A DNA stretch of 36,916 nt, taken from Candidatus Omnitrophota bacterium. Lineage in GTDB: Bacteria; Omnitrophota; Gorgyraeia; Gygaellales; Profunditerraquicolaceae. Below the pieces are notes generated by a model. The model did not search any database. It was not told the origin of the DNA and saw nothing but the letters and a program-made list of their open reading frames with translations. The translations under genes were made by a program, and so were the position numbers. Shown one piece after another: positions 1 through 36,916 of the stretch; the stretch's first letter is position 1, and each line of letters opens with the position of its first letter. Where the stretch lies: NCBI GenBank assembly GCA_026387455.1, contig JAPLLR010000026.1:1-36916 (forward strand), read 5' to 3'.

Positions 1-474
1 ATGCGTTTAACAGGTATGTTAATTGCGTTGATTTCCGTTGTTTTCTTGTCCGGCTGCGTCACCACCAGCAAATATAAAACCGATATGGACCGTCTGCAGA
101 CAAGGATTGATGACCTGGAGACTAACCTTAAGCAGCAGGAAAGCGACAAGGTAGCACTCAAAGAAAGCCAGCAGCAGATTGAGGCAGCGCTAAAGCAGCA
201 GTCTGAAGAATTGGAGAACGCCAAGAAGAAATTCAGCTCTATGGGCAGGAGAAGGTCTCAGGGTGGGTCATCCGAGTTAAGGATGCCTACAGCCAAAGAA
301 ATCCAGGCGACTCTTAAGAGTTCCGGATTTTACGCAGGCGAGATTGACGGTGTCATCGGCTCCGGAACCAAAGAGGCAATACGCAAGTTCCAGGAGGCGA
401 ACCAGCTTACTCCCGATGGCGTAGTAGGAAGCAAGACCTGGGCGTTATTAGAGAAGTATCTGGAAGAGAAATAA
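1..474 (+). CDS. Lipoprotein with coiled coil and C-terminal peptidoglycan-binding domain
   Basis: This is a 157-residue protein. The first 19 residues form a signal peptide ending in a lipobox (LSGC), so Cys19 should be lipidated and the protein anchored to a membrane. Residues about 25-80 are rich in Q, E and K and look like a coiled coil. Residues about 97-155 match a PG_binding_1 domain, with the typical pattern FYAGEIDGVIGSGT, then AIRKFQ and DGVVG. A structural role tying the outer membrane to the cell wall is likely. The ATG is the first base of the window; the signal peptide starting there supports it, but an upstream start cannot be excluded. The HAD gene follows after 6 bp, so the two may be co-transcribed. 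Confidence 0.8.
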   Translation: MRLTGMLIALISVVFLSGCVTTSKYKTDMDRLQTRIDDLETNLKQQESDKVALKESQQQIEAALKQQSEELENAKKKFSSMGRRRSQGGSSELRMPTAKEIQATLKSSGFYAGEIDGVIGSGTKEAIRKFQEANQLTPDGVVGSKTWALLEKYLEEK

Positions 475-480
475 TCTCGA

Positions 481-1167
481 ATGTTCGGGAAAATAAACAG
501 CTTATCCGATTGTTTGGTATTTTTTGATTTCGACAACACACTGACTCCTTTTGACGTTCTGGATGATATGGTTTTGCGTTTTTCCATGGACGATAACTGG
601 AAGGAGCTGGAGCAACAGTGGCTGGAAGGAAAGATCGGCTCGCGTGAGTGCCTTAAGGGGCAGCTGGAGCGCGTACGCATCTCAAAGCCAGCGCTGCAGA
701 AATATCTAAAAAAGATTAGGATCAGCCCCGTATTCAAGAAGATTATCCCCCTACTTAAGAAGTACCAGGCCGGGCCGGTGATCTTAAGTGACAATTTCTA
801 CTTTATAATCGATGCTATTCTGCGCAACAACGGGATAAAAGGCATCGAGATTTGCGCCAACGACCTTCGGTTTAATAAAGATAGGCTTACTCTGTCCTTT
901 CCCCACACCAATTCCAGCTGTTGGAAGTGCGCCCACTGTAAAACGAAGAACTTATCAAACGCTAGGTTCAATAGTAAAATAAAAATATATATCGGGGACG
1001 GGTTTTCCGATATTTGCCCCGCGGAAAAGGCGGATATAGTCTTTGCCAAAGGTAATCTTTTACGCCATTTCCGAGCAAAGGACCTGCCGTATAAGAGGCT
1101 TAATGACATGAGGCAGGTATATACTTTTTTAAAAGGAATAGATATTGCAGAATCAATTAACCGCTAG
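481..1167 (+). CDS. HAD-superfamily phosphatase (MtnX/SerB-like)
   Basis: This 228-residue protein has the HAD motifs in order. Motif I is FDFDNTLT, with nucleophile Asp16 and acid/base Asp18. Motif II is the Ser103 in VILSDN. Motif IV is GDGFSD, with Asp173 and Asp177. The four-helix cap expected of the HAD-IB class lies between motifs I and II. A CxxCxxC triad (Cys147, Cys150, Cys153) sits before motif IV, where MtnX-like phosphatases often carry cysteines. The family includes phosphoserine phosphatase and the methionine-salvage phosphatase MtnX; the substrate cannot be read from sequence. No other methionine-salvage gene is nearby, so a general small-molecule phosphatase is equally possible. 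Confidence 0.75.
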   Translation: MFGKINSLSDCLVFFDFDNTLTPFDVLDDMVLRFSMDDNWKELEQQWLEGKIGSRECLKGQLERVRISKPALQKYLKKIRISPVFKKIIPLLKKYQAGPVILSDNFYFIIDAILRNNGIKGIEICANDLRFNKDRLTLSFPHTNSSCWKCAHCKTKNLSNARFNSKIKIYIGDGFSDICPAEKADIVFAKGNLLRHFRAKDLPYKRLNDMRQVYTFLKGIDIAESINR

Positions 1168-1194
1168 AAAATCATTCTTGCCGTTGAGTTTTTA

Positions 1195-2124
1195 ATGCCA
1201 CTCCATTCCGTTCGTATCTTTAATTTTGACGACAGCCTTCTGCAACAGCATAATCTTATAGAGAGGTTTAAGCCTGAAGTAGTTGAGCTTAAACACCTTG
1301 GCGAGTCCGGGCGTTTGTGGTTGAATGAGCATGACGCCGCAGAGATTCGTTCTGTCTTGGCTAAACATCCTCCTCATGCGCTTAGTTTTCTTGGCTCAGG
1401 AGATTATCATCATACTTCCGCGCTGCTTATCGAGCAGTATACCTTGCCGGTAAGTGTGATTGTTTTTGATAGTCATCCTGATTGGGATATCCTTCCTCCG
1501 CATTTAGGCTGTGGCTCCTGGGTAAGTTATATCCTGCGCATGAAATATGTCAAAGAGGTGATCATTTTCGGACTCTCCACCAATGACATTTCCGCATTTT
1601 GGATACAGACCGCGGACTTAAACAGCTTGCAACAGGAGCGGGTGAGGGTGTATCCTTATGTGCATGAGCCTACGCGGGTATTTTTCAAGCCCCAGCTGCA
1701 GAATCCTTCCATAAAGATCGAGGATAGTTTGTTTTCCAAGATCATACATTGGCAGCAGCTAAAAGGAAAGGATTTGAGAGAATTTATCCCTTCGGTTCTG
1801 GGTAACCTGGTGGTTAAGGACGTGTACGTAAGCATTGATAAGGATTGCCTTAAGGCTCAGGATGCGCTGACTAACTGGGATGAAGGCAAGATGAGCCTGA
1901 GTGAGCTTACCATGATATTACAGTGGATAAAAAAGCACCTTATTATCGCGGCTGCTGATATTACCGGAGAGTATTCCGAGTGCAGAGTGAAGGGCTTGAT
2001 CAAGAATATCTGTTCGCGTTTCGACCATCCGCGCAATTTCAGCGCAAGAGATAAATTCCGTGAATTCATAAATGATACCAACGAGCATGCCAATATCCGC
2101 CTCCTTGAAACGCTGCTACATTAA
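1195..2124 (+). CDS. Arginase-fold (ureohydrolase-like) protein
   Basis: This 309-residue protein carries degenerate but recognisable ureohydrolase metal motifs. GDYHH (residues 69-73) replaces the usual GGDHS, DSHPD (Asp92, His94, Asp96) matches DAHxD, and SIDKD (Asp215, Asp217) matches SxDxD. A binuclear Mn site is therefore plausible. The rest of the protein is unlike biosynthetic arginase or agmatinase, and the DPxxAP segment after SIDKD is replaced by CLKAQDA. The substrate is unknown; any C-N hydrolase or deacetylase-like activity is possible. The ATG lacks a clear ribosome-binding site. It lies 27 bp after the HAD gene and 81 bp before the KS-like gene, so a link to the lipid cluster is only positional. 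Confidence 0.65.
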   Translation: MPLHSVRIFNFDDSLLQQHNLIERFKPEVVELKHLGESGRLWLNEHDAAEIRSVLAKHPPHALSFLGSGDYHHTSALLIEQYTLPVSVIVFDSHPDWDILPPHLGCGSWVSYILRMKYVKEVIIFGLSTNDISAFWIQTADLNSLQQERVRVYPYVHEPTRVFFKPQLQNPSIKIEDSLFSKIIHWQQLKGKDLREFIPSVLGNLVVKDVYVSIDKDCLKAQDALTNWDEGKMSLSELTMILQWIKKHLIIAAADITGEYSECRVKGLIKNICSRFDHPRNFSARDKFREFINDTNEHANIRLLETLLH

Positions 2125-2130
2125 ATCCTC

Positions 2131-2159
2131 TTGAGATAAGGCGTAATTAGATATATAAT
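2131..2159 (+). promoter_or_regulatory. Predicted sigma70 promoter of the KS/ACP cluster
   Basis: A -35 box TTGAGA (2131-2136) and a perfect -10 box TATAAT (2154-2159) are separated by 17 bp. Transcription would start near 2166, giving a leader of about 40 nt before the KS-like gene at 2206. This is the only strong promoter seen before the five overlapping genes. Confidence 0.6.
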
Positions 2160-2205
2160 GATTCTTTATATTATCTTTTATCTTCATTATAGAAAAGCAT
2201 CGTAA

Positions 2206-3414
2206 ATGCCTGAGAAACGAGTAGTTATCACTGGTTTAGGGATCATAAGTTCTATTAGTATTGGTAGGGAGGGGTTTTGCCGAAGGCTTATTGAAGGTGC
2301 TTCTGGCATAAAGCCGATAACTCTTTTCGATACGTCTATTTATAAGGCTAAGGCCGCCGGTGAGATTTCGGATTTCGTTCCTGAGAACTTTTTGGGCGCA
2401 AAGGGCCTGCGCACTCTTGACCGCAGCACTAAGCTGGTAATTTGCGCGGCAAAGCTTGCTTTGGAAGATGCCGGGCTTGATGTTAGCGATGGCAATTCCC
2501 GCGATATCGGGATAGCAGTGGGCTCGACCATGGGAAGCATTAAAAGCATCAGCGATTTTGATAAAGATGCTTTGCTGGAGGGGCCTCGGTATGTGAATCC
2601 GGCGTTGTTTCCTAACACGGTGATCAATTCTCCGGCGAGCCAGGTTTCTATACGCTTTGCGGTCAAAGGGTTCAATGCAACTATATCTAACGGATATAGC
2701 GCCAGTCTTGATGCGCTTAATTACGCTGCGGAATTTCTTCGCCTCGGTCGGATAAAAGTAGTGTTGGCCGGAGGGGTTGAGGAATTATGTGAGCAGATTT
2801 TCGCTGGGTTCTATCATGCCGGATGTCTTGCGGGATCCAGGGAGGGTAGTTTAGAGCTGAGCTGTCCTTTTGATAAAAGGCGTAGTGGTATTATTTTGGG
2901 CGAAGGTTCAACCATGCTGATAATTGAAGAGTTAGAAGGCGCTAAAAAGCGGGGGGCAAGGATTTTTGGCGAGATCAAAGGTTATACTACTGCTTTTGGC
3001 AAAGATGCCCCGGAGCAGGTGATGAGGCGGGCGATAAAAAGATCCGGGCTTAATTTGCAAGATATAGATTGTATTTTAGCCAGCGCAAATTCCTCGGTTG
3101 ACGGAGATCTTCGCGAGGCTGAGGCTATAAAGGATGTCTTTGCAAAAGATGCGCAAAAAGTGTATATTAGTGCGGTAAAGTCCATGGTCGGAGAGCAGTA
3201 CAGTTGTTCCGGCGCCACTGCCGCGGCCGCAGCCTTGTGCGCGATTGAAAAAGGGGTTATTCCTCCTACGGTCAACTATCAGGAGAAAGACCCGTTGTGT
3301 GAGGTTAGGGTTGTCTTAAGGCCTGAGCAGGCGAAAGTCAGAAATGTTCTGATCAATGCTTTCGGTAAGACCGGCTCCGTCTCCAGTATGGTTATTTCGG
3401 AATTTAAGGAATGA
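2206..3414 (+). CDS. Catalytically degenerate beta-ketoacyl synthase (KS-beta / chain-length-factor-like)
   Basis: This 402-residue protein has the full thiolase fold of FabF-type ketosynthases, but all three catalytic residues are replaced. Aligned by motif to the active KS at 4843-6060, nucleophile Cys is Tyr164 (SNGYSAS in place of TACAAG), the first His is Ser293 (LASANSS for NAHGTGT) and the second His is Glu330 (KSMVGEQ for KSMLGHT). The Lys before that motif is kept (Lys325). Such proteins in type II polyketide and aryl-polyene systems pair with an active KS and set chain length, although classical chain-length factors carry Gln at the Cys position. Its stop overlaps the fabG start (ATGA). 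The role as a heterodimer partner is inferred. Confidence 0.85.
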   Translation: MPEKRVVITGLGIISSISIGREGFCRRLIEGASGIKPITLFDTSIYKAKAAGEISDFVPENFLGAKGLRTLDRSTKLVICAAKLALEDAGLDVSDGNSRDIGIAVGSTMGSIKSISDFDKDALLEGPRYVNPALFPNTVINSPASQVSIRFAVKGFNATISNGYSASLDALNYAAEFLRLGRIKVVLAGGVEELCEQIFAGFYHAGCLAGSREGSLELSCPFDKRRSGIILGEGSTMLIIEELEGAKKRGARIFGEIKGYTTAFGKDAPEQVMRRAIKRSGLNLQDIDCILASANSSVDGDLREAEAIKDVFAKDAQKVYISAVKSMVGEQYSCSGATAAAAALCAIEKGVIPPTVNYQEKDPLCEVRVVLRPEQAKVRNVLINAFGKTGSVSSMVISEFKE

Positions 3415-4157
3415 TATTTAAAGACAAGGTTGCGATAGTCACGGGCGGCACAAGAGGCATTGGCAAGGCCATTGTTTTGATGTTAGTGCGCGAAGGGGCC
3501 AAGGTGGTTTTTACTTACTCTAAAAGCGCGCAAGAGGCTGAGAAGCTTATTGAGGAAACCGGAAAGCTTGGGGCCCAAACCATCGGATTGCAGATAGATG
3601 TGCGGGATTTTGACAAGGCTAAGGAATTGATTGAAAGGGCAAAGACGGCTTTTGGCGGGCTGGATATTTTGGTGAACAACGCCGGCATCACCCGCGATAA
3701 AGCTCTTATGATGATGACCCGCGAGGAGTGGCTTGAAGTAATAGATACAAACTTAAACGGTCTATTTAATGTTACCCGAAACGCTATCGTTACGTTCTTA
3801 AAACAAAAAAGCGGGAATATCGTCAATATCACTTCTGTCAGCGGGATTATCGGTCTGGCGCGTCAGACCAATTACGCTGCTTCCAAAGCCGGTATTATCG
3901 GGTTCACCCGCTCCTTGGCGCGGGAGGTGGCGGCATACGGTATCAGAGTGAATGCGGTGGCCCCGGGATTTATCGAAACGGACATGCTCGCGGGGCTAAA
4001 GAATGAGTTTAAGGCCAAGATGATAGAGCATATTCCTTTATCCAGACTTGGCGAGGTTTGGGATGTTTCGCGGGCGGTAAAGTTTTTGTTGAGTGACGCT
4101 GCCGGTTATATCACCGGACAGGTTCTGGTTGTTGACGGCGGTTTAGCTATCAAATAA
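3411..4157 (+). CDS. fabG: 3-oxoacyl-ACP reductase, FabG-type SDR
   Basis: This 248-residue short-chain dehydrogenase would reduce beta-ketoacyl-ACP with NADPH. The nucleotide-binding motif TGGTRGIG spans residues 11-18, NNAG spans 89-92, and the catalytic Ser142, Tyr155 and Lys159 are present (TSVSG and YAASK). The length is normal for FabG. The ATG overlaps the stop of the KS-like gene by 4 bp, which implies translational coupling. Because it sits between two KS genes and an ACP, it is probably the ketoreductase of this module; it could also serve general fatty-acid synthesis. Confidence 0.9.
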   Translation: MIFKDKVAIVTGGTRGIGKAIVLMLVREGAKVVFTYSKSAQEAEKLIEETGKLGAQTIGLQIDVRDFDKAKELIERAKTAFGGLDILVNNAGITRDKALMMMTREEWLEVIDTNLNGLFNVTRNAIVTFLKQKSGNIVNITSVSGIIGLARQTNYAASKAGIIGFTRSLAREVAAYGIRVNAVAPGFIETDMLAGLKNEFKAKMIEHIPLSRLGEVWDVSRAVKFLLSDAAGYITGQVLVVDGGLAIK

Positions 4158-4173
4158 CTAATATGGAGGGAAG

Positions 4174-4419
4174 ATGCAAGATATAGAAAACGAAATACGC
4201 AATCTTGTAGCGGAGATCATTGAAAAAGATCCATCAGAGATAAAACCGGATTCTCGTTTTGTGGAGGACCTGGGAGTAGATTCCATGATGGCTCTGGAGA
4301 TACTGGCGGGGATCGAGAAGAAATATAAGATCGCCATACCGGAAGAAAAGCTGGCGGAGTTTAAGACTCTTAGTTCGATTGTGGATATAGCCAAAACGTA
4401 TTTATCAAAAAATGCTTAA
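4174..4419 (+). CDS. acpP: Acyl carrier protein
   Basis: This is an 81-residue acidic helical protein. The phosphopantetheine site is Ser37 in GVDSMMAL (the DSL motif, here DSM). Helix 1 and the acidic helix 2 partner surface look normal. It has a good ribosome-binding site (GGAGGGAAG just before the ATG). Its stop overlaps fabZ by 8 bp. It carries the growing chain between the KR, DH and KS enzymes encoded around it. DSM rather than DSL and its place in the cluster suggest a dedicated ACP, but it could also be the general one. Confidence 0.9.
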   Translation: MQDIENEIRNLVAEIIEKDPSEIKPDSRFVEDLGVDSMMALEILAGIEKKYKIAIPEEKLAEFKTLSSIVDIAKTYLSKNA

Positions 4420-4843
4420 TTACGAAGAGATAATAAAAATGCTGCCGCAAAGGTATCCGTTTTTGATGATCGATCGGGTGCTGGAGCTTGAACCGGGCAA
4501 GAAGGTGGTGGCGGTAAAGAATGTGAGCTTTAACGAGGAATACTTTACCGGGCATTTTCCGGGCCAGCCTATTATGCCAGGAGTTTTGATCATAGAAGCG
4601 ATGGCGCAGGCATCCATCGTGCTTTTTTACGGTGAGAATCCTTCGGCTAAGAAGAGAATGAATTATTATCTAGGCTCGGTAAAGGTACGCTTTATACATC
4701 CGGTGCTTCCCGGAGACCAGTTGAAGATAATCGTTGAGCCGATAAAAATCATTTCAGGGGCGGCGATAGTCAAGGCGCAGGCTTTTGTGGAAGAGAAGGA
4801 AGTAGCTGGCGGTGAAATAAGTTTCATAGCCAAAGAAGTTTGA
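4412..4843 (+). CDS. fabZ: 3-hydroxyacyl-ACP dehydratase, FabZ-type
   Basis: This 143-residue hot-dog-fold protein has the FabZ signature: QRYPFLMIDRV near the N-terminus, then GHFPGQPIMPGV with catalytic His48, and IIEAMAQ with Glu62. It would remove water from 3-hydroxyacyl-ACP to give trans-2-enoyl-ACP. The length is typical. It overlaps the ACP gene upstream by 8 bp and the KS downstream by 1 bp. No enoyl reductase is encoded in this module, so double bonds made here may be kept. Confidence 0.9.
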   Translation: MLNYEEIIKMLPQRYPFLMIDRVLELEPGKKVVAVKNVSFNEEYFTGHFPGQPIMPGVLIIEAMAQASIVLFYGENPSAKKRMNYYLGSVKVRFIHPVLPGDQLKIIVEPIKIISGAAIVKAQAFVEEKEVAGGEISFIAKEV

Positions 4844-6060
4844 TGAAACCCGCGCGCGTTGTCATCACAGGCATAGGAGTTGTATCCTCCATCGGTATCG
4901 CAAGGGAGGCTTTCTGGAAGGCGCTTTGCGCCGGAACTTCAGGTATCAGCGAAATATCGGGTTTTGACACTGCAGAGTTTTCCACCCACCTGGGCGGCGA
5001 GATCAAGAATTTTGATCCCGCTCTTTTTTTATCCTCACAAAAAATAAAATCAATGGGCCGGGCTTCCCAGCTGGCTATTGCCGCGGCATCTCTGGCGATC
5101 AGTGATTCTAAAATAAAACTCAATCAGGAAGCTTGTTCAAATATGGGCGTTGCCTTGGGCACGACTATGGGAGAGTCACAGGCTTTTCAGAAAATCAATG
5201 AGGGCTGGATAAAGAGTAAAGATAGAGCGATAGATCCTATGCGCATACAGATATTACCTACGGATAGCCTTTCTAGAAATGTTGCGCAGGAATTTGGTTT
5301 ATGCGGGCCGGCATATGTGATACCTACTGCTTGCGCAGCCGGCAATTATGCTATCGGCTATGCTTTCGACCGTATTCGCTCAGGGGAATCCGGGATGATG
5401 TTGGCAGGAGGGACGGACGCATTCTCGCGTATCGCTTTTATCGGTTTCAACCGATTACTTGCGATAGCTCCGGAAAAGGTGCAGCCTTTTGACAAGTTTA
5501 GGAAAGGGATGATGGTCGGCGAGGGCGCGGGAATAGTGGTGGTTGAGCCGCTGGAGAGCGCCTTAAACAGGGGTGCTGTGATATATGCCGAAATTCTTGG
5601 CTACGGTCTAAGTTGTGACGCGCATCACATGACCGCACCATATTCTGAAGGGATCGCTGAGGCGATTGCCAAGGCTCTTAAAGAAAGCGGTATCAATGCG
5701 CAAGATGTGGATTATTACAACGCCCACGGCACAGGTACGCCTGCAAACGATAAAGAAGAGTGCCTGGCGATAAAGAAAGTTTTTGGAGATAATTATAAGA
5801 AGTTGGCGGTAAGCTCAATTAAATCTATGCTCGGACATACTATGGGTGCCGCTTCCGCTATTGAAGCCATCGCTTGTTCTTTGGCGGTCAAGGATGATGT
5901 AATCCCTCCGACCATTAATTTCCAGACACCTGATCCCGATTGCGATATCGACTGTGTGCCTAATACCTGCCGTCAGCAGGAAGTCATTATCGCCCTCAAT
6001 AATGCTTCAGCCTTTGGCGGCAACAACGCCTGCCTCGTGTTAAAGAAGTTCCTCTCTTAA
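4843..6060 (+). CDS. fabF: Active beta-ketoacyl-ACP synthase, FabF-type (KS-alpha)
   Basis: This 405-residue ketosynthase keeps the whole catalytic set: Cys164 in TACAAG, His295 in NAHGTGTP, Lys327 and His332 in KSMLGHT. It would catalyse decarboxylative condensation of malonyl-ACP with an acyl chain. I chose the ATG at 4843, which overlaps the fabZ stop (TGATG), rather than the TTG one codon earlier. The active-site Cys has the same residue number as the Tyr in the degenerate KS at 2206, and the two genes bracket KR, ACP and DH, as expected for a KS-alpha/KS-beta pair. The 3' end overlaps the convergent gene on the minus strand by 21 bp. Confidence 0.9.
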   Translation: MKPARVVITGIGVVSSIGIAREAFWKALCAGTSGISEISGFDTAEFSTHLGGEIKNFDPALFLSSQKIKSMGRASQLAIAAASLAISDSKIKLNQEACSNMGVALGTTMGESQAFQKINEGWIKSKDRAIDPMRIQILPTDSLSRNVAQEFGLCGPAYVIPTACAAGNYAIGYAFDRIRSGESGMMLAGGTDAFSRIAFIGFNRLLAIAPEKVQPFDKFRKGMMVGEGAGIVVVEPLESALNRGAVIYAEILGYGLSCDAHHMTAPYSEGIAEAIAKALKESGINAQDVDYYNAHGTGTPANDKEECLAIKKVFGDNYKKLAVSSIKSMLGHTMGAASAIEAIACSLAVKDDVIPPTINFQTPDPDCDIDCVPNTCRQQEVIIALNNASAFGGNNACLVLKKFLS

Positions 6061-7212
6061 AACCAAATTATTTTTTTCCAGATTCTTCAAAATGGGATCG
6101 AAGTTTTTAGGTTGGATAAATCTGACTAGCGGCCTGCTGAAAAGTTTAAGAAACGGGTTGAATAACTTTACGTAGATGTATAAAGGTATGAGTTTTGCTC
6201 CCAGGCGCAGCTTGGGATGATAATCGGTGATGCCCAAACAATAGTAGCGTATGCCGTTTTTAATGCACCAGTCAATATTCTCGCAGAAGGTAGTGTAATA
6301 AAGGCTATACATGTGGGATATTGTTTTGTCCATACCGATGACTTTGTCTATCAGTATATTGTCTTTTACCAGGCATAAATTAAAAGCAACAATTTCTTTG
6401 CCGGATCTGGTAATGAAGAAACGCGCTGACTCTGGCATGTTTTTCTGGATGTTACGGAAGAATTCAGGGGTGAGTGTTTCAAAACGCACATCTGATTGTT
6501 CAAAATTGCATGTGTATAATTTATAGAGTTCATTTTGTATGGTGAATATATCAGTGAGGACTTCTGTTTTGAGAGTGGCAAGGGAAGCGGTCTTGCGCAA
6601 TTTGCGGCGTAGGTCTTTGCGGGTGCTGGAGCCAAGGCTCTGGATAAAGTCCTCAAGGTTTTTCGCTTTGATCTCAAGGACGGTGTTGGGGAAATTTTCC
6701 ATGCATAGCAATCCGTTTTGTTCAAGCGCAGAGGCAATGTCTTTTTGTCCTTCAGTTAAGTTATAGAAGAGCATGGCTGAAGCACCTGTTTTGGCGGAAA
6801 ATGAGCAAAGGCCGTTTATCGCTTCTCTCATGACCTCGTTTATTAACTCATCGCTAGGTATGCCTATGCGTAATTTCTCAGTCAGTGGGTTTCCTACGAA
6901 GATTATCTTTGTCCACAGAAAGCGGCGCCAGAACTTTTGCACAAAGAAAATTAATTTCTGCAACGGGCCCTGGATGATGGTGGCGAAGGAAAAATCGTTG
7001 ATGAAGAAGGGGATGATGGCGCAGAGCAAGCCGTTTCTTTTGATTAGCGCGTAGTGAAAAGAGAACTCTTTGATCCCGGATTGCTCGATAGTTTTGTGAA
7101 AGCCCCAGCCCTCGATGCAGTCAGGGTCGAAAAGCCTGTCCCAGTCGCTTTTGGGGATATTGTCGATAGTGTCGGTGATAGAAAAAATGAGTTTGCCGTC
7201 GTCTTGGCGCAT
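6040..7212 (-). CDS. GNAT/FemAB-like N-acyltransferase (BioF2-like domain)
   Basis: This 390-residue protein has two halves typical of FemAB/GNAT-fold acyltransferases. The C-terminal half contains the characteristic basic helix STRKDLRRKLRK, then a segment ARFFITRSGKEIVAFNL and the YYCLG strand. Family members transfer an acyl or aminoacyl group to an amine, for example in cell-wall or exopolysaccharide synthesis. It faces the KS genes and overlaps the active KS by 21 bp at the 3' end. A promoter lies directly before its ATG. I infer it may acylate an amine with the product of the KS module; the substrate is unknown. Confidence 0.65.
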   Translation of the reverse strand: MRQDDGKLIFSITDTIDNIPKSDWDRLFDPDCIEGWGFHKTIEQSGIKEFSFHYALIKRNGLLCAIIPFFINDFSFATIIQGPLQKLIFFVQKFWRRFLWTKIIFVGNPLTEKLRIGIPSDELINEVMREAINGLCSFSAKTGASAMLFYNLTEGQKDIASALEQNGLLCMENFPNTVLEIKAKNLEDFIQSLGSSTRKDLRRKLRKTASLATLKTEVLTDIFTIQNELYKLYTCNFEQSDVRFETLTPEFFRNIQKNMPESARFFITRSGKEIVAFNLCLVKDNILIDKVIGMDKTISHMYSLYYTTFCENIDWCIKNGIRYYCLGITDYHPKLRLGAKLIPLYIYVKLFNPFLKLFSRPLVRFIQPKNFDPILKNLEKNNLVLREELL

Positions 7213-7219
7213 AAGCGCT

Positions 7220-7247
7220 AGTATAGCAAAAACTCACCTCCAGACAA
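7220..7247 (-). promoter_or_regulatory. Predicted promoter of the GNAT-like gene, leaderless arrangement
   Basis: On the minus strand, -35 TTGTCT (7242-7247) and -10 TATACT (7220-7225) are 16 bp apart. The -10 box ends only 7 nt before the ATG at 7212 and no Shine-Dalgarno sequence is present, so the mRNA should start at or next to the ATG. The -35 box lies inside the left 19-bp direct repeat. Confidence 0.55.
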
Positions 7248-7259
7248 ACAAAAGTTTAC
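7241..7259 (+). repeat. Left 19-bp direct repeat flanking the repeat pair
   Basis: CAGACAAACAAAAGTTTAC recurs at 7672-7690 with one mismatch. The two copies bracket the head-to-head elements at 7261-7423 and 7464-7631. Each copy also supplies a -35 box to the gene on its own side. Confidence 0.75.
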
Positions 7260-7260
7260 T

Positions 7261-7423
7261 TTTAGCGTCTGCCTTGTTCTGTTTCTCGCGGGGGCGCTCG
7301 TTTTGCCCCAGCGTGGCAAAACTTCGCTCGGCCTGCGGACCTCGCCTGCACGCCGAAGGCGGGCGCCGTGCCCGCTCGGTCCTCGGACGCCCCGCTCGAA
7401 ATCAGTCCAAGTCGGCCGCTAAA
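7261..7423 (+). repeat. Structured intergenic repeat, copy A (forward)
   Basis: This is a 163-bp GC-rich foldback element. Outer arms TTTAGCG (7261-7267) and CGCTAAA (7417-7423) pair. Inside them GCGGGG pairs with CCCCGC, and GGACC pairs with GGTCC. An 8-bp side hairpin GTTTTGCC/GGCAAAAC (7300-7307, 7315-7322) encloses the loop CCAGCGT. A second small hairpin holds CGCC/GGCG near 7351-7362. The same architecture recurs in copies B-E with different stem sequences. No gene is supported here: reading frames across it are by-products of GC-rich sequence. Confidence 0.85.
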
Positions 7424-7437
7424 CTAAATATTAGTTT
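7421..7437. repeat. Small palindrome joining copies A and B
   Basis: AAACTAA-ATA-TTAGTTT is a perfect 7-bp inverted repeat at the junction of two oppositely oriented elements. It overlaps the last three bases of copy A. Confidence 0.7.
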
Positions 7438-7463
7438 TAAGCAGATAGATATAGTTCTTCAGT

Positions 7464-7631
7464 TGGCGAGAGATTTGGCTTGGTTTCGAGCAGGGCATGG
7501 AAGCCCCGAGCGGGCATGGTTCGCCCGCTATTACATGCCAGGCGAGAGCGAGGGGCTGGAAATGAGCGTAGGTGCGGCACGCTGGGCCGCACCAAGCGTC
7601 CCTGCGAGAAACAAGACAAGCCGACCAGCCA
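7464..7631 (-). repeat. Structured intergenic repeat, copy B (inverted)
   Basis: This is the same element family read from the minus strand. GGCTTG/CAAGCC, GTTTC/GAAAC, GCAGGG/CCCTGC and AGCCCC/GGGGCT pair as in copy C. The side hairpin is GGTGCGGC/GCCGCACC (7571-7578, 7586-7593), which on the minus strand encloses CCAGCGT. The second side hairpin has a different sequence from A, C and E (GGCATG/CATGCC or AGCGGGC/GCCCGCT). With copy A it makes a head-to-head pair about 370 bp long. Confidence 0.85.
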
Positions 7632-7671
7632 TGAGGTTTGGCGAAAAGTCTTAAGCGACGGATTCGTTTTG

Positions 7672-7690
7672 CAGACAAACAAGAGTTTAC
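7672..7690 (+). repeat. Right 19-bp direct repeat flanking the repeat pair
   Basis: CAGACAAACAAGAGTTTAC differs from the copy at 7241-7259 at one base. Its TTTAC end forms part of the -35 box of the esterase gene. Confidence 0.75.
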
Positions 7691-7713
7691 CTAAAATAAT
7701 TTTGTGTTATAAT
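7686..7713 (+). promoter_or_regulatory. Predicted promoter of the esterase gene, leaderless arrangement
   Basis: TTTACC (7686-7691) and a perfect TATAAT (7708-7713) are 16 bp apart. The -10 box ends 10 nt before the ATG at 7724. No Shine-Dalgarno sequence fits in that gap, so translation probably starts on a leaderless or nearly leaderless mRNA. Confidence 0.6.
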
Positions 7714-7723
7714 AGAGCCCATT

Positions 7724-8560
7724 ATGGAAACGCAAGTTAATAAAGGTTACACATTTTTCCTAAAAGGCAGCGGGTCAAATGCCGTGCTTTTGATCCACGG
7801 AATTACCGGCACGCCTTCGGAGATGCGTTATTTGGGTAAGTCGCTGAACAAGGCTGGTTATACGGTTTTCTGCAATACTCTGCCCCGGCACTGTAGTACT
7901 TTGAGCGAGCTTAAGAAGGTGACCTGCGAAGAAATAGCCGATTTCTGCGAAAAAGACCTCAAGCAGCTTAAGAAAGAACACGAGAAGGTATTTGTTGGTG
8001 GCATTTCCATGGGAGCTTTGGTCGCCGCGCACTTGGCTTATAAATTTCCGGAGGATGTATCCGGGATCATCGCTTTTGCCCCAACGCTATTTTACGACGG
8101 CTGGGCCTTGCATAAGGGCAAGATATTCCTGAATCTCGTTTGGTCGATCCCGTTATTGAGGAACGCTATAGATATAAGAGAGGGCTGGCCGTACGGCTTA
8201 AAAGATGAAGAGCTTCGCTATAGCATTGAGAGGTTTTATAAGAACGCAAGTTCGCGTGAGTTTAGTAAGAAGGTTTTGCTTTTCGGCAGCCCATTTTTTC
8301 CGCTGGCCTGCCTTTATCAACACCGCCGTTTCGCCGAAGTAGTCAAAAAAGAATTGTTCTTAGTAAAGACTCCTATTTTAATTATTCATGCAGAAGAAGA
8401 CGACATGACCAGCCCTAAGAACGCACGCTACATCCTTGAGCATATCGGCTCAGGCGATAAGCAGCTGGTGATGTTGGATGATAGTTACCATATGATAGTC
8501 ATCGATAAGCAGAAAGACCTAGTAGCGCAGGAAACCTTAAAATTTCTTAACAGATTATGA
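7724..8560 (+). CDS. Alpha/beta hydrolase, carboxylesterase (Est30-like)
   Basis: This 278-residue protein has the oxyanion region LLIHGITGTP, the nucleophile elbow GISMG with Ser95, a likely acid Asp in HAEEDDMTS and a likely His in DSYHMIV near the C-terminus. These fit a serine esterase or thioesterase of the Est30 / monoacylglycerol lipase group. It overlaps the CrtI-like gene by 4 bp, so the two are co-translated. In this setting it could release or trim acyl chains made by the KS module. That role is inferred; a general carboxylesterase is also possible. Confidence 0.75.
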   Translation: METQVNKGYTFFLKGSGSNAVLLIHGITGTPSEMRYLGKSLNKAGYTVFCNTLPRHCSTLSELKKVTCEEIADFCEKDLKQLKKEHEKVFVGGISMGALVAAHLAYKFPEDVSGIIAFAPTLFYDGWALHKGKIFLNLVWSIPLLRNAIDIREGWPYGLKDEELRYSIERFYKNASSREFSKKVLLFGSPFFPLACLYQHRRFAEVVKKELFLVKTPILIIHAEEDDMTSPKNARYILEHIGSGDKQLVMLDDSYHMIVIDKQKDLVAQETLKFLNRL

Positions 8561-10065
8561 CAGATTACGATTGCATAGTGATCGGCGCAGGCATGGCCGG
8601 ATTATCTAGCGCGCTTAAGCTTTCAGCAAACGGCAAAAAAGTTCTGGTGCTTGAGAAGCAGCCGGTTGCCGGAGGTGTAGGCACCAGCTTTAAGAGAAAA
8701 GGATTTACTTTCGAGAGCTCTTTGCATTTTGTGGATGATCTTATGCCGGGAGGAGAGGTTAGGGAGGCTTTTGATAAGTACGGGGTAAGCGAAAAGATTG
8801 AGTATATAAAGCTTAATGAATTTGGTAGGGTGATATATCCGGATCATGATTTTGTGGTAGGCAATGATTTTGAAAGCCTGAAGTCTTGGCTTAATGATAA
8901 TTTCCCGCAGGATAAAGTTGGAATCGGCGAGTTTTTCCACAGCATCGCAAAGTTCTACAAGCAGTTTGATCATTTCATGCACGCGAAGATCCCTCTATGG
9001 CTCAAGCTGGCTTTGTCGCCTCTGGTGTATCCGTCAATAATAAAAACATCCTGTCTTACTTTAGAGCAGTTTATTCCTAAGAAAATCAAAGATAAGCGAG
9101 CGCGTTCAATTATTGGCACCCTCTGGGGCTTTGTTGGCCTGCCGCCTTCGGAGCTATCAGCTTTTTATTTTTTGATAGTTTTAAGGGGGTGTTGGGGTAG
9201 GGACACTGCTTACATCAAAGGTGGATTTAGTAGATTGTTCTCTGCTATGGTCGAGAGGATCAGGGAATATGGTTCAGAGGTCAAGTTCAATGCAATCGTG
9301 ACTCAGATCATTACCGAAAATGGTGGGAAAGCTACAGGAGTGCGCACTGATAAAGGCGAAAAATTCAGGGCAAAGGTTATTATTTCAAACGCCAACGCCA
9401 TCGATACGTTGACTAAGCTTATAGACAGTGATCCGATAAAAGTCGAGTACGCCAAGAGCCTTTCTTCCATGCAAAAATCCGTTTCCGCTTTTACTTTGTA
9501 TTTGGGATTGAATGTTTCGGCTAAAGAAGTAGGTATGCGCTATCCGCTTTTATCTTTAAACCTCGGATATGATCATGACGAGGCGTTTAAGGCCTGCCTG
9601 GATGGCGACTATAGCCGCGCCAGCTTTGCTTTGGTGGATCACACTCAGCTTGACCCCGGCCTTGCCCCTCAGGGCAAATCTAGTTTATGTTTGATGACTT
9701 TCGCGGATTATGCGTTGTGGGGAAATCTTAGCGCTGAAGAATATGCGAAGAGAAAGTTAGAGACAGCTGAGGCAATCGTCGCGGTGTTAGAGAAATATCT
9801 GCCAGGCTTGTCAAAGCACATAGAATACATGGAAGCAGCTACTCCTAAGACCATGGCCAGATACGCAATGCTCCCCGAGGGCGCGGTTTATGGTTTTGCC
9901 CAGACCGTCGGGCAGTCAAGCATCAATCGCTTCCCTCAGAAAACCAAAATCAAAGGTTTGTTTCTTGCCGGCGCCTGGACCAGTCCGGGTTGCGGCATAC
10001 ACGGATGTTTTGTTTCAGGAGATGAAGCAGCGGATTTAGCGTTAAGACAGTTAAGAAAGGCTTAG
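8557..10065 (+). CDS. FAD-dependent oxidoreductase of the phytoene desaturase / carotenoid isomerase (CrtI/CrtISO) family
   Basis: This 502-residue protein has an N-terminal Rossmann FAD site (GAGMAG, residues 10-15, then an acidic strand end at VLVLEK) and the C-terminal FAD motif GLFLAGAWTSPGCGIHG, as in CrtI, CrtISO and retinol saturase. Such enzymes desaturate, isomerise or saturate conjugated polyenes. No phytoene synthase is visible in the window, so carotenoid synthesis is not supported here. Acting on an acyl or polyene chain from the KS/KR/DH module is more attractive; CrtI-like enzymes also occur in ladderane-type lipid clusters. It overlaps the esterase by 4 bp upstream and the convergent SMR gene by 4 bp at its end. 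Confidence 0.8.
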   Translation: MTDYDCIVIGAGMAGLSSALKLSANGKKVLVLEKQPVAGGVGTSFKRKGFTFESSLHFVDDLMPGGEVREAFDKYGVSEKIEYIKLNEFGRVIYPDHDFVVGNDFESLKSWLNDNFPQDKVGIGEFFHSIAKFYKQFDHFMHAKIPLWLKLALSPLVYPSIIKTSCLTLEQFIPKKIKDKRARSIIGTLWGFVGLPPSELSAFYFLIVLRGCWGRDTAYIKGGFSRLFSAMVERIREYGSEVKFNAIVTQIITENGGKATGVRTDKGEKFRAKVIISNANAIDTLTKLIDSDPIKVEYAKSLSSMQKSVSAFTLYLGLNVSAKEVGMRYPLLSLNLGYDHDEAFKACLDGDYSRASFALVDHTQLDPGLAPQGKSSLCLMTFADYALWGNLSAEEYAKRKLETAEAIVAVLEKYLPGLSKHIEYMEAATPKTMARYAMLPEGAVYGFAQTVGQSSINRFPQKTKIKGLFLAGAWTSPGCGIHGCFVSGDEAADLALRQLRKA

Positions 10066-10445
10066 CTGATAGTTACGAGGATAATCCCCACCACGATAGA
10101 AAATGTACCCATCCAACGTATTCCCCCGACTTTTTCTTTGAGCAGTAAACTTGAGCCCAGGGCGATAAAAATATAGTGCATGCTGTCTACCGAGAAGGCG
10201 AAATTGAGGTCCGCTTTCGAGAGCACCAGGAGCCAGATGATAAGCGACAGGGTGCTAAAAACTAGTGCCAGCCAGGCTTTGGGTTTTAGTATCAGCTTCA
10301 GGATGAAGCGCAGGACGTTTATTAAGTGGCGGGAGGAGAACTCGCCGAGCGAGTTGATGGTAGTTTTCAGGCATATCTGGCTGATGGTGTCGCAGATACT
10401 GGTAAGCACGATCAGTCCGATTATCAAAAAAAGGCCTGTTTTCAC
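10062..10445 (-). CDS. EamA/SMR-like small membrane transporter subunit (ArnE/ArnF-like)
   Basis: This 127-residue protein has four predicted membrane helices. It contains the C-terminal segment LLLKEKVGGIRWMG followed by a hydrophobic helix, typical of the drug/metabolite transporter superfamily (EamA half-domain). It is translated just after a second protein of the same type, with a 4-bp overlap (10442-10445). Paired four-helix proteins resemble the ArnE/ArnF flippase, which moves undecaprenyl-phosphate sugars across the inner membrane. The substrate cannot be read from sequence. Confidence 0.7.
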   Translation of the reverse strand: MKTGLFLIIGLIVLTSICDTISQICLKTTINSLGEFSSRHLINVLRFILKLILKPKAWLALVFSTLSLIIWLLVLSKADLNFAFSVDSMHYIFIALGSSLLLKEKVGGIRWMGTFSIVVGIILVTIS

Positions 10446-10900
10446 GCTGGCTCCTTTTTCTCTTCGCTGGTCAGGGAAACAAGAATAACCCCTACAAGAA
10501 TAAAGCCTATCGCTACCCAGCGTAAGAGCGCTACTTTTTCATGCAGGAAAATGATCGAGGTCAGCGGCACCAGGATATAGCTGAAGCTGGCTATAGGCAC
10601 GGCAACGCTTAAGTCTATCTTTGAGAGTATTGTTGACCATATGACGAAGGTAGAGATCGTCGAGAGAAGGCCTATCCATAGAAAAGGAGAGGTTATCGCG
10701 CTGTGCAGGAATGTGGCTATTTGACTGAAGCTTGCGATGTCGAATTCGCTTCCGGTTAGCGCAGATTTCTTAAAGCAAAATTGAGTGAAAGTCTCCAGAA
10801 TATCGGAGAAGATCAGGAATAATAGTATTGTAAGGGTGATCTTTTTCTTAGACATGATTTTAAATTTATAAATAGCTTGATTTGAGTTGTATTCTAACAT
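10442..10900 (-). CDS. EamA/SMR-like small membrane transporter subunit, partner of the next gene
   Basis: This is a protein of up to 152 residues with four predicted helices and the motif IIFLHEKVALLRWVA, matching the EamA half-domain. The ATG at 10900 adds 15 polar residues; an alternative ATG at 10855 gives a 137-residue form beginning MSKKKITLT directly at the first helix. I cannot decide between them. A TATAAA box lies 9 nt before the upstream ATG. It overlaps its partner by 4 bp, so a heterodimer is likely. The sequence ATTCTATGTTAGAAT covering the upstream ATG is a short inverted repeat and could be an operator. Confidence 0.68.
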   Translation of the reverse strand: MLEYNSNQAIYKFKIMSKKKITLTILLFLIFSDILETFTQFCFKKSALTGSEFDIASFSQIATFLHSAITSPFLWIGLLSTISTFVIWSTILSKIDLSVAVPIASFSYILVPLTSIIFLHEKVALLRWVAIGFILVGVILVSLTSEEKKEPA

Positions 10901-10938
10901 AGAATGACCTTTATAGTAAACAAATAATTAAGGAGAGT

Positions 10939-12165
10939 ATGGGTATTTTCAGAGAAATCCCACCCACCGCAGGATTCCCGCTATCTTTGCGGGATGTTTT
11001 TTTCGCCCTCAGCTCAAAAGCCGGAAAAAACTGCTTGGCCAATGATTTCCAGAGTTACCTTAATGTAACTTACGCCAAGGTCACTTACTCCGGCACATCC
11101 GCCTTTTATCTTATTCTAGAAACCCTCAAGGAATTGTCCTCTCGCAAGACCGTGGTAATTCCGTCTTATGTCTGCCCTTTGGTGCCGCTGGCTATCAAGC
11201 GCGCCGGTCTAAAAGTTGAGGTTTGCGATATTTATAAAGATGATTTCAGTTTCAGCCATGCCTCGCTTCAGGAGATGTGCAAAACTAACGCTGATATCCT
11301 GGCAATTGTTCCTGTGCATCTGGCGGGGATGCCGGTAGATTTTGAGGCTGTGGAGCAGGTGGCCCGTAAGCACGGTATTTTTATTGTCGAGGATTGCGCG
11401 CAAGCGTTGGGATCTGAATATAGAGGAAAGAAGGTGGGGACTCTCGGAGATTTTGCTTTTTTTAGCCTTTGCCGTGGCAAGGGCCTGACTATTTATGAAG
11501 GAGGAGTAGCAGTCACTAAAAAAGAGGAATACGCGCGGGTTATGGAGGCTAAGGCGCGCAAGCTGATTAAAGGATCTTTTCTTTCCGAAATCCTGAAAGT
11601 TGGGGAATTATTCGGATATAGCATAGTTTATCGCCCGCAGCTTTTTTGGTTTGCTTATCAGCTTCCGCAGGTCTTCTGGAGAGCCAGCGGCAGGGAACTT
11701 AAGGCGCGTATTGAGGATTTTACAGAGGATTTTCCTACACACAGGGTTTCTTCTGTCAGGCAGAAGATTGGTCATGCTGCGTTTGGCCGCTTGGAAAAAG
11801 AGATCAACAAGCAGCGAGCAAGGGTGAATTTCTATATGGATAAGCTTAAAGATTTAAGCGGAATACGCATTGTCAGAGAGTCGCGTGATTCGCGCGCCAA
11901 TTATCCTTACTTAACCGTTTTGTTTACTGATCTACGCAAGAGAAATACTGTCTTTGAGGCGTTAGAAGGTTCTGGTATGGGTGTTTCGCAAATCTACACT
12001 TGTTCTATTACGGAGTATCCGTATTTACGGGATTTTCTGCCGCGTAAGGCTTTCCCGAATGCCCGCTATGTGGCTGAACACTCTCTGACATTGTCTACAA
12101 GCGCTTTTATTGAGAAAGAGGATATGCGCAGGATCTGTGATGATATTATTAATCTAACCCAATGA
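10939..12165 (+). CDS. DegT/DnrJ/EryC1/StrS-family PLP aminotransferase
   Basis: This 408-residue fold-type I protein has IPSYVCP near residue 74, VPVHLAGMP near 125, EDCAQALG with Asp152 (PLP ring nitrogen contact), and FFSLCRGKGLTIYEGG with Lys181 as the predicted PLP Schiff base. The family aminates nucleotide-linked keto sugars, as ArnB does. A few members are dehydratases, but those replace the Lys, which is kept here. A clear ribosome-binding site (AAGGAGAG) precedes the ATG. Divergent SMR-pair genes and the downstream PagL-like gene together suggest an envelope-glycolipid theme. The sugar substrate is unknown. Confidence 0.8.
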   Translation: MGIFREIPPTAGFPLSLRDVFFALSSKAGKNCLANDFQSYLNVTYAKVTYSGTSAFYLILETLKELSSRKTVVIPSYVCPLVPLAIKRAGLKVEVCDIYKDDFSFSHASLQEMCKTNADILAIVPVHLAGMPVDFEAVEQVARKHGIFIVEDCAQALGSEYRGKKVGTLGDFAFFSLCRGKGLTIYEGGVAVTKKEEYARVMEAKARKLIKGSFLSEILKVGELFGYSIVYRPQLFWFAYQLPQVFWRASGRELKARIEDFTEDFPTHRVSSVRQKIGHAAFGRLEKEINKQRARVNFYMDKLKDLSGIRIVRESRDSRANYPYLTVLFTDLRKRNTVFEALEGSGMGVSQIYTCSITEYPYLRDFLPRKAFPNARYVAEHSLTLSTSAFIEKEDMRRICDDIINLTQ

Positions 12166-12171
12166 AATCAC

Positions 12172-12199
12172 TTGACAAAGGGAAAGTCTGGGTTAAAAT
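12172..12199 (+). promoter_or_regulatory. Predicted sigma70 promoter of the PagL-like gene
   Basis: A perfect -35 TTGACA (12172-12177) and -10 TAAAAT (12194-12199) are 16 bp apart. Transcription would start near 12206, giving a short leader with AGGAGAG before the ATG at 12220. The TTG of this -35 box should not be read as a start codon. Confidence 0.7.
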
Positions 12200-12219
12200 A
12201 TTTGCACAGGAGAGAAAAT

Positions 12220-12909
12220 ATGAAAAATACTAAATTTTTCGTTTTGCTGGTTTTATCTTTTATTTTTGTCTTTGTTTTAGCTAATGCTTTTGCAGCGGAT
12301 GAAACTCTTGCGTCGGCATCAGACAGTAATGGAGAAGTACAGCTAGCCGCTGTTCAAGAGCAGGCAGTTTCTGAAGCGCGTCCTGAGACCAAGGAAACTT
12401 CAGATCATCCGCGTTGGCTCAAGGAAATCGGTATCCTTAGTGGCTATGCCAGTGGTCCGCTTGACGAAAAGCCGGATTATGAGTTTGTCCCGATGATATT
12501 CCGTTTTGGTTTAGATCTGAACCCCTTTATTAACAAATTCAGCTGGGATACTAAAGGGCTTCTGGAGCTTCAGCTTGAGCCGTTTATCAATACCGTAGTC
12601 AGCCCTAATAATAACGTAGAAATTGGAAGCAATTTTGTTTTAAAGTATGCTTTTCCTCTGACGAAAAAATTCTATCCTTATGTTGAGGGTGGCTTGGGTA
12701 TGCTTTATATGAGTCAGCACACCCGCGAGCAGTCGACCCAATATAATTTTCTCCCTCAGGGTGGAGCAGGCCTGATGTATTTTTTAAAAGACAATCTTGC
12801 TTTGACCGTGGGATACAGATACCGCCATCTATCCAATAATTCCTTTAAGAGTCCTAATTCAGGGATCAATGTGGATATGTATTTGGCAGGGCTTTCGATA
12901 GTTTATTAA
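12220..12909 (+). CDS. PagL-like lipid A 3-O-deacylase (outer-membrane beta-barrel)
   Basis: This 229-residue protein starts with a cleavable signal peptide (cut likely after ANAFA near residue 25). A low-complexity A/E/Q/S stretch reaches about residue 62, followed by an eight-strand barrel-like region. The motif YRYRHLSNNS holds His203, Ser205 and Asn206, matching the PagL HxSN active site. The protein ends with a terminal hydrophobic-aromatic strand (LSIVY), as outer-membrane barrels do. PagL removes the 3-O acyl chain from lipid A. I chose the ATG at 12220 because it follows a promoter and a good ribosome-binding site. The acidic third catalytic residue is not certain. A different lipid ester could be the substrate. 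Confidence 0.75.
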   Translation: MKNTKFFVLLVLSFIFVFVLANAFAADETLASASDSNGEVQLAAVQEQAVSEARPETKETSDHPRWLKEIGILSGYASGPLDEKPDYEFVPMIFRFGLDLNPFINKFSWDTKGLLELQLEPFINTVVSPNNNVEIGSNFVLKYAFPLTKKFYPYVEGGLGMLYMSQHTREQSTQYNFLPQGGAGLMYFLKDNLALTVGYRYRHLSNNSFKSPNSGINVDMYLAGLSIVY

Positions 12910-12934
12910 TCTAAGGATTTGTATAGTAAATTGT

Positions 12935-12970
12935 AAAATGCCTTCTTGAATAAAGAAGGCATTTTGTTTT
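12935..12970 (+). terminator. Rho-independent terminator after the PagL-like gene
   Basis: A perfect 13-bp stem (AAAATGCCTTCTT at 12935-12947, its complement at 12953-12965) has a 5-nt loop and is followed by TTTT G TTTT. It separates the PagL-like gene from the TPR gene. Confidence 0.85.
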
Positions 12971-12983
12971 AGGGGGGGGTAGC

Positions 12984-13868
12984 ATGAAAAGAATCGTTAT
13001 ATTGTTGACGCTGATATTTTTTTCCGGGGCAAATCTTTCATTTGCTTTAGATTGGGCCAAGTTGCATGAGGAAGCGGATAAGACAGATTTGCCCAAGGCA
13101 AAGGCCGCGGTCCAAGCAAAGCCGGGCTCTGCTGAAGCTCGGTATGTATTGGGTCTGGTGTATCTTAATGAGCATAAGGATAATGACGCAAAGAAGGCTT
13201 TTGAAAATATTTTGGAGTCTAACCCGGATATTTTTGAGGCGCGTTGGGGCCTGGCAGAGGTTTTGCGACGGCAGCATCAGCTGGAGCCAAGTAAAAAGAT
13301 AATCGCCGAGATCATAAAATTAAATTCAGATTTTTCACCCGCTTATATCACTTTGGCTTATGTGTTGTATATTCAGATGGATTTTAACGGCTCGGTTCGC
13401 ACGGTGCTCAAAGTCATGAATCAGGATAAAGATAAAGTGGACCTGAGTAATTATGTGCGCGCTTATCTGCTATACGGTGGGGCTAAAGGCGCGATCGCTC
13501 ATTTCGGCGGCCCGCTTTCGAAGGTGATCAACGGAACTGCTGTTTTCTCTAACCTGAAGAAAGCCGAGAAGCTGCAGCCGGAAAACGCGGCGGTTAAGTA
13601 TGGATTGGGCGCTTTTTATCTTCTGGCTCCCGGTTTTGTCGGGGGAGACCTGGAGCTGGCCGAGGAATATTTGACAAAGTCGGTTGAACTTGATCCGCTT
13701 TTTGCCAATGCATATGTGCGTCTTGCCGAGGTGTATAAGGCTAAAGGCGATAAGGCAAAATATGAGCTGTATCTTGCTAAGGCTTTTGAGATAGACCCCG
13801 GCTGCGAGTTGGCGCGTGATGTGAAGAATAATACTTGCAAGTATGTTTGTTATGAAGGGGGAAAGTAA
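12984..13868 (+). CDS. Exported TPR-repeat protein
   Basis: This 294-residue protein begins with a signal peptide (MKRIVILLTLIFFSG, cut near residue 22). The rest is made of helical tetratricopeptide-like repeats: EARYVLGLVYLNEHKDNDAKKAF, then EARWGLAEVLRRQ, AYITLAYVLYIQ, AAVKYGLGAFYLLA and ANAYVRLAEVYKAKGD are repeat cores. TPR proteins act as scaffolds; a periplasmic role is likely. A run of eight G bases (12972-12979) lies just before the ATG and may act as, or interfere with, its ribosome-binding site. The gene converges with the polyprenyl synthase gene, 4 bp apart. Confidence 0.75.
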   Translation: MKRIVILLTLIFFSGANLSFALDWAKLHEEADKTDLPKAKAAVQAKPGSAEARYVLGLVYLNEHKDNDAKKAFENILESNPDIFEARWGLAEVLRRQHQLEPSKKIIAEIIKLNSDFSPAYITLAYVLYIQMDFNGSVRTVLKVMNQDKDKVDLSNYVRAYLLYGGAKGAIAHFGGPLSKVINGTAVFSNLKKAEKLQPENAAVKYGLGAFYLLAPGFVGGDLELAEEYLTKSVELDPLFANAYVRLAEVYKAKGDKAKYELYLAKAFEIDPGCELARDVKNNTCKYVCYEGGK

Positions 13869-13872
13869 GAAG

Positions 13873-14913
13873 TTAAAGGTTAAGCATTTGCTGTGAGAAT
13901 AAGTCGAGTGATTTCTTGCAGTTTTCTTTCATTGAAGAGCTATTGTTAAGAGCTTTTGCTTCATTAAGCAGTAAACCAATCTCCTGCCTGGCATAATCAA
14001 GCGCACCCGATTTGGAAATAATCTCACGCATCTTAAATAGGTCCTTTTTATTCACGTTTCTCTTAGATAAGATCCTTTTAATTTGGGCCTTGCCGCTGTT
14101 GTCTGAATGCCGGAAGGCATGCCAGATCAGCACTGTTTTTTTTGCTTCTTGCAGGTCAGTAAGATTCGATTTTCCTATTTTTTCTTCCTCGCTGAATATT
14201 CCGAGTATATCGTCTTGTATCTGAAAGGCTCTTCCCAGATATAATCCGTATTGAAATAATTGTTTTACCTCTTTTTCGCTTGCTCCGGCAAGAGTGGCAC
14301 CTATAGCCAGTGGTGAGGCAAAGGTGTAGTTAGCGGTTTTTAAATCATAGATCTTGTAGATATCATCTTTTTTGATCTCATGGATGTTTTTTGCGCTGTA
14401 TAAGAGCTCAATGAATTCTCCGCAGCCGGTAAAGAATGCCGCTTTAATCAGCTTTTTGAGCGCCGCTTCTTTATGGAGTGGTTTTTCTTTTACGTAAAGG
14501 AAGGCATCCAGGGCCATGGCGTAGAGCACGTCGCCGATCACGATAGCCAGGTCTTCACCGGTAAACTTCACATTCTTTATTCCTGTTAGATATTTCCTGA
14601 GCATGGTATGCATTGAGGGCTTGCCGCGGCGGGTATCGGATTTATCGATGATATCGTCATGGATAAGCATGAAGTCATGTAGGAGTTCAATGGAGAGGGC
14701 ACTGCGGTAAAGCCCGGGCGCGGGCTTCTTGGCGTAACCAAGGTAGCCGACAGTGAACAAAATGGGTCGGATACGCTTGCCTTTCCTGGAGATGAATTCC
14801 TTGATGTGGGAGAGAAGTACTGGGGAGAGGCGGCTTAAGTTGTGCAGCCGGTCGATCTGTCGGATGTAGTTAGCGAGCTCGGATTCGATTCTTTTTTTAG
14901 TTTCTAAAAACAT
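13873..14913 (-). CDS. Polyprenyl (isoprenyl) diphosphate synthase
   Basis: This 346-residue all-helical protein carries GKRIRP near residue 45, the first Asp-rich motif DDIID (86-90) followed by TRRGKPS, and the second as QIQDDILGIF. Both Mg-binding motifs needed for head-to-tail condensation of IPP with an allylic diphosphate are intact. The residue five before the first motif is Phe81, a bulky residue in the pocket that tends to limit chain length to about C15-C20. That product call is inference. The gene is monocistronic on the minus strand and starts next to a 14-bp palindrome. Uses could be quinone, carrier-lipid or terpenoid synthesis. Confidence 0.85.
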   Translation of the reverse strand: MFLETKKRIESELANYIRQIDRLHNLSRLSPVLLSHIKEFISRKGKRIRPILFTVGYLGYAKKPAPGLYRSALSIELLHDFMLIHDDIIDKSDTRRGKPSMHTMLRKYLTGIKNVKFTGEDLAIVIGDVLYAMALDAFLYVKEKPLHKEAALKKLIKAAFFTGCGEFIELLYSAKNIHEIKKDDIYKIYDLKTANYTFASPLAIGATLAGASEKEVKQLFQYGLYLGRAFQIQDDILGIFSEEEKIGKSNLTDLQEAKKTVLIWHAFRHSDNSGKAQIKRILSKRNVNKKDLFKMREIISKSGALDYARQEIGLLLNEAKALNNSSSMKENCKKSLDLFSQQMLNL

Positions 14914-14918
14914 GATTT

Positions 14919-14949
14919 CTATGTTAACATAGCGGTATATTTATTGCAA
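14919..14949 (-). promoter_or_regulatory. Promoter with overlapping palindrome before the polyprenyl synthase gene
   Basis: On the minus strand TTGCAA (14944-14949) and TAACAT (14921-14926) are 17 bp apart, and the -10 box ends 7 nt before the ATG at 14913. A perfect 14-bp palindrome CTATGTTAACATAG (14919-14932) covers the -10 box and would be a good site for a dimeric repressor. Confidence 0.5.
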
Positions 14950-15009
14950 CGTAAAATTAGACGGGCGTTAATTGTCCGGGGAATTCAGTATCACTAAGAA
15001 ATTTTAAAT

Positions 15010-15693
15010 ATGCATATACCAGATGGATATTTGGGACCGGATAGTTGCGGTTTTTTCTACGCGGTGATGCTGCCGATATGGGCATTGGCTTCAAGGATAG
15101 TCAAGAAGTCCCTTAAGGCTAAGCAGGTCCCCATGTTGGCGATTGGGGCAGCATTTACTTTTGTGATTATGATGTTTAATGTGCCGATTCCCGGAGGTTC
15201 GACCGGTCACGCTGTCGGCGGCGTGTTAGTGGCTATACTTTTAGGGCCATGGGCAGCTTGTATTGCTATAACCGTAGCTCTTGTTGTCCAAGCTTTGCTT
15301 TTTGGAGATGGCGGAATCACAGCCATAGGGGCAAACTGTTTTAATATGGCCTTTGTCCTGCCTTTTTCCGGATATTATCTTTATAAGGCTATAAGTTTTA
15401 AGGCTCCTGCTGGTTCGGGAAGAAGGGTAATCGCCGCAGGCATTGCTGCATATATAGCGTTGAATCTGGCAGCGGCATTGACTGGATTTGAATTTGGTAT
15501 TCAACCGTTACTTCATAAGACAGCCAGTGGACAGGCTTTATACTGTCCTTATGGTTTGAATGTTGCTTTAACTGCAATGATGGGTGAGCATCTTTTGATT
15601 TTCGGTTGGATAGAAGCCATTGTGACGGCTTTAGTGGTTAAATATCTACAGAAACAATCTCCTAAACTTATTAAAGAAGGCAAGGTGGCATAA
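15010..15693 (+). CDS. cbiM: Cobalt/nickel ECF transporter substrate-specific component CbiM
   Basis: This 227-residue integral membrane protein begins MHIPDGYL, the conserved CbiM/NikM N-terminus in which the amino group and His2 bind the metal. Multiple helices follow, with the conserved NVPIPGGSTGHAVGG and LLFGDGGITAIGANCFNMA segments; the metal ligand His in GHAVGG is present. It imports Co2+ or Ni2+ with CbiN, CbiQ and CbiO. Sequence alone does not separate Co from Ni. Its stop overlaps the cbiN start by 1 bp. The partner energising genes cbiQ and cbiO are encoded about 7 kb downstream in the same gene run. No cobalamin riboswitch fits in the 96-bp upstream gap. Confidence 0.9.
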   Translation: MHIPDGYLGPDSCGFFYAVMLPIWALASRIVKKSLKAKQVPMLAIGAAFTFVIMMFNVPIPGGSTGHAVGGVLVAILLGPWAACIAITVALVVQALLFGDGGITAIGANCFNMAFVLPFSGYYLYKAISFKAPAGSGRRVIAAGIAAYIALNLAAALTGFEFGIQPLLHKTASGQALYCPYGLNVALTAMMGEHLLIFGWIEAIVTALVVKYLQKQSPKLIKEGKVA

Positions 15694-16028
15694 TGAAACT
15701 TATCACAAAATTATGGATGGGTATTGGGGTATTAATTATTCTTTCCCCCTTAGGATTGATGCTTCCTGAGCATTTTAAGGCCGGTAGCGCTTGGGGAGAG
15801 TGGGGTATTGACGAGGTCCAAAAGCTTGTAGGTTACATACCGAAGGGCTTGGAGAAGCTAGCATCATTATGGAACGCGCCTATCCCGGATTATGCTTTTA
15901 AGGGTTGGGAGGAAAAAGGGTTGCCGTCTTTAAGTTTTGCCTATATAATATCTGCTATATTAGGTATTGCGATAGTTGTGACGATCGCTATTTTTATTGG
16001 TTATGTGTTAAGTAAGAAAGAAGACTAA
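15693..16028 (+). CDS. cbiN: PDGLE-domain auxiliary protein of the cobalt/nickel transporter (CbiN/NikN-like)
   Basis: This 111-residue protein has an N-terminal helix (about 5-25), an exported loop containing PIPDYAFKGW, and a C-terminal helix (about 82-106). This layout and the PDY-type motif match PDGLE-domain partners of CbiM/NikM, which are needed for metal uptake. It overlaps cbiM by 1 bp and lies 14 bp before gcvT. The gene symbol reflects role; NikN-like is an equal alternative. Confidence 0.8.
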   Translation: MKLITKLWMGIGVLIILSPLGLMLPEHFKAGSAWGEWGIDEVQKLVGYIPKGLEKLASLWNAPIPDYAFKGWEEKGLPSLSFAYIISAILGIAIVVTIAIFIGYVLSKKED

Positions 16029-16042
16029 AAGCTTCCTCTCGG

Positions 16043-17122
16043 ATGGACCTCAAAACCACTCCTCTCATAGATGAACACCGGTGTCTGAACGCAAAACTTG
16101 CCTCTTTTGGCGGCTGGCTGATGCCCATTCAGTACGAGGGTATTTTGGCCGAGCATGCCCATACTCGTCAAGGAGTCAGTGTTTTTGATATCTGCCATAT
16201 GGGAGAGTTTTTGCTGGAAGGCGAGGCTGTTTCAAGCGGGCTTGACCGTATTGTTACTCAAAATATTTCTTCAATGCCGGTCGGTTCCTGTCGCTACGGT
16301 TTCATGCTTAATGAGCAGGCCGGGATAATTGATGATCTGGTAGTCTACCGTCTCAAAGATAATAATTGGATGTTAGTGGTCAATGCTGCGACTACTGCTG
16401 CTGATGAGGTTCATCTTAAAAAGCATCTGTCCGTAGATAGTCGCTTTGAGAATGTTTCCGATAAGACAGCTAAGCTTGATGTGCAGGGTCCGCTTTCACT
16501 GGAAGCGCTTAAAGATATCTTTGGTGAAGGCCTAAGTAAGCTTGGCTATTACACTTTTTCTGATTTTGTTTTTGAAAAAGAGTGTTGTATAATAAGCAGG
16601 ACCGGATATACTGGCGAACTTGGTTTTGAAGTTTATTTGCCTAGTCAACTTGTGGTCAAGCTGTGGGAGTTGTTACTAAGAGATCCCCGGGTAAAGCCTG
16701 CAGGGTTAGGTTGTCGTGATACCCTGCGCCTTGAGATGGGATACCCTCTTTATGGCCAGGATATTGATACTGCTCATACGCCTCTTGCCGCCGGATTAGA
16801 AAGGTTCGTGGATTTTTCTAAAGATTTCATTGGTAAGGCTGTTTTGTTGGAAGAAAAGAAGCGCGGCCCAAAAGAACGTTTAGTTTGTTTTAAGGCTGCT
16901 TCCCGCAGATCGCCCCGCCATGGTTTCGGGATTTATTCCGGGAGCTCGAGCGTTGGTACAGTAGCCAGCGGATCTTTTTCTCCTAGCCTTTCGGTTGGCA
17001 TTGGGATGGGGTATGTGCGAACTGATCTTGGTATTGGCGTGGAACTTTTGGTCAAAGACGGCAGCACAGAGATTCCGGTGACTATCGTTAAGAAGCCATT
17101 TTATAGCAAAACTTCGGCATAA
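16043..17122 (+). CDS. gcvT: Glycine cleavage system T protein (aminomethyltransferase)
   Basis: This 359-residue protein has GGWLMPIQY near the N-terminus, VFDICHMGEF, the folate-site loop AGIIDDLVVYR, RTGYTGELGFEVY and CRDTLRLEMGYPLYG. These are the family landmarks in the usual order and length. It takes the aminomethyl group from lipoyl-GcvH, releases ammonia and makes 5,10-methylene-tetrahydrofolate. It is the first of four glycine cleavage genes in a row and sits 14 bp after cbiN, so transcription from the cbiM promoter is likely. No glycine riboswitch can fit before it. Confidence 0.93.
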   Translation: MDLKTTPLIDEHRCLNAKLASFGGWLMPIQYEGILAEHAHTRQGVSVFDICHMGEFLLEGEAVSSGLDRIVTQNISSMPVGSCRYGFMLNEQAGIIDDLVVYRLKDNNWMLVVNAATTAADEVHLKKHLSVDSRFENVSDKTAKLDVQGPLSLEALKDIFGEGLSKLGYYTFSDFVFEKECCIISRTGYTGELGFEVYLPSQLVVKLWELLLRDPRVKPAGLGCRDTLRLEMGYPLYGQDIDTAHTPLAAGLERFVDFSKDFIGKAVLLEEKKRGPKERLVCFKAASRRSPRHGFGIYSGSSSVGTVASGSFSPSLSVGIGMGYVRTDLGIGVELLVKDGSTEIPVTIVKKPFYSKTSA

Positions 17123-17141
17123 TTTTACGGGAGAGTGAAAA

Positions 17142-17531
17142 ATGAACATTCCAAAGAACCTGTTTTACACAAAAGATCACGAGTGGGCGCGTATCGAGGG
17201 TAAGAGCGTTTACGTGGGGATCACTGATTATGCCCAGGGCTCACTTGGTGATATTACTTTTATTGATCTGCCAAAAGTTAAAGATGCGCTAAAGCAGTCG
17301 GAATATTGCGCTACTGTCGAATCTGTCAAAGCAGCCAGTGAAGTGTACGCGCCTTTTTCTGGGGTAGTATCTTTAGTTAATTCCGAACTTTTAGCCCATC
17401 CTGAGTTGGTGAATCAGTCTCCGTATGAATTAGGGTATTTTTTCGTGATGGAAATCTCGAACGAAACGGAGAAAACTAACCTTATGGACGCGGTAGCTTA
17501 CGAAAAATACGTGCAGGGCCTTGCTAAATGA
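17142..17531 (+). CDS. gcvH: Glycine cleavage system H protein
   Basis: This 129-residue lipoyl carrier has HEWARIEG near the N-terminus and the lipoylation motif ESVKAASE with Lys63 as the attachment site. It shuttles the aminomethyl group between the P and T proteins. A ribosome-binding site GGGAGAG precedes the ATG. Its stop overlaps the gcvPA start (ATGA). In organisms with LipM-type lipoate assembly, GcvH is also the first acceptor of octanoate, which suits the lipM-like and lipA genes downstream. Confidence 0.94.
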   Translation: MNIPKNLFYTKDHEWARIEGKSVYVGITDYAQGSLGDITFIDLPKVKDALKQSEYCATVESVKAASEVYAPFSGVVSLVNSELLAHPELVNQSPYELGYFFVMEISNETEKTNLMDAVAYEKYVQGLAK

Positions 17532-18862
17532 GTTATGTTCCGCATACAAAAGATGATATCAGCTCAATGCTTAAGACAATCGGTGTCTCAAGCATTGATG
17601 AGCTTTTTAAGGATATACCGCAAGCGCTTCGCCCGAAATCCTTTAATATCCCCCCCGCAAGCTCGGAATTCGAGGTAACCCAACATTTAAAGAAACTGGC
17701 CGCAAAAAACGCCACACATCTGATTAATTTTGTGGGCGCCGGGTTTTACGATCATTTTATCCCGGCGGCAGTAGATGCCATCGCTAGCCGTTCGGAGTTT
17801 TACACCGCTTATACTCCTTATCAGCCAGAATGTTCCCAGGGTTGGCTTCAGGCAATATACGAATATCAAACTATTATCTGCGAATTGACCGGTTTGGACG
17901 TGTCTAATGCTTCTTTGTATGACGGTGGGACTGCTATTTATGAGGCGGCGATGATGGCTATCCGGTTTACCGGCCGTAACAAGATCATTATGGATAGCGG
18001 GGTGAACCTGATCTACCGTACCATGCTTTACACTTATACTTCAAATCTTAACGTGGAATTTGTAGAGATCCCGGTGGTGCACGGCCAGAGTTCCCGCGAA
18101 GAGCTGTTTAAACATATTGACGATAAGACCGCCGCAGTGATCATGCAGAATCCCAACTTTTTCGGGGCAGTGGATGACCATAGTGATGTCGTGGCCGAGG
18201 TGCATAAGCGTGGCGCTTTGGCTATTGCTTCAGTATACCCGGTTTCCCTCGGCATGCTTAAGCCTCCGGGCGAAGCTGGGTTTGATATCGCAACCGGGGA
18301 AGGGCAAAGTTTAGGCATACCTTTATCTTTTGGTGGGCCGTATTTGGGATTTATGGCGGCTAAGAAAGAACTGGTGCGTCAGATGCCCGGCCGTATAGTG
18401 GGCGCGACTGTGGATTCTGAAGGTAAGCGTGGTTTTGTCCTGACCCTGCAGACCCGCGAACAGCATATCCGCCGGGAAAAAGCCACTTCCAATATCTGCT
18501 CCAATGAAGCGCTGTGCGCTTTGCGCGCGGTAGTGTTTGTGGCTTTACTGGGTAAAGAGGGGCTTAAGGAATTAGCGGAACATAATTTCCAGAAAGCTGA
18601 GTTCGCTAAGGATTGCTTATCCCGTATTTCGGGAGTGCAGGTAAAGCGCAGCTCGCCGACATTTAACGAGTTTACAGTGATGCTTCCCCGACATGCCGAT
18701 GAAGTGGTATATCGTATGATCGATAAAGGTTTTGCTTGCGGATTCCCGCTGGGAAGATTTTATAAGGGTTTGGATAATTATCTTTTGATCGCAGTCACTG
18801 AGAAAAGGACCAAAGAAGATATCCGCAGGCTATCCGACAGTCTGGAGGCGGTATTAGGATGA
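17528..18862 (+). CDS. gcvPA: Glycine dehydrogenase (decarboxylating) subunit 1
   Basis: This 444-residue protein is the N-terminal half of the P protein, encoded separately as in many bacteria and archaea. It shows FVGAGFYDHFIPA, YTPYQPECSQGWLQAIYEYQ, GGPYLGFMA and the REQHIRREKATSNICSNEAL region typical of this subunit. It has no PLP lysine; that residue is in subunit 2. It starts inside the gcvH stop and ends inside the gcvPB start, both by 4-bp overlaps, which favours balanced production of the two subunits. Confidence 0.94.
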   Translation: MSYVPHTKDDISSMLKTIGVSSIDELFKDIPQALRPKSFNIPPASSEFEVTQHLKKLAAKNATHLINFVGAGFYDHFIPAAVDAIASRSEFYTAYTPYQPECSQGWLQAIYEYQTIICELTGLDVSNASLYDGGTAIYEAAMMAIRFTGRNKIIMDSGVNLIYRTMLYTYTSNLNVEFVEIPVVHGQSSREELFKHIDDKTAAVIMQNPNFFGAVDDHSDVVAEVHKRGALAIASVYPVSLGMLKPPGEAGFDIATGEGQSLGIPLSFGGPYLGFMAAKKELVRQMPGRIVGATVDSEGKRGFVLTLQTREQHIRREKATSNICSNEALCALRAVVFVALLGKEGLKELAEHNFQKAEFAKDCLSRISGVQVKRSSPTFNEFTVMLPRHADEVVYRMIDKGFACGFPLGRFYKGLDNYLLIAVTEKRTKEDIRRLSDSLEAVLG

Positions 18863-20307
18863 AGCTAATATTCGAAAAACATAAAGAAGGAAGAGTTGGG
18901 TTTACTTACACAAAAGCGGATGTGCCGCTAGCATTGCCGCTAGAAGCAAAATACTGCCGTAAGGCCGATGTCCACCTCGCTTCGCTTAGCGAGCTTGATG
19001 TGGTGCGTCACTATACTAATCTTTCCCGCCTCAATTTTTCGGTGGACACAAATTTCTATCCGCTTGGTTCTTACACCATGAAATACAATCCTAAGTTTAC
19101 CGAGCGTATTGCTTCTCTCGAGGGATTTTCCCAGGTGCATCCATTACTGCCTCAACTTCTGGGTGGAGGCATGCTGGCTCAGGGTTCTTTGGAAGTTTTG
19201 TTTGAGACTGAGAGGTTACTATCGGAGATAACCGGTATGTCAGCTTTTACCATGCAGCCGCTAGCCGGTGCACATGGTGAATTAGCCGGAGCCATGTTGA
19301 TCGCCGCTTATCACAAGGATAAGGGATCGCGGCGGAAATACGTGATCGTCCCGGATTCATCTCACGGTACTAATCCCGCCAGTGCCGCTATTGCTGGATA
19401 TCAGGTAAAAGTTATCCCTACTGGGCCTGACGGTTATATGGACCTAGTGGAGTATCAGAAACACTTAAACAATGAAGTGGCAGCAGTGATGCTTACCTGC
19501 CCGGACACTTTAGGGATTTTTAATCCGCAGATAAAGAAAATCGCGGATATGGCGCATGAAGTGGGGGCATTGATGTATTACGATGGCGCTAATCTTAATG
19601 CCATGCTGGGTAAGGCACGGCCCGGCGACCTTGGCTTTGACGTAGTGCACTTAAACTTGCATAAGACCTTTGCTACTCCTCACGGAGGGGGTGGACCCGG
19701 ATCAGGTCCGGTGGGGGTGAGCGAGAGCTTAGTGGAATTTCTGCCTATCCCGCGTATCGTCCGTCGTAGCGATGGTACATTCGCTTTAGATTATCATCGT
19801 CATAAATCCGTGGGATACATCGCTCCTTTTTACGGGAACTTTGGGGTGATCCTCAAGGCTTATGCTTACATGTTAAAATTGGGAAAAGAAGGGTTGATCC
19901 AGGCTGCGGAGCTTGCGGTATTAAATGCCAATTATTGCCGGGTGAAGCTTAGAGAGCATTATGACCTGCCTTTTGATAAAATTTGCATGCATGAGTGTGT
20001 TTTTTCCGCATCGCGCCAGGCTAAAAACGGGGTGCACGCCATAGATATCGCTAAGTACTTGATCGATAAAGGTTATCATCCCCCGACTGTGTATTTTCCG
20101 CTTATTGTCAAAGAGGCGCTGATGATCGAGCCGACAGAGACAGAGTCAAAAGAGACACTGGATGAATTTATCGAGATTATGATCGAGATCGCCCGCCTTT
20201 CAAAAGAAAATCCAATTTTAGTCACGCAGGCGCCACTGCATACGCCGGTCAAACGCCTTGATGAAACTAAAGCCGCGCGCGAACCTAATCTTCGCTGGCA
20301 GCAATAG
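18859..20307 (+). CDS. gcvPB: Glycine dehydrogenase (decarboxylating) subunit 2
   Basis: This 482-residue PLP subunit contains DTNFYPLGSYTMKYNPK, PDSSHGTNPASAA, and HLNLHKTFATPHGGGGPG with Lys269 as the predicted PLP lysine. With subunit 1 it decarboxylates glycine and loads the aminomethyl group on lipoyl-GcvH. The length is normal. The gene encoding the L protein (lpd) is not in the window and must be elsewhere. Confidence 0.94.
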   Translation: MKLIFEKHKEGRVGFTYTKADVPLALPLEAKYCRKADVHLASLSELDVVRHYTNLSRLNFSVDTNFYPLGSYTMKYNPKFTERIASLEGFSQVHPLLPQLLGGGMLAQGSLEVLFETERLLSEITGMSAFTMQPLAGAHGELAGAMLIAAYHKDKGSRRKYVIVPDSSHGTNPASAAIAGYQVKVIPTGPDGYMDLVEYQKHLNNEVAAVMLTCPDTLGIFNPQIKKIADMAHEVGALMYYDGANLNAMLGKARPGDLGFDVVHLNLHKTFATPHGGGGPGSGPVGVSESLVEFLPIPRIVRRSDGTFALDYHRHKSVGYIAPFYGNFGVILKAYAYMLKLGKEGLIQAAELAVLNANYCRVKLREHYDLPFDKICMHECVFSASRQAKNGVHAIDIAKYLIDKGYHPPTVYFPLIVKEALMIEPTETESKETLDEFIEIMIEIARLSKENPILVTQAPLHTPVKRLDETKAAREPNLRWQQ

Positions 20308-20324
20308 AGAATAATTTTTTTTCG

Positions 20325-21068
20325 ATGAAAGAATTTAAGCTTATTCATTCACTCCCCGCGTCGGCTGAATACAATATGGCGTTGGATAAGGTTATTTTTG
20401 AGCGCTATCTTGAGGATGGCGGACCGGTGTTTCGGATTTACCGTTTTAGCCAGCCGTCTTTTACTTACGGCGTTTCTCAGGATCCCTCAAGTGAACTTGA
20501 TCTTGAAAGATGTGCTTTGGAGGGAATCGGTGTAGTCAAAAGGATGACTGGTGGCGGTGTGCTCTTCCATAGTGATGAGATCACTTATAGCTTTGTCTGT
20601 AGCAAGTTCGATGTAGGGGAGCCGGAGGGAGTATTTGTTTCTTACAGGGAGATCTGCGCATTTCTTCTGCGGTTTTATCAATCGCTTGGTCTTAAAGCTG
20701 ATTTCGCGTTTTGCTCTCAAGGGTTTAAAGAAATATCCGTAACACATCCGCTTTGTAGTGCTTCCCATGAGAAATTCGATCTAGTGATCAATGGCCGCAA
20801 GATTGGCGGGAACGCCCAGAAGAGAAAAAGGCAGGTTGTTTTTCAGCATGGTTCAATACCCTTTAGCATTGACTGGGGCCTTATGGCCAGGTATGTGAAA
20901 TTCATGCCTTCGGATATATCTAAGCACTGCACCGCGCTTAATCAGGAATTGTCAGCGTTTCCGGATAAGGATTTGCTGGAGCGCAAGTTGATCAACGCTT
21001 TTGCCGAAATCTTTAGCGTAAATTTTAAAGAAGATAAAGAGCTTGTATATGAAGCCAGCCTGGCTTAA
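20325..21068 (+). CDS. lipM: Octanoyltransferase LipM-like (lipoate protein ligase A family)
   Basis: This 247-residue protein of the biotin/lipoate ligase fold shows KRMTGGGVLFH (about 72-82) and INGRKIGGNAQ with Lys159, followed by QHGSIPF. A Cys (Cys144, in HPLCSASHEKFDL) sits about 15 residues before that Lys, where the LipM octanoyltransferase keeps its nucleophile. True LplA ligases lack this Cys. LipM would move octanoate from ACP to GcvH, and LipA would then insert sulphur. The adjacent gcvH and lipA genes support this. A lipoate ligase role is the alternative. The gene overlaps lipA by 20 bp. Confidence 0.75.
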   Translation: MKEFKLIHSLPASAEYNMALDKVIFERYLEDGGPVFRIYRFSQPSFTYGVSQDPSSELDLERCALEGIGVVKRMTGGGVLFHSDEITYSFVCSKFDVGEPEGVFVSYREICAFLLRFYQSLGLKADFAFCSQGFKEISVTHPLCSASHEKFDLVINGRKIGGNAQKRKRQVVFQHGSIPFSIDWGLMARYVKFMPSDISKHCTALNQELSAFPDKDLLERKLINAFAEIFSVNFKEDKELVYEASLA

Positions 21069-21900
21069 TAAAAAAATTGACCTTAAGGTATGTTTTGTAT
21101 TAAAGCAGAGCTTGCGGGATCTGGGTGTTGAGACAGTTTGCGAGCAGGCGATGTGTCCGAACATAGGCGAATGTTTTTCTCGCAATCAGGCTACTTTTCT
21201 TATTCTTGGCCGCCAGTGCACACGCAAGTGCAGTTTTTGCAATATTGATAAAGGCGCACCTCTTGCCCCTGATCTTGATGAACCAAGGAGGGTGGCGGAT
21301 GCGGTAGGAAAGCTGGGTTTAAAGCACGTGGTTGTCACCAGCGTCACCAGGGATGATCTTACCGACGGAGGAGCTGGGATATTTGTTGATACTGTCAGGC
21401 GTATCCGCTGTAGCAACCCTCGGATAAAGGTAGAGCTTTTAATACCTGATTTTAGGTTATCTTTTGAAGCGCTTAAGGCTGTAGTGGATGTGTCTCCAGA
21501 TATCATCGCCCATAATGTGGAGACTGTCCCGTCGCTATATTCGGTTGTGCGCCAGGGGGCAGTTTATTTCCGTTCGTTGGATGTTTTGCGGATGATCAGG
21601 GGAATTAAATCTGATATTAAGACTAAGTCCGGTATCATGCTGGGTATGGGTGAGAAGCAGGATGAGGTTGTCATAGTGATGAAGGATTTGCGTCTGGTAG
21701 GATGCGACTATTTAAGCATTGGCCAGTATCTTGCCCCGAGCTTGAAGCACTATTCGGTAAAAGAGTATATTCTGCCGCAGCAGTTTGATTATTACAAAGA
21801 AGAAGCTTTGCGCTTGGGTTTTTCGCATGTGGAAAGTGGGCCGTATGTGCGCAGTTCATATTTAGCTGAGGAATATTTGTTAACGAGTCCAACAATATGA
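21049..21900 (+). CDS. lipA: Lipoyl synthase (radical SAM)
   Basis: This 283-residue protein has both LipA iron-sulphur motifs: CEQAMCPNIGEC (Cx4Cx5C, auxiliary cluster) and CTRKCSFC (Cx3Cx2C, radical SAM cluster). The C-terminal RSSYLAEE carries the serine that ligates the auxiliary cluster. It inserts two sulphurs into octanoyl groups, here presumably on GcvH. I chose the ATG at 21049 rather than the TTG at 21043. It overlaps the lipM-like gene by 20 bp, so the two are translationally linked. Confidence 0.94.
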   Translation: MKPAWLNKKIDLKVCFVLKQSLRDLGVETVCEQAMCPNIGECFSRNQATFLILGRQCTRKCSFCNIDKGAPLAPDLDEPRRVADAVGKLGLKHVVVTSVTRDDLTDGGAGIFVDTVRRIRCSNPRIKVELLIPDFRLSFEALKAVVDVSPDIIAHNVETVPSLYSVVRQGAVYFRSLDVLRMIRGIKSDIKTKSGIMLGMGEKQDEVVIVMKDLRLVGCDYLSIGQYLAPSLKHYSVKEYILPQQFDYYKEEALRLGFSHVESGPYVRSSYLAEEYLLTSPTI

Positions 21901-21923
21901 TGATTGGAAGGAGAATCTGTTAA

Positions 21924-22658
21924 ATGCCTAGAGTTACTTTGAATGTGCAATTGTTGGAAATGAGCGATAACCCAATTGCGCTGATACATGCTGCATGCCG
22001 GCAGTGTTATTCTGAAAAATTCGCTGGAGATACATTTTCCGACGCGTCTTCTGACCCTAAAAAGCAGGAGGCATTCGTAAAGAATGTGGTGGCTTCTGGA
22101 CATGAGAGCCCGCTAGAGCATGTTAAATTCACCTTTGCTATTGAAGGGGTTTCCCGCGCGCTCACCCATCAGCTAGTTAGGCACCGTTTGGCTTCTTATT
22201 CACAGCAAAGCCAGCGCTATGTGAAGGAAAAAGATTTTGATTATATCACTCCGCCTTCTGTTGAAGCTAACCCTGAGGCGCGCGAATTATTTGATAAGCT
22301 GATGTCAGATATACAGGTTAGCTATAACTTGCTTCTTGAGTGTATGTCTAAAACCGGGACAAGCGGTGAAGCGGCGAATCAGGATGCGCGTTTTGTGCTT
22401 CCTCAGGCAGCCGAGACCAAGATTGTAGCGACCATGAATTGCCGTGAGTTGATCCACTTCTTTAAGCATCGTTGTTGCACAAGGGCGCAGTGGGAGATAA
22501 GGCAATTAGCGAATAAAATGCTGGTCATTTGTAAAGAAAAGCTGCCAGAGGTATTTTCTCATGCCGGAGCTAAGTGTGAGGATCTGGGATATTGCCCGGA
22601 GGGGGAGAAATTCTGTTGCGGCAGGTATCCGGTAAAACAAAAAGTGCTTAAGGCATGA
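21924..22658 (+). CDS. thyX: Flavin-dependent thymidylate synthase
   Basis: This 244-residue protein has the ThyX signature RHR-x7-S (Arg86-His87-Arg88, Ser96, in RHRLASYSQQSQR) and ARFVLP. It makes dTMP from dUMP using 5,10-methylene-THF as carbon source and FAD as hydride carrier. Its place directly behind the glycine cleavage and lipoylation genes fits, as that system produces its folate substrate. A strong ribosome-binding site (GGAAGGAGA) precedes the ATG, and its stop overlaps the cbiQ start by 4 bp. The C-terminal tail is Cys-rich (KCEDLGYCPEGEKFCCGRYP), which is unusual but short. Confidence 0.93.
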   Translation: MPRVTLNVQLLEMSDNPIALIHAACRQCYSEKFAGDTFSDASSDPKKQEAFVKNVVASGHESPLEHVKFTFAIEGVSRALTHQLVRHRLASYSQQSQRYVKEKDFDYITPPSVEANPEARELFDKLMSDIQVSYNLLLECMSKTGTSGEAANQDARFVLPQAAETKIVATMNCRELIHFFKHRCCTRAQWEIRQLANKMLVICKEKLPEVFSHAGAKCEDLGYCPEGEKFCCGRYPVKQKVLKA

Positions 22659-23458
22659 TGAGTAACGGTTTTATCGAGCGCTCTCTGCTTGGAGTCTTCT
22701 CCTTCTTAAAAGAGTCGGTATCTAGCGAAGAATATGCCGCAAAGCGTGGTCTTCTGCAATTTATAGAGGCGCGGGTCAAGGTATTAATATTTGCCTGTTT
22801 GCTGATAGCTGTTGTATCAGTCAGGAATACTTCCATTCTTTACGTTTTTTATTCTGTCTGCGTCTTATTGGCGGTGTTTTCCGGGATCAGCCTAGGGTAT
22901 TTCTTAAAAAGGACCTGGGTTTTTATTCCGCTATTTTCCTTATTTATCGCTATCCCAGCGTTGTTTAGCGTTTTTACTCCTGGAGACACCTTAGTTACTT
23001 TTCAGCTGGCAGGAGCAAGATTCATCATAACTTGGCAGGGTTTTGATGGGGCGGTATTGTTTGTGATGCGCGTGGCGACTTCAGTGTCGTTGGTGGTTCT
23101 TTTAAATCTGACTACCCGTCAGACAGAGTTGTTGAGAACTTTGCGGATCTTCGGGATTCCCCAGATATTTGTCATGACCCTGAGCATGTGTTACCGTTAT
23201 ATATACCTATTTGCTGAGATCATCGAGCATGCTTATATAGGTATAAAGAGCCGGGTGGGGACAGCTTTGCATTACAAAAAAGGCCAGCATATCGTGGCCT
23301 GGAAGATCGCCAATCTTTGGGAGCGTTCCCAGCAGTTGAATGAAGAGGTGTATAACGCCATGCTTTCCCGTGGATACACCGGAGAGCCGAAAGTCCTGGA
23401 GAGGAGCCTCGGAATAAAGTCTAGGGCTCCCTCCCTGAAGCAAAATCGTATTCTGTAA
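22655..23458 (+). CDS. cbiQ: ECF transporter transmembrane component CbiQ
   Basis: This 267-residue membrane protein has an N-terminal cytoplasmic helix, about five membrane helices between residues 40 and 190, and the coupling region ending AMLSRGYTGE. The A-x-x-x-RGY type motif contacts the ATPase in T components. It links CbiM/CbiN to CbiO in cobalt or nickel uptake. The ATG lies in the ATGA overlap with thyX; a second ATG follows one codon later. Confidence 0.88.
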   Translation: MMSNGFIERSLLGVFSFLKESVSSEEYAAKRGLLQFIEARVKVLIFACLLIAVVSVRNTSILYVFYSVCVLLAVFSGISLGYFLKRTWVFIPLFSLFIAIPALFSVFTPGDTLVTFQLAGARFIITWQGFDGAVLFVMRVATSVSLVVLLNLTTRQTELLRTLRIFGIPQIFVMTLSMCYRYIYLFAEIIEHAYIGIKSRVGTALHYKKGQHIVAWKIANLWERSQQLNEEVYNAMLSRGYTGEPKVLERSLGIKSRAPSLKQNRIL

Positions 23459-23505
23459 ATTACTATCCTTGGTCTAGAGCTTAGGGATTTTGCGAAGGGA
23501 TTAAT

Positions 23506-24330
23506 ATGGATGAGATAATTTTTGAACTAAAGGATATTCATTATTCTTACCTGGGCAAATTCCCGGCTTTACGCGGTGTGGATCTTGATATCGTTAAAGG
23601 CTCGATGGTGTCAGTTATAGGCGCAAATGGGACAGGAAAGTCTACGCTTTTACAGATACTTGATGCGCTTATTCAGCCCCAAAAGGGGCAAGTTAAAGCA
23701 TTCGGCAAAGAGATCAATGAAGAAGCATTTAAGGATGAAGAATTTTCCCGCTTTTTCAGGAGCAAGGTAGGGTTAGTTTTTCAGAATTCTGATGTCCAGC
23801 TATTTTGTCCGACGGTAAAAGAGGATATAGTTTTTGGGCCTTTGCAGCTGGGTGTTGAGCATGGCGAAATAAGAAAACGCTTGGATGGGTTGGTAGAAAG
23901 TCTTGGCATTAAGGATCTTCTGGAGCGCTCACCGCATCAGTTAAGTGTAGGAGAGAAGCGAAAAGTCGCCATTGCCTCAACTTTGGCCATGGATCCCGAC
24001 GTGCTTTTATTGGATGAGCCTACGGCAGGGCTGGATCCCGCGACTGTCAGGCATATTATTGATATACTAATCGATGCGCACGAGAAAGGTAAGACCATCA
24101 TCACCGCTACTCACGATCTACATATCTTAGAAGAGATCTCTGATGTGATTCATGTTTTTAATCGCGAAAAATGCATCGCTAGATCAGGATTCGCGTGGGA
24201 TATTCTGGCTGACTCTGAGCTTCTGGAAGCGAATAACCTCGTCCATATTCATAAACACCGCCACAAGGATAAGGTGCACGCCCATCGTCACGACCACCGT
24301 CTCGACCATCACCACGAAGAGCATTCCTAA
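23506..24330 (+). CDS. cbiO: ECF transporter ATPase CbiO with histidine-rich tail
   Basis: This 274-residue ABC ATPase has Walker A GANGTGKST, Q-loop FQNSDVQLF, signature LSVGEKRKVAIA, Walker B VLLLDEPTAGLDP and a switch His in TATHDL. It powers metal uptake with CbiQ. The last 28 residues (247-274) contain 12 histidines, in patterns such as HIHKHRH and HHHEEH, well beyond a normal CbiO end. This tail would bind Ni, Co or Zn and could store or sense metal. It is the last gene of the run; a structured repeat follows 45 bp after the stop. Confidence 0.9.
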   Translation: MDEIIFELKDIHYSYLGKFPALRGVDLDIVKGSMVSVIGANGTGKSTLLQILDALIQPQKGQVKAFGKEINEEAFKDEEFSRFFRSKVGLVFQNSDVQLFCPTVKEDIVFGPLQLGVEHGEIRKRLDGLVESLGIKDLLERSPHQLSVGEKRKVAIASTLAMDPDVLLLDEPTAGLDPATVRHIIDILIDAHEKGKTIITATHDLHILEEISDVIHVFNREKCIARSGFAWDILADSELLEANNLVHIHKHRHKDKVHAHRHDHRLDHHHEEHS

Positions 24331-24339
24331 TAATTATAT

Positions 24340-24370
24340 TTAGCGCCTACCTTGCCCTGTTTCTCGCGGG
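24340..24370 (+). repeat. Partial repeat end preceding copy C
   Basis: TTAGCGCCTACCTTGCCCTG and the following TTTCTCGCGGG match the left end of copy A (7261-7291) with a few changes. The full copy C begins 6 bp later and repeats the TTTCTCGC segment, so this is a truncated, nested or displaced left end. Confidence 0.6.
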
Positions 24371-24375
24371 ACTCA

Positions 24376-24536
24376 TGGCGGGTAGGCTTGTCTTGTTTCT
24401 CGCAGGGACGCTTGGTGTGGCCCAGCGTTGCCGCACCTGCGCTCATTTCCAGCCCCTCGCCTGCACGCCAAAGGCGTGCGCCGTGCCCGCTCGGGGCTTC
24501 CATGCCCTGCTCGAAACCAAGCCAAGTCTCCCGCCA
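24376..24536 (+). repeat. Structured intergenic repeat, copy C (forward)
   Basis: This is a 161-bp foldback. Pairs from outside in are TGGCGGG (24376-24382) with CCCGCCA (24530-24536), GGCTTG with CAAGCC, GTTTC with GAAAC, GCAGGG (24402-24407) with CCCTGC (24505-24510), and AGCCCC (24451-24456) with GGGGCT (24493-24498). Side hairpins are GGTGTGGC/GCCGCACC (24414-24421, 24430-24437) and GCACGCC/GGCGTGC (24463-24469, 24473-24479). It shares the outer stem with copy E but the inner blocks with copy B. Reading frames through it are not believed to be genes. Confidence 0.88.
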
Positions 24537-24577
24537 ACCGAAGCTTTCAGTCAAGGGTGACAATGGTCGCTTTGAGC
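24524..24577 (+). repeat. Left 54-bp direct repeat of the accessory island
   Basis: This covers the right end of copy C, the spacer AAGCTTTCAGTCAA and the first bases of a following inverted element (GGGTG, CGCTTTGAGC). It matches 26076-26130 at about 48 of 55 aligned positions. The following bases lose similarity, so this is a truncated second element. Confidence 0.7.
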
Positions 24578-24718
24578 AAGCTAAGGGGACTGTTCCTTAT
24601 TTTAGACCACTCACTAAATTACTTACAATCTTGTAATTTGTGATAGAATATGGGTTAGATAGTTTTGGTTGGGATAGAATAATTGTAGGAGGATTTGAAT
24701 GGAAAAGGAAGCAATTAA

Positions 24719-25249
24719 ATGTTCAATATAAAATCGGAAGATGTTAATAAACTGCCTTTACCCAGAAGGAAGCTCCTCGATAGGCTAATTCCCTTATTAG
24801 GAACAATTGATACTGGTAAGCTAAATCAAGAATTGAGTAAAATAGAAATTAAGAATGAGGAATTAGGAAATAATTTCCACGATTGGGCACTTAATATAAA
24901 TATTGTCACTAAGGAAGAGCAAAGCCCCATAATTGAAATTAATGCTTTGAAGTGGGGATGTTTCTTAAAAATTGATAACCATACTCTCTATTTAAATGAA
25001 GGAGCCCCGGAAGAAGACTTATTTGATGAGAAAAGAATTAAAGAAATATCCCATCTTCTTAACAAATTACTGGAAGGTTTTACAATTGCTCGATATCTTG
25101 ACAAAAAAGGAAGATTAAGAAAAAGAGTATTTTACTATGGAGTTGATGAGCCTAAGAGAGAGAATAAAATAGAGACTGTAATTCCAACTTTCAAGTCCCT
25201 TTTTCTAATAACACACACTATTACCAAAAAAAGATATATATTTAAATAG
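24719..25249 (+). CDS. AT-rich hypothetical protein of the accessory island
   Basis: I do not recognise this 176-residue protein. It is mixed helix and strand by eye, rich in K, E, I, N and L, with no signal peptide or membrane helix. Residues about 45-95 look beta-rich (ALNINIVTKEE, IIEINALKWGCFLKI). A basic stretch KKGRLRKRVFYYGV lies near 130. Base composition is clearly AT-richer than the neighbouring housekeeping genes, which suggests recent transfer. A strong AGGAGG (24688-24693) is better placed for an ATG at 24699, which opens an 11-codon frame ending at 24731 and overlapping this start; translation may be coupled to it. A terminator follows. Confidence 0.55.
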   Translation: MFNIKSEDVNKLPLPRRKLLDRLIPLLGTIDTGKLNQELSKIEIKNEELGNNFHDWALNINIVTKEEQSPIIEINALKWGCFLKIDNHTLYLNEGAPEEDLFDEKRIKEISHLLNKLLEGFTIARYLDKKGRLRKRVFYYGVDEPKRENKIETVIPTFKSLFLITHTITKKRYIFK

Positions 25250-25286
25250 TTTATTCGCTATTTTTTGTCATATCCCCACAGGGGCT

Positions 25287-25312
25287 GGACTTAACCGTTC
25301 AGTCCTTTTTTT
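25287..25312 (+). terminator. Probable Rho-independent terminator after the AT-rich gene
   Basis: GGACT (25287-25291) pairs with AGTCC (25301-25305), followed at once by seven T residues. The stem is short but the T-run is good. Confidence 0.6.
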
Positions 25313-25314
25313 AT

Positions 25315-25500
25315 TGAGGCCACAACTTATGATGAGCGAAGCGAATGAACAGTAAGGCCCTTTTCTATAGGAGGGGGAGGCCTGCCCCTCTGGGGTAAGC
25401 TGTATGGCTGAAATAATCCCGAGCCTGCGCAGTCAATTTCTTTAGAAATTGACAAGCGTTCAGGTGAGGGATAAACATGGTATTTTAGCAGTTAAAATAG
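25315..25500 (+). ncRNA. Candidate structured RNA or leader upstream of the ORF6N gene
   Basis: This stretch between a terminator and the ORF6N gene has no open frame of note but several helices. GGCC (25318-25321) pairs with GGCC (25356-25359) around a GCGAAGC mini-hairpin. GAGGGG (25371-25376) pairs with CCCCTC (25385-25390), and GGCT pairs with AGCC near 25406-25424. GTCAATTTCT/AGAAATTGAC (25432-25453) is a perfect 10-bp stem, and TATTTTA/TAAAATA (25481-25487, 25493-25499) pair. Purine-rich unpaired segments such as GGGGTAAGC and GAAATAA lie between helices, as in ornate structured RNAs. I cannot assign a family. It could be a free RNA or the 5' leader of the next gene. Confidence 0.45.
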
Positions 25501-25550
25501 TTAGTTAGATTTTGCCAGTCTTTACGTCTATTGTAGTAGGAGGTGGCGAA

Positions 25551-26054
25551 ATGAATAAATCGATTACCGCAGAATTAGTAGCTACGAAGATCTTGGTTAT
25601 AAGAGGTAAACGAGTTACGTTGGATAGTGATTTGGCTGGACTTTACGGGGTAACAACTTTTAACTTAAATAAAGCCGTAAAAAGAAACATTGAACGGTTC
25701 CCGGAAGATTTCATGATTCAGCTTACCAAGGAAGAGTTTAATAACTTGATATTCCATTCTGGAATATCAAGTTGGGGTGGCAGAAGGCATCTTCCTTGCG
25801 TTTTTACGGAACAAGGCGTAGCTATGTTATCAAGCGTGTTAAGAAGCAAGCAGGCAATACAGGTTAATATTCAGATTATGCGTGCTTTTACCTATTTTCG
25901 CCGCATGCTTTTGACTAATGAAGACTTAAGACGCAAGATCGAACAGATGGAGAAGAAATACGACAAGCAGTTTGTCATCGTCTTTCAAGCAATCAAGCAG
26001 TTACTTGAACCGCCAAAGCCTAAAGACCGCCGCATAGTCGGCCTCTCGCGGTAA
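25551..26054 (+). CDS. ORF6N-domain DNA-binding protein
   Basis: This 167-residue protein has the ORF6N domain in residues about 10-90. [39 protein letters not shown] and the [27 protein letters not shown] block are its hallmark. The C-terminal part (about 105-155) is a coiled helix. ORF6N occurs in phage antirepressors and in mobile or accessory bacterial loci, where it is thought to bind DNA. I chose ATG 25551, which follows AGGAGGTGGCGAA, over a TTG 39 bp upstream. The coding sequence holds a perfect 13-bp inverted repeat (25744-25774 region). The gene sits in the accessory island between repeats C and D. Confidence 0.85.
25744..25774. repeat. Perfect 13-bp inverted repeat inside the ORF6N gene
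   Basis: AACTTGATATTCC, a 5-nt ATTCT loop, then GGAATATCAAGTT. The arms are exact complements and encode residues [13 protein letters not shown] at the domain core. Confidence 0.85.
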
Positions 26055-26075
26055 ATCAGCAAAACACTAAAAGCT

Positions 26076-26130
26076 AAGTCTCCCGCCAACTAAAAGCTTT
26101 CAGTCAAGGGTGCCGAGGATCGCTTTGAGC
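26076..26130 (+). repeat. Right 55-bp direct repeat of the accessory island
   Basis: This matches 24524-24577: the CTCCCGCCAAC right end of a forward element, the AAAGCTTTCAGTCAA spacer, and the start of an inverted element. Here, unlike the left copy, the inverted element continues intact as copy D. Confidence 0.7.
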
Positions 26131-26267
26131 GGGGCGTCCGAGGAACCGAGCGGGCATGGATCACCCGCTATTTAAATACTAGGTGAGAGCGAGGTCCGCA
26201 GGCCGAGCGAAGTTTTGCCTCGCAGGGGCAAAACGAGCGCCCCCGCAAGAAGCGAGCCTCGGCACCC
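26108..26267 (-). repeat. Structured intergenic repeat, copy D (inverted)
   Basis: This 160-bp foldback has an outer stem GGGTGCCGAGG (26108-26118) with CCTCGGCACCC (26257-26267), 11 bp perfect and unrelated in sequence to the outer stems of A, C and E. Next inside, CGCTT pairs with AAGCG and GCGGGG with CCCCGC. The side hairpin is GTTTTGCC/GGCAAAAC (26212-26219, 26227-26234). The second side hairpin is AGCGGG/CCCGCT, as in copy B. The fold is kept although the basal stem is different. Confidence 0.87.
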
Positions 26268-26303
26268 ACTGCTTAAAGCAATAGTAGCTAGCGCTATTAT
26301 CTA

Positions 26304-26331
26304 TTGATTCCAGCGACGATTGTGGTATATT
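26304..26331 (+). promoter_or_regulatory. Predicted promoter of the DsbD-like gene, leaderless arrangement
   Basis: TTGATT (26304-26309) and TATATT (26326-26331) are 16 bp apart, and the -10 box ends 8 nt before the ATG at 26340. No Shine-Dalgarno sequence is present. Confidence 0.5.
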
Positions 26332-26339
26332 TAGTGGAT

Positions 26340-27500
26340 ATGAGGAAGCGGATATTCGGGATAATCTTAGCTATTTTACTATTCGCGGGCGTTCAGCTTG
26401 TGCATACTGAAGAGCTGCGCAAGCTCGTCGTATTTATCTCCCCCAGCTGCCATCGCTGCATGGTGACTAAAGAGAAAATAATCCCTAAGATCGAGAAAGA
26501 GTTCGTAGGTAAAGTCGCCATTGAATACCGCGATGTTACCGACCTTAACCATTACCAGTCTTTTCTTGTGTTAAAAGACCAGAGCCGCTCTGAAATAGAA
26601 TTTTATCTGCCCATGTTTTACATGGAGGGTGTATTTCTTAACGGCAAAGGTGATGTATATCTGAATCTAAAAAAACTGATTATCGCTTCTTTGGGCTCGG
26701 ATGCAATAGGTTTTAAAGAGCAGCCAGTTGGACTGGATTTGATTGAGCGTTTTAAGCTTTTTTCGCCGCTTGCTATAACCGGAGCCGGACTTACTGACGG
26801 GATCAACCCTTGCGCTTTTACTGTTATCGTTTTCTTTATTTCTTTCCTTGCTTTGCAGGGGTATCGTAAGAGAGAACTGGTTGCTATAGGCTTGACTTTT
26901 ATTTTTGCCGTATTTCTTACCTATTTATTGATCGGCTTCGGGTTATTTAACTTTATATATGCTCTTAAAGGATTCTGGCTGGTAACGAGAGGGATTAATA
27001 TCGGCACTGGTGTGTTAAGTATCGTCTTGGGGATCTTGTGTATCTACGATTTGTATAAATATAAGGCAACCGGTTCAGCCGAGAATATGCTCTTGCAGCT
27101 ACCTAAGCCGGTGAAGGATAAGATCCATTCAGTGATTGGCATGCATTACCGTAAGGCCAAGGACGATATGGCTACCCGGCATATTTTTCGTCTTATTCTT
27201 ACTGCTTTAATTACAGGTTTTTTGGTTTCGCTTTTGGAAGCTGTGTGTACCGGGCAGCTGTATGTGCCTACAATTGCCTTTATTCTAAAGACTTCGCATT
27301 TAAAGGCCCAGGCTTTGGGTTATTTGGTGCTATATAACTTGATGTTTGTGGTGCCGTTATTTGTAATATTTATTGCGGCGTTATTCGGAGTAACTTCAGG
27401 TGATTTTGCAGCGCTAATGAGGAAGCATCTTGCGACGATAAAGATACTTATGGCAGCAGTGTTCTTTGGTCTGGGGATTTTCTTGATCTGGAGGCTATGA
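26340..27500 (+). CDS. Thioredoxin-CcdA fusion, DsbD-like thiol-disulphide transporter
   Basis: This 386-residue protein has an N-terminal signal or anchor helix (about 4-21) and a thioredoxin-like domain with a CHRC redox motif (Cys37, Cys40). A CcdA/DsbD-type membrane domain follows from about residue 140. It carries one Cys in NPCAFT (Cys158) and one in EAVCTGQ (Cys303), the pair that relays electrons across the membrane. It would pass reducing power from cytoplasmic thioredoxin to envelope proteins. Having the redox domain at the N-terminus recalls DsbD, but it is thioredoxin-like rather than the DsbD immunoglobulin-like domain. I chose ATG 26340, which starts at the signal sequence. It overlaps the next gene by 4 bp. 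Confidence 0.8.
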   Translation: MRKRIFGIILAILLFAGVQLVHTEELRKLVVFISPSCHRCMVTKEKIIPKIEKEFVGKVAIEYRDVTDLNHYQSFLVLKDQSRSEIEFYLPMFYMEGVFLNGKGDVYLNLKKLIIASLGSDAIGFKEQPVGLDLIERFKLFSPLAITGAGLTDGINPCAFTVIVFFISFLALQGYRKRELVAIGLTFIFAVFLTYLLIGFGLFNFIYALKGFWLVTRGINIGTGVLSIVLGILCIYDLYKYKATGSAENMLLQLPKPVKDKIHSVIGMHYRKAKDDMATRHIFRLILTALITGFLVSLLEAVCTGQLYVPTIAFILKTSHLKAQALGYLVLYNLMFVVPLFVIFIAALFGVTSGDFAALMRKHLATIKILMAAVFFGLGIFLIWRL

Positions 27501-27907
27501 TGATATTAAGGATTTTGCTGATTTTAGTAATAATTTTCTCTCTTACCAGTTGCTATGCGAATAATCTTGGAAAGAAACAGGGTAAGGCTGTGAATGCGGG
27601 AAAGATGGTGGACCCTTTTACCTTGGATTTCGGCAAGGTCAAACAGGGTGAGATATTAAAACATAGTTTTACTTTGAAAAATGATTCTTCCAAAACATTA
27701 AATATCAAGGATGTGAATACTTCTTGCGGCTGTACAGCAACTAAAGTAGCGAAGAAGACGCTTGTGCCCGGAGAAAGCACTGTTATCGATGTCAGCTTTA
27801 AGAGCAAGGGCTATAAAGGCCAAGTGACGCAGTTTATTTACGTGAATACGGATAGCGTTGAGAAACCTGTAATTCGGTTTACGATTAAAGCAGAAGTCGT
27901 AAAATAG
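27497..27907 (+). CDS. DUF1573 lipoprotein
   Basis: This 136-residue protein has a lipoprotein signal with lipobox LTSC (Cys19). A DUF1573 immunoglobulin-like domain follows: FDFGKVKQGEILKHSFTLKN-type strands, then the conserved SCGCT motif and the tail IRFTIKAEV. The domain is common in envelope proteins; the SCGCT cysteines may be redox-active or metal-binding. Translational coupling (ATGA overlap) to the DsbD-like gene suggests those cysteines could be its substrate. That is inference. Confidence 0.8.
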   Translation: MMILRILLILVIIFSLTSCYANNLGKKQGKAVNAGKMVDPFTLDFGKVKQGEILKHSFTLKNDSSKTLNIKDVNTSCGCTATKVAKKTLVPGESTVIDVSFKSKGYKGQVTQFIYVNTDSVEKPVIRFTIKAEVVK

Positions 27908-27919
27908 GAGGAAATTAAA

Positions 27920-28918
27920 ATGTGGTCTTTACAGTTAAGAATGTGGTTATTGACGACGTTGTTATTCGGTATGATCTACGCGGTGATCGTGGTCATCGGC
28001 ACCACAGTATTTCACGGCGCCAATTTTACTTTTTATTTGGTTATTTCGGTAGTGATGATGGTTATCCAATATATTCTGGGTCCCAAGCTTGTAGAGTGGA
28101 GCATGAAGGTAAAGTATATCAAGAAAGAAGATAATCCGAAGCTATTCGCTATGGTGGAAGGTCTGGCAGCTAAGGCAGGTATTCCTACTCCCCGCATTGG
28201 AATTTCCCAGATAGCTTTACCTAATGCCTTTGCATTTGGCAGGACGATTAAGGATGGCAGGGTTTGTGTGACTCAAGGCATAATGAATCTTCTTGAAGAG
28301 GATGAATTAAGGGCGGTGCTTGGCCATGAGTTAAGTCATCTTAAGAATCGCGATGTTTTGACTATAACTTTACTTTCAGTGATCCCGATTATACTATATC
28401 GTATTGCCTGGAGTTTTTTATTTTACCGCCGCAGTAGAGATAGCCAGGGGAGCGCGGTTTTGATCGGATTGGTCGCGCTGATATTTTATTTCATTACTAA
28501 TCTTCTGGTGCTTTATGCTTCACGCATCCGGGAATATTTCGCTGATCGGGGATCGGTAGAGCTGGGTAATTCGCCGTCGAAACTGGCTACTAGCCTTTAT
28601 AAGCTAGTCTATGGTTCGGCCCGGATGAACAAAGAAGCGCTTAAGGATGTCGAGGGGCTCAAGGCATTCTTTGTCAATGACCCTTCTCGCGCATCAACGG
28701 AAATCCGTGAATTGATTGAGCTTGATCTGGACAGAAGCGGAACCCTTGATAACGCGGAGCTTCAGTTTCTTAGCACGCGTAATATCAAACTTGGTTTCGG
28801 GGATAAGCTGATGGAGCTAATGAGCACTCATCCTAATATGCTTAAGCGCATCAAGCGCCTTTCCCAGTATTCCGCCACTAGCCAGCACGGCTCCGATTAC
28901 AAGCCTACGCATAGCTAA
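27920..28918 (+). CDS. htpX: HtpX-like M48 membrane metalloprotease with an EF-hand loop
   Basis: This 332-residue protease has two N-terminal membrane helices (about 10-55), the zinc motif HELSH (His136, Glu137, His140), two further helices, and the third ligand region REYFAD (Glu205). HtpX degrades misfolded membrane proteins at the inner membrane. The unusual part is residues 269-280, between the catalytic core and the C-terminal HPxxxxRI segment. They match a canonical 12-residue EF-hand loop (Asp269, Asp271, Ser273, Gly274, Asp277, Glu280), suggesting calcium control. A strong ribosome-binding site (AGGAGG) precedes the ATG, and a terminator follows. Confidence 0.85.
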   Translation: MWSLQLRMWLLTTLLFGMIYAVIVVIGTTVFHGANFTFYLVISVVMMVIQYILGPKLVEWSMKVKYIKKEDNPKLFAMVEGLAAKAGIPTPRIGISQIALPNAFAFGRTIKDGRVCVTQGIMNLLEEDELRAVLGHELSHLKNRDVLTITLLSVIPIILYRIAWSFLFYRRSRDSQGSAVLIGLVALIFYFITNLLVLYASRIREYFADRGSVELGNSPSKLATSLYKLVYGSARMNKEALKDVEGLKAFFVNDPSRASTEIRELIELDLDRSGTLDNAELQFLSTRNIKLGFGDKLMELMSTHPNMLKRIKRLSQYSATSQHGSDYKPTHS

Positions 28919-28941
28919 TCTATTTAGTTTCCATAAATCCG

Positions 28942-28974
28942 AAGAGCCCGCTATCTCCTAGCGGGCTCTTTTGT
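28942..28974 (+). terminator. Rho-independent terminator after htpX
   Basis: A perfect 11-bp stem (AAGAGCCCGCT at 28942-28952, its complement at 28960-28970) has a 7-nt loop and is followed by TTTTG TTT-rich sequence. It directly precedes copy E. Confidence 0.88.
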
Positions 28975-28983
28975 TTGGTCTCA

Positions 28984-29144
28984 TGGCGGGTGGGCTTGTT
29001 TTGTTTCTCGCGGGGGCGCTCGTTTTGCCCCTGCGAGGCAAAACTTCGCTCGGCCTGCGGCCCTCGCCTGCACGCCGAAAGCGTGCGCCATGCCCGCTCG
29101 GGTCCTCGGACGCCCTGCTCGAAACCAAGCCAAGCCTCCCGCCA
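28984..29144 (+). repeat. Structured intergenic repeat, copy E (forward)
   Basis: This 161-bp foldback has outer pairs TGGCGGG (28984-28990) with CCCGCCA (29138-29144), GGCTTG with CAAGCC, and GTTTC with GAAAC, as in copy C. The inner blocks are of the A/D type: the side hairpin is GTTTTGCC/GGCAAAAC (29022-29029, 29037-29044) with loop CCTGCGA, and GGCCC pairs with GGGTC. The second side hairpin is CACGC/GCGTG (29071-29075, 29081-29085). Confidence 0.88.
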
Positions 29145-29166
29145 GTTGAAGAGGCTCAATTGGTAG

Positions 29167-29244
29167 GTTTAGCGGGTGACTTGGTCTGATCCGAGCACGG
29201 CCATAAGCCGCGCGCAGGACAGGCCAAGGCAGGACCCGCTAAAC
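29167..29244. repeat. Second foldback element beside copy E
   Basis: GTTTAGCGGGT (29167-29177) and ACCCGCTAAAC (29234-29244) are perfect 11-bp inverted repeats. Inside, TTGG-CTG-TCC pairs with GGA-CAG-CCAA through small bulges, and CGGC/GCCG forms a terminal hairpin near 29198-29210. The outer arm resembles the TTTAGCG arm of copy A. It sits where the other loci have a second, inverted element. Confidence 0.7.
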
Positions 29245-29291
29245 AATAACAAAAATTAGTGCTTAATTGAGGCGAAAGTGCCTTTATTTAT

Positions 29292-29320
29292 TTGACTTAA
29301 CCTGTTTTCTGCTATATAAT
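29292..29320 (+). promoter_or_regulatory. Predicted sigma70 promoter of lysS, leaderless arrangement
   Basis: TTGACT (29292-29297) and a perfect TATAAT (29315-29320) are 17 bp apart. The -10 box ends 10 nt before the lysS ATG, leaving room for only a few leader bases and no Shine-Dalgarno sequence. Confidence 0.7.
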
Positions 29321-29330
29321 TACATATTCT

Positions 29331-30779
29331 ATGGACCTAAGTGAGATCATACAACAGAGGGTGCAAAAAGCTCAAGGATTGCGGGCTTTAGGGGTCAATT
29401 TATACCCCAGCCTGACGCCTTTACACATAACTGTAGGTAAGGCACTTGAGGAATTTCAGGAGGCTAAAGTTGTGTCTTTGTGCGGCCGGGTCACTGCTCG
29501 GCGTTCGCACGGCAAGGCTACTTTCTTGGATATCCGGGATTCTACCGGTAAGATCCAGCTCTACCTAAAAGAAGGCGAAATCCCTGAACAAAGCTTTCTG
29601 GTGCTTGAACACCTGGATATCGCGGATATTGTATTCGTTAAAGGTGGCCTTTTTAAGACGCGTACCGGGGAACCAACAGTTAAGGCTGAAGAGCTGGTGT
29701 TGTTATCCAAATCCTTAAGGCCTTTGCCTGAGAAATGGCACGGCTTAAAAGATGTGGATCTGCGTTACCGCCAGCGTTATCTGGACCTGGTCTCTAACGA
29801 AGAAGTGAGAAAAGTCTTTGTCCTGCGTTCCAAGATCACCAAGTCCCTGCGTGATTTCCTCGACGATAAAGGCTTCCACGAAGTAGAGACTCCGATGATG
29901 CACTACATTCCGGGGGGTGCAGCGGGACGTCCTTTTAAGACTCATCACAACGAATACAGCATGCAGTTATTCTTGCGCATCGCGCCGGAGCTTTATCTGA
30001 AGCGCCTGCTGGTAGGCGGGCTAGATCGCGTCTATGAGATCAATCGATCATTTCGTAACGAAGGTGTCTCTACCCGGCACAATCCCGAATTCACCATGCT
30101 TGAGGTGTATCAGGCGTACGCTAATTACGAGGATATGATGAATCTTGCCGAGGGGCTGATCACGCATATCGCGCAGGAAGTCTTCGGCAGGACCGCTTTC
30201 ACCTATCAGGGAAATGAAATAAGTTTCAATCCGCCGTGGAAACGGGTTTCTTTTGCCGGCCTGGTCAAAGAGAAATTTGATATTGAGCCTTCGGATAGCG
30301 AAGAGGAGATGCTTAAGAAGCTTCAGGCGCGCGGTTTCGCTAAAGAGGTGAATAAGCTAACCCGTACCCAAATAGCCAAAATTATTGAAGAGGTTTTAGA
30401 GCAGGGGATGAGCTTGAATCCTACCTTTGTCACTGACTATTTCGCTTCCCTTTGTCCTCTGGCGAAAAACAGGAAAGATAATCCTCTCATTTCCGAGAGG
30501 TTTGAATTATATGTTGCAGGCCTGGAGATTGGCAATGCTTATTCAGAACTCAATGATCCCATTGAGCAGCGTAGTCGTTTCGAAGAGGAATTAAAGGATC
30601 TTACCGCAGACGAGCAAAAGTGCGTGGATGATGATTATCTGGTGGCACTTGAGCACGGTATGCCTCCTGCGGGTGGTCTAGGCATCGGTATAGACAGGCT
30701 GGTCATGCTCCTGACTGACCAGCCCTCGATCAGAGACGTGATTTTATTTCCGTTGTTACGCCCCCAAGAAGAATTATAA
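29331..30779 (+). CDS. lysS: Lysyl-tRNA synthetase, class II
   Basis: This 482-residue enzyme charges tRNA-Lys. An N-terminal OB-fold anticodon-binding domain (about 45-145, VSLCGRVTARRSHGKATFLDIRD) is followed by the class II core with motif 2 FRNEG and motif 3 GGLGIGIDRLVM. The RYLDL and PELYLKRLLVGG segments are family hallmarks. It is slightly shorter than the usual 490-505 residues because the N-terminal extension is reduced. Its stop is directly followed by the lolC start with no gap, so lysS, lolC and lolD are probably one transcript. Confidence 0.95.
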   Translation: MDLSEIIQQRVQKAQGLRALGVNLYPSLTPLHITVGKALEEFQEAKVVSLCGRVTARRSHGKATFLDIRDSTGKIQLYLKEGEIPEQSFLVLEHLDIADIVFVKGGLFKTRTGEPTVKAEELVLLSKSLRPLPEKWHGLKDVDLRYRQRYLDLVSNEEVRKVFVLRSKITKSLRDFLDDKGFHEVETPMMHYIPGGAAGRPFKTHHNEYSMQLFLRIAPELYLKRLLVGGLDRVYEINRSFRNEGVSTRHNPEFTMLEVYQAYANYEDMMNLAEGLITHIAQEVFGRTAFTYQGNEISFNPPWKRVSFAGLVKEKFDIEPSDSEEEMLKKLQARGFAKEVNKLTRTQIAKIIEEVLEQGMSLNPTFVTDYFASLCPLAKNRKDNPLISERFELYVAGLEIGNAYSELNDPIEQRSRFEEELKDLTADEQKCVDDDYLVALEHGMPPAGGLGIGIDRLVMLLTDQPSIRDVILFPLLRPQEEL

Positions 30780-31991
30780 ATGCTTTGTGAATTATGGCTT
30801 AGCCAGCGCTATTTGAAAAAAGGTAAAAAAGAGAAGATTATTTCTCTTACCGCTTTTATTTCCATGGTTGGTATTGCGCTGGGTGTATTGGTGCTCATCG
30901 TAGTCATCGCGGTGATGAGCGGTTTTGATGTTTTTCTGCAGGATAAAATGGTGGGTACTAATGCCCATGTGTTTCTTGAATTTTTTACGGTTAAGCAGAG
31001 CCCGGCGCAGGTTGCCGAGGATTTGGGCAAGATCCGGCATGTGGTGGCCACTGCCCCGTATATTTCAGGACAGGCCTTTATCAAAAACGGCCAACAGGTT
31101 TTTAGCGTAGATTTCCGGGGGATCGACCCGGCACAGCAGTCAAAGGTCACGCGTTTAAGCGAATATATAAAGCAGGGAAGCCTGAATTTAGAAGGAAGCG
31201 AGATCATACTCGGTGAAGAGCTGGCCGGCCGTTTAGGCGTCGGCCTTGGGGAAAAAATAAACCTGGTTTCTCCGGTGACCCTCAAAGAAACTCAGTTTTT
31301 GGTTAAAGGAATATTTAACAGCGGGATGTACTTATATGATTCCGGCCTGATCATGTCTAGCATAAAGGGGGCCCAGGAGTTCTTTAAAGTGGAGGGGCTG
31401 GTCAGCGGCATTGCCATTAAGGTGGATGATATCTATAAGGTCGATGAGGTGCGCAGCGACATCTATAATTTGATGCGCGGTATCGGCCAGTTCGAGGTGC
31501 GCACCTGGGTGGATATGAACCGGAATTTTCTGCAGGCTTTGAAGCTGGAAAAAGTGATGATGTTCATCATCCTCACTATGACTACGGTGGTAGCGGCATT
31601 CGGTATCGCCAGCACCCTGATCATGTCGGTGATGACCAAAGTCAAGGATATTGGCATCCTGCGTTCGGTGGGGGCGAAGACCGGAAGCATCCTGCAGATC
31701 TTTATTTTGCAGGGTTTAAGTATAGGAATCGCCGGGATAATCTTCGGACTTGTAGGCGGGGTGGCTCTGACACTGTCTTTAAATAATATCGTAGATTTTA
31801 TCTCCCGCTTGATCAAGCGGCCATTGATCCCGAGGGATATTTATTATTTTGACCGCATCCCTACGAATATTAACACCGGAGATGTCACAGTGATCGTGGC
31901 CTGCACATTGATCATCAGCTTAGTAGCTAGTATCTATCCGGCATTTTACGCATCGCGCATTAATCCTAGCGTTGCTGTGAGACATGAATAG
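30780..31991 (+). CDS. lolC: Lipoprotein-releasing ABC transporter permease LolC/LolE-type
   Basis: This 403-residue protein has an N-terminal cytoplasmic helix, a first membrane helix (about 22-48), a large periplasmic MacB-type domain (about 50-260), and three C-terminal helices with the FtsX motif (about 265-395). This is the LolC/E layout. It would extract lipoproteins from the inner membrane and pass them to LolA. Only one permease gene is present, so a homodimer or a LolF-like use is likely. It starts at the lysS stop and overlaps lolD by 8 bp. Confidence 0.85.
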   Translation: MLCELWLSQRYLKKGKKEKIISLTAFISMVGIALGVLVLIVVIAVMSGFDVFLQDKMVGTNAHVFLEFFTVKQSPAQVAEDLGKIRHVVATAPYISGQAFIKNGQQVFSVDFRGIDPAQQSKVTRLSEYIKQGSLNLEGSEIILGEELAGRLGVGLGEKINLVSPVTLKETQFLVKGIFNSGMYLYDSGLIMSSIKGAQEFFKVEGLVSGIAIKVDDIYKVDEVRSDIYNLMRGIGQFEVRTWVDMNRNFLQALKLEKVMMFIILTMTTVVAAFGIASTLIMSVMTKVKDIGILRSVGAKTGSILQIFILQGLSIGIAGIIFGLVGGVALTLSLNNIVDFISRLIKRPLIPRDIYYFDRIPTNINTGDVTVIVACTLIISLVASIYPAFYASRINPSVAVRHE

Positions 31992-32658
31992 AATAGAAGC
32001 CAAGGCACTTTCAAAGAGTTATACGAACGGCGCAGGCACTCTGGATGTTTTAAAGGAAGTGAGTTTAAGCGTCAGGGAGAAAGAATTTATAGCTATACAG
32101 GGCCCGTCGGGCGCGGGGAAATCTACGCTTTTGCACATCCTCGGAGGGCTGGACCGTCCGGATAGCGGTAATGTGTTCTTTGACGGAGCGGATATTTACG
32201 GGTTAAGCGAAAACGAGCGCGCGGCATTCAGAAATAAAAGAGCGGGTTTTGTTTTTCAGTTTTATCACTTGTTGCCTGAGCTGACTGTGCTGGAGAATGT
32301 TTTGCTTCCGGCGCTAATAAAATCTTGGGGGGAGCGTAAGCAAGCTGCGCCTTATGCGCATAAGCTTCTGGAAAGGTTAGGGCTGTCTTTGCGGCTTGAA
32401 CACCGGCCAAGTGAGCTATCGGGAGGCGAGCAGCAGCGGGCGGCAGTAGCCCGGGCCTTGATCAATAAACCGCTTGTTTTGTTCTGCGATGAGCCGACGG
32501 GGAACCTTGATTCCGAGAACGGCGATAATCTGCTTGGGCTTTTAAAGCAACTGAATACCGAGAATCAACTGACTATAGTTTTGGTGACTCATGACGCGGA
32601 TATAGCTAAAACCGCTGACCGGGTTATACATATTAAAGACGGAAGCGTGGTAAATTAG
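31984..32658 (+). CDS. lolD: Lipoprotein-releasing ABC transporter ATPase LolD
   Basis: This 224-residue ABC ATPase has Walker A GPSGAGKST, signature LSGGEQQRAAVARAL, Walker B LVLFCDEPTGNLD and switch His VTHD. The length and the LDS motif after Walker B are typical of LolD/MacB-type ATPases. It overlaps lolC by 8 bp, so the two form a complex. It drives lipoprotein release from the inner membrane. Confidence 0.9.
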   Translation: MNRIEAKALSKSYTNGAGTLDVLKEVSLSVREKEFIAIQGPSGAGKSTLLHILGGLDRPDSGNVFFDGADIYGLSENERAAFRNKRAGFVFQFYHLLPELTVLENVLLPALIKSWGERKQAAPYAHKLLERLGLSLRLEHRPSELSGGEQQRAAVARALINKPLVLFCDEPTGNLDSENGDNLLGLLKQLNTENQLTIVLVTHDADIAKTADRVIHIKDGSVVN

Positions 32659-32670
32659 AGGAGAAGGCTT

Positions 32671-33540
32671 ATGAAGATTTATATTAACGGTAAATTCTAT
32701 GATAAGAGCAATGCCAAGATCTCCGTGTTTGACCACGGGCTTTTGTACGGCGACGGAGTTTTCGAGGGGATTCGTTCTTATAATCGCCTCGTGTTTAAAC
32801 TAAAAGAGCATATTGACCGCCTTTATGAGTCAGGTAAAAGTATTATGCTTACTATTCCTCTTTCAAAAGAAGAGATGATCAAGGCGGTTGTTGCTACATT
32901 AAAAGAAAATAAGCTTTCTGACGCCTATATCCGGTTGATAGTCACCCGCGGCGAGGGGGATCTTGGCCTTGATCCGCGCAAGTGCTTCGGTAAGGCGACA
33001 GTCATTATTATCGCGGATAGGATAGCTTTATACCCTGAGAAATTCTATAAAGAGGGCTTAAAGATCGTCACTGTGCCGACTGTACGCAATCTTCCTGAGG
33101 CCCTGAACCCGCAGATAAAATCTTTAAATTACTTGAATAATATTCTGGCCAAGATCGAGGCGGTTAACTCCGGGTGCGATGAGGCGATCATGCTGGATTC
33201 CTTAGGTTACGTGGCGGAATGCACTGGAGATAATATTTTTATCGTGAAGGGCAACCATCTTTATACTCCGCCTCAGTGTATGGGGACATTGCGCGGAATC
33301 ACCCGCGACACAGTGCTTGAGATCTGCCGTAAAATTAAGATTCAGGCGCATGAGCACGTGATCACCCGTCATGAGGTGTATATATCCGATGAGTGTTTTC
33401 TTACCGGGACTGCCGCGGAGATCATTCCGGTAGTGTCAGTGGACGGTAGGATCATCGGCAGCGGAAAACCAAGCAAGCTTACTTTAAAGATCATGAAGAA
33501 ATTCAAAGAGATCACCAAAAAAGATGGAGTACGTTACTGA
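32671..33540 (+). CDS. ilvE: Branched-chain amino acid aminotransferase (class IV PLP)
   Basis: This 289-residue fold-type IV aminotransferase has DHGLLYGDGVFEGIR near the N-terminus, the PLP lysine Lys150 in PQIKSLNYLNN, EAIMLDSLGYVAECTGDNIF and GTLRGITRD. It makes or breaks down Val, Leu and Ile by transamination. D-amino-acid aminotransferase is a related alternative, but the ECTGDNIF and LRGITR motifs favour IlvE. It lies 12 bp after lolD and its stop shares 1 bp with the mcsA start. Confidence 0.87.
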   Translation: MKIYINGKFYDKSNAKISVFDHGLLYGDGVFEGIRSYNRLVFKLKEHIDRLYESGKSIMLTIPLSKEEMIKAVVATLKENKLSDAYIRLIVTRGEGDLGLDPRKCFGKATVIIIADRIALYPEKFYKEGLKIVTVPTVRNLPEALNPQIKSLNYLNNILAKIEAVNSGCDEAIMLDSLGYVAECTGDNIFIVKGNHLYTPPQCMGTLRGITRDTVLEICRKIKIQAHEHVITRHEVYISDECFLTGTAAEIIPVVSVDGRIIGSGKPSKLTLKIMKKFKEITKKDGVRY

Positions 33541-34067
33541 TGTTATGCGACGGCTGTGGCAAAAATCAGGCGACTGTGCATCTGACAGAGATCGTTAACG
33601 ATCAGATGAACGAGCTGCATTTATGTGAAGAGTGCGCGCGCAAGAAAAGCCAAGATGTAGAGCAGAATTTCGGTCTGGGAGATCTTTTGGGCGGGATGGC
33701 GGACATAAATAAAAATGAAAAAGACAAAGAGGCGGTTTCGATTAAGTGCCCTAACTGCGGCCTGACCTACGCGGATTTTAGGAAGATCGGAAGGCTTGGG
33801 TGCGGAGATTGCTACAATGCCTTCAAAAAGTATCTTGCTCCGCTTTTAAAGCGCATCCACGGCTCAAGCCAGCATGTGGGAAAATCTCCCGTTTTCGCGA
33901 AGAAAACCTTAGGGTTAAAGAAAGGAATCGATATTCAGGAGTTGCGTAATAAATTGCAGCGGGCAGTTGAGCAGGAGCAGTTTGAGGAGGCGGCGCGCCT
34001 GCGGGACCAAATAAAGAATCTGGAAGTGAAAGGCCCGGAAGAAGGCGAGGCAGACAGAAAAGCATGA
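33540..34067 (+). CDS. mcsA: McsA, zinc-finger activator of the McsB arginine kinase
   Basis: This 175-residue protein has a CDGCG...HLCEEC zinc site near the N-terminus, a second site CPNCG...GCGDC in the middle, and a C-terminal UVR motif (LRNKLQRAVEQEQFEEAARLRDQI). This is the McsA layout. In Firmicutes McsA activates McsB and helps deliver proteins to ClpCP. It overlaps mcsB by 4 bp. No ctsR repressor gene precedes it. Confidence 0.9.
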   Translation: MLCDGCGKNQATVHLTEIVNDQMNELHLCEECARKKSQDVEQNFGLGDLLGGMADINKNEKDKEAVSIKCPNCGLTYADFRKIGRLGCGDCYNAFKKYLAPLLKRIHGSSQHVGKSPVFAKKTLGLKKGIDIQELRNKLQRAVEQEQFEEAARLRDQIKNLEVKGPEEGEADRKA

Positions 34068-35119
34068 AGATAAACGATCTTTTAAGTCACGGAAGCGAAT
34101 GGCTTAGGGGCACCGGTCCGAATTCCGATATCGTCATCTCAAGCCGCATACGCCTAGCCAGGAACCTGTTTAAGATCTCTTTTCCTCACTGGGCGAATAA
34201 AAAGCAATGTGAACAGGTATTAACTACGGTGACGGATGCCGTATCAAAGATCGCTCTTTTAAAGCAGACCACTGTTTTTAATTTGTCCGCCCTGGACAGT
34301 ATCGATAAACAATTTTTGGTGGAGCGGCACCTGATGTCCCATGATCATGCCCAGAAATCTGAGGGTAGAGCCGTGATCGTAGATAATGAAGAGATCGTCT
34401 CCATTATGATCAATGAAGAGGACCACCTGCGTATGCAGGTGATGCAGTCTGGTTTTAATCTCTATGAGACCTGGAATATCGCCGGTAAAATAGACGACCA
34501 CCTGGCCAAGGAGCTGCCTTACGCGTTTTTGCCTGACTGGGGGTATCTAACCGCTTGTCCGACCAATACTGGGACCGGGATGCGCGGGTCAGTGATGTTG
34601 CATCTGCCGGCATTGGTGATGACCCGCCAGGTAGATAGGGTATTGGCGGCGATTGCTAAACTGAGTTTTAATACCCGCGGGCTTTACGGCGAGGGGACAC
34701 AGGCACTGGGGAATTTCTTTCAGATATCAAATCAGGTTTCTCTCGGTCACGGCGAGGAAGAGATTATCGGCAATATCAACGGCATTATCCGCCAGATAAT
34801 CGAGCAGGAGCATCAGGCTCGCGAGCTCATGTTTTCTAAGAATAGAGCTATGTTGGAAGATAAGATCAACCGCAGTTTTGGGATACTTAAAAGCGCGTAC
34901 ATTATCTCTAGTCAGGAAACTATAGAATTATTATCACTGGTGCGTTTAGGTTTAGATTTAGGTTTGATCAAGCATATTGACCAGGCAAGGCTGAATGATC
35001 TGTTTATCTCTACGCAGCCGGCGCATCTGCAGAAGATCGAGAATAAAAAGCTGACATCCGAAGAACGCGATGTCAAGCGCGCTCAGATTATCAGGAAGAG
35101 ACTAGGGGTTAGTAATTAG
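34064..35119 (+). CDS. mcsB: McsB, protein arginine kinase
   Basis: This 351-residue phosphagen-kinase-fold enzyme has SSRIRLARNL near the N-terminus, EEDHLRMQV with the catalytic Glu, and ACPTNTGTGMRGSVMLHLPAL. It phosphorylates arginines on proteins and so marks them for ClpC-ClpP. The length fits McsB. The gene is translationally coupled to mcsA. It precedes clpC by 63 bp. Confidence 0.93.
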   Translation: MKINDLLSHGSEWLRGTGPNSDIVISSRIRLARNLFKISFPHWANKKQCEQVLTTVTDAVSKIALLKQTTVFNLSALDSIDKQFLVERHLMSHDHAQKSEGRAVIVDNEEIVSIMINEEDHLRMQVMQSGFNLYETWNIAGKIDDHLAKELPYAFLPDWGYLTACPTNTGTGMRGSVMLHLPALVMTRQVDRVLAAIAKLSFNTRGLYGEGTQALGNFFQISNQVSLGHGEEEIIGNINGIIRQIIEQEHQARELMFSKNRAMLEDKINRSFGILKSAYIISSQETIELLSLVRLGLDLGLIKHIDQARLNDLFISTQPAHLQKIENKKLTSEERDVKRAQIIRKRLGVSN

Positions 35120-35182
35120 TAATTTTAAAACTTTTTATATGATTTACCTGAACTAAAATTTGGCTCATCAAGGAGGATTATA

Positions 35183-36916
35183 ATGTTTAACCGTTTTACA
35201 GAGAGAGCACGTAAAGTCATCATCTTAGCTAAAGAAGAGGCGCGGCGCTTTAATCATGATTATATTGGCACCGAGCATATTTTGCTTGGCCTGATCCGTG
35301 AAGGAGAAGGCGTGGCTGCGGCAGTGTTACAGAAGATGGGCGTGTCGCTGGAAAATATCCGTATTGAGATAGAAAAGCTAGTGCAGCCCGGCCCGACCAC
35401 GCAGATAATCGGAGATATTCCTTTTACTCCGAGAGCAAAGAAGGCCTTGGAATTAGCTGCTGAAGAGGCCAGGTCTCTCGGGCATAATTATATAGGTACC
35501 GAGCATTTGCTTTTAGGCTTGATCCGGGAGGGAGAGGGTATTGCTTATCAGGTGCTGCTTAATTTAGGAATGGACTTGAATAATGTGCGTAATGAAGTGA
35601 TGGAGCTTTTGGGTTCGGCATTGCCAGGCGTGGGAACGGGTGGGGCGGGTGTTGCGCAGCAATCTAAGACTAAGACTCCGGCGTTGGATGCTTTTGGCCG
35701 TGATTTGACCGCTCTGGCAAAGGAAAATAAACTTGATCCGGTAATCAATAGGATCCAGGAGATAGAGCGGGTCATTCAGATTTTAAGCCGCCGCACCAAG
35801 AATAACCCAGTTCTTTTGGGTGAGGCCGGAGTGGGTAAGACCGCTATTGTTGAGGGGCTTTCTCAGAATATTGTCAATGGAAACGTGCCGGAGAACTTAA
35901 GAAATAAGCGCTTGATCACTTTGGATTTGGCCTTGATGGTCGCCGGAACAAAATACCGCGGACAGTTTGAGGAGAGGATAAAGGCGGTAATGGAGGAGAT
36001 CAAGCGTTCGCGGGATGTTATTATTTTTATCGATGAGTTGCATACTTTGGTGGGTGCGGGTGCCGCGGAGGGGGCGATTGACGCTTCGAATATTCTGAAG
36101 CCGGCGCTTTCGCGCGGCGAGTTGCAGTGTATAGGTGCTACTACCATGGATGAATACAGGAAATATATCGAGAAGGACGCTGCTCTTGAACGCAGGTTCC
36201 AGACCATAATGGTAGAGCCTCCGTCGGTAGAGCAGACGGTGGATATCCTCAAAGGCCTTCGTGAAAGATACGAATCGCATCACCGGGTGACTTTCCGCGA
36301 TGACGCTTTGGAAGCCGCGGCTAAATTATCTGACCGATATATTTCCGGAAGATTTCTTCCGGATAAAGCCATTGATTTGATGGATGAGTCAGGCTCTCGC
36401 GCGCGTTTGAATGTTTTGATCGTGCCATCGGATATCAAGAATCTGGAAGGCAAAGTTGAGACCTTGCGTAAGGAAAAGGAAGTTTTTATCAAGAATCAGG
36501 ATTTTGAAAAGGCAGCGTCTCTACGCGATCAGGAGCGTCAGGCCCGCCAGGAGCTGGAACAGTTAAATCGCGAGTGGTCGCAGGCAAAAGACAAGATGCG
36601 TCCGGAAGTCGGAGAGGATGAAATCGCTAAAATTGTTTCGCAGTGGACCGGTATTCCTATTTTCAGGCTTGAGCAGAAAGAAAGCGAGAAATTATTAAAG
36701 ATCGAGGAAGGGCTGCACAATCGCGTGGTCGGGCAGGATGAAGCTCTTTCTGCCATAGCTCACGCAGTGCGTAGGTCTCGCGCCGGGATCAAAGATCCCC
36801 GCCGCCCTATTGGCTCATTTATTTTCCTCGGGCCTACCGGTGTAGGTAAGACTCTTTTGGCCCGGGCGCTGGCTGAGTTTATGTTTGGGGATGAGGACTC
36901 GCTTATTCAGTTGGAT
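35183..36916 (+). CDS. clpC: ATP-dependent Clp protease ATPase ClpC (3' end beyond window)
   Basis: This 578-codon open frame runs to the window end. It has two N-terminal Clp_N repeats ([16 protein letters not shown] and [16 protein letters not shown]) and AAA domain 1 with Walker A GEAGVGKT (213-220). A middle coiled domain with a UVR-like segment ([13 protein letters not shown]) follows, and then the start of AAA domain 2 with Walker A GPTGVGKT (550-557). The canonical DPVIGR linker reads DPVINR here. ClpC unfolds proteins for ClpP, including arginine-phosphorylated ones from McsB. A strong ribosome-binding site (AAGGAGG) precedes the ATG. The rest of AAA domain 2 is missing only because the window ends. 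Confidence 0.94.

Follow-up and report, generated by a model that had tools for sequence, protein, structure and literature searches.

The window analysed here is a 36,916-nucleotide stretch of DNA from a bacterium of the phylum Omnitrophota, whose genome of 1.68 Mb is assembled in 72 contigs and is 90.7% complete. A FemAB-like/GNAT-fold acetyltransferase gene (6040..7212, minus strand; PF04339, PF13480) and an alpha/beta hydrolase gene (7724..8560, plus strand; PF12146) diverge there from an intergenic spacer of 511 bp. This spacer holds a 412-bp block (7260..7671) composed of an element A, a linker, an element B and a tail, which the first-pass annotation had described as framed by two 19-bp direct repeats. 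Both repeats are present, CAGACAAACAAAAGTTTAC at 7241..7259 and CAGACAAACAAGAGTTTAC at 7672..7690 on the plus strand, the right copy differing from the left by a single A to G change (1/19). A and B had been read as inverted copies of one element, and one and the same profile does match A on the plus strand (about 7261..7424; nhmmer 8.7e-38) and B on the minus strand (about 7456..7640; nhmmer 2.2e-40). Both are thereby seen to belong to a family of ~170-bp imperfect palindromes of Omnitrophota. The outer stem of B is unlike that of A, being of the CTCATGG... type, and the pair folds into a single long hairpin (-221.6 kcal/mol, z -9.6). The palindrome AAACTAAATATTAGTTT (7421..7437), proposed as the symmetry axis of the pair, proved on direct reading to be a small hairpin with 7-bp arms (AAACTAA-ATA-TTAGTTT) that marks the inner end of A and the start of the linker. 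The framing by the 19-mers holds closely on the left, where A begins 1-2 bp past the repeat, but not on the right, where ~33 bp of mostly unique sequence separate B from the repeat. Only the first few bases of this tail (7641..7671) match another copy, C10; the remainder is unique in the genome and is possibly filler.

Promoter-like sites were observed on both sides of the block by consensus scanning, where 0.5 such sites are expected in shuffled sequence. The predicted FemAB-like promoter (TTGTCT-16-TATACT, 7247-7220, minus strand) matches the consensus at 9/12 positions and the predicted hydrolase promoter (TTTACC-16-TATAAT, 7686..7713, plus strand) at 10/12. Each 19-mer had been said to supply the -35 box of the gene on its side, and the predicted sites fall exactly in this way, with TTGTCT on the minus strand of the left copy and TTTACC on the plus strand of the right copy. 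The -35 boxes match the consensus at just 4/6 positions each; TG precedes the -10 box in both promoters, and since both -10 boxes are thus of the extended type, the -35 boxes may matter less. The -10 box of the FemAB-like promoter is conserved in 12 aligned relatives, and TGTGNTATAAT of the hydrolase promoter is also conserved in relatives.

The divergent FemAB-like/hydrolase pair is kept in 16 distinct relatives, which were pooled from a whole-genome search and from named contigs, all named relatives being Omnitrophota. The genus of the window consists of this genome alone, and its nearest relatives share ~50% (FemAB) to 72% (hydrolase) protein identity. The spacer between the two genes measures 64-120 bp in 15 of the 16 relatives, with a mode of 78-86 bp, and 248 bp in the remaining one. 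In that relative (L067 and L105), an independent and unrelated palindrome, ACAGATGATCACAG...CTGTGATCATCT, lies between the hydrolase -10 box and the start codon. Elements A and B and a second 19-mer were looked for in the spacers of all 16 relatives and found in none. Subtracting 431 bp (the 412-bp insert and one 19-mer) from the 511-bp spacer of the window leaves 80 bp, which lies inside the modal range. The window flanks, when joined, align with 12 relatives across both -10 boxes (TATA.C and TGTG.TATAAT), and this alignment displays a single core, ACAA..AAAA.TTTA. One relative (L063) reads TAGACAACATTAAAATTTACAATA, in which both -35-like boxes occur once each, and its core, like that of a second relative (L065), reads AGACAA...TTTACA. 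Relatives therefore carry an empty site with one promoter core where the window has two, and this difference identifies the event as a 412-bp insertion accompanied by a 19-bp duplication. Insertion into a divergent promoter with a long target duplication, as first suggested, is accordingly a well supported reading of the A/B locus.

The 19-mers themselves speak for the same reading. They are not common in the genome but confined to this site: a search allowing up to three mismatches returned both 19-mers and one three-mismatch site on another contig, and a reversed control returned nothing. The direct repeat at the A/B flanks scores 16, whereas none of 3000 mismatched control flank pairs scored above 12. 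It had also been proposed that the 19-mers are a duplicated promoter part kept by selection, and in its full form, in which selection assembled or retained two such operator or promoter elements without any insertion, we consider this very improbable. Each copy does provide one -35 box, one for each gene, as such an account would have it, and in the weak sense that the duplicated segment contains both -35 boxes the proposal stands. However, the core occurs once in relatives, the motif has no other copy in the genome, and the halves of the 19-mers that no longer serve a promoter are kept as well as the others (18/19 overall). The equal conservation of these now useless halves indicates that the duplication arose at insertion rather than being built by selection, while the 1/19 difference between the copies implies that the insertion is not brand new. 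A misjoined contig, assembled through repeats A and B, is the least likely of the explanations considered. A and B are repetitive, and such repeats lie at or close to the ends of several contigs in the assembly, but the flanking genes are adjacent in 16 relatives, so the flanks belong together, and the linker and tail are unique sequence.

Given these observations, we think it very probable that a ~80-bp divergent promoter was invaded by the 412-bp A/B block and that a staggered, 19-bp opening of the target and its fill-in duplicated the promoter core. In this scheme, the ancestral promoter between the FemAB-like and alpha/beta hydrolase genes would have received a block in which two copies of a dispersed, hairpin-forming Omnitrophota DNA element lie inverted to each other. 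The target would have been opened at positions 19 bp apart, and gap filling would have duplicated the core with its two back-to-back -35 boxes. The FemAB-like gene would then keep the left copy with TATACT and the hydrolase gene the right copy with TATAAT, so that two formerly overlapping promoters would now be separated by ~430 bp that include a very stable hairpin block. As the 19-mer spans both -35 boxes, duplication gave each predicted promoter its own; with both boxes in the same 19 bp before insertion, one gene would have lost its -35 box had no duplication occurred. Retention of both boxes by duplication plausibly explains why the insertion was tolerated. Less expected in this event are how long the duplication is and its coincidence with both -35 boxes.

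The description of the insert as a composite element holds as a description only, because A-linker-B was not seen as a unit elsewhere and long duplications are not family-wide. The latter point comes from a test for flanking repeats of ~7 bp or more, run on 33 and then 103 other copies against mismatched-flank controls. Among the 103 copies, scores of at least 9 were obtained for 3 against 1.1 expected, and scores of at least 7 for 23 against 13.7 expected, a slight excess of 7-11 bp repeats. Long target duplications as a regular hallmark of the family were rejected on this near-control level, and the 7-11 bp excess is compatible with duplications that are short, decayed or variable. Since long flanking repeats are not general and no partner transposase was found in a search of Y1 transposases, the staggered cut with its fill-in, and the enzyme behind it, are steps that we infer. 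The 19-bp stagger could come either from transposition whose stagger is long and variable, or from break repair that captured a fragment. Capture in the strict sense, in which a ~19-nt staggered break in the promoter was repaired with a 412-bp fragment holding two hairpin repeats and then filled in, is possible but doubtful. It would account for a duplication that is exceptional for the family, for the ~33-bp tail, which sets the right end of the insert off the element end and counts against the transposition-like reading, and for the A-linker-B unit not being found elsewhere in the genome. Against it, the left end of the insert lies within 1-2 bp of the end of element A, and hairpin repeats make up a small fraction of the genome, so that chance capture of exactly two whole copies is unlikely. 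In addition, the 90.7% complete genome yielded no Ku gene, and Ku-based end joining was rejected on that ground.

Insertion of the A/B block draws attention to the family from which its two elements come. The source genome has ~20 further loci besides A and B, and at least 18 near-complete copies altogether. Three further copies lie in the window, at 24375-24537 (region 24339-24543), 26124-26267 (region 26108-26272) and 28983-29145 (region 28980-29250). Two of these are composite, one joining half of A to B and the other joining A to a second palindrome of ~75 bp. The latter, TTTAGCGGGTGACTTGG...CCAAGGCAGGACCCGCTAAA (29160-29235 in the window), is also present on contigs C69, C22, C66, C51, C44 and C36; in approximately eight clusters it recurs beside element A, separated from it by a short linker, a mosaic arrangement resembling BIMEs. 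The family was detected in 69/108 genomes and 41/60 genera of the same taxonomic family, and in 51/384 genomes of a phylum sample (E<=1e-8) that included other families, orders and classes. No match was obtained in plasmid records, and a plasmid origin was set aside for this reason. Nothing relevant to an Omnitrophota hairpin repeat was found in the literature searched.

The element is ~170 bp long, palindromic, not A+T-rich and intergenic, and has inverted terminal repeats in the form of an outer stem, TTTAGCG..CGCTAAA. An alignment of 54 sequences supports 41 pairs in five helices, with 90.9% of cells paired and compensatory changes at 35 of the 41 pairs; in helix 1, 84% of cells are paired and 18/20 pairs have a compensatory change. 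Double changes number 241 against 66 in shuffles, a value reached by 0/500 shuffles. Pairing collapses when the alignment is slid by one column, a control that leans in favour of the structure because the latter was derived from the same alignment, partly as an RNAalifold consensus and partly by hand. Three species (L059:1495, L165:1313 and L134:1307) share an orthologous site at which the outer stem is wholly different in sequence and still self-complementary. In several genomes (L044, L048, L051 and L049), another repeat, with GAATCTGGCGGTTTTCGAGCGAATGGAGGTTTTAGCCAAAGCAGCTTGAGTGAGCGAGGG in variants, directly adjoins the element in its 3' flank.

Copies are located in spacers, and their orientation among co-directional neighbours is mixed (46 vs 34). 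Where a gene stop faces the 5' end of the element, the two are separated by a median of 13.5 bp, and some element ends overlap the stop. In seventeen cases, two copies from different genomes lie between the same two flanking genes. The spacer that recurs most often, whose neighbours we take by reading, not by profile, to be cysS and tmk, is occupied in five genera (L176, L131, L188, L137 and L042), with orientation 4 vs 1. Downstream of a 330-aa gene in genus g55, presumably queA (likewise by reading, not by profile), different hairpin types occupy the same spot in different species among 21 genomes, and the spacer is too variable across species for a duplication to be measured. In L221, L223, L226, L227 and L232, the hairpins there (TTTAGCGGG...CCCGCTAA) often start with the TAG stop codon of the 330-aa gene. 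Shared spacers of this kind resemble places where the element lands repeatedly or is retained.

Conserved pairing of this extent could reflect selection on RNA, which should favour GU over AC mismatches. At the 32 best-supported pairs, GT accounts for 28 and AC for 21 of 1715 cells; when copies are oriented by co-directional neighbour genes, the counts are GU 22 vs AC 22 of 1460 cells, and 95% are Watson-Crick. Equal GU and AC in transcript orientation points to a palindrome maintained as DNA, through a folded substrate or arm-to-arm correction. This suggests, as a reading of base-pair counts rather than proof, that the element is folded DNA and not an RNA. We regard as improbable the alternative that selection placed these hairpins here as members of a functional RNA family, whether of terminator, regulatory or stability RNAs. 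The strongly conserved secondary structure, the very stable folds, the many copies adjoining stop codons and the occupation of the same gene spacers across genera are all compatible with it. However, there is no GU preference, orientation relative to genes is mixed, no intrinsic-terminator-like site was found within the insert, and the insert lies between two divergent promoters, where transcription is not expected. Rfam covariance models also gave no match to the element beyond a chance-level hit to MIR6440 (22 bits; gathering score 95), and a known RNA family was rejected as its identity. In the same models, Bacteria_small_SRP (RF00169) matched 0/59 genomes of the taxonomic family and 11/14 control genomes, and the family may use another form of SRP RNA.

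Candidate mobilising systems were considered for the folded-DNA element. A scan of 31 Y1 transposase loci by nhmmer found the element at 0/31, and co-occurrence of Y1 genes with the element is uncorrelated (Fisher p=0.59), Y1 transposases being common; a Y1/RAYT transposase was therefore rejected as the mobiliser. The genome's single Y1 transposase gene (G000 C62:9403-9732, L108) sits between inverted GGGACACTTCC motifs, forming a RAYT-like unit unrelated to A/B. Integron attC sites were rejected on reading, as the terminal motifs depart from the known attC core consensus.

Taken together, the A/B locus offers a clear natural example of repeat insertion at a shared promoter core, the most tightly constrained position in a compact genome; the insertion may have been made tolerable by the very duplication of its target. 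The insertion event is of a known kind; less expected is the phylum-wide hairpin family that it brings to light, apparently a DNA-level one. Conserved pairing with no sign of RNA selection makes the spread and persistence of long palindromes in uncultured bacteria testable. As a tentative view, the phylum-wide ~170-nt family could be mobile and consist of folded single-stranded or cruciform recombinase substrates, paired at the DNA level, that settle by stop codons and in compact promoters, sometimes with long duplications, and that here split an overlapping promoter into two working ones.

Several known systems resemble the Omnitrophota element in part. IS1634 and IS1549 generate long, variable target duplications of 8-514 bp for which there is no mechanistic model, and are members of a family whose transposase-coding elements measure 1.5-2 kb (PMC2266710). 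The A/B site shares the long duplication, but no such end sequences or transposase are linked to it. MITEs such as ERIC, Correia/NEMIS and RUP have TA termini and regular duplications (PMC2229807). Like them, the Omnitrophota element is short and non-coding, has inverted ends, is dispersed in intergenic spacers and can insert near promoters; unlike them, it lacks TA termini and regular duplications, and a search of Y1 transposases identified no parent insertion sequence. REPs measure 20-40 bp (PMC3733652), and REP/BIME palindromes are intergenic and flank RAYT (Y1) transposase genes (PMC2817692). The Omnitrophota palindromes are likewise intergenic, form mosaic composites of inverted copies and presumably act as folded DNA, whereas their unit is ~170 bp and none of the 31 Y1 loci carries one. 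IS200/IS605 elements make no larger target duplications (PMC2817692), so that an insertion of this type is not expected to leave the 19-bp duplication present at the A/B site. The closest described analogue, by description rather than sequence comparison, is YPAL (RU-2) of Yersinia, a 168-bp, palindromic, intergenic element that is not A+T-rich and has no TA termini, and whose mobility was shown by empty and filled sites with variable target duplications of 3-26 bp (PMC2229807). The Omnitrophota element agrees with it in length, palindromic form, base composition, intergenic location and absence of TA termini. Comparison of empty and filled sites gave a 19-bp duplication at the A/B locus, and flanking repeats at other copies were in weak excess. 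The Omnitrophota element differs in that a long duplication was seen at one site only, in its inverted ends (TTTAGCG..CGCTAAA) and compensatory changes across genera, and in belonging to another phylum, throughout which it is distributed, also in mosaics.
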